Source of the DNA: Minisyncoccota bacterium
GTDB taxonomy: Bacteria; Patescibacteriota; Microgenomatia; UBA1400; PJMF01
NCBI GenBank assembly: GCA_029881675.1
Contig: JAOUMD010000007.1
Coordinates: 1 to 41,635, forward strand
Length of the DNA: 41,635 nt
Direction: 5' to 3'
In this document: one piece after another, positions 1-41,635 of the stretch
Layout: every line of letters starts with the position of its first letter
Position numbering within the stretch: position 1 is the first letter of the stretch
The notes under the pieces: model-generated
Told to the model about the DNA's origin: nothing
The model's database searches: none
The model's input: only the letters and a program-made list of their open reading frames with translations
Translations under genes and position numbers: made by a program

Positions 1-656
1 ATTTTTCTTGGATTAAGGTGTCTAGTGATGATGGTCCCATTCTGAGCATCTATTTCAAAAACATCAGGAAGATTATTAACTCCAAGTAGTTTATTAAATA
101 CTCCAAAGGAGGACTTTAGAATATATCTATTTTTTTTCTCATTATCTGGTTTTACAATTCCTGATGATACAGGTTGAGTTTGGACAGTAATTAATTGAGG
201 ATTATTAAATAATGTTTTTTTTGAAGAAGATTGCCCCCAAACTTGAAGGATAGATTCTAAGAAGTTTGCTTCTCCAGAAATGTTACTTTGTGAAACTGAG
301 TTTGAACTTATTTTTGCAAAAGATCCTTTTGGGATATATTTATGAAAAGCTCTGATAATATCTTTTGCTACTTCTTCGGGGAATTCTTGTTTAGAAATTA
401 AACTAGTAATTTTATTTTGAAGCTTTGTTTCTAAAAGTTCACTATTCCAATCATTTGTATCTTCAATAAGTTTTATTTTTTCAGTTAGATTATTGTGGTG
501 GGAAATTTGTCTAAATGTTTCTACGGGAATAACAAAACCATCGACAATTTTAATTTTTGCCTGATTAACTTTAGCAAATTCTAGAGCTTTCTTTCCTACT
601 TGTCTTGATGGGTAATTACTGACCTTAACAAGAGGAATAGTAGTGTTTATGATCAC
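1..656 (-). CDS. PEP synthase / pyruvate phosphate dikinase-like protein, N-terminal (PEP/pyruvate-binding) fragment; runs off the window edge
   Basis: Reverse-strand reading from GTG at 656 is open to base 1: VIINTTIPLVKVSNYPSRQVGKKALEFAKVNQAKIKIVDGFVIPVETFRQISHHNNL...; resembles the PPDK N-terminal pattern (VGGKxxxL...GxxVPxGFVV..AFR). In-frame stop directly upstream of the GTG. Confidence 0.6.
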   Translation of the reverse strand, partial: MIINTTIPLVKVSNYPSRQVGKKALEFAKVNQAKIKIVDGFVIPVETFRQISHHNNLTEKIKLIEDTNDWNSELLETKLQNKITSLISKQEFPEEVAKDIIRAFHKYIPKGSFAKISSNSVSQSNISGEANFLESILQVWGQSSSKKTLFNNPQLITVQTQPVSSGIVKPDNEKKNRYILKSSFGVFNKLLGVNNLPDVFEIDAQNGTIITRHLNPRK

Positions 657-692
657 TACTTAATACTATCTTAACTTGGCTAGGTAAAGCAA

Positions 693-1937
693 CTAAGAGT
701 TCTTTAAAGTGGCGTTATGTTCGATGTTTTTTGAGACGACTTGTCCAGGATATATTTGAGCTCCTGCCCCAATTAATACACCAGGCATGGTACTAGTTCT
801 GATACCAATTTTGGCACCTTCCCCTGTGACAATACCCAAGGCATTGATTCCGGTATCTGTTTTAACACCCTTGACCATGGTAATAACATTGGCTCTGTCT
901 AATCTTTTGTTTGCAGTAATAAGTCCTGCTCCAATTTGATTATTTGGACCAATGATAGAGTCTGCCAAGTAACCAAAGTGCAGTGTAGATTTGTCCATGA
1001 TAATAGATCTAACTACTTCTGTATTTGCACCAACAACACTTCTTTCTTCAAGGCTGGATTGTCTGACAAAACTGTAGTCTCCAACTAAACAGTCTTTCCC
1101 TATGTAACAAGGTCCAACTATTTTTGCAAAGTCACCAACTCTGGCTCCATCTTCAATAATGATAGGCCCTTTTGAGTCATCAAGAATGGCAGATTGAGAA
1201 ATCTTGGCAGCTGATGAAGTATATGATTTATGTTTTGTAAAAAGAATTTTTTGTAAGTTAAATAAATGCCATGGAAATTTAAGACTTCTGATAGCTTCAT
1301 TTAGGATTAAAGCTCTCATATTAGTTTCTTTCATTGTCTGAGATAGAGCTTCTTCAAAGTTGTATTCAGATTCAGGAAGACTATTTAGAATAGAAATAAA
1401 TTTTTGATTAAGTAAATAACATCCTAGGATTTTGATATTTGATTTCTCTGTCCCTTTTTCAGGTTTTTCTTCAATTCCAACAGCCTTATCACCATCTAGC
1501 TCCAGAATACCGTAGAGCCATGGTTCATTAGTTTGACTGGCACAAATACTGCCATCACTATCTAGGTTTAACATCTCATTAATTAAGTCTCCACCATTCA
1601 ATAAGTCTGGGAAGATAACAGCAAATTTATTTTCTAATTGATCCTTTACAGTCAGAAGTGCATCTCCCATCCCTTTTGATTCATTCTGCGTAGCGAAAGT
1701 AATATTGAGGTTATGTTCATTTTGACCAACTACTTGTCTCAGGGAACCACTCTCTTCATCTCGGCGTGATTGGATAATAATGACTTCTTTAAAGCCATTT
1801 TGAGCAAGATTATTTAATGTTCTTGTAATTAAAGGTTGGCCAAAAAAATTAATGGCTCCTTTATGAACTTGTGTATTAAGTGGGAAGAATCTGGAGTTAG
1901 AACCACCAGCTAGGATAACTACTTTAGGTTTTTGCAT
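693..1937 (-). CDS. Sugar-phosphate nucleotidyltransferase with C-terminal left-handed beta-helix (GlmU-like architecture)
   Basis: N-terminal VVILAGGSNSRFFPLN (nucleotidyltransferase loop), EEKPEKG motif, hexapeptide-repeat-like C-terminus. Confidence 0.8.
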   Translation of the reverse strand: MQKPKVVILAGGSNSRFFPLNTQVHKGAINFFGQPLITRTLNNLAQNGFKEVIIIQSRRDEESGSLRQVVGQNEHNLNITFATQNESKGMGDALLTVKDQLENKFAVIFPDLLNGGDLINEMLNLDSDGSICASQTNEPWLYGILELDGDKAVGIEEKPEKGTEKSNIKILGCYLLNQKFISILNSLPESEYNFEEALSQTMKETNMRALILNEAIRSLKFPWHLFNLQKILFTKHKSYTSSAAKISQSAILDDSKGPIIIEDGARVGDFAKIVGPCYIGKDCLVGDYSFVRQSSLEERSVVGANTEVVRSIIMDKSTLHFGYLADSIIGPNNQIGAGLITANKRLDRANVITMVKGVKTDTGINALGIVTGEGAKIGIRTSTMPGVLIGAGAQIYPGQVVSKNIEHNATLKNS

Positions 1938-1962
1938 ATGATCATTCTAACACTAATTGTTT

Positions 1963-2487
1963 CTATTTTTGATTTTTTAGAGAAATTTTGAGCATCTCAA
2001 TTGCTGGTATCACATTAGCAAAAGCAAACTCTTGGGGTAGATCATTAAGATCAAACCAGACTAGTTCTGATACATCATCTTGAGCTTTCATCATGGTGTA
2101 ATCGTTATTTACTGCCTCAACATGATAAATAAAAATTAATGAAGGTAGTAGAGTATCTCCATATATATCTGGATAAGAGCCTAAATATTTAATTATTTTT
2201 GCATCTAAATTTGTTTCTTCCTTTGCTTCTCTAAGAGCTGACTTTTCGGCTGTTTCTCCAATATCAATAAAGCCACCAGGAACATCCCAGTATCCTTTCA
2301 TTGGTTCTATGGCCCTTTTAGCCAAAAGGACTTTACCTTCTTTATGGAAAAGTAAGACAGTACAAGGTGCAGGGTTTTGGTAATAAAGGAAATCACATTG
2401 ACTACAAGAAGCGAAGTTGGATTTTAGGTCCAACTCCGCTTTGCATTTAGGACAGTATTTAAAGTTTTTGTTTAAAAATGTCTCCAT
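1963..2487 (-). CDS. NUDIX hydrolase with N-terminal zinc ribbon
   Basis: CPKCKAEL...CSQC zinc ribbon; Nudix box GGFIDIGETAEKSALREAKEET. Confidence 0.9.
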   Translation of the reverse strand: METFLNKNFKYCPKCKAELDLKSNFASCSQCDFLYYQNPAPCTVLLFHKEGKVLLAKRAIEPMKGYWDVPGGFIDIGETAEKSALREAKEETNLDAKIIKYLGSYPDIYGDTLLPSLIFIYHVEAVNNDYTMMKAQDDVSELVWFDLNDLPQEFAFANVIPAIEMLKISLKNQK

Positions 2488-2496
2488 ATTTTAATA

Positions 2497-3870
2497 TTAG
2501 TGTTCAACTGCAATAGATCCACCTCTGGACTCAATAAATGATTTTATTTCATTGGTTTTTTCATCTAAAGTAGCTTTATCATTTGCTTCAACATTCAGTC
2601 TTAAAACAGGCTGAGTATTTGAAGGTCTAATGTTAGCCCACCAAGTGTCATACCAAATAGAAACACCATCTAACCAATCTACTGATTTAGCATCATTGAA
2701 GTGTTCTTCGAGAGCTTTCATCATCTCTTCTTTTTCTTCAACGGAGAAGTTTATTTCTCCACTGAGTGGATATTTATCATATTTATTGACTAGTTCTGAC
2801 ATTTTCATGCCTGATTCACTAAGTTGGCTAAGGACAACTAAGCTGGCGATTAAGCCACTGTCTGCACTCCAGTTTTCTTTGAAGTAATAGTGTCCAGAGT
2901 GTTCTCCAGCAAAGATAGCATCGTGTTTACGCATGTCTTCTTTGATAAGTGTATGCCCGACTCTGACTCTGACGCTTTTACCACCTTTTGCTTCGACTGT
3001 TTCTGGAACAATTCTGCCACAAATAGCGTTATAAAGAACAGTTGCCCCTGGATTAAGTTTGAGCATTTGGTCAGCAACCATAGCAGTAGTAAGAGTTCCA
3101 GAGATAAATCTGCCATTCTCATCCATAAGGAACATTCTGTCTCCATCACCATCAAACATAATTCCAAGATCAGCTTTTTCTTCTTTAATTTTTGCGATGA
3201 TAGCTCCATGTGTTTCTTCTAGAAGTGGATTTGCCAAATGATTTGGGAAAGTACCATCTAGTTCAAAGTACATTGGGATGATTTCTACAGGAAGTTGCTC
3301 TGCAATTTCTGGAATAACTTTTCCAGCCATACCGTTCCCTGCATCAATAACAACCTTAAGAGGTTTAATGGTGTTGATATCAACTAAGCTTAGGGCATGT
3401 TTAATCCAACCATCCATAACATCAGTCTCACTGATTGTGCCTGGAGTTTCTGCTAGTTCAAACTTTGTGTCTGAAATAGCTAGGTCCCTAATATCATAAA
3501 TACCACTGTTTCCACTGACTCCGATTGCACCTTTTTTAACAATCTTAAAACCATTAAATTGTGGTGGATTGTGTGAAGCTGAGATCATGATAGCTAAATC
3601 AAGATCAAGAGTTCCCGCTGCAAAATAGACCATGTCTGTAGCAATTAAACCAAGATTAATTACATTAACTCCCATTTCTGTAAGGCCTTTACTCATTGCT
3701 TCAAACCAAGCAATGTTAGTAGTTCTCATGTCGTAACCAATGGCTACAGTTTTTGGTTTGAAATGGTCTGCAATTGCTTGACCAATTCTATGGACTCCCT
3801 CTATATCTAATTGTTCATCCACGACTGCGCGGACGTCATAATCTTTAAAGATTGATGGTGTGATTTGCAT
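2497..3870 (-). CDS. Phosphomannomutase / phosphoglucomutase
   Basis: IFKDYDVRAVV start, ASHNPPQFNGFK active-site serine loop, DGDGDRMF metal loop, GEHSGHYYF sugar-binding loop, RPSNTQPVLRL phosphate-binding loop. Confidence 0.93.
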   Translation of the reverse strand: MQITPSIFKDYDVRAVVDEQLDIEGVHRIGQAIADHFKPKTVAIGYDMRTTNIAWFEAMSKGLTEMGVNVINLGLIATDMVYFAAGTLDLDLAIMISASHNPPQFNGFKIVKKGAIGVSGNSGIYDIRDLAISDTKFELAETPGTISETDVMDGWIKHALSLVDINTIKPLKVVIDAGNGMAGKVIPEIAEQLPVEIIPMYFELDGTFPNHLANPLLEETHGAIIAKIKEEKADLGIMFDGDGDRMFLMDENGRFISGTLTTAMVADQMLKLNPGATVLYNAICGRIVPETVEAKGGKSVRVRVGHTLIKEDMRKHDAIFAGEHSGHYYFKENWSADSGLIASLVVLSQLSESGMKMSELVNKYDKYPLSGEINFSVEEKEEMMKALEEHFNDAKSVDWLDGVSIWYDTWWANIRPSNTQPVLRLNVEANDKATLDEKTNEIKSFIESRGGSIAVEH

Positions 3871-3895
3871 AAAATCTCCTTTAATAAATGATAGA

Positions 3896-4573
3896 TTACA
3901 TCTTTAAAAGTATCAGGTCAAGTTCTTGACCTAAGCTTAACGATAATTGGCTATTTTTTTGTTTTATATCAATGTTAAATAGTTGCTGATGGGTTTTTAA
4001 GAGTTGTTCTAGAGTGAATCTGTTTGCCTGTCCTTTTAGCTTGGTAATCATAAATGGAGCTCCTTTAATGACTCCACCATCTTTGGCAGTAATAAGCATT
4101 CTAATTTGTCTAATGATCATTGTGTAAACAAAGAACTCATCGTTTTGAGAGATAGATTCCCTAAGTAATTTAATTATCTTTGTCTTATCTGGTCCTCCAA
4201 TTTGGTCAAGGAATTTCCAAAGTGTATTACTAATTTTAAATTCAAAAACTTGAGGATTCCCAACTTTTTTGAGCATTGTTGCCGTAAGTTGTCTTTTTTC
4301 ATAAAGGATTAGATTTTCTAAACCGCTATTGGCTATTTGTTCTATAAGTTCTTTTTTTCTTTTTGAGGCAGGTAGTGAGTGTATTTCTTCAATGATAATT
4401 AATTTATCTTCACCAAAAAGACTATTACCACCCATTGCTTCTTGAAGAGAAGCAGCTGTAAGTCTTTTAGCTTCTAAACGAGTAATGGCAGTACTATTAG
4501 TTTTAGCTTGGGTAATTAGTTCTTGGAGTTTTTTTCTTGAGTGGGCAGTATTCTCACCATGGATAACTATCAT
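3896..4573 (-). CDS. holA: DNA polymerase III delta subunit-like protein (HolA family)
   Basis: Start MIVIHGENTAHSRKKLQELI, mid-region LIIIEEIHSLPASKRKKELIEQI and C-terminal helical region resemble short HolA proteins. Confidence 0.6.
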   Translation of the reverse strand: MIVIHGENTAHSRKKLQELITQAKTNSTAITRLEAKRLTAASLQEAMGGNSLFGEDKLIIIEEIHSLPASKRKKELIEQIANSGLENLILYEKRQLTATMLKKVGNPQVFEFKISNTLWKFLDQIGGPDKTKIIKLLRESISQNDEFFVYTMIIRQIRMLITAKDGGVIKGAPFMITKLKGQANRFTLEQLLKTHQQLFNIDIKQKNSQLSLSLGQELDLILLKM

Positions 4574-4579
4574 TGACTC

Positions 4580-4843
4580 TTATTTCATTAACATTTGTAA
4601 CTTGGCAATTATATATCCAGCAAGAAATAGTGCTACATAAAAAAATGATTGTTGTAACTTTTTTATAAATTTTTCTTTGGGGTCTGTCTTTTTACTTGGG
4701 ATGTGCAAAGCCTTCCCGACCTTTTGTGAGAATGATTTCTTTTTATGAAAAGGATTTTTTAGCATATATCTATTTTTAGTCTGATTGGAAGAATAATTCA
4801 AGGAGGAAGGTCTAAATTTAAGATAAGATATTTTGAAAATCAC
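4580..4843 (-). CDS. Small basic single-TM protein; likely start is the internal Met at 4765
   Basis: ORF; MLKNPFHKKKSFSQKVGKALHIPSKK...FFYVALFLAGYIIAKLQ. Confidence 0.5.
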   Translation of the reverse strand: MIFKISYLKFRPSSLNYSSNQTKNRYMLKNPFHKKKSFSQKVGKALHIPSKKTDPKEKFIKKLQQSFFYVALFLAGYIIAKLQMLMK

Positions 4844-4899
4844 ACTGATCCAGTCTTGAAGTTAGAGCATCATTAATGTTTTAATAAGGTCATAGTCTT

Positions 4900-5913
4900 A
4901 TGTTGAAATTCATTCGTGTCACCAAAAAATATAATGCAGATAAACCTGCTCTAGATAGTGTCTCCTTTGACATTGATTCTGGAGAACTAGTCGTTATTAC
5001 TGGTCCATCGGGCTCAGGTAAAACTACCCTACTGAAACTTCTTACAAAAGATGAGGATCCAACTGAAGGAGAAATATACTTTAAAGAAGAGAATATTAAT
5101 TTATTAAAAAGATCTAAAGTTCCATATCATAGAAGAAAAATTGGTTCTGTCTTTCAAGATTACAAACTTTTACCAGAACTTAACATTTGGGAGAATATTG
5201 CTTTAGCACTCTCTATTCTAGGTCATCCAGACCATGAGATTGAAGAAAAAGTTACTGATTTACTAAAACTTGTCGGATTAACTGATAAGGCATATCTATT
5301 CCCTCATCAATTATCTGGTGGTGAAGCTCAAAGAATTAGTATCGCTAGAGCATTGTCTACTGCTCCTGAAATGATTTTTGCTGATGAGCCAACTGGAAAC
5401 CTTGACGCAGCTAATTCTCTAATTATTGCCAAGCTATTAAAGAAAATTAATGATCTTGGTACTACTGTGATGGTGACTACACATGATCCAGTAGTAATTA
5501 AACATCTTTCTGGTTCCAGAATGATGGAGCTTAAGGATGGTGTTTTGATTGATTCGAATGAGAAGAAAGAAAAGAAAAAGGAAAAAGAAGAAAAGGCTGA
5601 AGATAAAGAAGATGATAAGGATAAGGGAGAATCTAAAAAGACAAAAGAGGATGAAGAGTTCCCAAAAACAAAAGATAATGTAAAAGAAAAAAAGAAGTCT
5701 ATGTTTAATCTTTTTGGTATGTTTGGCAAGAAGAAGCAACAACCTAAAGAAGAAATAGATGATAAAAAGGTTGAAGATAGTAAGTCTGATGATCAAGATA
5801 AGAAAGAAGATAAGGCTGAGGATGAAGACAGTGAGGATAATGATAAGAAAAAAGAATTAACTAAAGAAAAAAAAGAAATAAAAAAAGTAACAAAATCTAA
5901 AGAAGATAAATAA
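4900..5913 (+). CDS. ftsE: Cell-division ABC transporter ATP-binding protein FtsE with long charged C-terminal tail
   Basis: Walker A GPSGSGKTT, signature LSGGEAQR, Walker B MIFADEPT; followed by FtsX; about 120 aa of K/E/D-rich tail. Confidence 0.92.
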   Translation: MLKFIRVTKKYNADKPALDSVSFDIDSGELVVITGPSGSGKTTLLKLLTKDEDPTEGEIYFKEENINLLKRSKVPYHRRKIGSVFQDYKLLPELNIWENIALALSILGHPDHEIEEKVTDLLKLVGLTDKAYLFPHQLSGGEAQRISIARALSTAPEMIFADEPTGNLDAANSLIIAKLLKKINDLGTTVMVTTHDPVVIKHLSGSRMMELKDGVLIDSNEKKEKKKEKEEKAEDKEDDKDKGESKKTKEDEEFPKTKDNVKEKKKSMFNLFGMFGKKKQQPKEEIDDKKVEDSKSDDQDKKEDKAEDEDSEDNDKKKELTKEKKEIKKVTKSKEDK

Positions 5914-5914
5914 T

Positions 5915-6784
5915 ATGAATCCTCTTGCTTCAGCCCTAGTGACAATGCGCCGTTCACCATATCAGTCATTGGCTTCTATTGTGATTCTTTCCTTTACTTT
6001 TTTTGTTGCATACGTTTTCTCATATTTTCTAATAGGTAGTGAAGTTGTCTTAAGATTTTTTGAAACTCGTCCTCAAGTAATTGCTTTTTTTGATATAGAG
6101 GCTGATGCTGGGCAAATAAATGAGCTTGGTGAACAAATTAAAGAAAAAGATTATGTTAGTGGTATTAAGTTAGTCAGTAAAGATGAAGCATTAAAGATTT
6201 ATCAAGCTGAGAATAAAGACGATCCTTTGTTACTTGAACTAGTAACTGCACAAATTCTACCTGCAAGTATTGAAGTATCTGGAAATACTATTTCAGATCT
6301 ACCAAAGATTAAGGAAGATTTGGAAAAATTTGATAATGTTGATGAGGTTATCTTACAGCAGGATATCATTGATTCCTTATCTGGATGGACTGCTTCTATT
6401 AGATTAGTTGGTCTGGCTAGTGTTGTTTTGCTTAGTTTAGTCTCTCTACTGATTATGGTAGTTGTAATTGGAATGAAGGTTGTAGCCAAGCGTCCTGCAA
6501 TTGCCATTATGCGTTTGATTGGTGCTACTAAGTGGTTTATCAGAGGTCCATTTGTTTTTGAAGGAATTATGTATGGTCTACTGAGTTCAATTATTGGCTG
6601 GGGAGGAAGTTATGTAGGTCTACTCTACATTACTCCATGGCTCAAAGAGTTTTTGGGTACCATTCCAGTTTTCCCTATTCCACCAGCTTTCTATGCTTTA
6701 CAACTAAGTATTGGTACTCTTGGCGGTATTCTCCTTGGTGCATTTGCTGGTTCTATTGCGGTAGGCAGAATGATTAAGAAGTGA
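5915..6784 (+). CDS. ftsX: Cell-division permease FtsX
   Basis: Four predicted TM segments, extracellular domain after the first TM, IAIMRLIGATKWFIRGPFVFEG motif; directly after ftsE. Confidence 0.92.
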   Translation: MNPLASALVTMRRSPYQSLASIVILSFTFFVAYVFSYFLIGSEVVLRFFETRPQVIAFFDIEADAGQINELGEQIKEKDYVSGIKLVSKDEALKIYQAENKDDPLLLELVTAQILPASIEVSGNTISDLPKIKEDLEKFDNVDEVILQQDIIDSLSGWTASIRLVGLASVVLLSLVSLLIMVVVIGMKVVAKRPAIAIMRLIGATKWFIRGPFVFEGIMYGLLSSIIGWGGSYVGLLYITPWLKEFLGTIPVFPIPPAFYALQLSIGTLGGILLGAFAGSIAVGRMIKK

Positions 6785-6799
6785 TACAACTTTTCTAAT

Positions 6800-8035
6800 A
6801 TGAGAAGATTCCACAAAATAGCACTTACGCTTTGTTTTTCTCTAGTTATATTCTTTAGTTCAAATATTTTAGTTAATGCTGTTGCTAATTGTGATGATAT
6901 TAGTTGTAACAAGGATGATGATGGTACATATTTACGTTGTATTGAAGAAAAAACATCTTGTTGGGTAGAAAAGATAGAAGAAGCTCAATCATCAGCTATT
7001 ACTCTAAAAAGCACTATTAATATTCTCAATGGACAAATTAATGTTCTTCAACTTCAAATAGATCAGAGTCTTTCTGAGATTACTTCCTTAGAAAAAGAAA
7101 TTATTGAGTTAACAGACAGAATTGAAGGGCTTAACTATTCTTTAGATAAGTTAACCAGTGTCTTGGTAGAAAGAGTAGCAGAACAATACAAGAGGACTTA
7201 CACTAATCCCATCTTAGTATTTTTCTCTAAAACTAGGTTTGCTACAAAATTATCAGAGTTTAAATATCTTAAGCTAGCAGGTCAACAAACAGTCGATGCA
7301 ATGGAGAGAGCAGAAAGCCAAAAGATTACTTATGATGAGCAAAAATTACTTAAGAAACAAAAGCAGGAGGAACTTGAGTCAAAGAGAATTCAATTGGAGG
7401 GACAAAAGAGTCAGCTAGCTGGAAAGAGAGCTGCAGAACAAAATCTTTTGACTGAAACAAAGAATAATGAGGCTATTTTTCAACAAAAGTTAGCTGAGGC
7501 TAAAGCAGAGTTCCAAGCTATTCAGGCTATTATTGCTGGAAGAGGTCAGGAAACAGAGGTTGGCCATGTTAATGAGGGAGATAAAATAGCTACAGTAATT
7601 CAAGGACAATCATGTAACTCCAGTGGAACACATGTCCACTTAATAATTTCAGATTTTGGAGTAGTTAAAAATCCATTTAATTATCTTAAATCAGGTATAG
7701 ATTATCAAAATTGTTCCGGTTCTAGCTGTGGTAGTAGCGATGGAGACTCATTTAATCCATCTGGATCTTGGGATTGGCCTATTTCAGCTACAGTTCAATT
7801 ATGGCAAGGATATGGAAGTACTTGGGCGACCCGCAATACTTGGGTCAGTCGTATCTATAGCTCTCATAATGGAATTGATATCAGAAGTTTAGGCTCAAGC
7901 ACTGTGACGACAATGCAGTCTGGTACCTTATATCAAGGAAGCTTTACAGGTTCTGGTTCATGTCGTTTAAGGTATGTCAGAGTAGCTCATGATGATAGTG
8001 AAATAAGTTCTTTTTACTTGCATATTAATTATTAA
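6800..8035 (+). CDS. Secreted coiled-coil peptidoglycan hydrolase (PcsB/EnvC-like) with apparently permuted M23/LytM domain
   Basis: Signal peptide, coiled coil, GTHVHLII (HxH) block followed later by SHNGIDI (HxxxD) and SFYLHINY blocks; third gene after ftsE-ftsX. Confidence 0.85.
   Translation: MRRFHKIALTLCFSLVIFFSSNILVNAVANCDDISCNKDDDGTYLRCIEEKTSCWVEKIEEAQSSAITLKSTINILNGQINVLQLQIDQSLSEITSLEKEIIELTDRIEGLNYSLDKLTSVLVERVAEQYKRTYTNPILVFFSKTRFATKLSEFKYLKLAGQQTVDAMERAESQKITYDEQKLLKKQKQEELESKRIQLEGQKSQLAGKRAAEQNLLTETKNNEAIFQQKLAEAKAEFQAIQAIIAGRGQETEVGHVNEGDKIATVIQGQSCNSSGTHVHLIISDFGVVKNPFNYLKSGIDYQNCSGSSCGSSDGDSFNPSGSWDWPISATVQLWQGYGSTWATRNTWVSRIYSSHNGIDIRSLGSSTVTTMQSGTLYQGSFTGSGSCRLRYVRVAHDDSEISSFYLHINY
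7973..8033 (+). repeat. 61-bp direct repeat, copy 1 (3' end of the hydrolase gene)
   Basis: Identical to 8609-8669 by base-by-base comparison (tatgtcagagtagctcatgatgatagtgaaataagttctttttacttgcatattaattatt). Confidence 0.97.
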
Positions 8036-8079
8036 CACTAATTAATCTTAATGAAAGATTACTGTAATAAACTGTATGG

Positions 8080-8493
8080 GTGTTAATAACAGTTGCCCCA
8101 CAAAATATTTATAAAACTAAAGTAATACCTTTAAAGGGCTCTGTTTATAAAAGAGTTTATAAGTCAGCTTTATCTTATTACCAAATTATTAAATCAAGAA
8201 CTAAGCGTAAACCATATACAAGGTCTACTTATTTTAAGAAGAAAATTTTTCTTGATATTTTTTGGTCACACTTATTTGATAAAGGAAGAAAGATTAGAAC
8301 ACAAAGGTTAAAATTACTACCTTGTGCCATTGAGTTATTGGAAAGAACAACTTGCTCTCCAGAGATAATAAAGTCAGAAAAGTTTAAAAGAGAGACTTTT
8401 TATCGTTTTACTGGGCAAACTGAATCAGGTCAATTATTTATAGTTCAGGTTAAAAAGAGAAATAACCATCTTTATTTCATCTCAGTATACTAA
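8080..8493 (+). CDS. Small basic protein of unknown function carried between the 61-bp repeats
   Basis: GTG-start ORF, 137 aa: ...IFLDIFWSHLFDKGRKIRTQRLKLLPCAIELL...FYRFTGQTESGQLFIVQVKKRNNHLYFISVY. Confidence 0.7.
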   Translation: MLITVAPQNIYKTKVIPLKGSVYKRVYKSALSYYQIIKSRTKRKPYTRSTYFKKKIFLDIFWSHLFDKGRKIRTQRLKLLPCAIELLERTTCSPEIIKSEKFKRETFYRFTGQTESGQLFIVQVKKRNNHLYFISVY

Positions 8494-8501
8494 AACAAAA
8501 A

Positions 8502-8544
8502 AAGTCTTTGGCGGTGTAGGGCGAAACCATACGGCTAAAGACTT
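8502..8544. repeat. Stem-loop downstream of the cassette ORF
   Basis: AAGTCTTTGGC ... GCTAAAGACTT arms (8 Watson-Crick pairs, one G-T, then GC/GC), inner GTGT/ATAC and GG/CC pairs around gcgaaa. Confidence 0.8.
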
Positions 8545-8608
8545 GATTCTGTCTGTAATATAGTACTTTTTGTATCACTAGTCAATTATTAGTTTTGATT
8601 TGTTTTAT

Positions 8609-8669
8609 TATGTCAGAGTAGCTCATGATGATAGTGAAATAAGTTCTTTTTACTTGCATATTAATTATT
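8609..8669 (+). repeat. 61-bp direct repeat, copy 2
   Basis: Identical to 7973-8033; still reads YVRVAHDDSEISSFYLHINY followed by a stop (TGA instead of TAA). Confidence 0.97.
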
Positions 8670-8703
8670 GAGTAAATGATCTCTTTTTATTACCCTATAA
8701 CTA

Positions 8704-8732
8704 TTGACACATATAGTCTTATAGTATATACT
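8704..8732 (+). promoter_or_regulatory. Sigma-70-type promoter of the small secreted protein gene
   Basis: TTGACA - 17 nt - TATACT. Confidence 0.8.
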
Positions 8733-8767
8733 TCACCACATATTGTTATAAAGCAATAAAAAAGATT

Positions 8768-9055
8768 ATGAACAAAACAAAAATCTCTTTAGCTATTCTT
8801 TTAAGCGTTGCCCTCTTTAGCATTTCTGCTATGGGTGTATTCGCAAGTGGTTATGGTCAAGATAGTACCTGTACTGGTGCTTATGGTCAAAACACTGATT
8901 GTGATAGTGTCGATACAAATGATGATTCAAGTCAAGCTGTTTATACAGAAGTTGAATTAGCTGACACTGCACTTGATACTCCTACCCTACTTGTTGCTAT
9001 GGCAACTATGACTAGTGGTATTGGAGCATTTATTCTCAAAAAGAAAATCGCTTAA
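8768..9055 (+). CDS. Small secreted/cell-wall protein with C-terminal sorting-signal-like tail; candidate sortase substrate
   Basis: Signal peptide, ELADTALDTP then hydrophobic segment and KKK tail; sortase gene is next. Confidence 0.75.
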   Translation: MNKTKISLAILLSVALFSISAMGVFASGYGQDSTCTGAYGQNTDCDSVDTNDDSSQAVYTEVELADTALDTPTLLVAMATMTSGIGAFILKKKIA

Positions 9056-9104
9056 TTAATCTAACGATTAATAAATCAATTTAGACTAAAGGAACAAAAC
9101 CCTT

Positions 9105-9887
9105 ATGAGTTTAATTTACGCTACTTCTCCAAAGATTAAGTCTACAGCTAGTTATATAAATACTAGAGGTATTCTTGTCGGGAATTTAGATAAATATGAA
9201 CCTAAAGTTAGTTCCAATAAATTAAGTCCTTTGAGTAAACTTAGAAAAAGTTTATTAAAGGGCTTTTTTGATTTAATTATCTTAATTTCAATTACTACTG
9301 CCTTTGCTATCTTTGTTCCTAAGCTTGTTTACTCTGTTTACACTCCTCCTACACTTAACGTGGAAGGTCAATTTACAGAGAGTGTTTTAGGTGGTGAGTT
9401 TGTAAATGGTTCAAACAAAAAGCAATATTTACCTCCATTGAATAAAAACTTACCAGAAGGTGATTGGCTAGAGATTCCATATATTGATGTTAGATCTGAG
9501 CTTCAAGACACAGAAAATCCTTATGATGCTCTTGAGACTGGTGTTTGGTTAGATCCTAAGTATGGTAGACCTGGAGATAATTCAGATTTACCTATTATCT
9601 TAGCTGCTCATCGTTATGGTTGGAAATGGTGGTGGAAAGATGAATACTGGAAATATAACTCTTTTTATAATCTTCCAGAAACTCAGCCAGGAGATATTAT
9701 TGAAATTACTTCAGGTCAAAGAAAATATAGATATGAAATATATTCTGCAACTGAAGGAGAATATATCACAGATCTAGATGCAGATTTAATTCTGTACACT
9801 TGTGTTCATTTAAATTCATCTGTCAGGCATTTTAGATATGCTAGGTTAATTGATCCTACAGTAGACAGTCAAGTAATTAATAAATAA
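9105..9887 (+). CDS. Sortase family protein
   Basis: N-terminal TM; ILAAHRYG (catalytic His), LYTCVHLNSSVRHFRYAR (catalytic Cys and Arg). Confidence 0.88.
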   Translation: MSLIYATSPKIKSTASYINTRGILVGNLDKYEPKVSSNKLSPLSKLRKSLLKGFFDLIILISITTAFAIFVPKLVYSVYTPPTLNVEGQFTESVLGGEFVNGSNKKQYLPPLNKNLPEGDWLEIPYIDVRSELQDTENPYDALETGVWLDPKYGRPGDNSDLPIILAAHRYGWKWWWKDEYWKYNSFYNLPETQPGDIIEITSGQRKYRYEIYSATEGEYITDLDADLILYTCVHLNSSVRHFRYARLIDPTVDSQVINK

Positions 9888-9900
9888 TAGGCTCATAGTA

Positions 9901-9929
9901 TTGACTATTTAGATATAGTTTGATATAAT
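9901..9929 (+). promoter_or_regulatory. Sigma-70-type promoter upstream of ORF 9959-10216
   Basis: TTGACT - 17 nt - TATAAT. Confidence 0.8.
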
Positions 9930-9958
9930 CAACATACATTTTAAACAATAAATTTAAT

Positions 9959-10216
9959 ATGAAAAACAAACAAAGTTCAGTACCATTTATTTTATCCTCA
10001 GTCATTATTGCTGTGGGTATTTTTATGTCTACTTACTTGTTTACCAAAGATACTCAGTTTATTAGCAAAAGTGAAGCTGTACAAGGTTGTTATGTTGTTG
10101 CCCAAGGTAAGAAGGTTACAACTGGTGTTACAGAAGATGAAGGTGAATGGAGTGTAGAAGAAGCTGTTGTTTCTCAATTAGTGATTGATTCTTGTTTAAG
10201 CAAAAAAGGATATTAA
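9959..10216 (+). CDS. Small membrane-anchored protein of unknown function
   Basis: ORF with N-terminal TM and preceding promoter. Confidence 0.65.
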   Translation: MKNKQSSVPFILSSVIIAVGIFMSTYLFTKDTQFISKSEAVQGCYVVAQGKKVTTGVTEDEGEWSVEEAVVSQLVIDSCLSKKGY

Positions 10217-10224
10217 AATAATTA

Positions 10225-10289
10225 ACTCACTGTTGTGAGTGGTGATTTGCCTCTTTAGAGAAGTAAATCACTACCCATAAAAAGGTAGT
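10225..10289. repeat. Run of three consecutive inverted repeats
   Basis: ACTCAC-tgtt-GTGAGT (10225-10240); GTGATTT...AAATCAC (10242-10271); ACTACC-cataaaaa-GGTAGT (10270-10289). Confidence 0.8.
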
Positions 10290-10361
10290 AAAAAGATGTT
10301 TCTTTATTTATTCACTACGAATAAACAAAAGAAAAGTTCTTTAACAAACGGATTTATTTAA

Positions 10362-10415
10362 GTTCTGACTGGTTTTGGGTTAATCAATATTGGTTAATCT
10401 CAGACCAGTCAGAAC
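10362..10415. repeat. 12-bp perfect inverted repeat with internal GGTTAATC direct repeats
   Basis: GTTCTGACTGGT (10362-10373) and ACCAGTCAGAAC (10404-10415). Confidence 0.92.
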
Positions 10416-10435
10416 AATATGCAAATGTTTTGGCT

Positions 10436-10459
10436 GGGAGGATACATTAGTATCCGCCC
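10436..10459. repeat. Hairpin close to the start of the high-GC gene
   Basis: GGGaGGATAC-atta-GTATCCgCCC. Confidence 0.85.
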
Positions 10460-10508
10460 TAACAATCGAAGATGTATCTAAACATACCCCATGGAGGTAT
10501 TAAGCACT

Positions 10509-11702
10509 ATGAAGACCTATGGTTCTATCGCAGTAATTATTTTCCTATTGGTTACCAGCTTCGGCTCGGTACTTGCTCAAGACAGCTTTGATTTTGACAA
10601 TGGCGCAGAAATGTTCCGTCAGGTTGAAACTGTCAATATCGGTGGCGCAACAAATGTTCGCTCTGTGCCTTCTGTTCGTGATAATGACCCTCTTTTCACC
10701 GCTCGCTCAAGCTATATCGCCGAGTTTGTTGGTGAATATGAATGGTCTGATGGTTCTGTATGGAATTTGGGTCGTTTTTATAACCGTTCTGGTAACTATG
10801 TTGGCTTTGGCTGGATTTCCCGCACTGCCGCTAATGTTACTACCCGTACAGCTTCCTACCCTACCCTTCGCACTGGCACCTGTGGTTTAACAACCGGTGG
10901 TCGTCAGGCAACAGTCAACGTGTATTTTAACGATGGCTGGGCATGGGATAGTGAAAGCACCAATTGTAATGTTTTGGTTGAAGGTCGTCCGCTTAACGCA
11001 ACAAACGACACACACCATTACTGGGCAGTTCGTGATCGCTCTCACCTCGCTGGTACAGGCAACTTTTCAAATGACGCTCAAATCACCCGTTATACGGTGA
11101 ATGGCGTTGTGACTGCCCTTGAAGGCGCAGTTTGGGAATATCCTGTCATGTGGAATATGAGTAACCTCAATGCTGAAGATGCTCCGATTTTCTTAGAATT
11201 TGCAAATCAAAAGCGTGATGGTGGGGCAACCTATCCTCTCGTGCTTCACAATTTGCTTGGACAGACAATCGGCATTACCGATTTAATGCTGACCGATGTT
11301 GTATCAGAAGACACCGATAACTACGATGGCTTGCATGCCATTAGTGTGACAGGTGTTCGGCAAGCCAATGGTAGCGTTGTTGCTTCAGTGGGTTCAGTTG
11401 ACCAGTGCTGGCTCTTTATCGGGCAAGCTGATGTCGATGAAGACCTCGAAGTAATTCGTCGTTGCGGTATGGTTGAAGGTTTTGTTTTTTACACCTCAGA
11501 CGAAGCCCCGAGCTTTTTCTGGGTGATTCCAAACCAAAATACCTATACCAATGACCACCAGCGTGAAGTTGCCTCTGAATATGCTACACCCGCTTTAGCA
11601 GAATACATTGCTGATTTCTATGGGATAGACGTAGATGTCGATGTCGATGCCCTTGGTTTCGGCTCACACCTTCGTTCTGGCACATACAGCGTTGGCTTGT
11701 AA
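10509..11702 (+). CDS. Secreted protein with SH3-like N-terminal region; compositionally foreign
   Basis: ORF track starts at 10491, but ATG at 10509 follows GGAGGT (10493-10498) and a signal peptide MKTYGSIAVIIFLLVTSFGSVLA. High local GC, arginine codons all CGN. Confidence 0.85.
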   Translation: MKTYGSIAVIIFLLVTSFGSVLAQDSFDFDNGAEMFRQVETVNIGGATNVRSVPSVRDNDPLFTARSSYIAEFVGEYEWSDGSVWNLGRFYNRSGNYVGFGWISRTAANVTTRTASYPTLRTGTCGLTTGGRQATVNVYFNDGWAWDSESTNCNVLVEGRPLNATNDTHHYWAVRDRSHLAGTGNFSNDAQITRYTVNGVVTALEGAVWEYPVMWNMSNLNAEDAPIFLEFANQKRDGGATYPLVLHNLLGQTIGITDLMLTDVVSEDTDNYDGLHAISVTGVRQANGSVVASVGSVDQCWLFIGQADVDEDLEVIRRCGMVEGFVFYTSDEAPSFFWVIPNQNTYTNDHQREVASEYATPALAEYIADFYGIDVDVDVDALGFGSHLRSGTYSVGL

Positions 11703-11750
11703 TCTGTCTGATTGATGCACCTTAACAATCGCATAGATAAATCCGTCAAA

Positions 11751-11777
11751 CCACTCTCTCTTACACAGGGAGAGTGG
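11751..11777. repeat. 10-bp stem hairpin downstream of the high-GC gene
   Basis: CCACTCTCTC-ttacaca-GGGAGAGTGG. Confidence 0.85.
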
Positions 11778-11783
11778 CGACAT

Positions 11784-11813
11784 TTAACTTTTAATTATTT
11801 AATTGAAAGTTAA
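11784..11813. repeat. 13-bp-arm inverted repeat just upstream of the GT2 gene
   Basis: TTAACTTTTAATT-attt-AATTGAAAGTTAA (one T-G mismatch). Confidence 0.85.
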
Positions 11814-11821
11814 TATCGCTA

Positions 11822-13498
11822 ATGATGAAAAAAGTTAACGAACCACTAGTAAGTTTAATTATGCCTGTGTTTAACACAGGTCATTTTCTAAGTGAGGCTA
11901 TAAAGTCTCTCAGGGAACAAACTTACTCAAATTGGGAACTAGTTATTGTTGATGATAATTCAACTGATAACTCCCCTTCTCTACTCAAGACAATTTCAAA
12001 AAAAGATAAAAGAATTAAAGTTTTTTATAACAAAGAGAATAAGGGAGTCTCTTACTGTGCCAATTTAGCTATAAGTAAAGTTAAAGGTCAGTATATTGCC
12101 CGTATGGACTCTGATGATATCGCTGCTTCTGATAGATTAGAAAAGCAATTAGCTTATTTAGTTAAGAATACCGAGGTAGTAGCTGTTGGTGGGCAATGTG
12201 AAGTAATTAATGCTGATGGTCAATCTATTGGGACTAAGAAATTCCCAACTGATTCTAATGAAGCAGCCAAGATGTTATTTAGCTTTGCTAGTATTCAACA
12301 GCCAGCTATGATGGTTAATTCTAGGTTATTACCTAAAGATTTTATCTGGTATGACGAATCACTTAGAGCAGGTGAAGAACATGAATTATTATTCAAATTT
12401 TTACAATATGGTCAGTTAGCTAATTTATCTGAAACTGTCCTTGGATACCGTATGCATGGTGAGAATATCTCTACCAAGCACCCTAAAAAAGATTTTTTTA
12501 ACATTATTAATGCCAGAATAAAGGCAGTTAGAGAGTATGGTTATAGACCTACTTTGAAGGCTGTTTTGACAAACATTGTTCAAATGATTGTAGTTGGTAT
12601 ATTACCTGAAAAATTATTTTATAGTTTATATTCATTCTTAAGAGGTCTAAGTAACAGAAGTGATAAGTTATTAACTTTTTCTAAAACTGAGATAAAAGAG
12701 CCAAAGAAACTATCTTCTCTATCTGTCTTCTTCCCTATGCATAATGAGGAAGCAAATGTCAGAAGAGCAATTAAACAAGCTCAAAGCGTTTTACCTAATG
12801 TTGCTTCATATTACGAGATTATCATTGTAAATGATGGAAGTAGTGATAAAACATCACAAATTGCTCATAGCATGGCGAAAAAAGATAGTCATATTAAAGT
12901 TATTGATCAAGTTAACTTAGGTTATGGTGGAGCGCTGCAAGCAGGGTTTAAAGCAGCTAAGTATCAATGGGTCTTTTTTACAGACGGTGATTTACAGTTT
13001 GATTTAAATGAGCTTAAACTATTTGTGCCAAAGACATTAAATAATCAAGTCGTTTTAGGTTATAGAAAGCATAGAGCTGATACTAATAATAGAATTGTTT
13101 TAGCTACCTTATTGAAGATTTGGAATAAATTCTTCTTTAGATTCCCAAGCAAAATTAAAGATATTGATTGTGCCTTTAAATTATTCCACAGAGATGTCGT
13201 TGGAGATATTTTCCCATTAAACTCTGTCGGAGCAATGATTTCTACAGAAATTTTATTAAAGATTGTAGATGGAGGTTATAATTTTACTCAGATAGGGGTA
13301 ACTCATTTACCTAGATTATATGGTGAGGAAACTGGAGCAAAGATGAACGTGATCTTAGGTGCTGTTAAAGAAACTTTCTATCTTTATTATAAGAGAAACT
13401 TAGAGTACTTTGTTAAGTCTTTTAATACCTATGCTCCATATGGTCTGGCTGTATTCCTTAGCGCAATTTTGTATACTGGATTTAGTTCAAAAAAATAA
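11822..13498 (+). CDS. Tandem family-2 glycosyltransferase (two GT2 domains)
   Basis: First domain LIMPVFNTGHFLSEAI...VDDNSTDNS...ARMDSDD; second domain VFFPMHNEEANVRRAI...VNDGSSDKTS...FTDGDLQFD. Confidence 0.9.
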   Translation: MMKKVNEPLVSLIMPVFNTGHFLSEAIKSLREQTYSNWELVIVDDNSTDNSPSLLKTISKKDKRIKVFYNKENKGVSYCANLAISKVKGQYIARMDSDDIAASDRLEKQLAYLVKNTEVVAVGGQCEVINADGQSIGTKKFPTDSNEAAKMLFSFASIQQPAMMVNSRLLPKDFIWYDESLRAGEEHELLFKFLQYGQLANLSETVLGYRMHGENISTKHPKKDFFNIINARIKAVREYGYRPTLKAVLTNIVQMIVVGILPEKLFYSLYSFLRGLSNRSDKLLTFSKTEIKEPKKLSSLSVFFPMHNEEANVRRAIKQAQSVLPNVASYYEIIIVNDGSSDKTSQIAHSMAKKDSHIKVIDQVNLGYGGALQAGFKAAKYQWVFFTDGDLQFDLNELKLFVPKTLNNQVVLGYRKHRADTNNRIVLATLLKIWNKFFFRFPSKIKDIDCAFKLFHRDVVGDIFPLNSVGAMISTEILLKIVDGGYNFTQIGVTHLPRLYGEETGAKMNVILGAVKETFYLYYKRNLEYFVKSFNTYAPYGLAVFLSAILYTGFSSKK

Positions 13499-13506
13499 TC
13501 TAGTAT

Positions 13507-16500
13507 ATGGTTTCTATTAAAAAGAAATTTTTTCAAAACATTGACTTAGTTTTTATAGCTATTTTATTTATTGGTTGGCTATTTGTGGTTTTAACAAATT
13601 ACCGCTTAGGAACTTGGCTATCAGGCTGGGACAACTTACATCCAGAATTTAATTTCCCTCTGAATATTGGTCGATCTCTATCTGCTGTTTGGCAAGAATA
13701 TCAGGGATTAGGTTTACTAGGTGGAATGAGCCATAGTGCAGATCTATCACGTCAGTTAGTGATGTGGTCTTGGTCAATATTTTTACCCTCTTCTTTAATT
13801 CGATATGCTTGGCATTTTCTAATGTTACTTATCGGTCCGATTGGAGCTTATTTTTTCTCTAAAAAGTTTGTAAAAACTCCAGTGGCCAGTTTTATTGCTG
13901 GATTTTTTTACTTATTTAATTTAGCCACTGTCCAGTATTTTTATGTTCCATATGAGTCATTTTCTAGTTTTTATGGATTTTTACCATGGTTACTGTGGGC
14001 AGTTATTAATTATTTAGATAATAAAGATAGCAAGTCTCTGCTTAAATTATTTGTGATGTCTGTACTGGCTACCTCTGCTTTCTATGTCCAGACTCTTTTT
14101 GTTGTTTATTTAAGCCTAGTAATGGTTTTTGTTATTGCTGATTTTTTATCAAATAAAAAAGATGGATTTAAATCTGCCTTTTCACTGCTCTTAGTAATAT
14201 TTATTGCTAATTCTTTTTGGTTACTGCCTTCTCTATTCTTTACAGTCTTTAATTCTTCTGTAACTACCGGAGCAAAACAAAATCTAATTTCTACTCCAGA
14301 AGTAAAATATATGAACTTAGAGAAGGGTGGATTTGAGAATATCTTTTTATTGAAAGGTTACTGGTTTGATTATATTGACTCTATTGGTGGTAAGTCTGTC
14401 TATCTATTTGAAAGTTGGCGTCAGTATTTTTCTAATCAATTTGTAATAACTTTTGGTTATTTATTATTCTCTTTATCAACAATAGGTTTTGTCACTTATT
14501 TAAGAGATAAAAAAGCTAGCTGGAAGTATCCATTACTGACATTATTTTTATTACAAATTATTGTTTTGACGGCAGGTAAAGGATATTTTGGAGTATTATT
14601 TAACTTTGCTTCTAACTATCTTCCTTTATTTGGGCAAATGTTTAGAACAGTTTTCACGAAGTGGTCAGTAGCATTTGTTTTATTTTATGGAGTTGGTTTG
14701 TCATTACTAACTGATTTTATTTTACAAAGTACAAAGAAGGTTTCAAAATTACTTACTACAATTTTATTTTTTATCTTTTCCACTTTGATTGTTTCTCAAG
14801 TCTTACCTATTTTTTCTGGTGAGTTAATTTCCAAAAGTATGACAACTAAGTTCCCTCAAGTGTATGGGAAAGTCACTGAGTTTTTTAAAGAGAAAAACCC
14901 TCAAGCTAGGATAGCTTATCTACCAGCTCACTCTGTTTGGGGTTGGAATAATTATGATTGGGATTATCGTGGAAGTGGTTTCCTATGGTATGGAATTGAG
15001 CAGCCTATTTTAGATAGAGCTTTTGATGTTTGGTCAGATAATAATGAGACATTCTATTTTGAATTAGCTGATACTCTAGCTTCTAAAGATGATTTAGCTT
15101 TTTCTAATTTAATAAATAAATATCATGTTAAATATTTATTAATCGATGAAAGTGTTGTTATCCCTGGTAAAGATAAATCTGTTTTAAGGTTAGAAGATTT
15201 AAAGAGTACTTTTACAAAATTAAGTTATCAAGTGGTGTGGCAAGAAGATTTTATTACTGTTATTGATACAGGCATTGAAGATGGTTTTGTTACTGCTCCA
15301 GATAATTATTCATTAATTGGAACAAAACAAGTCAGATCAAGAAGGGATGATATATTTTCAGATGTTGGTAATTATGTATATGCAAAAGAAAAAAATGTTT
15401 CCCAGTATCCTTTTGTCGAAATTAATTCAGAAAGTTTTGCTAATGTTGTTGTAGATAAGGATCTTCTCTATATAAAGTCTACTTTAGAAAGAAAAGCTGA
15501 TTCAGGAAGTGTTACCATTCCAGGACTGGCTAAAGATGATTATTATAATTTACCAATTACTGTCAAATATCTCGATGGAGTTGTAAGCTTAGAAAGTAAA
15601 GAACAAATTGTTTTGAAGCTAAGTGGTGATGAATATTTCTTGCCTGTTCTCCAAGATCTAAATATCGCTACAAAGTTATATCCTACAGATGTAATTTTAG
15701 ATATTAATGGTCAGTTAATTGACTTAAAGAGAGGTCAAACAGTCAAATTACATATAGACAAGTTGAGTATTGGTAAAGAAATTAGACTGAGAGTTTTTGA
15801 TAAATTATTAGCAAAAAAAGTTGGTAATGATTATTTAGTTGATCAAACAAATGTAACAAAGAAAAACTACCCAAGTAATGTTTGGGAAGATTTACAAAAA
15901 CCGATTTCTATTGATTTAAATAAATCTGTCAAAGACATTCTTTTACAAATTCCAATTGTTCCTGAAAATGTTAACCTTGCAGCAGAAAGTAATTTTAGAA
16001 ATTGTGATATTTTTGATCAGGGTAATGTTGAGAAAAGAATTCTTGAAGATCAAGTGCTATTTATAGCAAATGATAAAGCTTCGGCTTGCCAAGGATTTTG
16101 GTTAGAAAAGGTCTCCACTAGAAAATCTCATATTATTAGTTTTGATTATGAGAATATATCTGGTAAATCACAAAAGTATTACTTTGAAAATTTAGAATCA
16201 AAACAATCTGAATTAGAGAATGTTTTCACAAAAGAGAAAAGGCAGTTTATAAATTTAATTTCATGGCCAACACTCTTAGATTCACAATATAGTTTAAATT
16301 TAGAAACTCGCTCATTTGGAGATCTTTCCAGCATTGATCAATTAGAGGATATTTCTATTTATCAACTCCCCTATTCAAGTCAATGGTTTTCTAAAATTAA
16401 GATTGGTAAAGAGTTAGAAAAAGTTAAAAATTATGCACAAGTTAGTTTAGAAAAGAAAGTTGGTACTTTTTATTACCTAATTAATGTTAAATCAAATAAT

Positions 16501-16803
16501 GAGGATGATTTAATAGTTTTGAATCAAGCTCATCATTTTGGCTGGGTAGCATATTCATTAGATAATAATAAATATCTAAATCATTATTTAATTAATAACT
16601 GGGCAAATTCTTGGATGACTAATGGTCTTTCTGGTAAGGTTGTTATATTCTATTGGCCTCAGTTACTAGAATTTTTAGGTTTATTTTCATTGGTAAGCAC
16701 TTTTATCATACTTAGTTTAGTCTCTATGACTAAACAAAAAAGAAGTGTTAAGAGAAAAAGAATTAAGTCTAAAACTAAGAGTCGTTTGACTGGTAAACAT
16801 TAG
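13507..16803 (+). CDS. Large multi-TM membrane protein, GT-C glycosyltransferase / YfhO-like
   Basis: Many TM segments in the N-terminal half, WDNLHPEFNFPLN motif, large extracytoplasmic C-terminal region, C-terminal TM and basic tail. Confidence 0.6.
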   Translation: MVSIKKKFFQNIDLVFIAILFIGWLFVVLTNYRLGTWLSGWDNLHPEFNFPLNIGRSLSAVWQEYQGLGLLGGMSHSADLSRQLVMWSWSIFLPSSLIRYAWHFLMLLIGPIGAYFFSKKFVKTPVASFIAGFFYLFNLATVQYFYVPYESFSSFYGFLPWLLWAVINYLDNKDSKSLLKLFVMSVLATSAFYVQTLFVVYLSLVMVFVIADFLSNKKDGFKSAFSLLLVIFIANSFWLLPSLFFTVFNSSVTTGAKQNLISTPEVKYMNLEKGGFENIFLLKGYWFDYIDSIGGKSVYLFESWRQYFSNQFVITFGYLLFSLSTIGFVTYLRDKKASWKYPLLTLFLLQIIVLTAGKGYFGVLFNFASNYLPLFGQMFRTVFTKWSVAFVLFYGVGLSLLTDFILQSTKKVSKLLTTILFFIFSTLIVSQVLPIFSGELISKSMTTKFPQVYGKVTEFFKEKNPQARIAYLPAHSVWGWNNYDWDYRGSGFLWYGIEQPILDRAFDVWSDNNETFYFELADTLASKDDLAFSNLINKYHVKYLLIDESVVIPGKDKSVLRLEDLKSTFTKLSYQVVWQEDFITVIDTGIEDGFVTAPDNYSLIGTKQVRSRRDDIFSDVGNYVYAKEKNVSQYPFVEINSESFANVVVDKDLLYIKSTLERKADSGSVTIPGLAKDDYYNLPITVKYLDGVVSLESKEQIVLKLSGDEYFLPVLQDLNIATKLYPTDVILDINGQLIDLKRGQTVKLHIDKLSIGKEIRLRVFDKLLAKKVGNDYLVDQTNVTKKNYPSNVWEDLQKPISIDLNKSVKDILLQIPIVPENVNLAAESNFRNCDIFDQGNVEKRILEDQVLFIANDKASACQGFWLEKVSTRKSHIISFDYENISGKSQKYYFENLESKQSELENVFTKEKRQFINLISWPTLLDSQYSLNLETRSFGDLSSIDQLEDISIYQLPYSSQWFSKIKIGKELEKVKNYAQVSLEKKVGTFYYLINVKSNNEDDLIVLNQAHHFGWVAYSLDNNKYLNHYLINNWANSWMTNGLSGKVVIFYWPQLLEFLGLFSLVSTFIILSLVSMTKQKRSVKRKRIKSKTKSRLTGKH

Positions 16804-16825
16804 TTGAAAGTTTCCTGAAAGATTT

Positions 16826-18058
16826 TTGTTTTATAAAGTAACCATGCTGATTGGATTTACTTTTCTTTTTATTATTTTTATTTCTTTATTATTTATCTTT
16901 GCTATACCAGTAGAAGCTAAAGTAGTAATTAATGAAGTTTATCCAAATCCTTTAAGTGGTGAGACAGAGTGGGTTGAGTTATTTAATGACTCAACTATAT
17001 CTGCTAATTTAGAGGGTTGGGTATTAGAAGATAAGTTATCTAGCCCAAAGGTTATTTATTCTTTTGATGTAATTAATTTTTTGCCTAATCAATTATTTTT
17101 GGCATCAGTTTCTGGACAATTGAATAATAGTGGAGATGGAGTGGTGTTAAAAAATGACTTAGATGAGACCGTCGATCAAATGGATTATTTTACTTCCACA
17201 CAAGGTTTGAGTTGGTCAAGACAACTTGATTCGGAATTTATTTTATCTAGTCCAAGCCCATTAGAGCCTCATGAAATAATTTTAGATCCTTCTCCAACTC
17301 CATCATTTCCCCCTTCTCCTACTCCAGTTAGTTCTCCGGTCATATCTCCCTTACCTAGTCCAATTATTGCTGATCTTAGAGGAAAATTAGAGTTAGTTAA
17401 ACTAATGTCTTGTCCAGAAAATAGTGATGAATGGTTTGAATTAAAAAATACTTCAGAAGATTATTTACAAGGAGACCTAATATTATTTGATTCTCAAAAT
17501 AATAAATTTAGTTTTGAACTTAATTTACCTGCACAGCAAAGTAACCGTTATTATTTAGATAGGCATATATTAAATAATAGTGGTGATACTTTAACTTTAA
17601 TTCAAAAGCCTGATATTCAACTGTTTAGCTATGATATTGCTTTATGTGATGAGAAAAATCTGGAATTTGTTTTACAAAATGGTAAATTGAGACAAAATAT
17701 TGAAAACAATATTCTAAGGAGTGAATCGCAAATAAATTCTGAGCAAGGAAAGATTCTGGGAGATTCAAGTGATGTCTCACAAACAATAAAGATTCCACAG
17801 TCTGAACAGTTAAAACGCTTCCGAGTACCTTTGTCATATATTGATAAAATTAAGTTTCTTTCTTCTGTAGGAGATACTCAATATGCTACTAGTGAAGCAA
17901 AAGTTAAAAAAAAGATAGAAGATTATGCTGAGGAAGATAGTGATAATAGGTCCTTACATTCAGTAATACTTATCATCTCTGGTGGGATTATTTTGTCTTT
18001 TCTGGGTATAATGTATTTCTATGGCAAAGACTGGTTCAAAAATCACCTTATGGCTTAA
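16826..18058 (+). CDS. Lamin-tail-domain (LTD) surface protein, two LTD-like modules with Pro-rich linker and C-terminal TM
   Basis: KVVINEVYPNPLSGETEWVELFNDS...; PSPTPSFPPSPTPVSSPVISPLPSP linker; LVKLMSCPENSDEWFELKNTS; C-terminal TM. Confidence 0.75.
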   Translation: MFYKVTMLIGFTFLFIIFISLLFIFAIPVEAKVVINEVYPNPLSGETEWVELFNDSTISANLEGWVLEDKLSSPKVIYSFDVINFLPNQLFLASVSGQLNNSGDGVVLKNDLDETVDQMDYFTSTQGLSWSRQLDSEFILSSPSPLEPHEIILDPSPTPSFPPSPTPVSSPVISPLPSPIIADLRGKLELVKLMSCPENSDEWFELKNTSEDYLQGDLILFDSQNNKFSFELNLPAQQSNRYYLDRHILNNSGDTLTLIQKPDIQLFSYDIALCDEKNLEFVLQNGKLRQNIENNILRSESQINSEQGKILGDSSDVSQTIKIPQSEQLKRFRVPLSYIDKIKFLSSVGDTQYATSEAKVKKKIEDYAEEDSDNRSLHSVILIISGGIILSFLGIMYFYGKDWFKNHLMA

Positions 18059-18410
18059 TGCTTTTTTACCTCCAATGGCTTGGGCTGGTCTTATCTTTTT
18101 TCTATCTTCTCAGCAAGTATTGCCTGGGCCAAGTGTCTCTAGTTTAGATTTTTTCTTTAAAAAAGCGGCTCATATGTTTGTATATGCTGTGCTTTACCTA
18201 CTATTATCACGTGGAGTAGATCTTGTTATAGAAAAGAAAACAGATCCTCGTATCAAGATATTTTTACCAATATTCTTTGTTATATGTTATGCAGTTAGTG
18301 ATGAAATCCACCAATCATTTGTTCCCAACAGATATGCTACTCTACGCGACGTTGGATATGATATACTAGGATCTTCGTTGGTTGTTCTAAGGAAGTTTGA
18401 ATATATTTAA
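18021..18410 (+). CDS. VanZ-like family membrane protein
   Basis: FFLSSQQVLPGP...KKAAHMFVYAVLYLLL...DEIHQSFVPNRYATLRDVGYDILGS. Confidence 0.88.
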   Translation: MAKTGSKITLWLNAFLPPMAWAGLIFFLSSQQVLPGPSVSSLDFFFKKAAHMFVYAVLYLLLSRGVDLVIEKKTDPRIKIFLPIFFVICYAVSDEIHQSFVPNRYATLRDVGYDILGSSLVVLRKFEYI

Positions 18411-18428
18411 AAACAAGAAAAATCAATA

Positions 18429-18465
18429 TTGCACTCAGTTTTTCTTGTGATATCATCGTTATCAC
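18429..18465 (+). promoter_or_regulatory. Putative hup promoter overlapped by an inverted repeat
   Basis: TTGCAC - 16 nt - TATCAT; GTGATA (18447-18452)-N7-TATCAC (18460-18465) overlaps the -10. Confidence 0.5.
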
Positions 18466-18520
18466 CCAATTGAACAAGGAATAATAAAGTAATAAAAATT
18501 AATAATAATTAGAGTTAGCT

Positions 18521-18796
18521 ATGACAAAATCACAACTCATTAACGTTGTTGCCAAAAAGGCACATTTAACAAAAAGAGCATCAGAAGAAGCAATCGACGC
18601 TTTATTTGAAGAAGTTACCAGATCACTTAAAAAAGGTGAAAAAGTAGTTTTATCAGGTTTCGGTACTTTTTATGTAAGCACTGTAAAAGACAAACAAGTA
18701 GTTCCTTTTGGTGATGAAACTAAGAGACAAACTATCAAAGGTCACAAGGTTGTTAACTTCAGAGTTGGTAAACCTCTTAAGAGACAAGTTTGGTAA
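18521..18796 (+). CDS. hup: HU family DNA-binding protein
   Basis: MTKSQLINVVAKKAHLTKRASEEAIDALFEEVTRSLKKGEKVVLSGFGTF. Confidence 0.95.
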   Translation: MTKSQLINVVAKKAHLTKRASEEAIDALFEEVTRSLKKGEKVVLSGFGTFYVSTVKDKQVVPFGDETKRQTIKGHKVVNFRVGKPLKRQVW

Positions 18797-18814
18797 TCAA
18801 ATTAAAATAAAAAA

Positions 18815-18843
18815 TGACCCAGTCCTAGTGGCTGGGTTTTTTA
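18815..18843 (+). terminator. Rho-independent terminator after hup
   Basis: CCCAG...CTGGG stem followed by TTTTTT. Confidence 0.85.
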
Positions 18844-18873
18844 TTTGATAAATATTAGATTTAAACGACTCAA

Positions 18874-19056
18874 CTATTCTTGCTGAGTAGTATAAAAAAT
18901 AGCCATAATCAGATAGTTCTTTTCTGTATCAGTTAGAGTATTTGGGTCTTTTGCTTCTAACTCTTTCCTAGCTTTCATCCATTCAGCGGTTAGCTCTTCT
19001 CTACTCATATGAGCTAACTGATATGCTGTTAAGCCTTCATTTCCACGTTGCGCCAT
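18874..19056 (-). CDS. Small orphan protein (60 aa)
   Basis: ORF with upstream AAAGG SD and promoter at 19081-19109. Confidence 0.75.
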   Translation of the reverse strand: MAQRGNEGLTAYQLAHMSREELTAEWMKARKELEAKDPNTLTDTEKNYLIMAIFYTTQQE

Positions 19057-19080
19057 ATAGACCTTTCGATTGTTTTTATC

Positions 19081-19109
19081 ATTCTATATTAAAAATATGG
19101 TTATAGCAA
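19081..19109 (-). promoter_or_regulatory. Promoter of the 60-aa gene
   Basis: On minus strand TTGCTA - 17 nt - TAGAAT. Confidence 0.65.
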
Positions 19110-19111
19110 AA

Positions 19112-19142
19112 TAAAAACGCACCGAGTGTGTGTGCGTTTTTT
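19112..19142. terminator. Bidirectional-type terminator downstream of ORF 19163-19402
   Basis: AAAAACGCAC...GTGCGTTTTTT, A and T runs on either side. Confidence 0.8.
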
Positions 19143-19162
19143 GTATTTCAGTTTTATCTTAT

Positions 19163-19402
19163 TTATTTTTGTTTTTTAATTTCATCAATGTCTTTACCAG
19201 ACATGATGAAAACAAAAGCTGCTAGAGATTTAGAAATAGCATAAGTAGCTGGCCATTTCTTTTTCAGTAAATGCTTTTGAATATATTCCACACCAAATTC
19301 AACTATTTGATTTTTAGTGTGACTTTTTAACATTTCTCTAACAGCATTTTCCGTGGTGTAAACCTTTTTTGGGTCTACATATTCTTCACTCATATGGTTC
19401 AT
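19163..19402 (-). CDS. Small orphan protein (79 aa; start may be the internal Met at 19393)
   Basis: ORF with upstream consensus-like promoter and own terminator. Confidence 0.75.
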   Translation of the reverse strand: MNHMSEEYVDPKKVYTTENAVREMLKSHTKNQIVEFGVEYIQKHLLKKKWPATYAISKSLAAFVFIMSGKDIDEIKKQK

Positions 19403-19436
19403 CCAATGTTAAGTTTCATTCAATAAAACTAGGTTG

Positions 19437-19465
19437 ATTATATACGCATTAGCTACTTATATCAA
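19437..19465 (-). promoter_or_regulatory. Promoter of ORF 19163-19402
   Basis: On minus strand TTGATA - 17 nt - TATAAT. Confidence 0.8.
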
Positions 19466-19498
19466 GTTTTTATTAATAATACAAACATTTAACTAAAA

Positions 19499-19532
19499 TA
19501 AAAAAACGCGCCTGTTGTAAGACGCGCTTAGT
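19499..19532 (-). terminator. Terminator of the 55-aa gene
   Basis: Minus strand AAGCGCGTC-ttacaaca-GGCGCGTTTTTTT. Confidence 0.8.
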
Positions 19533-19549
19533 TGTATCAAGCCAATGAA

Positions 19550-19717
19550 TTATTTAGTAGCTTCAATCCATGCTCTAGGAGCAAGGTATGATGCACGGAT
19601 GGAATTACTATCTTTTTGCTCGCATAGTATTCTATATGCTAGCCAAATTCCTCCTTTGTTTAATTCTTCAACTGATTTTGCTGAAAGTAAAACTTGTACA
19701 GCTTCTTCGATACTCAT
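19550..19717 (-). CDS. Small orphan protein (55 aa), absent from the supplied ORF track
   Basis: Reverse reading ATG(19717)...TAA(19550): MSIEEAVQVLLSAKSVEELNKGGIWLAYRILCEQKDSNSIRASYLAPRAWIEATK; SD GGAGAG just upstream; terminator downstream. Confidence 0.85.
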   Translation of the reverse strand: MSIEEAVQVLLSAKSVEELNKGGIWLAYRILCEQKDSNSIRASYLAPRAWIEATK

Positions 19718-19825
19718 GAATCTCTCCAGTAAGCAGTTAAGTAAGTTATTAGTTTATGTGTATTTGTTGAGTAATGAAATATGAGAAACTAGAGCAAACC
19801 CCATCAATCTTGTTAAATTAAAAGA

Positions 19826-20584
19826 TTAGAGTAAAGATCCAATAATAAAGAGAATACCAACCCCAATACAATACCAACCAAAGACTTCTAAGCGTGCTTT
19901 TTCAATAATGTATTTAAAGACTTTAAGACTAGATATACCGGTAATAAAAGCTGCAACAGCTCCAACAAGGTAAAGTGATGGGTTAATGCCATTTAGACCT
20001 ATCTCAAGGACATCTAAGCCTTGTAATAGAGTGGCTCCTAAGATTGCTGGGATAGATAAATAGAAAGAGAACTTGAAGGCTTCTTTTCTGTCTAATTTTT
20101 GTAATAATCCACCAAAGAGAGTTGATCCAGAACGAGAGATACCTGGAATAATAGCAACTGCTTGGAATAGGCCAATGATAAAAGCACTTTTAAGGGTTAC
20201 TTCTTTTGTAGTTTCTGTTTGCTCTAATTTCTTGTCTGATATTAAATTAGTTATTCCAGTTAAAATAAGAAATCCTGCGACAATAATAGTAGAAGTAATA
20301 ATTCCTTCAATATAATCTTTGATTAAAAGACCAGCAATAACAGCTGGAATTGTTCCTACGGCTATCACAATCCAGTTATTGAGTTTTAATTTAATAAGAT
20401 CTTTCCAGAAAAAAATAATAACAGCAAGTAAGGTTGCAAAGTGTAGGAAAGTGTCAAATGCTAAGTTAGCTTGAGTAAATCCAAGAAAACGTTGTGTAAG
20501 AGCAAGATGTCCAGAACTTGAAACAGGTAAAAACTCAGTAGCACCTTGGACTATGCCAAGTAGGACAGCTTGAAAAAAGTTCAT
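19826..20584 (-). CDS. uppP: Undecaprenyl-diphosphatase UppP/BacA
   Basis: AVLLGIVQGATEFLPVSSSGHL and PGISRSGST motifs. Confidence 0.96.
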   Translation of the reverse strand: MNFFQAVLLGIVQGATEFLPVSSSGHLALTQRFLGFTQANLAFDTFLHFATLLAVIIFFWKDLIKLKLNNWIVIAVGTIPAVIAGLLIKDYIEGIITSTIIVAGFLILTGITNLISDKKLEQTETTKEVTLKSAFIIGLFQAVAIIPGISRSGSTLFGGLLQKLDRKEAFKFSFYLSIPAILGATLLQGLDVLEIGLNGINPSLYLVGAVAAFITGISSLKVFKYIIEKARLEVFGWYCIGVGILFIIGSLL

Positions 20585-20592
20585 TTCTTAGA

Positions 20593-21273
20593 TTATTTCT
20601 TTATGTTTTCTTTGTAGTATGAATCAAGGAGTTTTTTGACTAAGTCTTGTCCACCTAAACCTAGGGCTAGTCCCAGTCCTAGTGAAACTGCTCCAACAAA
20701 ACCTACAAATAGGATGAGGATAAATTCACTTGCAATTCCAATCTCACTAATACCGATTAAGACACCGACAGTCATCACTAAGTAGCTAGAGATTTTACCT
20801 AAGGCTCGACCTGTTTTAGGATCAATACTTTTGATTGAACCTTTGACTAAGCTTTCCACAAGTCCTGATAAAAGAGTAGCAAAGAACAGAATTAAAATAG
20901 CAGAGATAATATTAGGGATAAATCCTAATATTCTATCTAAGATATGTGAGAGTGAAGTTAAACCCAAGATAGCTATACTAGTTTGAATAATAATAAGCAT
21001 TACTAACCAATAAACTAAAGAACCAATAATTTGTTCAATTCTTTTGCTTACTTCAGCATTTTTTATGAAATGTTCAATTGGAGTATTTTTTAATGCTTTT
21101 GAAAGTTTTAAAGTATCAAGGGCTTTAGTTACTACTCCCCTAATTGCTTTTGCGATAGCAGAACCAATGATAAAGACAGCTAAAGCTGCGACAATCTTAG
21201 GTAGATAAATTGAGAACTCAGAAAGAGTTTGTAAAAAGATAATTGATAGTGATTGGTACCAGTTTTCTAGCAT
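20593..21273 (-). CDS. Mechanosensitive-channel-like / conserved TM-helix membrane protein
   Basis: LPKIVAALAVFIIGSAIAKAIRGVVTKAL and GLALGLGGQDLVKKLLDSY pattern. Confidence 0.7.
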   Translation of the reverse strand: MLENWYQSLSIIFLQTLSEFSIYLPKIVAALAVFIIGSAIAKAIRGVVTKALDTLKLSKALKNTPIEHFIKNAEVSKRIEQIIGSLVYWLVMLIIIQTSIAILGLTSLSHILDRILGFIPNIISAILILFFATLLSGLVESLVKGSIKSIDPKTGRALGKISSYLVMTVGVLIGISEIGIASEFILILFVGFVGAVSLGLGLALGLGGQDLVKKLLDSYYKENIKK

Positions 21274-21279
21274 ATTGAT

Positions 21280-23034
21280 TTAATTATACTTACTTTCAAA
21301 TATTTTATAATGATTAGTTTGTTTTATCAGATTAAAGTTCTGAACAAAAGCTTCTTCATTAGCTTTCCAAACTGTTTTTTCATTTGTACCAACTATAATA
21401 TAATTTACTTGATATTTCTCTAGTAAATTTAAATTACTTTGAGGGTTACTAAATACTTTCATAACATCTTTCTCTACGGGGAGGTAATCATAGCCATGAG
21501 TCCAAAGCCAACCTCTGTAAGTTAGAACTGTTTGTCTACCTGTTAGATTGAAGATAAAGTGATTGTGTTTATCTCCTGTTAACCAGATTGCATCACTTGG
21601 AGTATTTTGGTTTACCCATTTAGTGAGATCTAATTCTTCTTTGGTGTACATGATGTGATGATGAAGGTCATGTCTGGCAATATAGTGAAGGTCCATCAAC
21701 CCTGAAAGAATAATGAAGATAAAAGTTATCCCAATCACCAATTGTTTAGCTTGATAAGGTAATTTAAATGGTCTATTTTTCTTTTTTAAAATCTCATTAA
21801 GGCTATAAACTGACAAATATGAAAAACCAAGTGAAGACCAAATAAATAGCTTTGTGTTGTCCCATGCAAATGGTTGGAATAAGAAGAGATTTGCAATAAT
21901 AAAGATAAAGATAAATGGTGAGAAGATAAATAGTTTTCTAAGGTCTCTTTTGGCCATCACAATAAATCCTGCAAATGCCAGCCATGGTACTAAGAACCAA
22001 TTTCTCCACCAGAATTCAAACCAATTCATTTCATATGATTTAGCTAACCATCCTGGGTAAAATTTCATAAATCCTTGGTCTACTGTCCCTTGGAAGTAAT
22101 AAACTAATAGTGGTAGTGCAATTAATGAAGTAATAGCAATCAGTTTGAGCCAGTCTTTAATTTTTTTGATTGGCCATTTACTATTTTTAATATTTTTAAT
22201 ATTAATTTTGGTATGGTTGAGGATATCTTCCAAACACCAGAACGAAAGAATAATAAAGGCTGCCAAGAATGAATGAGTATGAATGATCGGCATGAAACCT
22301 AAAATTATTCCAGCAATGATAATTTGTTTTAGGTTTAAGGTTTTCTTTTGAATAAAGTTTTTATAAATTAGTGTTAGGGCTAAGAGTGTTAAAGGAAAAC
22401 CCAGTAAAAAAGCTCTTTGAGGAATTACCATGCTATCAATGACATTGATCCATTTTATTGACCATAGATCATATCTAGTTACTTCATGAGCTGGATTTAA
22501 TAGTGCTGTGAAAGGTTTGTCAGATTTAATTATTTCTTTAAAGAAATAGTAAAATCCCAGACCTCCATTGAGCAGGAATACTAATGAACTAAGAATGGCT
22601 TTCTTTTCTGATTGCCAAATTGTTTTGAAAAAATAATAAATAGCCCAAACAAAAAAGATAGATAAAAGAAAACTAGGAACAATAAAACTCATCACAATAT
22701 TTCCAGTTAGGATTATTGAAATTGCACTAATTAAGTCAGAAACAAATGGATAACTAAATTTAGCTCCGATGAGAAAAGGGCTAGTTTTAAGAATTAGTCC
22801 CCTATTTGCCATGGCAGTACCCATGGTAAAGTGAGCTGCCCAGTCACCCCAAATGTTGACGTGTCCTGCGACAAGATTTCCAATCTTATCAAAGTAAAGA
22901 GCCCTTGACCAGAAAATTAGGAAGTAAACTGACCAAAATAAGAAATATATCTTGGATAGAATTGTAGTTTTATTATTTGATGAATTATTATTTGACTTCT
23001 GCATATAAAGAACTGACCCAACCTTCTTTGTCAC
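21280..23034 (-). CDS. Multi-TM GT-C-like membrane glycosyltransferase; start probably at the internal Met at 23004
   Basis: Many TM segments and GT-C-like pattern. Confidence 0.55.
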   Translation of the reverse strand: MTKKVGSVLYMQKSNNNSSNNKTTILSKIYFLFWSVYFLIFWSRALYFDKIGNLVAGHVNIWGDWAAHFTMGTAMANRGLILKTSPFLIGAKFSYPFVSDLISAISIILTGNIVMSFIVPSFLLSIFFVWAIYYFFKTIWQSEKKAILSSLVFLLNGGLGFYYFFKEIIKSDKPFTALLNPAHEVTRYDLWSIKWINVIDSMVIPQRAFLLGFPLTLLALTLIYKNFIQKKTLNLKQIIIAGIILGFMPIIHTHSFLAAFIILSFWCLEDILNHTKINIKNIKNSKWPIKKIKDWLKLIAITSLIALPLLVYYFQGTVDQGFMKFYPGWLAKSYEMNWFEFWWRNWFLVPWLAFAGFIVMAKRDLRKLFIFSPFIFIFIIANLFLFQPFAWDNTKLFIWSSLGFSYLSVYSLNEILKKKNRPFKLPYQAKQLVIGITFIFIILSGLMDLHYIARHDLHHHIMYTKEELDLTKWVNQNTPSDAIWLTGDKHNHFIFNLTGRQTVLTYRGWLWTHGYDYLPVEKDVMKVFSNPQSNLNLLEKYQVNYIIVGTNEKTVWKANEEAFVQNFNLIKQTNHYKIFESKYN

Positions 23035-23959
23035 CTAGACTCAATTTTATCCAATTTTGAGTCTGTTGTGCAAGGTAAGGATATTCTTTACCTGATTCTA
23101 CTTGGCCAATGACTTTTCCAGCAGAAGTCGAAGCATCTCGAACTTTTAAGACTTCTTTATTGTTTTCAAAGTAGTTTGTCTTTTTGATGAGAACTTTTTG
23201 TCCAGATAAAGTGGTGTTTTGAGCCCTTTGTCTGAGAGGTTGCGAAGTTGCTTGTGGTGATGGAGCTACTATTGAAGCGCCTTGTACTGTTCCACTTTCT
23301 GTTGCTCCAGTTGTTTTACGTTGTATTTCACTGGGGGAAGGTTCTGGAGTAGGTGTAGATGGTTCTTCATCTATAAATAGTTCATTATCTTTTGCAAGCT
23401 TAACTAGAATATTGAGGCGATGTCCCTTAACGATATTGATAGTATGGTTTTGTGTCTCATATGAAGGGAGTGATATTTCAAAGTCATGTTTGCCTTCTTC
23501 AATTCCTTCTTCTGTATATGGTGCAAATTGTTTACCTTTGCCATCAATACTAATAATACCGCCGTCTGGAATACTGAGAACTGAAACTTCTGTTTGACTC
23601 TTATCAGCAAGTTTTTCTAGTTCATAGATGACTCCCCCACTTGATGTGAGCGTTCGACCAGGCTTCCATGTAATTACACTAAGAATTCCTTTTCTAAGGT
23701 TAAGAGTAGTTTCATATGGGGTAAGTTTTTGGTCTTCTGGCTCAAGTTTTATAGAATATTCTCCTGGTTTTAAATCTTTTGTTAAGAAAGGAGTTTTGCC
23801 AAGGAATTGTCCATCTATAAAAATAGAGACTACTACATCATTAGTGATGACTTGTAGACCGGCTTTATTTTTTCTTTCTAGAAGGTTACAACCAGAAAAT
23901 AAAAAACCACTAGCTAGAATAACAACACCCATGAAGAGCTTTGCAACTATTGATTTCAT
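22988..23959 (-). CDS. Lipoprotein with PEGA-like domains and C-terminal SH3-like domain
   Basis: Lipobox FLFSGC; IFIDGQFLGKTPF and ISIDGKGKQFAPY PEGA-like modules; LKVRDASTSAGKVIGQVESG...WIKLSLGDKEGWVSSLY SH3-like. Confidence 0.8.
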   Translation of the reverse strand: MKSIVAKLFMGVVILASGFLFSGCNLLERKNKAGLQVITNDVVVSIFIDGQFLGKTPFLTKDLKPGEYSIKLEPEDQKLTPYETTLNLRKGILSVITWKPGRTLTSSGGVIYELEKLADKSQTEVSVLSIPDGGIISIDGKGKQFAPYTEEGIEEGKHDFEISLPSYETQNHTINIVKGHRLNILVKLAKDNELFIDEEPSTPTPEPSPSEIQRKTTGATESGTVQGASIVAPSPQATSQPLRQRAQNTTLSGQKVLIKKTNYFENNKEVLKVRDASTSAGKVIGQVESGKEYPYLAQQTQNWIKLSLGDKEGWVSSLYAEVK

Positions 23960-23968
23960 AGGCCTAGT

Positions 23969-26482
23969 TTAGCACAAAGCTATCTCTAGGACTTGATCAA
24001 CGTGACCAACTGGAATGAACTTAATTACTTTTTTGACAGAATCAGGAACTTCTTCTAGATCTCTTTCATTATCTTGAGGGATGATGACAGTTTTACTTCC
24101 TGCTCTGTGAGCGGCAATAGACTTTTCTTTAAGTCCACCAATTCTTAGGACTCTTCCTCTTAGAGTGACCTCACCAGTCATAGCTACTTCTCTGTTTACC
24201 GGTTTTTTGGTAAATGCAGAAACGATGGCTGTAGTAATAGTAACTCCAGCAGAAGGACCATCTTTTGGTACAGCTCCTTCAGGGACATGAATATGGACAT
24301 TGTGTTTTGCAAGTTTTGCATCACTAATGCCTAATTTCTTGGAGTTTGCTTTGACATAAGTAAGAGCAGTTTGTGCTGATTCTTTCATCACATCTCCAAG
24401 CTTACCGGTTAGTTTAACAAGACCTTTACCTGGAGTCAGAGCTACTTCGATAAAGAGCATATCACCTCCAACGCTAGTCCATGCTAACCCTGTAGAAAGT
24501 CCTATTTCATTTTCTTTTTCAGTTAAAGTTTCATCAAATCTCTCAGGACCAAGTAGTTCTCTAATTTTTTTATTATCAATGGTGACTTTTTTAGATTTAT
24601 TTTCTAAGAGCTCTCTAGCAGTTTTACGCAGTACTTTACTTAAGTTACGTTCTAAATCTCTAACTCCTGCCTCGCGAGTGTAACGAGAAATGATTTTTTC
24701 AAAGGCAGTGTCCTCTACTTTGATTTCATTATTTGTTAATCCATTAGATAGCATTACTTTATCAAGTAGGTGGTCATGAGCAATATGAAATTTTTCTTGT
24801 CCTGTATAACCAGTATAAGTAATAATTTCTAATCTATCTCTTAAAGCTGGTGGGATAGTATCGAGAGTATTTGCGGTAGTGATAAAAAGAACTTGTGATA
24901 GATCAAATGGTAAATCAAGATAATGATCTTCAAAACCATGGTTTTGCTCTGGGTCTAATGCTTCGAGTAATGCAGCAGAAGGATCACCTTTATAGTCTGA
25001 AGCAAGCTTATCTACTTCATCAAGCATAAAGACAGGATTCATTGTGCCGGCTTGTTTAATCCCGTTAACAATTCTACCAGGCATAGCTCCAACATAAGTT
25101 CTTCTGTGTCCTCTAATTTCAGCTTCGTCTCTAATTCCACCAAGAGAAACTTTTGTAAATTTTCGGCCTAGTGATTCAGCAACTGATTTTCCAATACTAG
25201 TTTTACCAACACCAGGAGGTCCAACAAAACAAAGAATGGTGGGGATTGTTTGATCTGATTTAGCTTTGCCTTTTAGTTTATCTTTTTTTATTTGTTTCAT
25301 TTGCATGACTGCAATGAATTCTAAAATTCTTTCTTTAACTTTTGGTAAACCATAGTGATTCTTTTCTAAAATCTTTTCTGCCTTCTTCAAATCGTAATTA
25401 CCCTTACTGAGCTTACCCCAAGGCATTTCAAAGAAAGTATCTAACCAACTTCTGATATATCCAGCCTCTGGATTATAAGGAGACATTTGTTTTACTTTAC
25501 GGATTTCTTTGGCAACTTTCTTTTTAATCTCTGGATCACATTTAATCTTTTTTAGTTTCTTGGTGTAGTCATCTGCTATTTCAGCTTCATCATCAATTTC
25601 GCCTAGTTCTTTTTGGATTGTTCTAAGACGTTCTCTAAGAACATTTTCACGCATGCTTTTACTCATTTTGCTTTGAGTTTTATTAACCACATCTTTTTCA
25701 ATTTTAAGAATTTCTATTTCATGTGAGAGCCTGGCTGCGACTATCTTCATTCTTTCTTTTACGTCAAGAGTTTCAAGAATTTCTTGTTTCTCATGGGTAG
25801 TGCTTGAAAGCGTACTAGCAATTTGATCAGTTAATTCACCTTGTGATGCCCCACTCATTAGTTTCATAAAGCTCAAGAACTCTACACTTCTGCCCATTTG
25901 AATAGAGTTATGGAATTCTTGTTGCAAATGCTTAGCTAGTGCTTCTGACTCTGAGTCATTATGGTTTACTTCTTTGAGGACTTTAACTTGACCATAGAAT
26001 GGGTTTTGTTTGATATATTTAATGATACCAACTCTCTCAATACCTCTCGCTAGTACGTTCAGCTGAGAATTTGTATCGAGGGCTTTTTCTAAAATGGCTA
26101 GAGTTCCAATAGTGTAGAGGTCAGATACTTTTGGATTTTCAACTTTTGATTTTCTTTGTGTAACAAGTACAACAAGTTTATTGCCTTTTAAGGCTTTTCG
26201 GACTGATTTTTGAGATAGTTTTCTCCCAAAAGTAAGAACTGATTCTGTGCTTGGGTATAAAACACCTTCCTTAATAGGAATAATAGGTAATATAGATTGT
26301 TCAACTAAATCTACTGATGGGTTTCCAGATTTAGATTTACCAAAAAGATCCTGAGTCATTTTTTCAAGTTCTTTGATTTCTTTTTCTAAGTTAGGAATTT
26401 TTTTAACTTTATTAACTTTAGTGACAGTTTTTTCAACTGTTTTTGGCTTGTTGTCTTGAGGAGGTTTCGTATTATCTATCAT
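23969..26482 (-). CDS. lon: ATP-dependent protease Lon
   Basis: GPPGVGKTSIGKSVAESLGRKF Walker A, HRRTYVGAMPGRI, PKDGPSAGVTI catalytic Ser motif. Confidence 0.97.
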   Translation of the reverse strand: MIDNTKPPQDNKPKTVEKTVTKVNKVKKIPNLEKEIKELEKMTQDLFGKSKSGNPSVDLVEQSILPIIPIKEGVLYPSTESVLTFGRKLSQKSVRKALKGNKLVVLVTQRKSKVENPKVSDLYTIGTLAILEKALDTNSQLNVLARGIERVGIIKYIKQNPFYGQVKVLKEVNHNDSESEALAKHLQQEFHNSIQMGRSVEFLSFMKLMSGASQGELTDQIASTLSSTTHEKQEILETLDVKERMKIVAARLSHEIEILKIEKDVVNKTQSKMSKSMRENVLRERLRTIQKELGEIDDEAEIADDYTKKLKKIKCDPEIKKKVAKEIRKVKQMSPYNPEAGYIRSWLDTFFEMPWGKLSKGNYDLKKAEKILEKNHYGLPKVKERILEFIAVMQMKQIKKDKLKGKAKSDQTIPTILCFVGPPGVGKTSIGKSVAESLGRKFTKVSLGGIRDEAEIRGHRRTYVGAMPGRIVNGIKQAGTMNPVFMLDEVDKLASDYKGDPSAALLEALDPEQNHGFEDHYLDLPFDLSQVLFITTANTLDTIPPALRDRLEIITYTGYTGQEKFHIAHDHLLDKVMLSNGLTNNEIKVEDTAFEKIISRYTREAGVRDLERNLSKVLRKTARELLENKSKKVTIDNKKIRELLGPERFDETLTEKENEIGLSTGLAWTSVGGDMLFIEVALTPGKGLVKLTGKLGDVMKESAQTALTYVKANSKKLGISDAKLAKHNVHIHVPEGAVPKDGPSAGVTITTAIVSAFTKKPVNREVAMTGEVTLRGRVLRIGGLKEKSIAAHRAGSKTVIIPQDNERDLEEVPDSVKKVIKFIPVGHVDQVLEIALC

Positions 26483-26500
26483 ATTATTTTACTGATTAGA

Positions 26501-26534
26501 TTAGCATTGTAGCTTGAGGAGTGCTAAACATCAA
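26501..26534 (-). promoter_or_regulatory. lon promoter overlapped by a CIRCE-like operator (26501-26527)
   Basis: TTAGCATTG-N9-GAGTGCTAA against CIRCE TTAGCACTC-N9-GAGTGCTAA; minus-strand promoter TTGATG (26529-26534) - 17 nt - TACAAT (26506-26511). Confidence 0.8.
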
Positions 26535-26608
26535 GTAGTGACTTTGATGCCTTTACCAAGGGAAAGTAGATATTGCCTCTGACTATATAAATTTAATATG
26601 ATGTAAGT

Positions 26609-26627
26609 AGGCCTTTTTATTAGGCCT
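26609..26627. repeat. AGGCCT-N7-AGGCCT hairpin adjacent to the P-type ATPase start
   Basis: AGGCCT ttttatt AGGCCT, ending 3 nt before ATG at 26631. Confidence 0.75.
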
Positions 26628-26630
26628 GTT

Positions 26631-29216
26631 ATGACATTTTATAATCTATCCACTAGCGAAGTATTAAAGAAATTAGATTCTTCTGAAAAAGGACTATCTA
26701 GTTCTAAGACTAGTAGGCTACGAGAAACTCATGGCAAGAATGAGCTAGTAGAAACTCAAAAAATCTCTTCTATAAAGATCTTACTTGAACAATTTTCTTC
26801 ATTTTTAGTTTTACTTCTTTTTGGAGCTTCTATATTAAGTTACTTAATTGGTGAGCATATTGATGCAGTGGTTATCCTCGCTGTTTTAGTAATTAATGCT
26901 GCTGTTGGCTTTGTTCAAGAATATAAGGCAGAAGAGGCGTTGGCTAAATTAAAAAACTTAGAGACTTTAACTGCTTTGGTTATTCGTGATGATGAAGAAA
27001 TGGAAGTTGATTCAATTAATCTCTTGCCCGGGGATATTGTCTTATTAGGTGAAGGAGATAGGGTTCCTGCTGACGGTCGTTTAATTAATACTCTGAATTT
27101 GGAGGTTGATGAAAGTATGCTCACTGGAGAATCTAGAGCTGTTTCAAAAAATACTAAGGAGGTTGGAGAAAAGGCTCCGTTAGCAGAGCGATTCAATATG
27201 GTTTACTCTGGAACGATTGTCACTCGTGGTAAGGGTAGATTTGTTGTCAGTGCAATTGGTATGGAAACAGAGTTTGGCGCTATTGCTAAATTAGTACAAC
27301 AAGTAGAAACAACTAGTACCCCATTGCAAGTTACGCTAGATAAACTGGGACATACCTTGGGTTTGATTAGTGTGGGTTTAGCACTACCGGTATTATTAGT
27401 TGGTCTAAGGATGGGTCGAGAATGGAGTGAGATTGCAATTACAGCTATTGCCTTAGCTGTCTCTGCAATTCCAGAGGGATTACCAATCGTTGTGACTGTC
27501 GCATTAGCTTTTGGAGTAAAAAGAATGGTCAAACGCCATGTCTTAATTCGTAAGTTGAGTGCTGTTGAAGCATTAGGTAGTACAAATATCATTTGTACAG
27601 ATAAGACAGGTACAATTACTCAAAATAAAATGGAAGTATCTCACTTCTATACATTTGATTTAGGGTTTAAACCTTTTAAAGGGAATCTCTCTCTTGTGAA
27701 GAAAGAGGCAGCAAATTTAGTGAAGGCTGCCATTATTTGTAATGATGCTACTTTAAAAATTGGTGATCCTACAGAAAAAGCCTTGGTTAGTTTTGCTTAT
27801 GATGCTGGATCAAATATTAAAATCAGACATGATTATCCTCGTATTAATGAATCCCCTTTTAGCTCTGAGACTAAATACATGATTACTCTTAACCAAATGG
27901 GTAAACATAAGATGGCATTTGCCAAAGGAGCCCCAGAAAAGATAATTTCTTTAAGTAAAATCAATAAAGATCAAAAAAGAAAAATCTTAGAGACAGTTGA
28001 AGAAATGACTTCAAAGGGAATGAGAGTACTTGGATTTGCCTGTAAACCTGTCAAACAAGATAAAGAGTTTGGCAAACATTCTGGTTATGATTTTCTTGGG
28101 TTAGTTGGCTTAATTGATCCTCCACGTAAGTCTGTTAAGGGAGCTATAGCTAAGTGCCAAAAGGCAGGAATTAGAGTAATAATGATTACCGGTGATCATC
28201 CAATCACTGCTCAATCCATTGCAAGACAAGTAGGAATTACGGCAGATAGTGTAGTAACAGGACATGAAATTGATTTTCTTTCGGATAAAGATTTTTCTCG
28301 AATTATTAAGTTTGTCGATGTTTTTGCCAGAGTTTCTCCAGAGCATAAATTAAAGATCTTAGGTGCTTTGCAAGATCAAGGTCATTTTGTAGCTATGACT
28401 GGAGATGGAGTAAATGATGCCCCTGCACTCAAGGAAGCCAATATTGGAATTGCTGTAGGAAGTGGTTCTGATTTGGCAAAAGAAGTCGCAGATATGGTTA
28501 TTTTAAATGATGATTTTGCATCAATTGTTGAAGCTGTAAATGAAGGCCGTGGTATTTTTTCAAATATTAAGAAAGTGATAACTTTCCTGATCGCTGTTAA
28601 TTTTGATGAAATTTTAATGCTGATGGCTAGTATTGTCATGAAGTTACCTTTACCACTTCTTCCGATTCACTTGCTTTGGCTTAATTTAGCAACAGATACG
28701 TTGCCTAGTTTAGCTCTTTCTGTTGATCCATATGCAAAAAATTTGATGAATAAACTACCTTATGATCCTAGAAAAGAAATTACCAAAGGGGTCTTTGGTT
28801 TCTCTATTATTGCAGGTGTTCTGGCATTTATAGCTAGTTTTAGTGTCTTCTTAATAGAGCTCTTCTTCTTTGAGTCATCTGTTGCTAGAGCTCAAACAAT
28901 GACCTTTACTGTGACGGTTCTCTTTGAGTTACTTTTTATCTTTGTTGTTAGAACAAACAAGCGTCTTAAAGACTCTAAACCATTCTCAAACCGTTGGTTA
29001 TTAGCTGCTGTAGGTATTGGTATCACATTACAGATGTTGGCTGTTTATGGACCATATGCTGACAGAATCTTTAAGACAGTGCCATTGAGCCCATTTGATT
29101 TTGTAATGATGTTGCCTTTCGCTTTCTTTGGAATATTTGTTTTTGAGATTATCCGTTTTTGTGAATGCACCTTTTTTGGTAAAAAGATTGATAAAAGTGC
29201 GTTACAATCACATTAA
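26631..29216 (+). CDS. P-type (P2, Ca2+/cation-transporting) ATPase
   Basis: DKTGTITQNKM phosphorylation motif, IPEGLP, TGDGVNDAPALKEANIGIAVG. Confidence 0.95.
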   Translation: MTFYNLSTSEVLKKLDSSEKGLSSSKTSRLRETHGKNELVETQKISSIKILLEQFSSFLVLLLFGASILSYLIGEHIDAVVILAVLVINAAVGFVQEYKAEEALAKLKNLETLTALVIRDDEEMEVDSINLLPGDIVLLGEGDRVPADGRLINTLNLEVDESMLTGESRAVSKNTKEVGEKAPLAERFNMVYSGTIVTRGKGRFVVSAIGMETEFGAIAKLVQQVETTSTPLQVTLDKLGHTLGLISVGLALPVLLVGLRMGREWSEIAITAIALAVSAIPEGLPIVVTVALAFGVKRMVKRHVLIRKLSAVEALGSTNIICTDKTGTITQNKMEVSHFYTFDLGFKPFKGNLSLVKKEAANLVKAAIICNDATLKIGDPTEKALVSFAYDAGSNIKIRHDYPRINESPFSSETKYMITLNQMGKHKMAFAKGAPEKIISLSKINKDQKRKILETVEEMTSKGMRVLGFACKPVKQDKEFGKHSGYDFLGLVGLIDPPRKSVKGAIAKCQKAGIRVIMITGDHPITAQSIARQVGITADSVVTGHEIDFLSDKDFSRIIKFVDVFARVSPEHKLKILGALQDQGHFVAMTGDGVNDAPALKEANIGIAVGSGSDLAKEVADMVILNDDFASIVEAVNEGRGIFSNIKKVITFLIAVNFDEILMLMASIVMKLPLPLLPIHLLWLNLATDTLPSLALSVDPYAKNLMNKLPYDPRKEITKGVFGFSIIAGVLAFIASFSVFLIELFFFESSVARAQTMTFTVTVLFELLFIFVVRTNKRLKDSKPFSNRWLLAAVGIGITLQMLAVYGPYADRIFKTVPLSPFDFVMMLPFAFFGIFVFEIIRFCECTFFGKKIDKSALQSH

Positions 29217-29398
29217 TGAAAAATAAGGATTTTGTTTCTGTATTACAAAGACAAGCTAAGGAGCAGTCTAGGTTGCATGAAGAAAGGCTATTACCAAAGA
29301 ATGTTGATTGGCTAACTTCAATGATTGGTAATTATCCTTGGCAGTTTATTCTTGTTTTGTCTGTGATTGGGGCGTTAGTGTGGCAGGTGTTTTTTTAA
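29216..29398 (+). CDS. Small membrane protein, overlapping the ATPase stop codon
   Basis: Short ORF with C-terminal TM, ATGA-type overlap with the upstream gene. Confidence 0.6.
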
Positions 29399-30486
29399 AG
29401 CTTAATCTCTTCAAAAATAAACTCATCTAAGTCTCCATCTAGTGTTCCAGCAGTATCACTTGTTTCTATACCTGTTCTAGTATCTTTGACTAAATGATAT
29501 GGGTGAAGAACATAGTTTCTAATTTGATTACCCCAGCTGGCATTTGTATGACCACCTTTTTCTTTGGCTATCTCTGCTTGTTGTTTTTCTTCTTCAATAA
29601 GCGCCAATTTAGCTTTAAGAACCTTTAATGCTTTATCTCTATTTTGTGATTGTTTTCTCTCTTCTCTGCATTTCACTACTATGCCTGTTGGCTTATGAGT
29701 TAACTCTACTGCACTACTAGTTTTGTTTACACTCTGTCCTCCTGCTCCACCGGCTCTAGTAAAGTTCCACTCTAAGTCACTATCTTTAAGATCAATGGTG
29801 CTGTCATCTTCAATGATAGGTAGGACTTCTACTAAGGCAAAAGAGGTTTGTCTAAGGTTGTCTGCATTGAATGGAGATTGTCTGACTAATCTATGGGTTC
29901 CTGCTTCTTTTTTTAAATAGCCATAGGCATATGGTGCATTAACTTCATAACTAGCTTCTTTGATACCAGCTGTTTCTCCATTAACTTGACTACTGAGAAG
30001 ATGTTTCCAAGACTTTCTTTCAAAATATCTAGAGTACATTCTAGAGAGCATTGAAGCCCAATCCATGGCTTCAGTTCCGCCTTGTCCAGGATGAATTGAG
30101 ATAATGGCACCTAAGTGGTCATAGTTTCCATTGAGGAACTGGTTTAGTTCTAATTGTTTGAGTAACTTGGTAAATTTTCTAACTTCTGACTTTAACTCTT
30201 CTTCCATCTCGGGTGCTTCTGTTTGAGATTCTTCAATTAGTTCAACTAATGCTTCAACATTTTCTTTTGCGGTTTGAGTTTCTTCAATTTGTTTAATTTT
30301 TTCTTTCCTAATGCTAATTTCCTGCATGACAGTTTGGGCTGAACTAGATTGCCAAAAGTCTGGGACAAAAGTTTGTTTTTCTAAATCATCATATTCTGCT
30401 TTGATAATATCTAAATTGATATCTGCAAGAAGTTGATCAGATTTTTTAGTTAGTGCGGATATTTCATCACGTGTGGCTTGGGTCAT
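29395..30486 (-). CDS. prfB: Peptide chain release factor 2
   Basis: [26 protein letters not shown] (GGQ) and [15 protein letters not shown] (SPF motif). Confidence 0.95.
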
Positions 30487-30493
30487 GCTGGTA

Positions 30494-30865
30494 TTATAGC
30501 TGATCTTTTTTTGGAATGAATTTTAGACTAATACTATTGACACAATGTCTAGTATCAGTAGGAGTGAAGTTTTCTCCAATAAAGACATGACCAAGGTGAG
30601 CAGAACAGTTATTACAAATAATTTCTGTTCTTTGTCCATCCTTATCGGGAACATGTTTGATGGCTCCTTTAATTTCTTGATCAAAGCTAGGCCAGCCACA
30701 GTGGGCATCAAATTTACTATCTGAGGTGTATAAAGGAGTTTCACATCTTTTACAAACATATGTACCATCTTCATAGTGAGTATCATATTCTCCTGTGAAA
30801 GGAATTTCTTGACCTTTGTCTACGATAACTTTTTCTTCTTCTTTTGTAAGGCTATTTAATTTCAT
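30494..30865 (-). CDS. msrB: Peptide-methionine (R)-S-oxide reductase
   Basis: [60 protein letters not shown]. Confidence 0.95.
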
Positions 30866-30898
30866 TTATTTAAGTTTATCATTTACAGATACAAATAT

Positions 30899-32548
30899 TT
30901 AAAAAGTAATAATTTCATCTTGCTCTAAAACAATGTTTTTACTCTTCCCCATGTAATTAATTTGATATGGAGTTGGTTGTATCCCTGATTGTTTTTGAAT
31001 TTGAAGTTTGCAACTTTTTTCAACACAGATTGTTTGATAGTTAAGAGTAATATTTAAAGTTTTAGATTGTCCTGATTCTAATGGAATGAGAAAGCCGACC
31101 TGTTTAAAATCTTTTCCCTTTGAGTTTGTAATGAGATCTTCATAGAATGATATTTTTTCTTCACCATATCTTACTTCTTTGACAGTTACCATTGGGTTAA
31201 CAATGATTCTTTGATAGTTAATGTAATCAAGTAAACTTTCTGAACCATCATTATGAAACTTTACTTCTAAATCTGTTCTATTTTGTCCTAAGTTGATTTT
31301 AACTTCCCTAGTTATTTTTTTATTTGCTTTGTTTATTCCGACATTTGTTTCTAGGAGATAAAGATAAAAATCACTTTGATCTTGGTACTCTATTTCTCCT
31401 GCTACATTATATTTTACAAAGATGTCTTGAAGTTGTGGATGCCATGAGAATAATTGTAGGTCTTTATGTTGTAAACCCCTTAATAATGTTTCGATTATTT
31501 CAGTTTGTTGTTGTGAATTAAGTTTTGTTAGTTCAATTTTTAGATTATTAAATAATGAAGTAAGAAAATTAGCTTTTTGTTTACTACCAGCAAAGAAGGC
31601 ATTTCTATCTGCCCTTGCCAAGGCAGTTAAATTGTCTGAAGTGACTGTCAGACCATAGTCAGGAAGATAAATATCTCCGACTATTTTTAGTATTTTTTCA
31701 ATTTGGTCAACATTAACAGTGATGATACTGTCGATTTTCCTCTCATCGCCAAAGGCAAAGTAACTAGAAATTATTTTTGCAGAGGTAGGGAAATCAGGAT
31801 GCCAATTAGAATCAGGTAGTCTTAATCCCTGTCCTCCACTTAGGTATTCTTTAGCTCCTGGTGGAGCATCAACAAATCCAGTAAATTGTCCATCTGGCTC
31901 ATAAATATCTTGAATTGTAATATTTGTTACTTTCCCTTCATTTAAATCAATTCTGGCATATGAACCCATAAAGCCACCACTAGCTCTGAGTTCTTCTGTA
32001 TTTTGGAGTAAAATCAAAAAAGTATGAGGGTCTTTATTAATGGTTTTTAAACTATTGATAATCTGATCTGTAATTTTAAGGGTTTGGTTTATCTTATTTG
32101 TGATTGATAAATTTTTTAAAATAAAAGAAGAATTTAAATGATTATTTAGTTCGATTACTTCATTATTAATATCTACCAGTTGTTCTTCTAATACAATTAA
32201 ATTGGCCTGAGGTATAGTTGGATCAAGCATATTTTTTCCAATGTATTGTACATTTTCTTCAAATTGTTCAAGCTTTGAAATTAGAGATAATGACTTAGTC
32301 CATGCTTCTAATGTGTCACTTTGATGAAGAGTAGATTGTGAAATTATTGTTGGAAATAAAATAGCTTTTTGTGAACTAATTTTAGCTTTAGAGAAGTCAT
32401 TCTGGATTAAAAAGTCATAAGTCTTTTTTGTTTGAATTGTTGAGTAAATAAAAGAGAAAATAAAAATAACTATTAGAAACAAAAATAAGATTAATATACT
32501 TTTTTTGTAATTTATCTTAGATAGTAGAGGCAGTCCTGATCGATGCAT
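30899..32548 (-). CDS. DUF4012 domain-containing protein
   Basis: LILLQNTEELRASGGFMGSYARID...; N-terminal TM. Confidence 0.85.
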   Translation of the reverse strand: MHRSGLPLLSKINYKKSILILFLFLIVIFIFSFIYSTIQTKKTYDFLIQNDFSKAKISSQKAILFPTIISQSTLHQSDTLEAWTKSLSLISKLEQFEENVQYIGKNMLDPTIPQANLIVLEEQLVDINNEVIELNNHLNSSFILKNLSITNKINQTLKITDQIINSLKTINKDPHTFLILLQNTEELRASGGFMGSYARIDLNEGKVTNITIQDIYEPDGQFTGFVDAPPGAKEYLSGGQGLRLPDSNWHPDFPTSAKIISSYFAFGDERKIDSIITVNVDQIEKILKIVGDIYLPDYGLTVTSDNLTALARADRNAFFAGSKQKANFLTSLFNNLKIELTKLNSQQQTEIIETLLRGLQHKDLQLFSWHPQLQDIFVKYNVAGEIEYQDQSDFYLYLLETNVGINKANKKITREVKINLGQNRTDLEVKFHNDGSESLLDYINYQRIIVNPMVTVKEVRYGEEKISFYEDLITNSKGKDFKQVGFLIPLESGQSKTLNITLNYQTICVEKSCKLQIQKQSGIQPTPYQINYMGKSKNIVLEQDEIITF

Positions 32549-34167
32549 TCAATAAGTTGGTAATATTGGGATGAGAAGTTTTTATAACTTGAGTTCTCTG
32601 ATCCTTTTAGTAATACTAATTCTACCTTGGAATCTTTAAGATGTTTAACTACTTCTTTATCATCTAAATTGTTAGAAATAGTATGCCAAAGGGTTTCCCT
32701 TTCAGGTGGAGCAAAACCACTAAAACCGTTATAAAGATTCTTTTGATGATAGCTTTGATATAAGAGCCGGTCTGCTTCCTTATAATAGTCATCATATTGA
32801 CTCCAAACATACGTAGGAAACTCAGCTAAAATTCTCTCTGGTCTGTTTTTAATTATTTGGTAGATAGGAGGAAGCTTAGTATTTACAGCTAGTAATTCTA
32901 ATGAAGGAACTTGAGTAAACCACAATAAAAAAGTAGTCAGAACTATTAATAAATTGATAAAAATATTTTTATTTTTTTGATTCAACCCAACATTATTTAC
33001 TAAATATCCAATGGTAAGAGACAAGCCAAAGGCAAAAATAACAATCCATCTTGAACTAGCTCTAAATGCTTTAAATCCAGGAACTATGTAATAGAAAAAT
33101 AAGTATGGTAATGGGAGCGGTAAATTAAATATTTTGAAAGTTTCTCCACTCACTTTAATGACAGGTCCTAGCATTAGGGTGGCACCCAGAATAGTAAAGG
33201 AGATAAAGAGCCAAAAGTATTCTGGTAATATTCTTTTTTTATTTGCTGATTTATTATTTTTGTTTGTTTTTATATTTATAAAAAAAAGTATCACCAATAA
33301 AGTAATGTAAAAAAGCATTTCTGTTGTAAAAAAGATATTTAAAGAATGAGCAAAATGGGCGCTGTCTCTGATTGTTCTGGTGTAATTAAATTGAGAGCTG
33401 ACTTTGAAGTATGGAAGATAAAAAAAACTAGTTAATAATCCTATCCCTAAAGTATAAGTTGAGATAATAAATTTATTTTTCCAAAGAGTAAGTCTAATTT
33501 TCTTATTAAATAAACTAACTAAGCTCATCATCACAATAAATAATCCAGACATTGGTGAGTTGAGAATTTGATAAAGAGCCGCAAGACTGGTTAGTGTTAA
33601 GTATTTTAACTTCTGAGTATTTATAAACTTTAATAAAAAGAGAAAGAAAAAGGGAATTCCTGCTATTAAGAAAGATTGAAGATGGACAATATATGCAAAG
33701 TGCATACTAGAAAATGCAAAGATGACGGCAGAAAGTGTCGCAACTTTTTTAGATTTAAATAGATAATGCCCTAACAAGTATTGACCCCAGAAAACAAATA
33801 GACTACCTATAAATAAATGAAAATTATGGTTAATGATGAGCCACTGTAAATAATTTCTATTAAGGATAGTTTGATTATCAATTAAAGATGAAGTGGTTTT
33901 CTCTATTAAAACTAATGGTAAATTTAACAGAGCTGTTGAAAAGAATAGATCAGAATAGCCAATTGTATTCTGATAAGGATGGAAAAATGGTGGGTTAAAA
34001 AAGTTTTGTCCAGAAATTAAAGATTGGCTGCCCCAATTAATTAACCAAGAAATAAGTACCCCATCTTGTCTGGAAGTTAGGTGAGTTGAAAACTTATTAA
34101 GTAAAGGAAAAGTAAAAAAAACTGTGAGAACTAATCCTATTAAAAGTCCCCACAGTTTATTTTTCAT
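32512..34167 (-). CDS. Multi-TM GT-C-like membrane protein
   Basis: Many TM segments; 37-nt overlap with the DUF4012 ORF. Confidence 0.55.
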   Translation of the reverse strand: MKNKLWGLLIGLVLTVFFTFPLLNKFSTHLTSRQDGVLISWLINWGSQSLISGQNFFNPPFFHPYQNTIGYSDLFFSTALLNLPLVLIEKTTSSLIDNQTILNRNYLQWLIINHNFHLFIGSLFVFWGQYLLGHYLFKSKKVATLSAVIFAFSSMHFAYIVHLQSFLIAGIPFFFLFLLKFINTQKLKYLTLTSLAALYQILNSPMSGLFIVMMSLVSLFNKKIRLTLWKNKFIISTYTLGIGLLTSFFYLPYFKVSSQFNYTRTIRDSAHFAHSLNIFFTTEMLFYITLLVILFFINIKTNKNNKSANKKRILPEYFWLFISFTILGATLMLGPVIKVSGETFKIFNLPLPLPYLFFYYIVPGFKAFRASSRWIVIFAFGLSLTIGYLVNNVGLNQKNKNIFINLLIVLTTFLLWFTQVPSLELLAVNTKLPPIYQIIKNRPERILAEFPTYVWSQYDDYYKEADRLLYQSYHQKNLYNGFSGFAPPERETLWHTISNNLDDKEVVKHLKDSKVELVLLKGSENSSYKNFSSQYYQLIECIDQDCLYYLR

Positions 34168-34197
34168 TTATTTATGCCCCTGAGGGTATATTTTTTT

Positions 34198-34893
34198 CTA
34201 TTGATGAGTGGCAGTAATGATTTTATCTCCTTTTTCAATTTGCATTAAAATATCTAATCCTTCAGATACTTTACCAAAAACAGCATGTTTACCATCTAAC
34301 CAAGGTGTCGCAAGGTGAGTGATAAAGATTTGGCTTCCACCAGTGTTTGGACCTGAGTTTGCCATTGATAAGATTCCTGGTCCGTCATGCTTTAAAGAAT
34401 CATTAAATTCATCTTTAATTTTATATCCTGGACCACCAGTACCCCAGAGTTGTTCTGCATTAGGTTGTTTTGTAAGAGGATCACCAACTTGTGCCATAAA
34501 ATCTGGAATAACTCTATGGAAGATAATGTCATTATAAAATCCTGAGTCAACTAGGTCTAAGAAGTTTGCTGTAGTAAGAGGTACCTCTTCTGTATAAAGA
34601 TCAATAACGATGTCACCTTTTGTGGTAGAAAAAGTAACTGTTTTTGAGTCAATCTTTTTGAAGTCCTCAATTTCTTTAAATTCATTCATAGTTTTTTGTT
34701 TATCCTCTACTTGTGTTGAATCAGTGGCTTGTGACTCTGGAGGGTTGGTTTCTAATCTACTTAATATTGATTCTGAACCTGATTTTATAGTCTGATTGTC
34801 ATTTTGTGAAGATGTACAGGCAGAAAAAATTAGGCTGGAGAAAATAATTACGGATAATAATCCTAATTGTCTGGTTTTTTTGTTCATATTCAT
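34198..34893 (-). CDS. Cyclophilin-type peptidyl-prolyl cis-trans isomerase, lipoprotein
   Basis: Lipobox FSAC; VPLTTANFLDLVDSGFYNDIIFHRVIPDFMAQVGDP. Confidence 0.92.
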   Translation of the reverse strand: MNMNKKTRQLGLLSVIIFSSLIFSACTSSQNDNQTIKSGSESILSRLETNPPESQATDSTQVEDKQKTMNEFKEIEDFKKIDSKTVTFSTTKGDIVIDLYTEEVPLTTANFLDLVDSGFYNDIIFHRVIPDFMAQVGDPLTKQPNAEQLWGTGGPGYKIKDEFNDSLKHDGPGILSMANSGPNTGGSQIFITHLATPWLDGKHAVFGKVSEGLDILMQIEKGDKIITATHQ

Positions 34894-34976
34894 AACTTAT
34901 TGATGATAACCATTTTTGGCAAGTATTAAATCTTGCTTAGTCTTGAAATTGTCTTCATAATGTAAGTTAAGTAGCT

Positions 34977-35954
34977 ATGAAAATTGGTTCTGTTATTTAT
35001 CATCTATTCCATCCGCAAAGGTCTAATAATCATAGACCAAGGGTTTTGCACTCTAAAGCATTTTCTTATTTATCTCTTGTCGCATTAGGTTTTGTTGGAC
35101 TCTTAAATGGTCTGATGTCTGGCTCAAGTAACTTAGGCTATGTTTTAGGATATGCCTCTAGCATTACTCCGTCTCAGGTTGTCGCATTAACTAATGCTGA
35201 AAGAGCAAGAGCTGGCTTAGCTCCTCTGACTGTAAATAGTAAGCTAACTAGTGCTGCACTTTCCAAAGGTCAGGATATGTTTAATGATCAATATTGGGCA
35301 CACATTGCTCCAGATGGTAAAGAGCCATGGAGTTTTATCGGTGAGTCTGGATACACATACAGGGTGGCTGGAGAAAATCTTGCTAGAGACTTTTCAAATA
35401 GCACTGACATGATGGGAGCTTGGATGCGTTCACCAACTCATAAAGCCAATATTGTGAATACCAGATATCAAGAAATAGGTATCGCAGTTATTGATGGAGT
35501 ACTTGGTGGACATGAGACTACCCTTGTTGTTCAGATGTTTGGTACTCCACAACAAGTTGCAGCCGTTGTTACCCCTACTGCACCAAAACCAGAAATAGTG
35601 CCTCAAGTAGAGGGTGTGGATGATGTCGTGGTGGAGCCACCTGTAAATGAAGAAAAGTTTTCAACATTTGTCTTAGAAGCTGAAGAATTATCTTTCTATG
35701 AGCCATCAGTTCTTTCTAGTGCACTGATTCCACAAGGTGAGTTTATAATTCCACCACTATTCTCTGCCCTTCAATTAACAAAAGCATTTTTCTTAGCAAT
35801 GATAATTATGATTGTCTTAACTCTAGTTTATGACGCCTTTATTATCGGTCACCGAAATACAACCAGAATGGTTGGTAAAAACTTAGCCCATATTATCTTT
35901 TTAGTTGGGGTTAGTTTCTTATTAATTTTCTTTAAAGGAGGTATAGTTGGATGA
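34977..35954 (+). CDS. CAP/SCP domain secreted or membrane protein
   Basis: LTNAERARAGLAPLTVNSKLTSAALSKGQDM...YWAHIAPDGKEPWSFIGESGYTYRVAGENLA...; C-terminal TM segments. Confidence 0.9.
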   Translation: MKIGSVIYHLFHPQRSNNHRPRVLHSKAFSYLSLVALGFVGLLNGLMSGSSNLGYVLGYASSITPSQVVALTNAERARAGLAPLTVNSKLTSAALSKGQDMFNDQYWAHIAPDGKEPWSFIGESGYTYRVAGENLARDFSNSTDMMGAWMRSPTHKANIVNTRYQEIGIAVIDGVLGGHETTLVVQMFGTPQQVAAVVTPTAPKPEIVPQVEGVDDVVVEPPVNEEKFSTFVLEAEELSFYEPSVLSSALIPQGEFIIPPLFSALQLTKAFFLAMIIMIVLTLVYDAFIIGHRNTTRMVGKNLAHIIFLVGVSFLLIFFKGGIVG

Positions 35955-36208
35955 TAGAAGAATTAAAAAGACACCGCTTAGCATACCTAGTTTTATCAGT
36001 TGGGATAATGATTTTTATTTTCTTATTTCTTGGGGCATGGCCAAATAAATTGATCCAAAGAATGGTGATAATAGGAATGTCGGTCTTTTATTTTTTGTGG
36101 GGAGTTTTGACTCACTTTAAGACAAGGACTATTACCAAAGAAGTCATTTATGAATATGGATCAGTCTCATTTCTTGCCGGCATTATTCTCTTTTTAATCA
36201 CATTATGA
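35951..36208 (+). CDS. Small membrane protein of unknown function
   Basis: Overlapping ORF with three hydrophobic segments. Confidence 0.65.
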   Translation: MIEELKRHRLAYLVLSVGIMIFIFLFLGAWPNKLIQRMVIIGMSVFYFLWGVLTHFKTRTITKEVIYEYGSVSFLAGIILFLITL

Positions 36209-36260
36209 CAATCACTATGATATATTAGGGAACCTTATTAATTAGCTTTAAGATATTTTT

Positions 36261-36983
36261 ATGAAAGGTATTATTCTCGCAGGTGGCTCAGGTACAAGAC
36301 TTAGACCTCTAACCAGGGTTACAAGCAAACAACTTCTTCCGATTTATAACAAACCAATGATTTTCTATCCTTTGGAAACTTTGATGAAAGCTGGAATTAA
36401 AGAAATCCTAATCATTGTCGCTCCAGACCATGCTGGAGACTTTTTAAAGCTACTTGGTTCTGGTAAAGAATTTGGCTGTAAGTTTACTTATGAAATTCAA
36501 GACAAACCAGAAGGTTTAGCTCAAGCATTTATAATTGGTGAGAATTTTATTGGTGATGATAATGTCACTTTAATCTTAGGAGATAATCTTTACGAGGATG
36601 ATTTTAAAGACGATATTAGTAATTTTAAATCTGGTGGTAGAGTTTTTGCAAAAAAAGTTAATGATCCAAAGAGGTTTGGTGTTGTCGAATTTGATGATAA
36701 CCAAAAAGCCATTTCAATTGAAGAAAAACCAGAAAATCCAAAGTCAGATTTTGCTGTAACAGGTCTTTATATTTATGACAACACTGTTGTAGAAAAAGCC
36801 AAAGCATTAGACCCTTCCCCAAGAGGAGAATTAGAGATAACCGATCTTAATAATGTATATTTAAAAGAAGGAACTCTTGATGTCGCTTTTGTTGAAGGCA
36901 AATGGTTAGATACAGGGACTTTTGAATCTCTTCATGAAGCAATTCTCTTTGCTAGAGAGAGAGAATTAGCTAACAACAACTGA
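36261..36983 (+). CDS. rmlA: Glucose-1-phosphate thymidylyltransferase
   Basis: [72 protein letters not shown]. Confidence 0.93.
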
Positions 36984-37010
36984 TCCAATTTAGGTTAGAA
37001 TAAAATAAGG

Positions 37011-37811
37011 ATGAAAAAATTAGTATTTTCACTACTAGTATTATTGTTGTTATTTAGCCCTGTAGTTGTAACTGCAGCTTCTCCAATTATTTCTCAAAAA
37101 GAATCAATCATTGATGAGATTGCTGAAGTAAGACGTTCATATAAAGGACAATTAGCTGAGTATCGTCAGGCTAATGATCAATTTATCATTGCCAAAGGAC
37201 AATATGAAAAGCTCAATACTCTTGCCTCACTTGAAGTCGCTGTTCAAGATGTGAGGAAGGTTTTGTCACTTAGAGATCAAGTTCTCCTTTCCTATCTTAA
37301 GATTATTGAATTAGAGCTTTTAGAAGCTGATGGAATTAATCTTGAAGAAAAAACAATTGCTCTTGAAGAGACTAAAGATCTTCAAAGAGACTTCTTAGCT
37401 CATAAAGATCTTGTTGATAATGCTATTGATAGAGTGGCTGTAAATCAGGTTGCTGATGACTTTGAGTTGCTTTCTCCTAGAATTACTAGTTTAAGTAGTT
37501 ATGCCTCAGCTCTGCTTCGTGTTGGAAAACTCCAGACCATCTATGATCAATCTTTGACTCTAGTTGAAGCTACTGATCCACGTAACTTAACTGATGAACC
37601 ATCACTTAAGTTAAATGAAAAGATTAGAGCACATAATGAAATTAAAAACTTAATGACTACACTAGATTTTAATTTAAATTTTGTTTGGGATGAGATCAAA
37701 GACTCAAGAATCACTCAGCAACCTTCCGAGACAAATAAACTTAATGCAAGTATCTATGCTAGTCTTGCTCAGGTATTGGCATTTTTAGAAGAAATATTAT
37801 TAGACAAATGA
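37011..37811 (+). CDS. Secreted helical protein of unknown function
   Basis: Signal peptide and long helical region. Confidence 0.65.
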   Translation: MKKLVFSLLVLLLLFSPVVVTAASPIISQKESIIDEIAEVRRSYKGQLAEYRQANDQFIIAKGQYEKLNTLASLEVAVQDVRKVLSLRDQVLLSYLKIIELELLEADGINLEEKTIALEETKDLQRDFLAHKDLVDNAIDRVAVNQVADDFELLSPRITSLSSYASALLRVGKLQTIYDQSLTLVEATDPRNLTDEPSLKLNEKIRAHNEIKNLMTTLDFNLNFVWDEIKDSRITQQPSETNKLNASIYASLAQVLAFLEEILLDK

Positions 37812-38200
37812 TAGATAATAACGATTCAAACCAGACTCAATTTGCTTCTCAGGAACCTATTATGGAAGGTTTAGCTAGTTATGCAGATCCAGTTATCCCA
37901 CAGGAGACTCAGCCAAAGAAAAAAAATAGTAAATTAATTCTCATTGGTATCATTGGATTTGTTCTCTTGATTGTATTTGTTTTATTGTTAATCTTAATTA
38001 AAGCTATGTCTTCAACCAAAAAGGTTGTTGTAGATGACAATGGAAATATCATTGAAACTATAAATGGTGAGATTGACCCATTACTAAATGAGGTTTATAT
38101 CTTAGCTGAAGATTTAGAAGAAGGTGATCCTTCTTTAAATACTATTCCCTTCCCTCCTGTTGATATGGAGTTAAGACTTGATCCTCCAAGGAGAAAATAA
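37808..38200 (+). CDS. Single-TM protein of unknown function
   Basis: ORF with 4-nt overlap with upstream gene; central TM. Confidence 0.65.
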   Translation: MIDNNDSNQTQFASQEPIMEGLASYADPVIPQETQPKKKNSKLILIGIIGFVLLIVFVLLLILIKAMSSTKKVVVDDNGNIIETINGEIDPLLNEVYILAEDLEEGDPSLNTIPFPPVDMELRLDPPRRK

Positions 38201-38220
38201 ATTTAAAAAGTTATTTATAA

Positions 38221-38249
38221 TTGATTTTTCAGTCTTTTTATCTTATAAT
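38221..38249 (+). promoter_or_regulatory. Promoter upstream of the small TM protein gene
   Basis: TTGATT - 17 nt - TATAAT. Confidence 0.75.
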
Positions 38250-38282
38250 GTTTTTTCTGTTTGTAGAGATGGGACATATCTA

Positions 38283-38474
38283 ATGTCTAGATACAGATAT
38301 ACGAAGAAGAAGATGACTGATGAAGAACTGAGCAACAGGGCAATCTCTGTTGCAGCAGTTACAATGCTTGCAGCACTATTTGCAGTATTCTTATGTTTAA
38401 TGTTAAGTAGTTTCTGGCCATTTGTGATTGTGTTCATTCTGTTTTCTATCTGGTTTATCTTCTTCCTCCCATAA
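38283..38474 (+). CDS. Small two-TM protein; start corrected from 38178 to 38283
   Basis: MSRYRYTKKKMTDEELSNRAISVAAVTMLAALFAVFLCLMLSSF...; promoter lies inside the longer ORF-track version. Confidence 0.7.
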   Translation: MSRYRYTKKKMTDEELSNRAISVAAVTMLAALFAVFLCLMLSSFWPFVIVFILFSIWFIFFLP

Positions 38475-38482
38475 AATCAAAT

Positions 38483-38510
38483 TAAGGCGGTGTCTAAGCC
38501 GCCTTTTTTG
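38483..38510 (+). terminator. Rho-independent terminator
   Basis: AAGGCGG-tgtctaag-CCGCCTTTTTT. Confidence 0.88.
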
Positions 38511-38511
38511 T

Positions 38512-38535
38512 ACAAAAAAACCACCTTATGGTGGT
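38512..38535 (-). terminator. Terminator downstream of tRNA-Ile
   Basis: Minus strand GACCACC-ataa-GGTGGTTTTTTT. Confidence 0.8.
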
Positions 38536-38540
38536 CTTTA

Positions 38541-38617
38541 TGGTGGGTGTACTTGGAATCGAACCGAGGACCTCAGTCTTATCAGGACTGCGCTCTAACC
38601 AACTGAGCTACACACCC
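38541..38617 (-). tRNA. tRNA-Ile(GAU)
   Basis: Reverse complement GGGTGTGTAGCTCAGTTGGTTAGAGCGCAGTCCTGATAAGACTGAGGTCCTCGGTTCGATTCCAAGTACACCCACCA; anticodon GAT; encoded CCA. Confidence 0.96.
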
Positions 38618-38659
38618 ATGAGACATATATTTTATCACATCTAGTGCAAATGCTAAAAC

Positions 38660-39628
38660 CTAGTTTTTAAGGACCTTTTTATAAGCACTATATTGTTTTG
38701 TAGGAAGAGAGTGGCGATCAATAAAGCCAAAGCCTGAAAATGGTCCAGGATCCCCTCTCAGAATAAAAGGAGTGACTGCTATGACCCTATCATCAGACCA
38801 GATGTGATCAGTAGCATATTGATAGTAGTAGTCAAGCCAACGGCTAGTAAAAGCATTATTTAACCAGCCAGTTTCGGTAATAAATACTTTAAAGTCTTTG
38901 TTTATATTTCTTTTTAAATAATCAAGTTCATATTTAAAGCCATGTAGAGAGTTTTGTGCATTCCTTAGTGGTGATGAAATAAACCCTGGATTTGGATATG
39001 AGTGGGAATTCCAGTAATCAATATTATCAAATATATCTTTATCTTCTTGAAGCATTTGGCCAATATAGTTAAATGCTTCCATGGTCAAAAAGCCATTTGG
39101 AGCAGCAAGGTCCATGCCAGCTGGTAATACTTTATAGTTTTTATCTTCTGTATGTGCCCAGTCTGCAGTAAATTTTAATATTCTTGTGTAGTGAGAAGGA
39201 TCAAGTTTTCCACCAAATTCACTCTTATGATTTGGTTCATTGAACACAATAATATATTTTTCATCGTGGGGCCATTCAAATTGTGAGAGGAAAGTAATTT
39301 GATCAATTATATTTTTCCTAGTGGGAATTGTCCAACTCTTACCATCAAATTCACTGACTAACCTAACAATAGGAATTATTTTTTTTTCTTTTGATTCTTT
39401 AAAAAATGTTTCCCAATCTTTTACTCTGGATAGATCGTTAAGAGCGAGTGTAATTGTGACATAAGCGGATTTATCATTATCGGGAATAGATAATAAGCGG
39501 TGAGCATCATCAAGTTCCCTTGGGTCTAATATATGGATACCCCCTTTACTTCCAAGTTGAGCAAAAGAAGACGTCACACTGAGTGTAAAAAAGAAAGTGA
39601 CCAGTAGTAGTCTTATTATTAGTTTCAC
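38660..39628 (-). CDS. Secreted TIM-barrel glycoside hydrolase-like protein (clan-A-type)
   Basis: Signal peptide; IVFNEPNH and VFITETGW candidate catalytic Glu motifs. Confidence 0.72.
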   Translation of the reverse strand: MKLIIRLLLVTFFFTLSVTSSFAQLGSKGGIHILDPRELDDAHRLLSIPDNDKSAYVTITLALNDLSRVKDWETFFKESKEKKIIPIVRLVSEFDGKSWTIPTRKNIIDQITFLSQFEWPHDEKYIIVFNEPNHKSEFGGKLDPSHYTRILKFTADWAHTEDKNYKVLPAGMDLAAPNGFLTMEAFNYIGQMLQEDKDIFDNIDYWNSHSYPNPGFISSPLRNAQNSLHGFKYELDYLKRNINKDFKVFITETGWLNNAFTSRWLDYYYQYATDHIWSDDRVIAVTPFILRGDPGPFSGFGFIDRHSLPTKQYSAYKKVLKN

Positions 39629-39661
39629 TATATTTATGCTTTTTGATATACTCCATTTTAA

Positions 39662-40360
39662 ATGAAGAAAATATTTGTTGTTTTTGCCTGGAGCTTACTT
39701 TCTGTTGGAGTACTACTTACTAGTGCTGCCACATTGATTGTATATAACCAATATCAACAAAAAGTTACTCAGGATAACTCTATTCTACCTTCCTCTAACT
39801 CTGATTCACAGATTGCAATATTAGATAATAATGGTGAGGTCAAAGGAGTTGAAGCAGTCATAGAGACACAAGATGCTAGAGAGATTATTGTAGCAAATTT
39901 CTTAGAAAGACATAATTCTCCAATGAAGCCATATGAATTTTATGGTGCAAGATTAGTTGAGATAGCCGACAAGAATGGTTTAGATTTTAGGCTAATGCCA
40001 GCTATTTCGATGCAAGAGAGTAACTTGTGTAAAAATACAAATCCAGGTGCACCCCATAATTGTCTTGGTTTTGGGATACATAAGCGAGGAACATTAGATT
40101 TTGATACATATGAAGCTGGATTTGAACGTGCAGCAAGAGAAATTAAGGAGAGATATGTTGATATTGGTTTAGAAACCCCAGAACAAATAATGAGAAAATA
40201 TACACCAAGTAGCAATGGAAGTTGGGCTGAGTCAGTTAAACAATGGATGGCTGAAATGCGTTACGATGATCGAGACAAAGGTAGAACATTAAAGACAAAT
40301 GATAATGTTCTTGAGTTAGCTCGTCCTTCTACCCCAGCTGCAGAAATTACCCAAGAATAA
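39662..40360 (+). CDS. Membrane-anchored lysozyme/glucosaminidase-like protein
   Basis: N-terminal TM; ARLVEIADKNGLDFRLMPAISMQESNLCKNTNPGAPHNCLGFGI pattern. Confidence 0.68.
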   Translation: MKKIFVVFAWSLLSVGVLLTSAATLIVYNQYQQKVTQDNSILPSSNSDSQIAILDNNGEVKGVEAVIETQDAREIIVANFLERHNSPMKPYEFYGARLVEIADKNGLDFRLMPAISMQESNLCKNTNPGAPHNCLGFGIHKRGTLDFDTYEAGFERAAREIKERYVDIGLETPEQIMRKYTPSSNGSWAESVKQWMAEMRYDDRDKGRTLKTNDNVLELARPSTPAAEITQE

Positions 40361-40388
40361 ACATTAGGCCGATATAGTTAATTACAGT

Positions 40389-40417
40389 TTGACATATTTA
40401 CTGCGTATTGCTATAAT
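40389..40417 (+). promoter_or_regulatory. Full-consensus promoter
   Basis: TTGACA - 17 nt - TATAAT. Confidence 0.92.
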
Positions 40418-40423
40418 ACGGTT

Positions 40424-40498
40424 ATCTAAGAAGGTTTTTCCCTCACCGGGAGTTTCGTTCTTAGCCAAAAGAGTCTCACTATTAGGTGGGATTTTTTT
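40424..40498 (+). ncRNA. Candidate small RNA (or leader/attenuator)
   Basis: Follows a consensus promoter; CTAAGAA (40426-40432)/TTCTTAG (40458-40464) stem enclosing TCCC-tcacc-GGGA; ends in TCTCAC-tattag-GTGGGA-TTTTTTT; no substantial ORF. Confidence 0.65.
40474..40498 (+). terminator. Rho-independent terminator of the candidate small RNA
   Basis: TCTCAC-tattag-GTGGGA followed by TTTTTTT. Confidence 0.82.
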
Positions 40499-40539
40499 GT
40501 GGTCTCTTGATATAATACATATCTAGATTCACTTCAAAT

Positions 40540-40621
40540 GCCGAAGTGGCGGAATTGGTAGACGCGCACGACTTAGAATCGTGTGAGGTAACTCATGGAG
40601 GTTCAAGTCCTCTCTTCGGCA
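40540..40621 (+). tRNA. tRNA-Leu(UAG)
   Basis: GCCGAAGTGGCGGAATTGGTAGACGCGCACGACTTAGAATCGTG...GGTTCAAGTCCTCTCTTCGGCA; anticodon TAG, long variable arm; CCA not encoded. Confidence 0.95.
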
Positions 40622-40691
40622 CAATTATTTATTTTTCCCTTTTTTATTTTCCTGCTTTTTTAATGATATCTATTTCAGGTAGAATAATTTC

Positions 40692-41396
40692 ATGCCTGAA
40701 AATCAAGTAGTTACTCCAGCTGCATCTGTCCCTTCTATTGAAGAGATGAATAATCAAGTCGCACAGGTTCCTCAATCAGAGGCTCCGCCAGCAATTGATG
40801 CACAAACTCAACAAGCATCACAGGCACAACCAACTATAGACCAACAAGCTGCTAGCAATGGTATTTCTTTGGCTAATACACCAGAGACTGATGAGCCTGT
40901 TAGTGAAGTTAAGACTCAAGTAGTCGACTCAATGGCTAAAGTAAGGAGATGGTCTGTTAAGGGAATTGGTATTGCTCTAACTTTGCAAGGTCTCCATGGT
41001 ATCTATAAGTCAGTTATTTTTATTCTTGTTGAGTATCCAATTTTAGAACAACAATTAGTAGCTCATCAAGTAACTCAAGATCAAGTTAATGATTTTGGTG
41101 TTAAAGCGATTATGATGGTTATCTCTACTGTTCTTAGTATGTTCTTTGCGATGAAGCTAACTTTCCTAAAGACAAAGGCGGCTAAGACACTCAGTACTAT
41201 CATTGGTATCCTCCTCTTTATTGGTAATGCAATGATCCATGACTATTTTGCCTCATTAAATAGTAGTCAAATTATGGTGGACTTCATTATTTCAATAATG
41301 GCAAAGATTCAAGGTGCTCCTGAAGAAGTTATAGAAAACACGCCATTTTTGGAGGAAACTATTGAAGGCACAATCGACACTGTATGGTATAAATAG
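40692..41396 (+). CDS. Membrane protein of unknown function with Q/A/P-rich N-terminus
   Basis: ORF; low-complexity N-terminal part and several TM segments. Confidence 0.65.
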   Translation: MPENQVVTPAASVPSIEEMNNQVAQVPQSEAPPAIDAQTQQASQAQPTIDQQAASNGISLANTPETDEPVSEVKTQVVDSMAKVRRWSVKGIGIALTLQGLHGIYKSVIFILVEYPILEQQLVAHQVTQDQVNDFGVKAIMMVISTVLSMFFAMKLTFLKTKAAKTLSTIIGILLFIGNAMIHDYFASLNSSQIMVDFIISIMAKIQGAPEEVIENTPFLEETIEGTIDTVWYK

Positions 41397-41401
41397 TTCT
41401 T

Positions 41402-41635
41402 GTGAAAGAGATAATTTATAAAGCTAATCCTCGTTCAAAATCAATTAAAATTAGAATTGATTCTCATGGAAATGTAATCGTTTCATATCCTAAATGGACC
41501 CCTAAATTTGTTGTCAAAAAATTTGTAGATGCTCAAAAAGGTTGGATAGACTCTCATTTAGAAAAGATTAAACAAAAACTTAGTTTAAGTAGTGATGAAA
41601 ACTCAATCAATATTTTTGGTAAAAAGTATCAGAAA
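41402..41635 (+). CDS. YgjP-like (DUF45) metallopeptidase, N-terminal fragment
   Basis: GTG start; VKEIIYKANPRSKSIKIRIDSHGNVIVSYPKWTPKFVVKKFVDAQKGWIDSHLEKIKQ, open to the window end. Confidence 0.65.
   Translation, partial: MKEIIYKANPRSKSIKIRIDSHGNVIVSYPKWTPKFVVKKFVDAQKGWIDSHLEKIKQKLSLSSDENSINIFGKKYQK

What the first reader, a model, noticed from the sequence alone, without database searches (positions are those of the whole stretch)
7560..8035. FtsEX-linked M23/LytM domain appears circularly permuted
In canonical LytM/M23 domains the order is HxxxD, then the mid-domain YAH(L) histidine, then HxH followed by a VNPxxYL-type tail. Here the block GHVNEGDKIATVIQGQSCNSSGTHVHLIISDFGVVKNPFNYL (the usual C-terminal half with HxH) comes first, and WPISATVQLWQGYG...YSSHNGIDIRS...GTLYQGSFTGSGSCRLRYVRVAHDDSEISSFYLHINY (the usual N-terminal half with HxxxD and the YAH-equivalent YLHI) comes second and ends the protein. 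The two halves would join end to start (…YLHINY | VGHVNEGDKIA…), and all expected metal/catalytic residues are present. This predicts a complete but permuted active site in a division hydrolase.
Basis: partly seen in the sequence, partly recalled or inferred. Interest (0 to 1): 0.8.

Follow-up and report, generated by a model that had tools for sequence, protein, structure and literature searches.

The report
Circularly permuted FtsEX-linked cell-wall peptidase
The cell-division wall-cutting enzyme encoded next to ftsEX in this tiny bacterium has the two halves of its M23 zinc-peptidase domain in swapped order with all active-site residues kept, and the same swapped order is conserved across the phylum Patescibacteria (CPR), apparently without having been described.

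Summary
The 411-aa protein at 6800-8035, directly after ftsE-ftsX, has an EnvC/PcsB-like coiled coil followed by an M23 domain in the order HxH half, linker, HxxxD...YxH half, stop. Pfam M23 matches it in two swapped pieces; re-joining the halves gives one full-length, higher-scoring match. Of 123 distinct M23-like ORFs from across Patescibacteria, 91 are permuted and 32 canonical. Permuted proteins end a median of 3 residues after the catalytic YxH His; 82 of 91 keep all three motifs. FtsX lies upstream of 81 of 91 permuted genes but 1 of 32 canonical ones. Trees of re-joined halves are compatible with one origin and reject a separate origin from the class's own canonical M23. No description was found in the open-access papers searched. 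Best reading: an ancient circular permutation of M23 giving an active, FtsEX-controlled peptidoglycan endopeptidase. The fold is not confirmed (prediction limited to six sequences, inconclusive) and activity is inferred.

The parts
4900..5913 (+). ftsE, ATPase of the FtsEX complex (charged C-terminal extension)
   Evidence: TIGR02673 FtsE 249 bits, E 3.7e-74, just under the curated cut-off 264.85
5915..6784 (+). ftsX, permease-like partner with extracellular domain
   Evidence: PF18075 FtsX_ECD and PF02687 FtsX above cut-off; TIGR00439 156.6 bits
6800..8035 (+). FtsEX-linked coiled-coil hydrolase with circularly permuted M23 domain (411 aa)
   Evidence: homologues
6800..6886 (+). N-terminal hydrophobic export signal / anchor (residues 1-29)
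   Evidence: read from the sequence; helix 2-23 in the model
6920..7537 (+). EnvC/PcsB-like helical hairpin coiled coil (residues 41-246)
   Evidence: NCBI EnvC profile on residues 57-252, E 3e-5; low-confidence model's best PDB match is an FtsEX-EnvC complex, with PcsB and RipC also listed
7481..7543 (+). conserved alanine-rich helix end (residues 228-248), candidate restraining arm
   Evidence: conserved in alignments; analogy to the EnvC restraining arm and PcsB Ala-rich helix (PMC7668044); function inferred
7556..7690 (+). M23 C-terminal half placed first: EVGHVNEGD...HVH...NPFNYL (residues 253-297)
7631..7639 (+). HxH motif (H278-V-H280)
   Evidence: invariant in 37 homologues
7691..7768 (+). 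linker joining the ordinary M23 C-terminus to the ordinary N-terminus (residues 298-323)
   Evidence: length varies between homologues; shortest forms have 11-12 residues from the NP proline to the WP proline
7769..8032 (+). M23 N-terminal half placed last: WDWPI...HNGID...YLHINY (residues 324-411)
7865..7879 (+). HxxxD motif HNGID (H356, D360)
   Evidence: invariant H and D in 37 homologues
8015..8023 (+). YxH motif (Y406-L-H408), three residues before the C-terminus
   Evidence: invariant Y and H; tail lengths

Best explanation
The gene is the FtsEX-partner peptidoglycan hydrolase of this Patescibacteria genome. Its exported coiled coil docks on FtsX; the C-terminal domain is a circularly permuted M23 (LytM/lysostaphin-type) zinc peptidase whose new ends lie in the short loop after the catalytic YxH strand and whose old ends are joined by a linker. 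Shown by computation: the swapped order, the conserved active-site residues, the position after ftsEX, the phylum-wide distribution, and compatibility with one origin. Inferred: the two halves fold together into one ordinary M23 site, the enzyme cuts peptide cross-links directly rather than activating an amidase, and ATP-driven FtsEX movement of the coiled coil switches it on, as proposed for EnvC. The permutation probably arose once, early in Patescibacteria, by duplication of the M23 domain and loss of the outer halves, or between tandem M23 genes of the ftsEX operon; these steps are inferred.
For: Swapped halves match M23 and re-joining improves the match in four divergent proteins. 37 aligned permuted domains: invariant residues are essentially the M23 site. 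91 permuted against 32 canonical ORFs, with disjoint tail lengths of 0-4 aa (two at 12 and 15) against 47-88 aa. FtsX upstream in 81 of 91 permuted (5 more lack enough flank) and 1 of 32 canonical. Class search of 374 genomes: the 150 listed matches all span both halves in swapped order above 126 bits; also outside the class. One-clade test for permuted rows: held-together tree fits better than the free quick tree, p-AU 0.915 and 0.66; grouping the class's permuted with its own canonical M23 is rejected, p 1.6e-50. EnvC-type scaffold. Amidase_3 absent from 26 of 29 genomes searched, the own one included, against an EnvC-type amidase activator. A papain-like C39 domain takes the same place on the same scaffold after FtsX in 14 of 15 cases, which argues that this slot holds an active enzyme.
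Against: No fold confirmation: the domain model rests on six sequences (pLDDT 66.6; residues 70-99 and 101-129 below 50) and Foldseek, which aligns in sequence order, found no M23 match. Full-length model pTM 0.39. Nine of 91 permuted proteins fail a simple motif test, six of them at HxxxD (five in one family), plus a truncated contig, a missing HxH and a missing YxH. Trees have only 129-135 columns. No experiment shows activity.
Confidence: 0.82

Rival explanations
1. The two halves do not close on themselves but complete the site between two chains (a swapped dimer), so the protein works only as an obligate dimer.
For: Not excluded by any sequence evidence; many forms have over 30 residues between the conserved NP and WP prolines.
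Against: Several families have only 11-12 residues between these prolines, compatible with direct intramolecular closure. EnvC binds FtsX as one EnvC per two FtsX (PMC7668044).
Confidence: 0.1
2. The domain is not an enzyme but an EnvC-like activator of an amidase, or a wall-binding relic.
For: The EnvC profile matches the coiled coil; EnvC's LytM domain lacks catalytic residues and works by activating amidases (PMC7668044).
Against: All three active-site motifs are kept in 82 of 91 permuted proteins, unlike EnvC. Amidase_3 is absent from 26 of 29 genomes searched, the own one included.
Confidence: 0.1
3. The gene is a decayed or truncated product of tandem M23 domains, read as a permutation by chance.
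For: A tandem-domain origin is the usual route to permutation; ftsX-permuted-canonical tandems of genes exist in three genomes.
Against: Same order, same end point and invariant site residues in 91 distinct proteins; no three- or four-half ORF was seen among the ORFs examined.
Confidence: 0.02
4. The permutation is real but happened several times independently in different Patescibacteria lineages.
For: The free quick trees need two label changes rather than one.
Against: Holding permuted rows together gives a better likelihood in both data sets; grouping the class's permuted with its own canonical M23 is strongly rejected.
Confidence: 0.15

Closest known systems
M23 / LytM / lysostaphin-type zinc peptidases (Pfam PF01551; LytM, lysostaphin, ShyA, MepM)
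   Same: Same conserved blocks and site residues: HxxxD, YxH, HxH, NPxxYL tail.
   Different: Halves in the opposite order, new ends after YxH. In the two solved M23 chains printed in full (3slu, 9gy1) and in the four phage and plasmid proteins opened the order is canonical.
EnvC (E. coli, Vibrio; FtsEX-EnvC)
   Same: ftsEX partner with antiparallel coiled coil, helix, then M23-type C-terminal domain; best PDB match of the full-length model is an FtsE/FtsX/EnvC complex.
   Different: EnvC's domain is in normal order and lacks catalytic residues (PMC7668044); here it is permuted with site residues present and usually no Amidase_3 to activate.
PcsB (CHAP) and RipC/CwlO-type (NlpC/P60) FtsEX partners
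   Same: FtsX-binding coiled coil carrying a direct peptidoglycan hydrolase.
   Different: Catalytic domain is a cysteine peptidase of unrelated fold. In some relatives of the window protein the same slot does hold a C39-like cysteine peptidase.
Circularly permuted NlpC/P60 families (LRAT-like, YaeF)
   Same: A known precedent for permutation in a cell-wall peptidase superfamily (PMC6403190).
   Different: Unrelated fold and chemistry; no M23 case was found in the papers searched.
HABAS domains of RNA polymerase and relatives
   Same: Small beta domains, aligned with an M23 peptidase by their authors, known in topologies related by circular permutation (PMC11515920).
   Different: Not M23 enzymes and no catalytic site.

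Membership tests
Peptidase M23 (PF01551) | HxxxD, YxH and HxH site residues | tested here: met
   All present in the window protein; invariant in 37 homologues
Peptidase M23 (PF01551) | Profile match above curated cut-off | tested here: inconclusive
   Native window protein 22.8 bits, domain alone 26.5, re-ordered 32.8 against cut-off 28.7; three homologues exceed it natively
Peptidase M23 (PF01551) | Order HxxxD - YxH - HxH in the chain | tested here: not met
   Order is HxH - HxxxD - YxH; hence 'permuted variant of M23', not a canonical member
Peptidase M23 (PF01551) | M23 beta fold with one zinc site | tested here: inconclusive
   Strand succession in the model is compatible with a permuted M23, but confidence is low and Foldseek gave no M23 hit
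Peptidase M23 (PF01551) | Zinc-dependent endopeptidase activity | not testable with these tools
   Needs purified protein
FtsEX-partner coiled-coil proteins (EnvC / PcsB / RipC kind) | Gene directly after ftsE-ftsX | tested here: met
   Window 4900-8035; FtsX upstream in 81 of 91 permuted homologues
FtsEX-partner coiled-coil proteins (EnvC / PcsB / RipC kind) | Exported, N-terminal antiparallel coiled coil then C-terminal hydrolase-type domain | tested here: met
   Two long helices 41-133 and 147-246; EnvC profile on 57-252; PDB matches to EnvC, PcsB, RipC; export signal read from sequence only
FtsEX-partner coiled-coil proteins (EnvC / PcsB / RipC kind) | Binding to the FtsX extracellular domain | not testable with these tools
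   Needs a binding experiment or a complex prediction
EnvC proper (NF008644) | Equivalog score above cut-off 270 bits | tested here: not met
   23.1 bits, coiled coil only
EnvC proper (NF008644) | Degenerate LytM domain activating Amidase_3 enzymes | tested here: not met
   Site residues intact; Amidase_3 absent from 26 of 29 genomes searched, own included

The most novel reading that the evidence does not exclude
A natural, single-origin circular permutation of a zinc peptidase, fixed early in the Patescibacteria (CPR), re-plumbs how the division machinery holds its wall-cutting enzyme: the FtsX-bound coiled coil now enters the domain next to the catalytic YxH strand, so FtsEX movement may act directly on the active site. 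The permuted form occupies the FtsEX slot in much of the phylum, while canonical M23 enzymes persist elsewhere in the same genomes.
Probability: 0.45. Interest if true: 0.85.

Novelty: new variant of a known kind. Interest (0 to 1): 0.74.

Why it matters
M23 peptidases are among the most widespread and best studied wall hydrolases, and how FtsEX switches on its hydrolase is an open question in division biology. A naturally permuted M23 that is, as far as tested, tied to FtsEX in one huge and mostly uncultured phylum gives a natural experiment on how the coiled coil passes FtsEX movement to the active site, a marker for early Patescibacteria evolution, and a reason why such enzymes score below Pfam's cut-off and can be missed in annotation.

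Tried and rejected
Structure prediction: both jobs used (domain and full length, six sequences, since only window sequences and related-loci loci were admissible); too shallow for a confident fold, and a sequential structure aligner is ill suited to a permutation. tblastn of a canonical-looking permuted domain against plasmids and phages gave mostly two-piece hits; the four records I opened, including two single-piece candidates, are all in canonical order. Viral contigs: no relative; the alignment query had no stretch conserved enough. A first FtsX adjacency count used too narrow a distance and gave 66 of 91; widened. Truncation or tandem-domain decay was considered and rejected.

Full report
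What was checked. The ORF at 6800-8035 on the + strand (411 aa) follows ftsE (4900-5913) and ftsX (5915-6784), both recognised by family profiles. Its C-terminal region holds, in order, EVGHVNEGD...HVH...NPFNYL (residues 253-297), a linker, and WDWPIS...HNGID...YLHINY-stop (324-411).

Is it a permutation? Pfam M23 matches the window protein only at residues 355-410 with profile positions 2-53; in the isolated domain there are two stretches. When the halves are written in normal order, the match becomes one continuous stretch over positions 2-92 and rises from 26.5 to 32.8 bits (cut-off 28.7). Three divergent homologues behave the same way: 65.2 to 73.8, 58.1 to 64.7 and 51.1 to 60.6 bits. A profile of the permuted domain matches solved M23 chains; in the two printed in full the stretches are in ordinary order with about five chain residues between them, at the place where the permuted proteins are cut (295 to 300 in 3slu; 91 to 97 in 9gy1).

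Is it conserved? 51 of 52 related genomes hold a homologue of the protein. In 37 permuted domains aligned, the invariant residues are S, G, H and H of the SxGxHxH block, the P of NP, a G and P near the WP start, H and D of HxxxD, a Gly, and Y and H of YxH. In the class survey (374 genomes) the 150 best listed matches all span both halves in swapped order above 126 bits; permuted matches continue outside the class. With half-profiles on fetched loci I classified 123 distinct ORFs: 91 permuted, 32 canonical. The tails are disjoint: 0-4 residues after the last half's profile match in permuted proteins (12 and 15 in two), 47-88 in canonical ones. Permuted proteins end a median of three residues after the catalytic His. 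82 of 91 pass a simple test for all three motifs; six fail at HxxxD (five of them in one family, f70, where spacing is longer or the half-profile match starts after the motif), one is cut by a contig end, and two lack a clear HxH or YxH pattern.

Genomic setting. FtsX lies upstream of 81 of 91 permuted genes (five more lack enough flanking sequence) but of only 1 of 32 canonical ones. The permuted form is therefore specifically the FtsEX-linked one. In other relatives the same coiled-coil scaffold after FtsX carries a C39-like cysteine peptidase (14 of 15), and one genome of the window's own genus carries both in tandem (L056). In three genomes the order is ftsX, permuted gene, canonical gene; in a fourth it is ftsE-ftsX followed by two canonical genes. 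Canonical M23 genes are present elsewhere in 28 of 29 genomes searched, and the 20 I fetched are all in canonical order. In the window's own genome (94.6% complete) the permuted domain is the only M23 match, and a weak one.

History. Re-joining the halves in one order allows a tree of both forms. Holding all permuted rows as one clade gives a better likelihood than the free quick tree in two data sets (p-AU 0.915; 0.66). Grouping the class's permuted proteins with the class's canonical ones is rejected (p 1.6e-50). With only 129-135 columns this does not prove a single origin, but it makes one old event the simplest reading. No ORF with three or four halves was seen, so the route (domain duplication then loss of outer halves) is inferred.

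How it probably works. The scaffold is of the EnvC/PcsB/RipC kind: two long helices, an EnvC profile match on residues 57-252, and an FtsE/FtsX/EnvC complex as best PDB match of the low-confidence full-length model. EnvC's own M23-type domain lacks catalytic residues and activates amidases, and is held off by a restraining arm that FtsEX is thought to displace; PcsB has a comparable alanine-rich helix (PMC7668044). Here the site residues are intact and Amidase_3 is absent from 26 of 29 genomes searched, the own one included, so a direct endopeptidase under FtsEX control is more likely than an amidase activator. The conserved alanine-rich helix end at 228-248 could be the restraining element; in the permuted layout it runs almost straight into the strand that follows the catalytic YxH in a canonical M23. 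This last point is inference.

What is not shown. The fold is unconfirmed. The domain model has pLDDT 66.6 and pTM 0.71 from six sequences; its strand succession is compatible with a permuted M23, but Foldseek, which aligns in sequence order, found no M23. Intramolecular closure versus a swapped dimer is open, though linkers as short as 11-12 residues between the NP and WP prolines favour closure. Distribution outside Patescibacteria could not be surveyed properly; the phage and plasmid records opened were canonical.

Novelty. Searches for permutation together with LytM, M23 or lysostaphin found only a review citing permuted NlpC/P60 families and papers on other subjects, and FtsEX or EnvC with Patescibacteria or CPR gave three papers whose titles and abstracts are on other matters. 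Many subscription papers and preprints are not in that library. I rate it a new variant of a known kind: an M23 peptidase by residues and profile, not by chain order.

Noticed in passing
window 7973-8033 and 8609-8669; insert 8034-8608: The last 61 nt of the coding sequence region (to nt 8033) are repeated perfectly 636 nt downstream, flanking a 575-nt insert with a 137-aa ORF (8080-8493) and a terminator-like hairpin. The protein end is unchanged (stop TAA in place of TGA), as if a small mobile cassette had inserted at the 3' end and rebuilt it.
   Followed up: partly
L166 1398-2035 (G014), also L163, L164, L165: Relatives of the 137-aa ORF occur in only 3 other genomes of 34 searched in the family; one copy is flanked by a 46-nt direct repeat (80%) at 592-nt spacing, similar geometry to the window, suggesting a family of small mobile cassettes.
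   Followed up: partly
L037, L040, L042-L044, L046-L054; L056 3724-4974: The same FtsX-linked coiled-coil scaffold carries a C39-like cysteine peptidase in place of the permuted M23 in 15 distinct homologues; one genome has both in tandem.
   Followed up: partly
L101, L139, L145; L127: ftsX-permuted-canonical M23 tandem in three genomes of one family, and ftsE-ftsX-canonical-canonical in another: possible footprints of how the permutation arose or was lost.
   Followed up: partly
L107, L114, L128, L144: A lineage of permuted proteins with longer spacing (e.g. YHSGRAIDL) in place of HxxxD, a possible variant metal site.
   Followed up: no
window 5560-5913: FtsE has a roughly 115-residue, highly charged Lys/Glu/Asp-rich C-terminal extension beyond the ABC domain.
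   Followed up: no

Follow-up and report, generated by a model that had tools for sequence, protein, structure and literature searches.

The 575-bp insert at positions 8034-8608 of the window (the whole stretch of 41,635 nucleotides that was analysed) is one member of a family of mobile cassettes that was previously undescribed and unnamed. All intact copies examined have a common plan, in which a basic ORF of about 135 residues is followed by a sigma-70 promoter on the opposite strand, predicted to drive a structured RNA of about 57 nt that is read back toward the ORF. On balance, we consider it moderately probable that the cassette is a small mobile module made up of a toxin and an RNA antitoxin.

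In the window, the limits of the insert are given by a direct repeat and by comparison with G001, a genome of the same genus. The earlier note had claimed a perfect 61-bp repeat around 575 bp, and on re-measurement positions 7973-8033 and 8609-8669 (both plus strand) were identical at 61/61 positions. The two copies start 636 bp apart, so that the enclosed insert is 575 bp, and the chance expectation for a 61-bp repeat of such kind within the window is about 1e-25. Copy 1 corresponds, as had been noted, to the last 20 codons of the target gene, a 411-residue M23-like hydrolase (6800-8035, plus strand) that lies downstream of ftsE/ftsX-like genes, and beyond copy 2 the ancestral intergenic region resumes with the promoter of the next gene, as judged from the gene order of G001, where the insert is absent. 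The stop codons that were said to end both copies, TAA for copy 1 and TGA for copy 2, are indeed present but lie just outside the repeat and not within it. Both copies carry the natural gene end, because hydrolase homologues of relatives terminate at the equivalent residue. Neither the repeat nor the insert occurs a second time in its own genome (a 1.08-Mb draft of 44 contigs). The description of the insert as one ORF and one hairpin with no recombinase also held: it has a single ORF, and Pfam and other family searches of it gave no recombinase or transposase family.

The hydrolase itself looks circularly permuted, with the C-terminal-half motif VNEGDKIATVIQ...THVHLII placed ahead of the N-terminal half, and its Pfam match covers model positions 2-53 of 96 only, at the end of the protein, an end point common to relatives. 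Elsewhere in the window, between two genes at 10362-10415, there is a strong 27-nt inverted repeat (81% complementary) with zero spacer.

The source contig comes from a draft assembly of many contigs, a circumstance in which a perfect repeat might be produced by misassembly. We find this scarcely credible, as the insert shows the complete anatomy of a family known from dozens of independent assemblies, and its flanks on either side are in ancestral order.

A search of related genomes for the ORF family and the hairpin, as had been proposed, returned further copies in many of them. Relatives of the ORF were present in 5 of 138 near genomes, in 29 of 380 genomes of a phylum sample (about 8%), and in 36 of 353 genomes of one class, where the maximum per genome was five matches; they were also found at 31 GTDB loci (the query genomes are included in each of these counts). 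The distribution across Patescibacteria is patchy, and several relatives assigned to the taxonomic family of the window carry the GTDB labels Patescibacteria or Paceibacterota. No family member was observed in the viral contigs, phages or plasmids searched. L057, L064 and L065 are family members whose contigs bear the labels Coriobacteriales, Clostridiales and Chlamydiae; these may reflect real transfers, or Patescibacteria contigs that were binned wrongly. Family members elsewhere are about 517-630 bp long, and their neighbour genes differ widely between loci, and of the 71 loci where the upstream gene is clear, 46 have it reading in the direction of the ORF. Three cassettes of a single genus lie directly 3' of a reverse transcriptase gene or what remains of one (L191 98-1138, L184 1583-2113, and upstream in L185).

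The cassette moves to new sites, as is shown by reciprocal filled and empty sites in two genomes of one genus and by an empty site at the window locus. In G281, a cassette separates mreB from a NUDIX-type gene, and the corresponding gap in G301 is about 24 bp (the mreB genes are 93% identical); in G301, a cassette lies between ftsW and murG, which overlap in G281 (all of these genes are named from their sequences). Between the two cassettes the identity is 79%, and the likeness ends at the cassette boundaries. In G001, the hydrolase, a short intergenic promoter and the next gene follow in the same order as in the window with the insert absent, and there is no family member anywhere in that genome. 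A comparison of empty with filled sites had been suggested, and the proposal of a mini mobile element that carries no recombinase is borne out by these empty sites together with the other copies of the ORF and hairpin. Such an element may be mobilised in trans, as was also proposed. Two further pairs were considered as proof of mobility and dropped: L162/L179 (90% identical), because the reverse transcriptase gene upstream is common to both, and L088/L104, because the upstream genes are homologous.

The origin of the 61-bp repeat is a separate matter. It had been likened to an att-like sequence by which a site-specific integrative mini-element restores the 3' end of its target, and a perfect repeat at a gene end that leaves both ends intact does have that appearance. 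Such a reading is nevertheless very improbable. The insert lacks a recombinase and the 61 bp occur nowhere else in the genome; members are found beside many different genes, the flanking repeat at the mreB and ftsW insertions is either none or a few bp, most of 86 loci have none, and where flanking repeats do occur they are not conserved among copies or sites, as an att sequence would be. A target duplication of fixed length does not fit either, given 61 bp in the window and at most a few bp at mreB and ftsW. Flanking repeats scoring at least 13 were observed at 9 of the 86 loci, compared with 0.5 expected by chance. A general rule of target-site duplication was not accepted, however, in view of the repeats at three loci: the 22-bp flanking repeat of L007 is a promoter-like motif that recurs in its genome, and those of L099 and L085 lie in clade-typical upstream regions. 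The sequence TTTTCCTACAGTT, present at several sites of one genome (L007 1422 and 2014; L036 267 and 1252), is probably a host promoter motif. Since long flanking repeats are no rule and are absent at mreB and ftsW, the repeat in the window is best read as a duplication that was probably made as the cassette inserted at the stop codon, leaving both gene ends intact.

The ORF of the window (8080-8493, plus strand) starts with GTG and encodes 137 residues. Searches against Pfam, PHROGs, NCBIfam, PADLOC and PDB sequences gave no convincing match, and no sequence family in these databases connects it to any known toxin. The ORF is under purifying selection, as shown by dN/dS values of 0.05-0.2 in the pairs for which these were computable. 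The family has a mean pI of 10.2, and in an alignment of 53 members S49, K55, F57, W62, H64, R76 and F110 are invariant.

AlphaFold models of the window ORF (pLDDT 94.1) and of a second member (pLDDT 96.2) have the same topology, N-terminal helices followed by a four-stranded meander. Such a topology is that of a BECR-fold RNase. PBECR and colicin D RNases have a histidine in the helical part and a serine or threonine in strand 4 (PMC5512222), a configuration described for the BECR fold as well (PMC3482391). Residues of both kinds are present in the ORF family: H64, in helix 59-65, is found in 53/53 sequences, and S135, in strand 130-136, is serine in 52/53 and threonine in 1/53. Structure searches gave weak matches to polyvalent and MuF proteins of viruses (E between 5e-3 and 5e-2). 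With the second model, the RelE and HigB toxins were among the top solved structures, also weakly (E 0.28-0.57); there were zero matches to known members at E 0.001 or better. From these models we predict that the ORF product is likely a BECR-fold RNase of a family not described before. It would share with colicin D, RelE and the C-terminal domain of MuF proteins the helix and four-stranded meander, the helical histidine and the Ser/Thr of strand 4; it differs from the PBECR/BECR RNases in having no family HMM match, in standing alone with an RNA of its own, and in a conserved basic N-terminal region (R43, R48, S49 and K55).

A different function for the ORF product would be that of an atypical DNA-mobility enzyme, with the convergent RNA as an antisense brake or a ribonucleoprotein partner in the manner of RNA-OUT of IS10. 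The ORF is, after all, the sole gene of a cassette whose movement is demonstrated, it evolves under purifying selection, and a dedicated RNA opposes it. We regard this as rather unlikely, as the 53-member alignment has no conserved acidic triad and the conserved residues of the family (K, R, H, S and aromatics) include no HUH-like signature; moreover, the cassette ends and target duplications are inconsistent, and the internal loops of the RNA are conserved beyond the needs of pairing.

A conserved hairpin lies directly 3' of the family ORFs, and several features identify it as part of an oppositely transcribed RNA. In 61 copies, a sigma-70 promoter is positioned on the opposite strand about 59 nt beyond the ORF stop, with a score of at least 10 in 87% of them; the figure is 6.6% for shuffled sequences and 9.8% for the plus strand. 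The predicted minus-strand transcript is about 57 nt long and its terminal U-run falls at the ORF stop codon. When the stem pairs of 70 hairpins were read as minus-strand RNA, there were 86 G-U pairs and 4 A-C pairs, by a parsing score that weighs G-T and A-C equally. The lower stem is paired at 97.8% of positions as opposed to 84.7% after column shuffles, and the upper stem has two pairs that each show double changes in 21 of 44 sequences. When RNAalifold was run on the MAFFT alignment it recovered the upper stem only, because the lower stem was aligned one column off in about half of the rows, and the lower stem was therefore parsed by a script. These patterns show the stem to be evolving as RNA of the minus strand, which also folds more strongly than the plus strand in 83 of 90 loci. 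Rfam contains no family that matches this RNA.

A role of the hairpin as a structure of the DNA ends is accordingly not supported. Such a role would have made the cassette an element of REP/RAYT or IS200/IS605 type with the hairpin as the transposition substrate, for which a conserved bulged hairpin adjoining a small ORF, and the occurrence of lone hairpins, could be cited. Such an element is largely refuted and extremely unlikely, given the strong G-U bias of one strand with a well-placed promoter on that same strand, the absence of an HUH protein, and the small number of orphan hairpins per genome.

Conservation extends to unpaired parts of the RNA, namely a G.G mismatch (63 of 70 hairpins), a bulge that is usually 3-5 nt long, and a UUUAUA loop. 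This exceeds what a terminator or an antisense RNA would need and is as expected of an RNA bound by a protein. At several loci, two or three hairpin RNA copies lie near one ORF, reminiscent of the repeated antitoxins of type III systems (L042 5588-5644; L090 1354-1409 and 1442-1497; L196 1854-2551; L091 1403 and 1905; L088 1332 and 1922). In one clade, L042, L043, L105, L162 and L179 have a palindrome, ATGGCTA-n-AAGCCAT, just 5' of a promoter upstream of the ORF, and since transcription from this promoter would begin at or near the ATG, the arrangement is suggestive of an operator and a leaderless mRNA.

In the window, the RNA, a predicted antitoxin, is encoded on the minus strand at 8495-8549 with its U-run abutting the ORF stop codon, and the hairpin proper is at about 8502-8544. 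Its promoter has a -10 box TATATT (8557-8562, minus strand) separated by a 17-nt spacer from a -35 box TTGACT (8580-8585, minus strand). The copy is divergent: its match to the RNA model scores 30.2 bits (E 1.1e-5), where typical copies score about 60 bits, and it is an exception to the strand rule in that its minus-strand fold is the weaker one. With a degenerate RNA and a weaker fold, the window copy may therefore be decaying and losing function.

A hairpin accompanies every intact ORF inspected, some of the hairpins being divergent, and several ORFs are broken by internal stops with the RNA retained. A search of 30 genomes with the RNA model gave 37 hits, with none in 13 genomes and one orphan hit in a genome that had no ORF match; orphans are few in any one genome. 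Nine hits were away from intact ORFs: three of these adjoin ORF remnants, one is upstream of an intact element, four have no detectable remnant and one is at a contig end. Loss of the toxin with retention of the antitoxin is the direction expected for a toxin-antitoxin pair, and general decay of an element could look similar.

It is conceivable that the protein and the RNA form a non-toxic regulatory pair, an RNA-binding protein and its sRNA carried as mobile cargo, since both parts are strongly conserved and the fold assignment is weak. We consider this unlikely, if not strongly so, because an RNA that outlives its ORF and an ORF that is frequently disrupted suit the loss of a toxin better, and because the conserved His and Ser are at catalytic positions. 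Decidedly improbable, in our estimate, is a ribonucleoprotein of the protein and hairpin RNA that is responsible for its own insertion at the ends of genes, the flanking duplications being scars of repair; if true, RNA-dependent mini mobile elements of this sort would form a new class.

For the toxin and RNA-antitoxin module that we favour, the following course of events may be envisaged. The ORF would encode a basic, metal-independent BECR-fold RNase, expressed at a lower level from upstream host transcription or, in some clades, from its own promoter, while the strong separate promoter on the opposite strand would supply the short structured RNA, whose end falls at the stop codon of the ORF. 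By binding the RNase, the RNA would keep it inactive, which is how RNA antitoxins act in type III systems; we infer the toxicity, the RNase activity and this neutralisation alike. The cassette would spread by insertion at gene ends and between genes of operons, leaving genes unbroken, and addiction would then retain it at the site. In the window, the insertion would have taken place at the stop codon of a gene for a cell-wall hydrolase, 61 bp of the gene end being duplicated meanwhile.

Patescibacteria genomes are very small, yet about 8% of the sampled ones hold the cassette, and some have five copies. Should it prove to be a toxin and its RNA antitoxin, it would represent an RNA-antitoxin system of unrelated parts in a new gene arrangement, and one that is common in a vast branch of the bacterial tree where little has been tested. 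It is also a concrete and very small element for asking how an addiction module that has no recombinase moves between essential genes. Our survey of the literature found no toxin-antitoxin or small-RNA element of such kind in Patescibacteria.

Known systems resemble the cassette in different respects. In type I toxin-antitoxin pairs, a convergent small RNA overlaps the 3' side of the toxin gene, and the toxins are mostly short hydrophobic peptides; the cassette ORF in contrast encodes a conserved basic protein whose conserved residues resemble those of an enzyme, and unpaired bases of its RNA are conserved as well. IS10 is a mobile element with one ORF and a small RNA that opposes it, RNA-OUT, which covers the 5' end of the transposase mRNA. 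The cassette is likewise mobile, with a single ORF and an opposing small RNA, and neither the DDE transposase nor the terminal inverted repeats of IS10 were found in it. In the AbiF/RCd22 system of Clostridioides difficile, a toxic protein is neutralised by an associated structured RNA that has a promoter and a terminator of its own (PMC12373285), a logic similar to that of a protein with an associated RNA driven by its own promoter in the cassette, although AbiF is an Abi_2/Cas13-like protein unrelated to the ORF and RCd22 lies upstream on the same strand with two motifs. Type III systems are defined by a toxin paired with an RNA antitoxin (PMC8860590), and in ToxIN, CptIN and TenpIN these are a small endoribonuclease-type toxin and a structured noncoding RNA that should bind the toxin, as is predicted here. 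By membership the cassette is not type III, as protein, RNA and layout all differ: the ORF belongs to no Pfam, NCBIfam or PADLOC family that would make it a ToxN/AbiQ protein, and the type III RNA is an upstream tandem-repeat pseudoknot co-transcribed with the toxin, whereas the cassette RNA is downstream and convergent, read from a promoter of its own on the opposite strand, and in single copy in most loci. The best reading by analogy would thus be a module that is type-III-like in its logic, with unrelated parts in a new arrangement.
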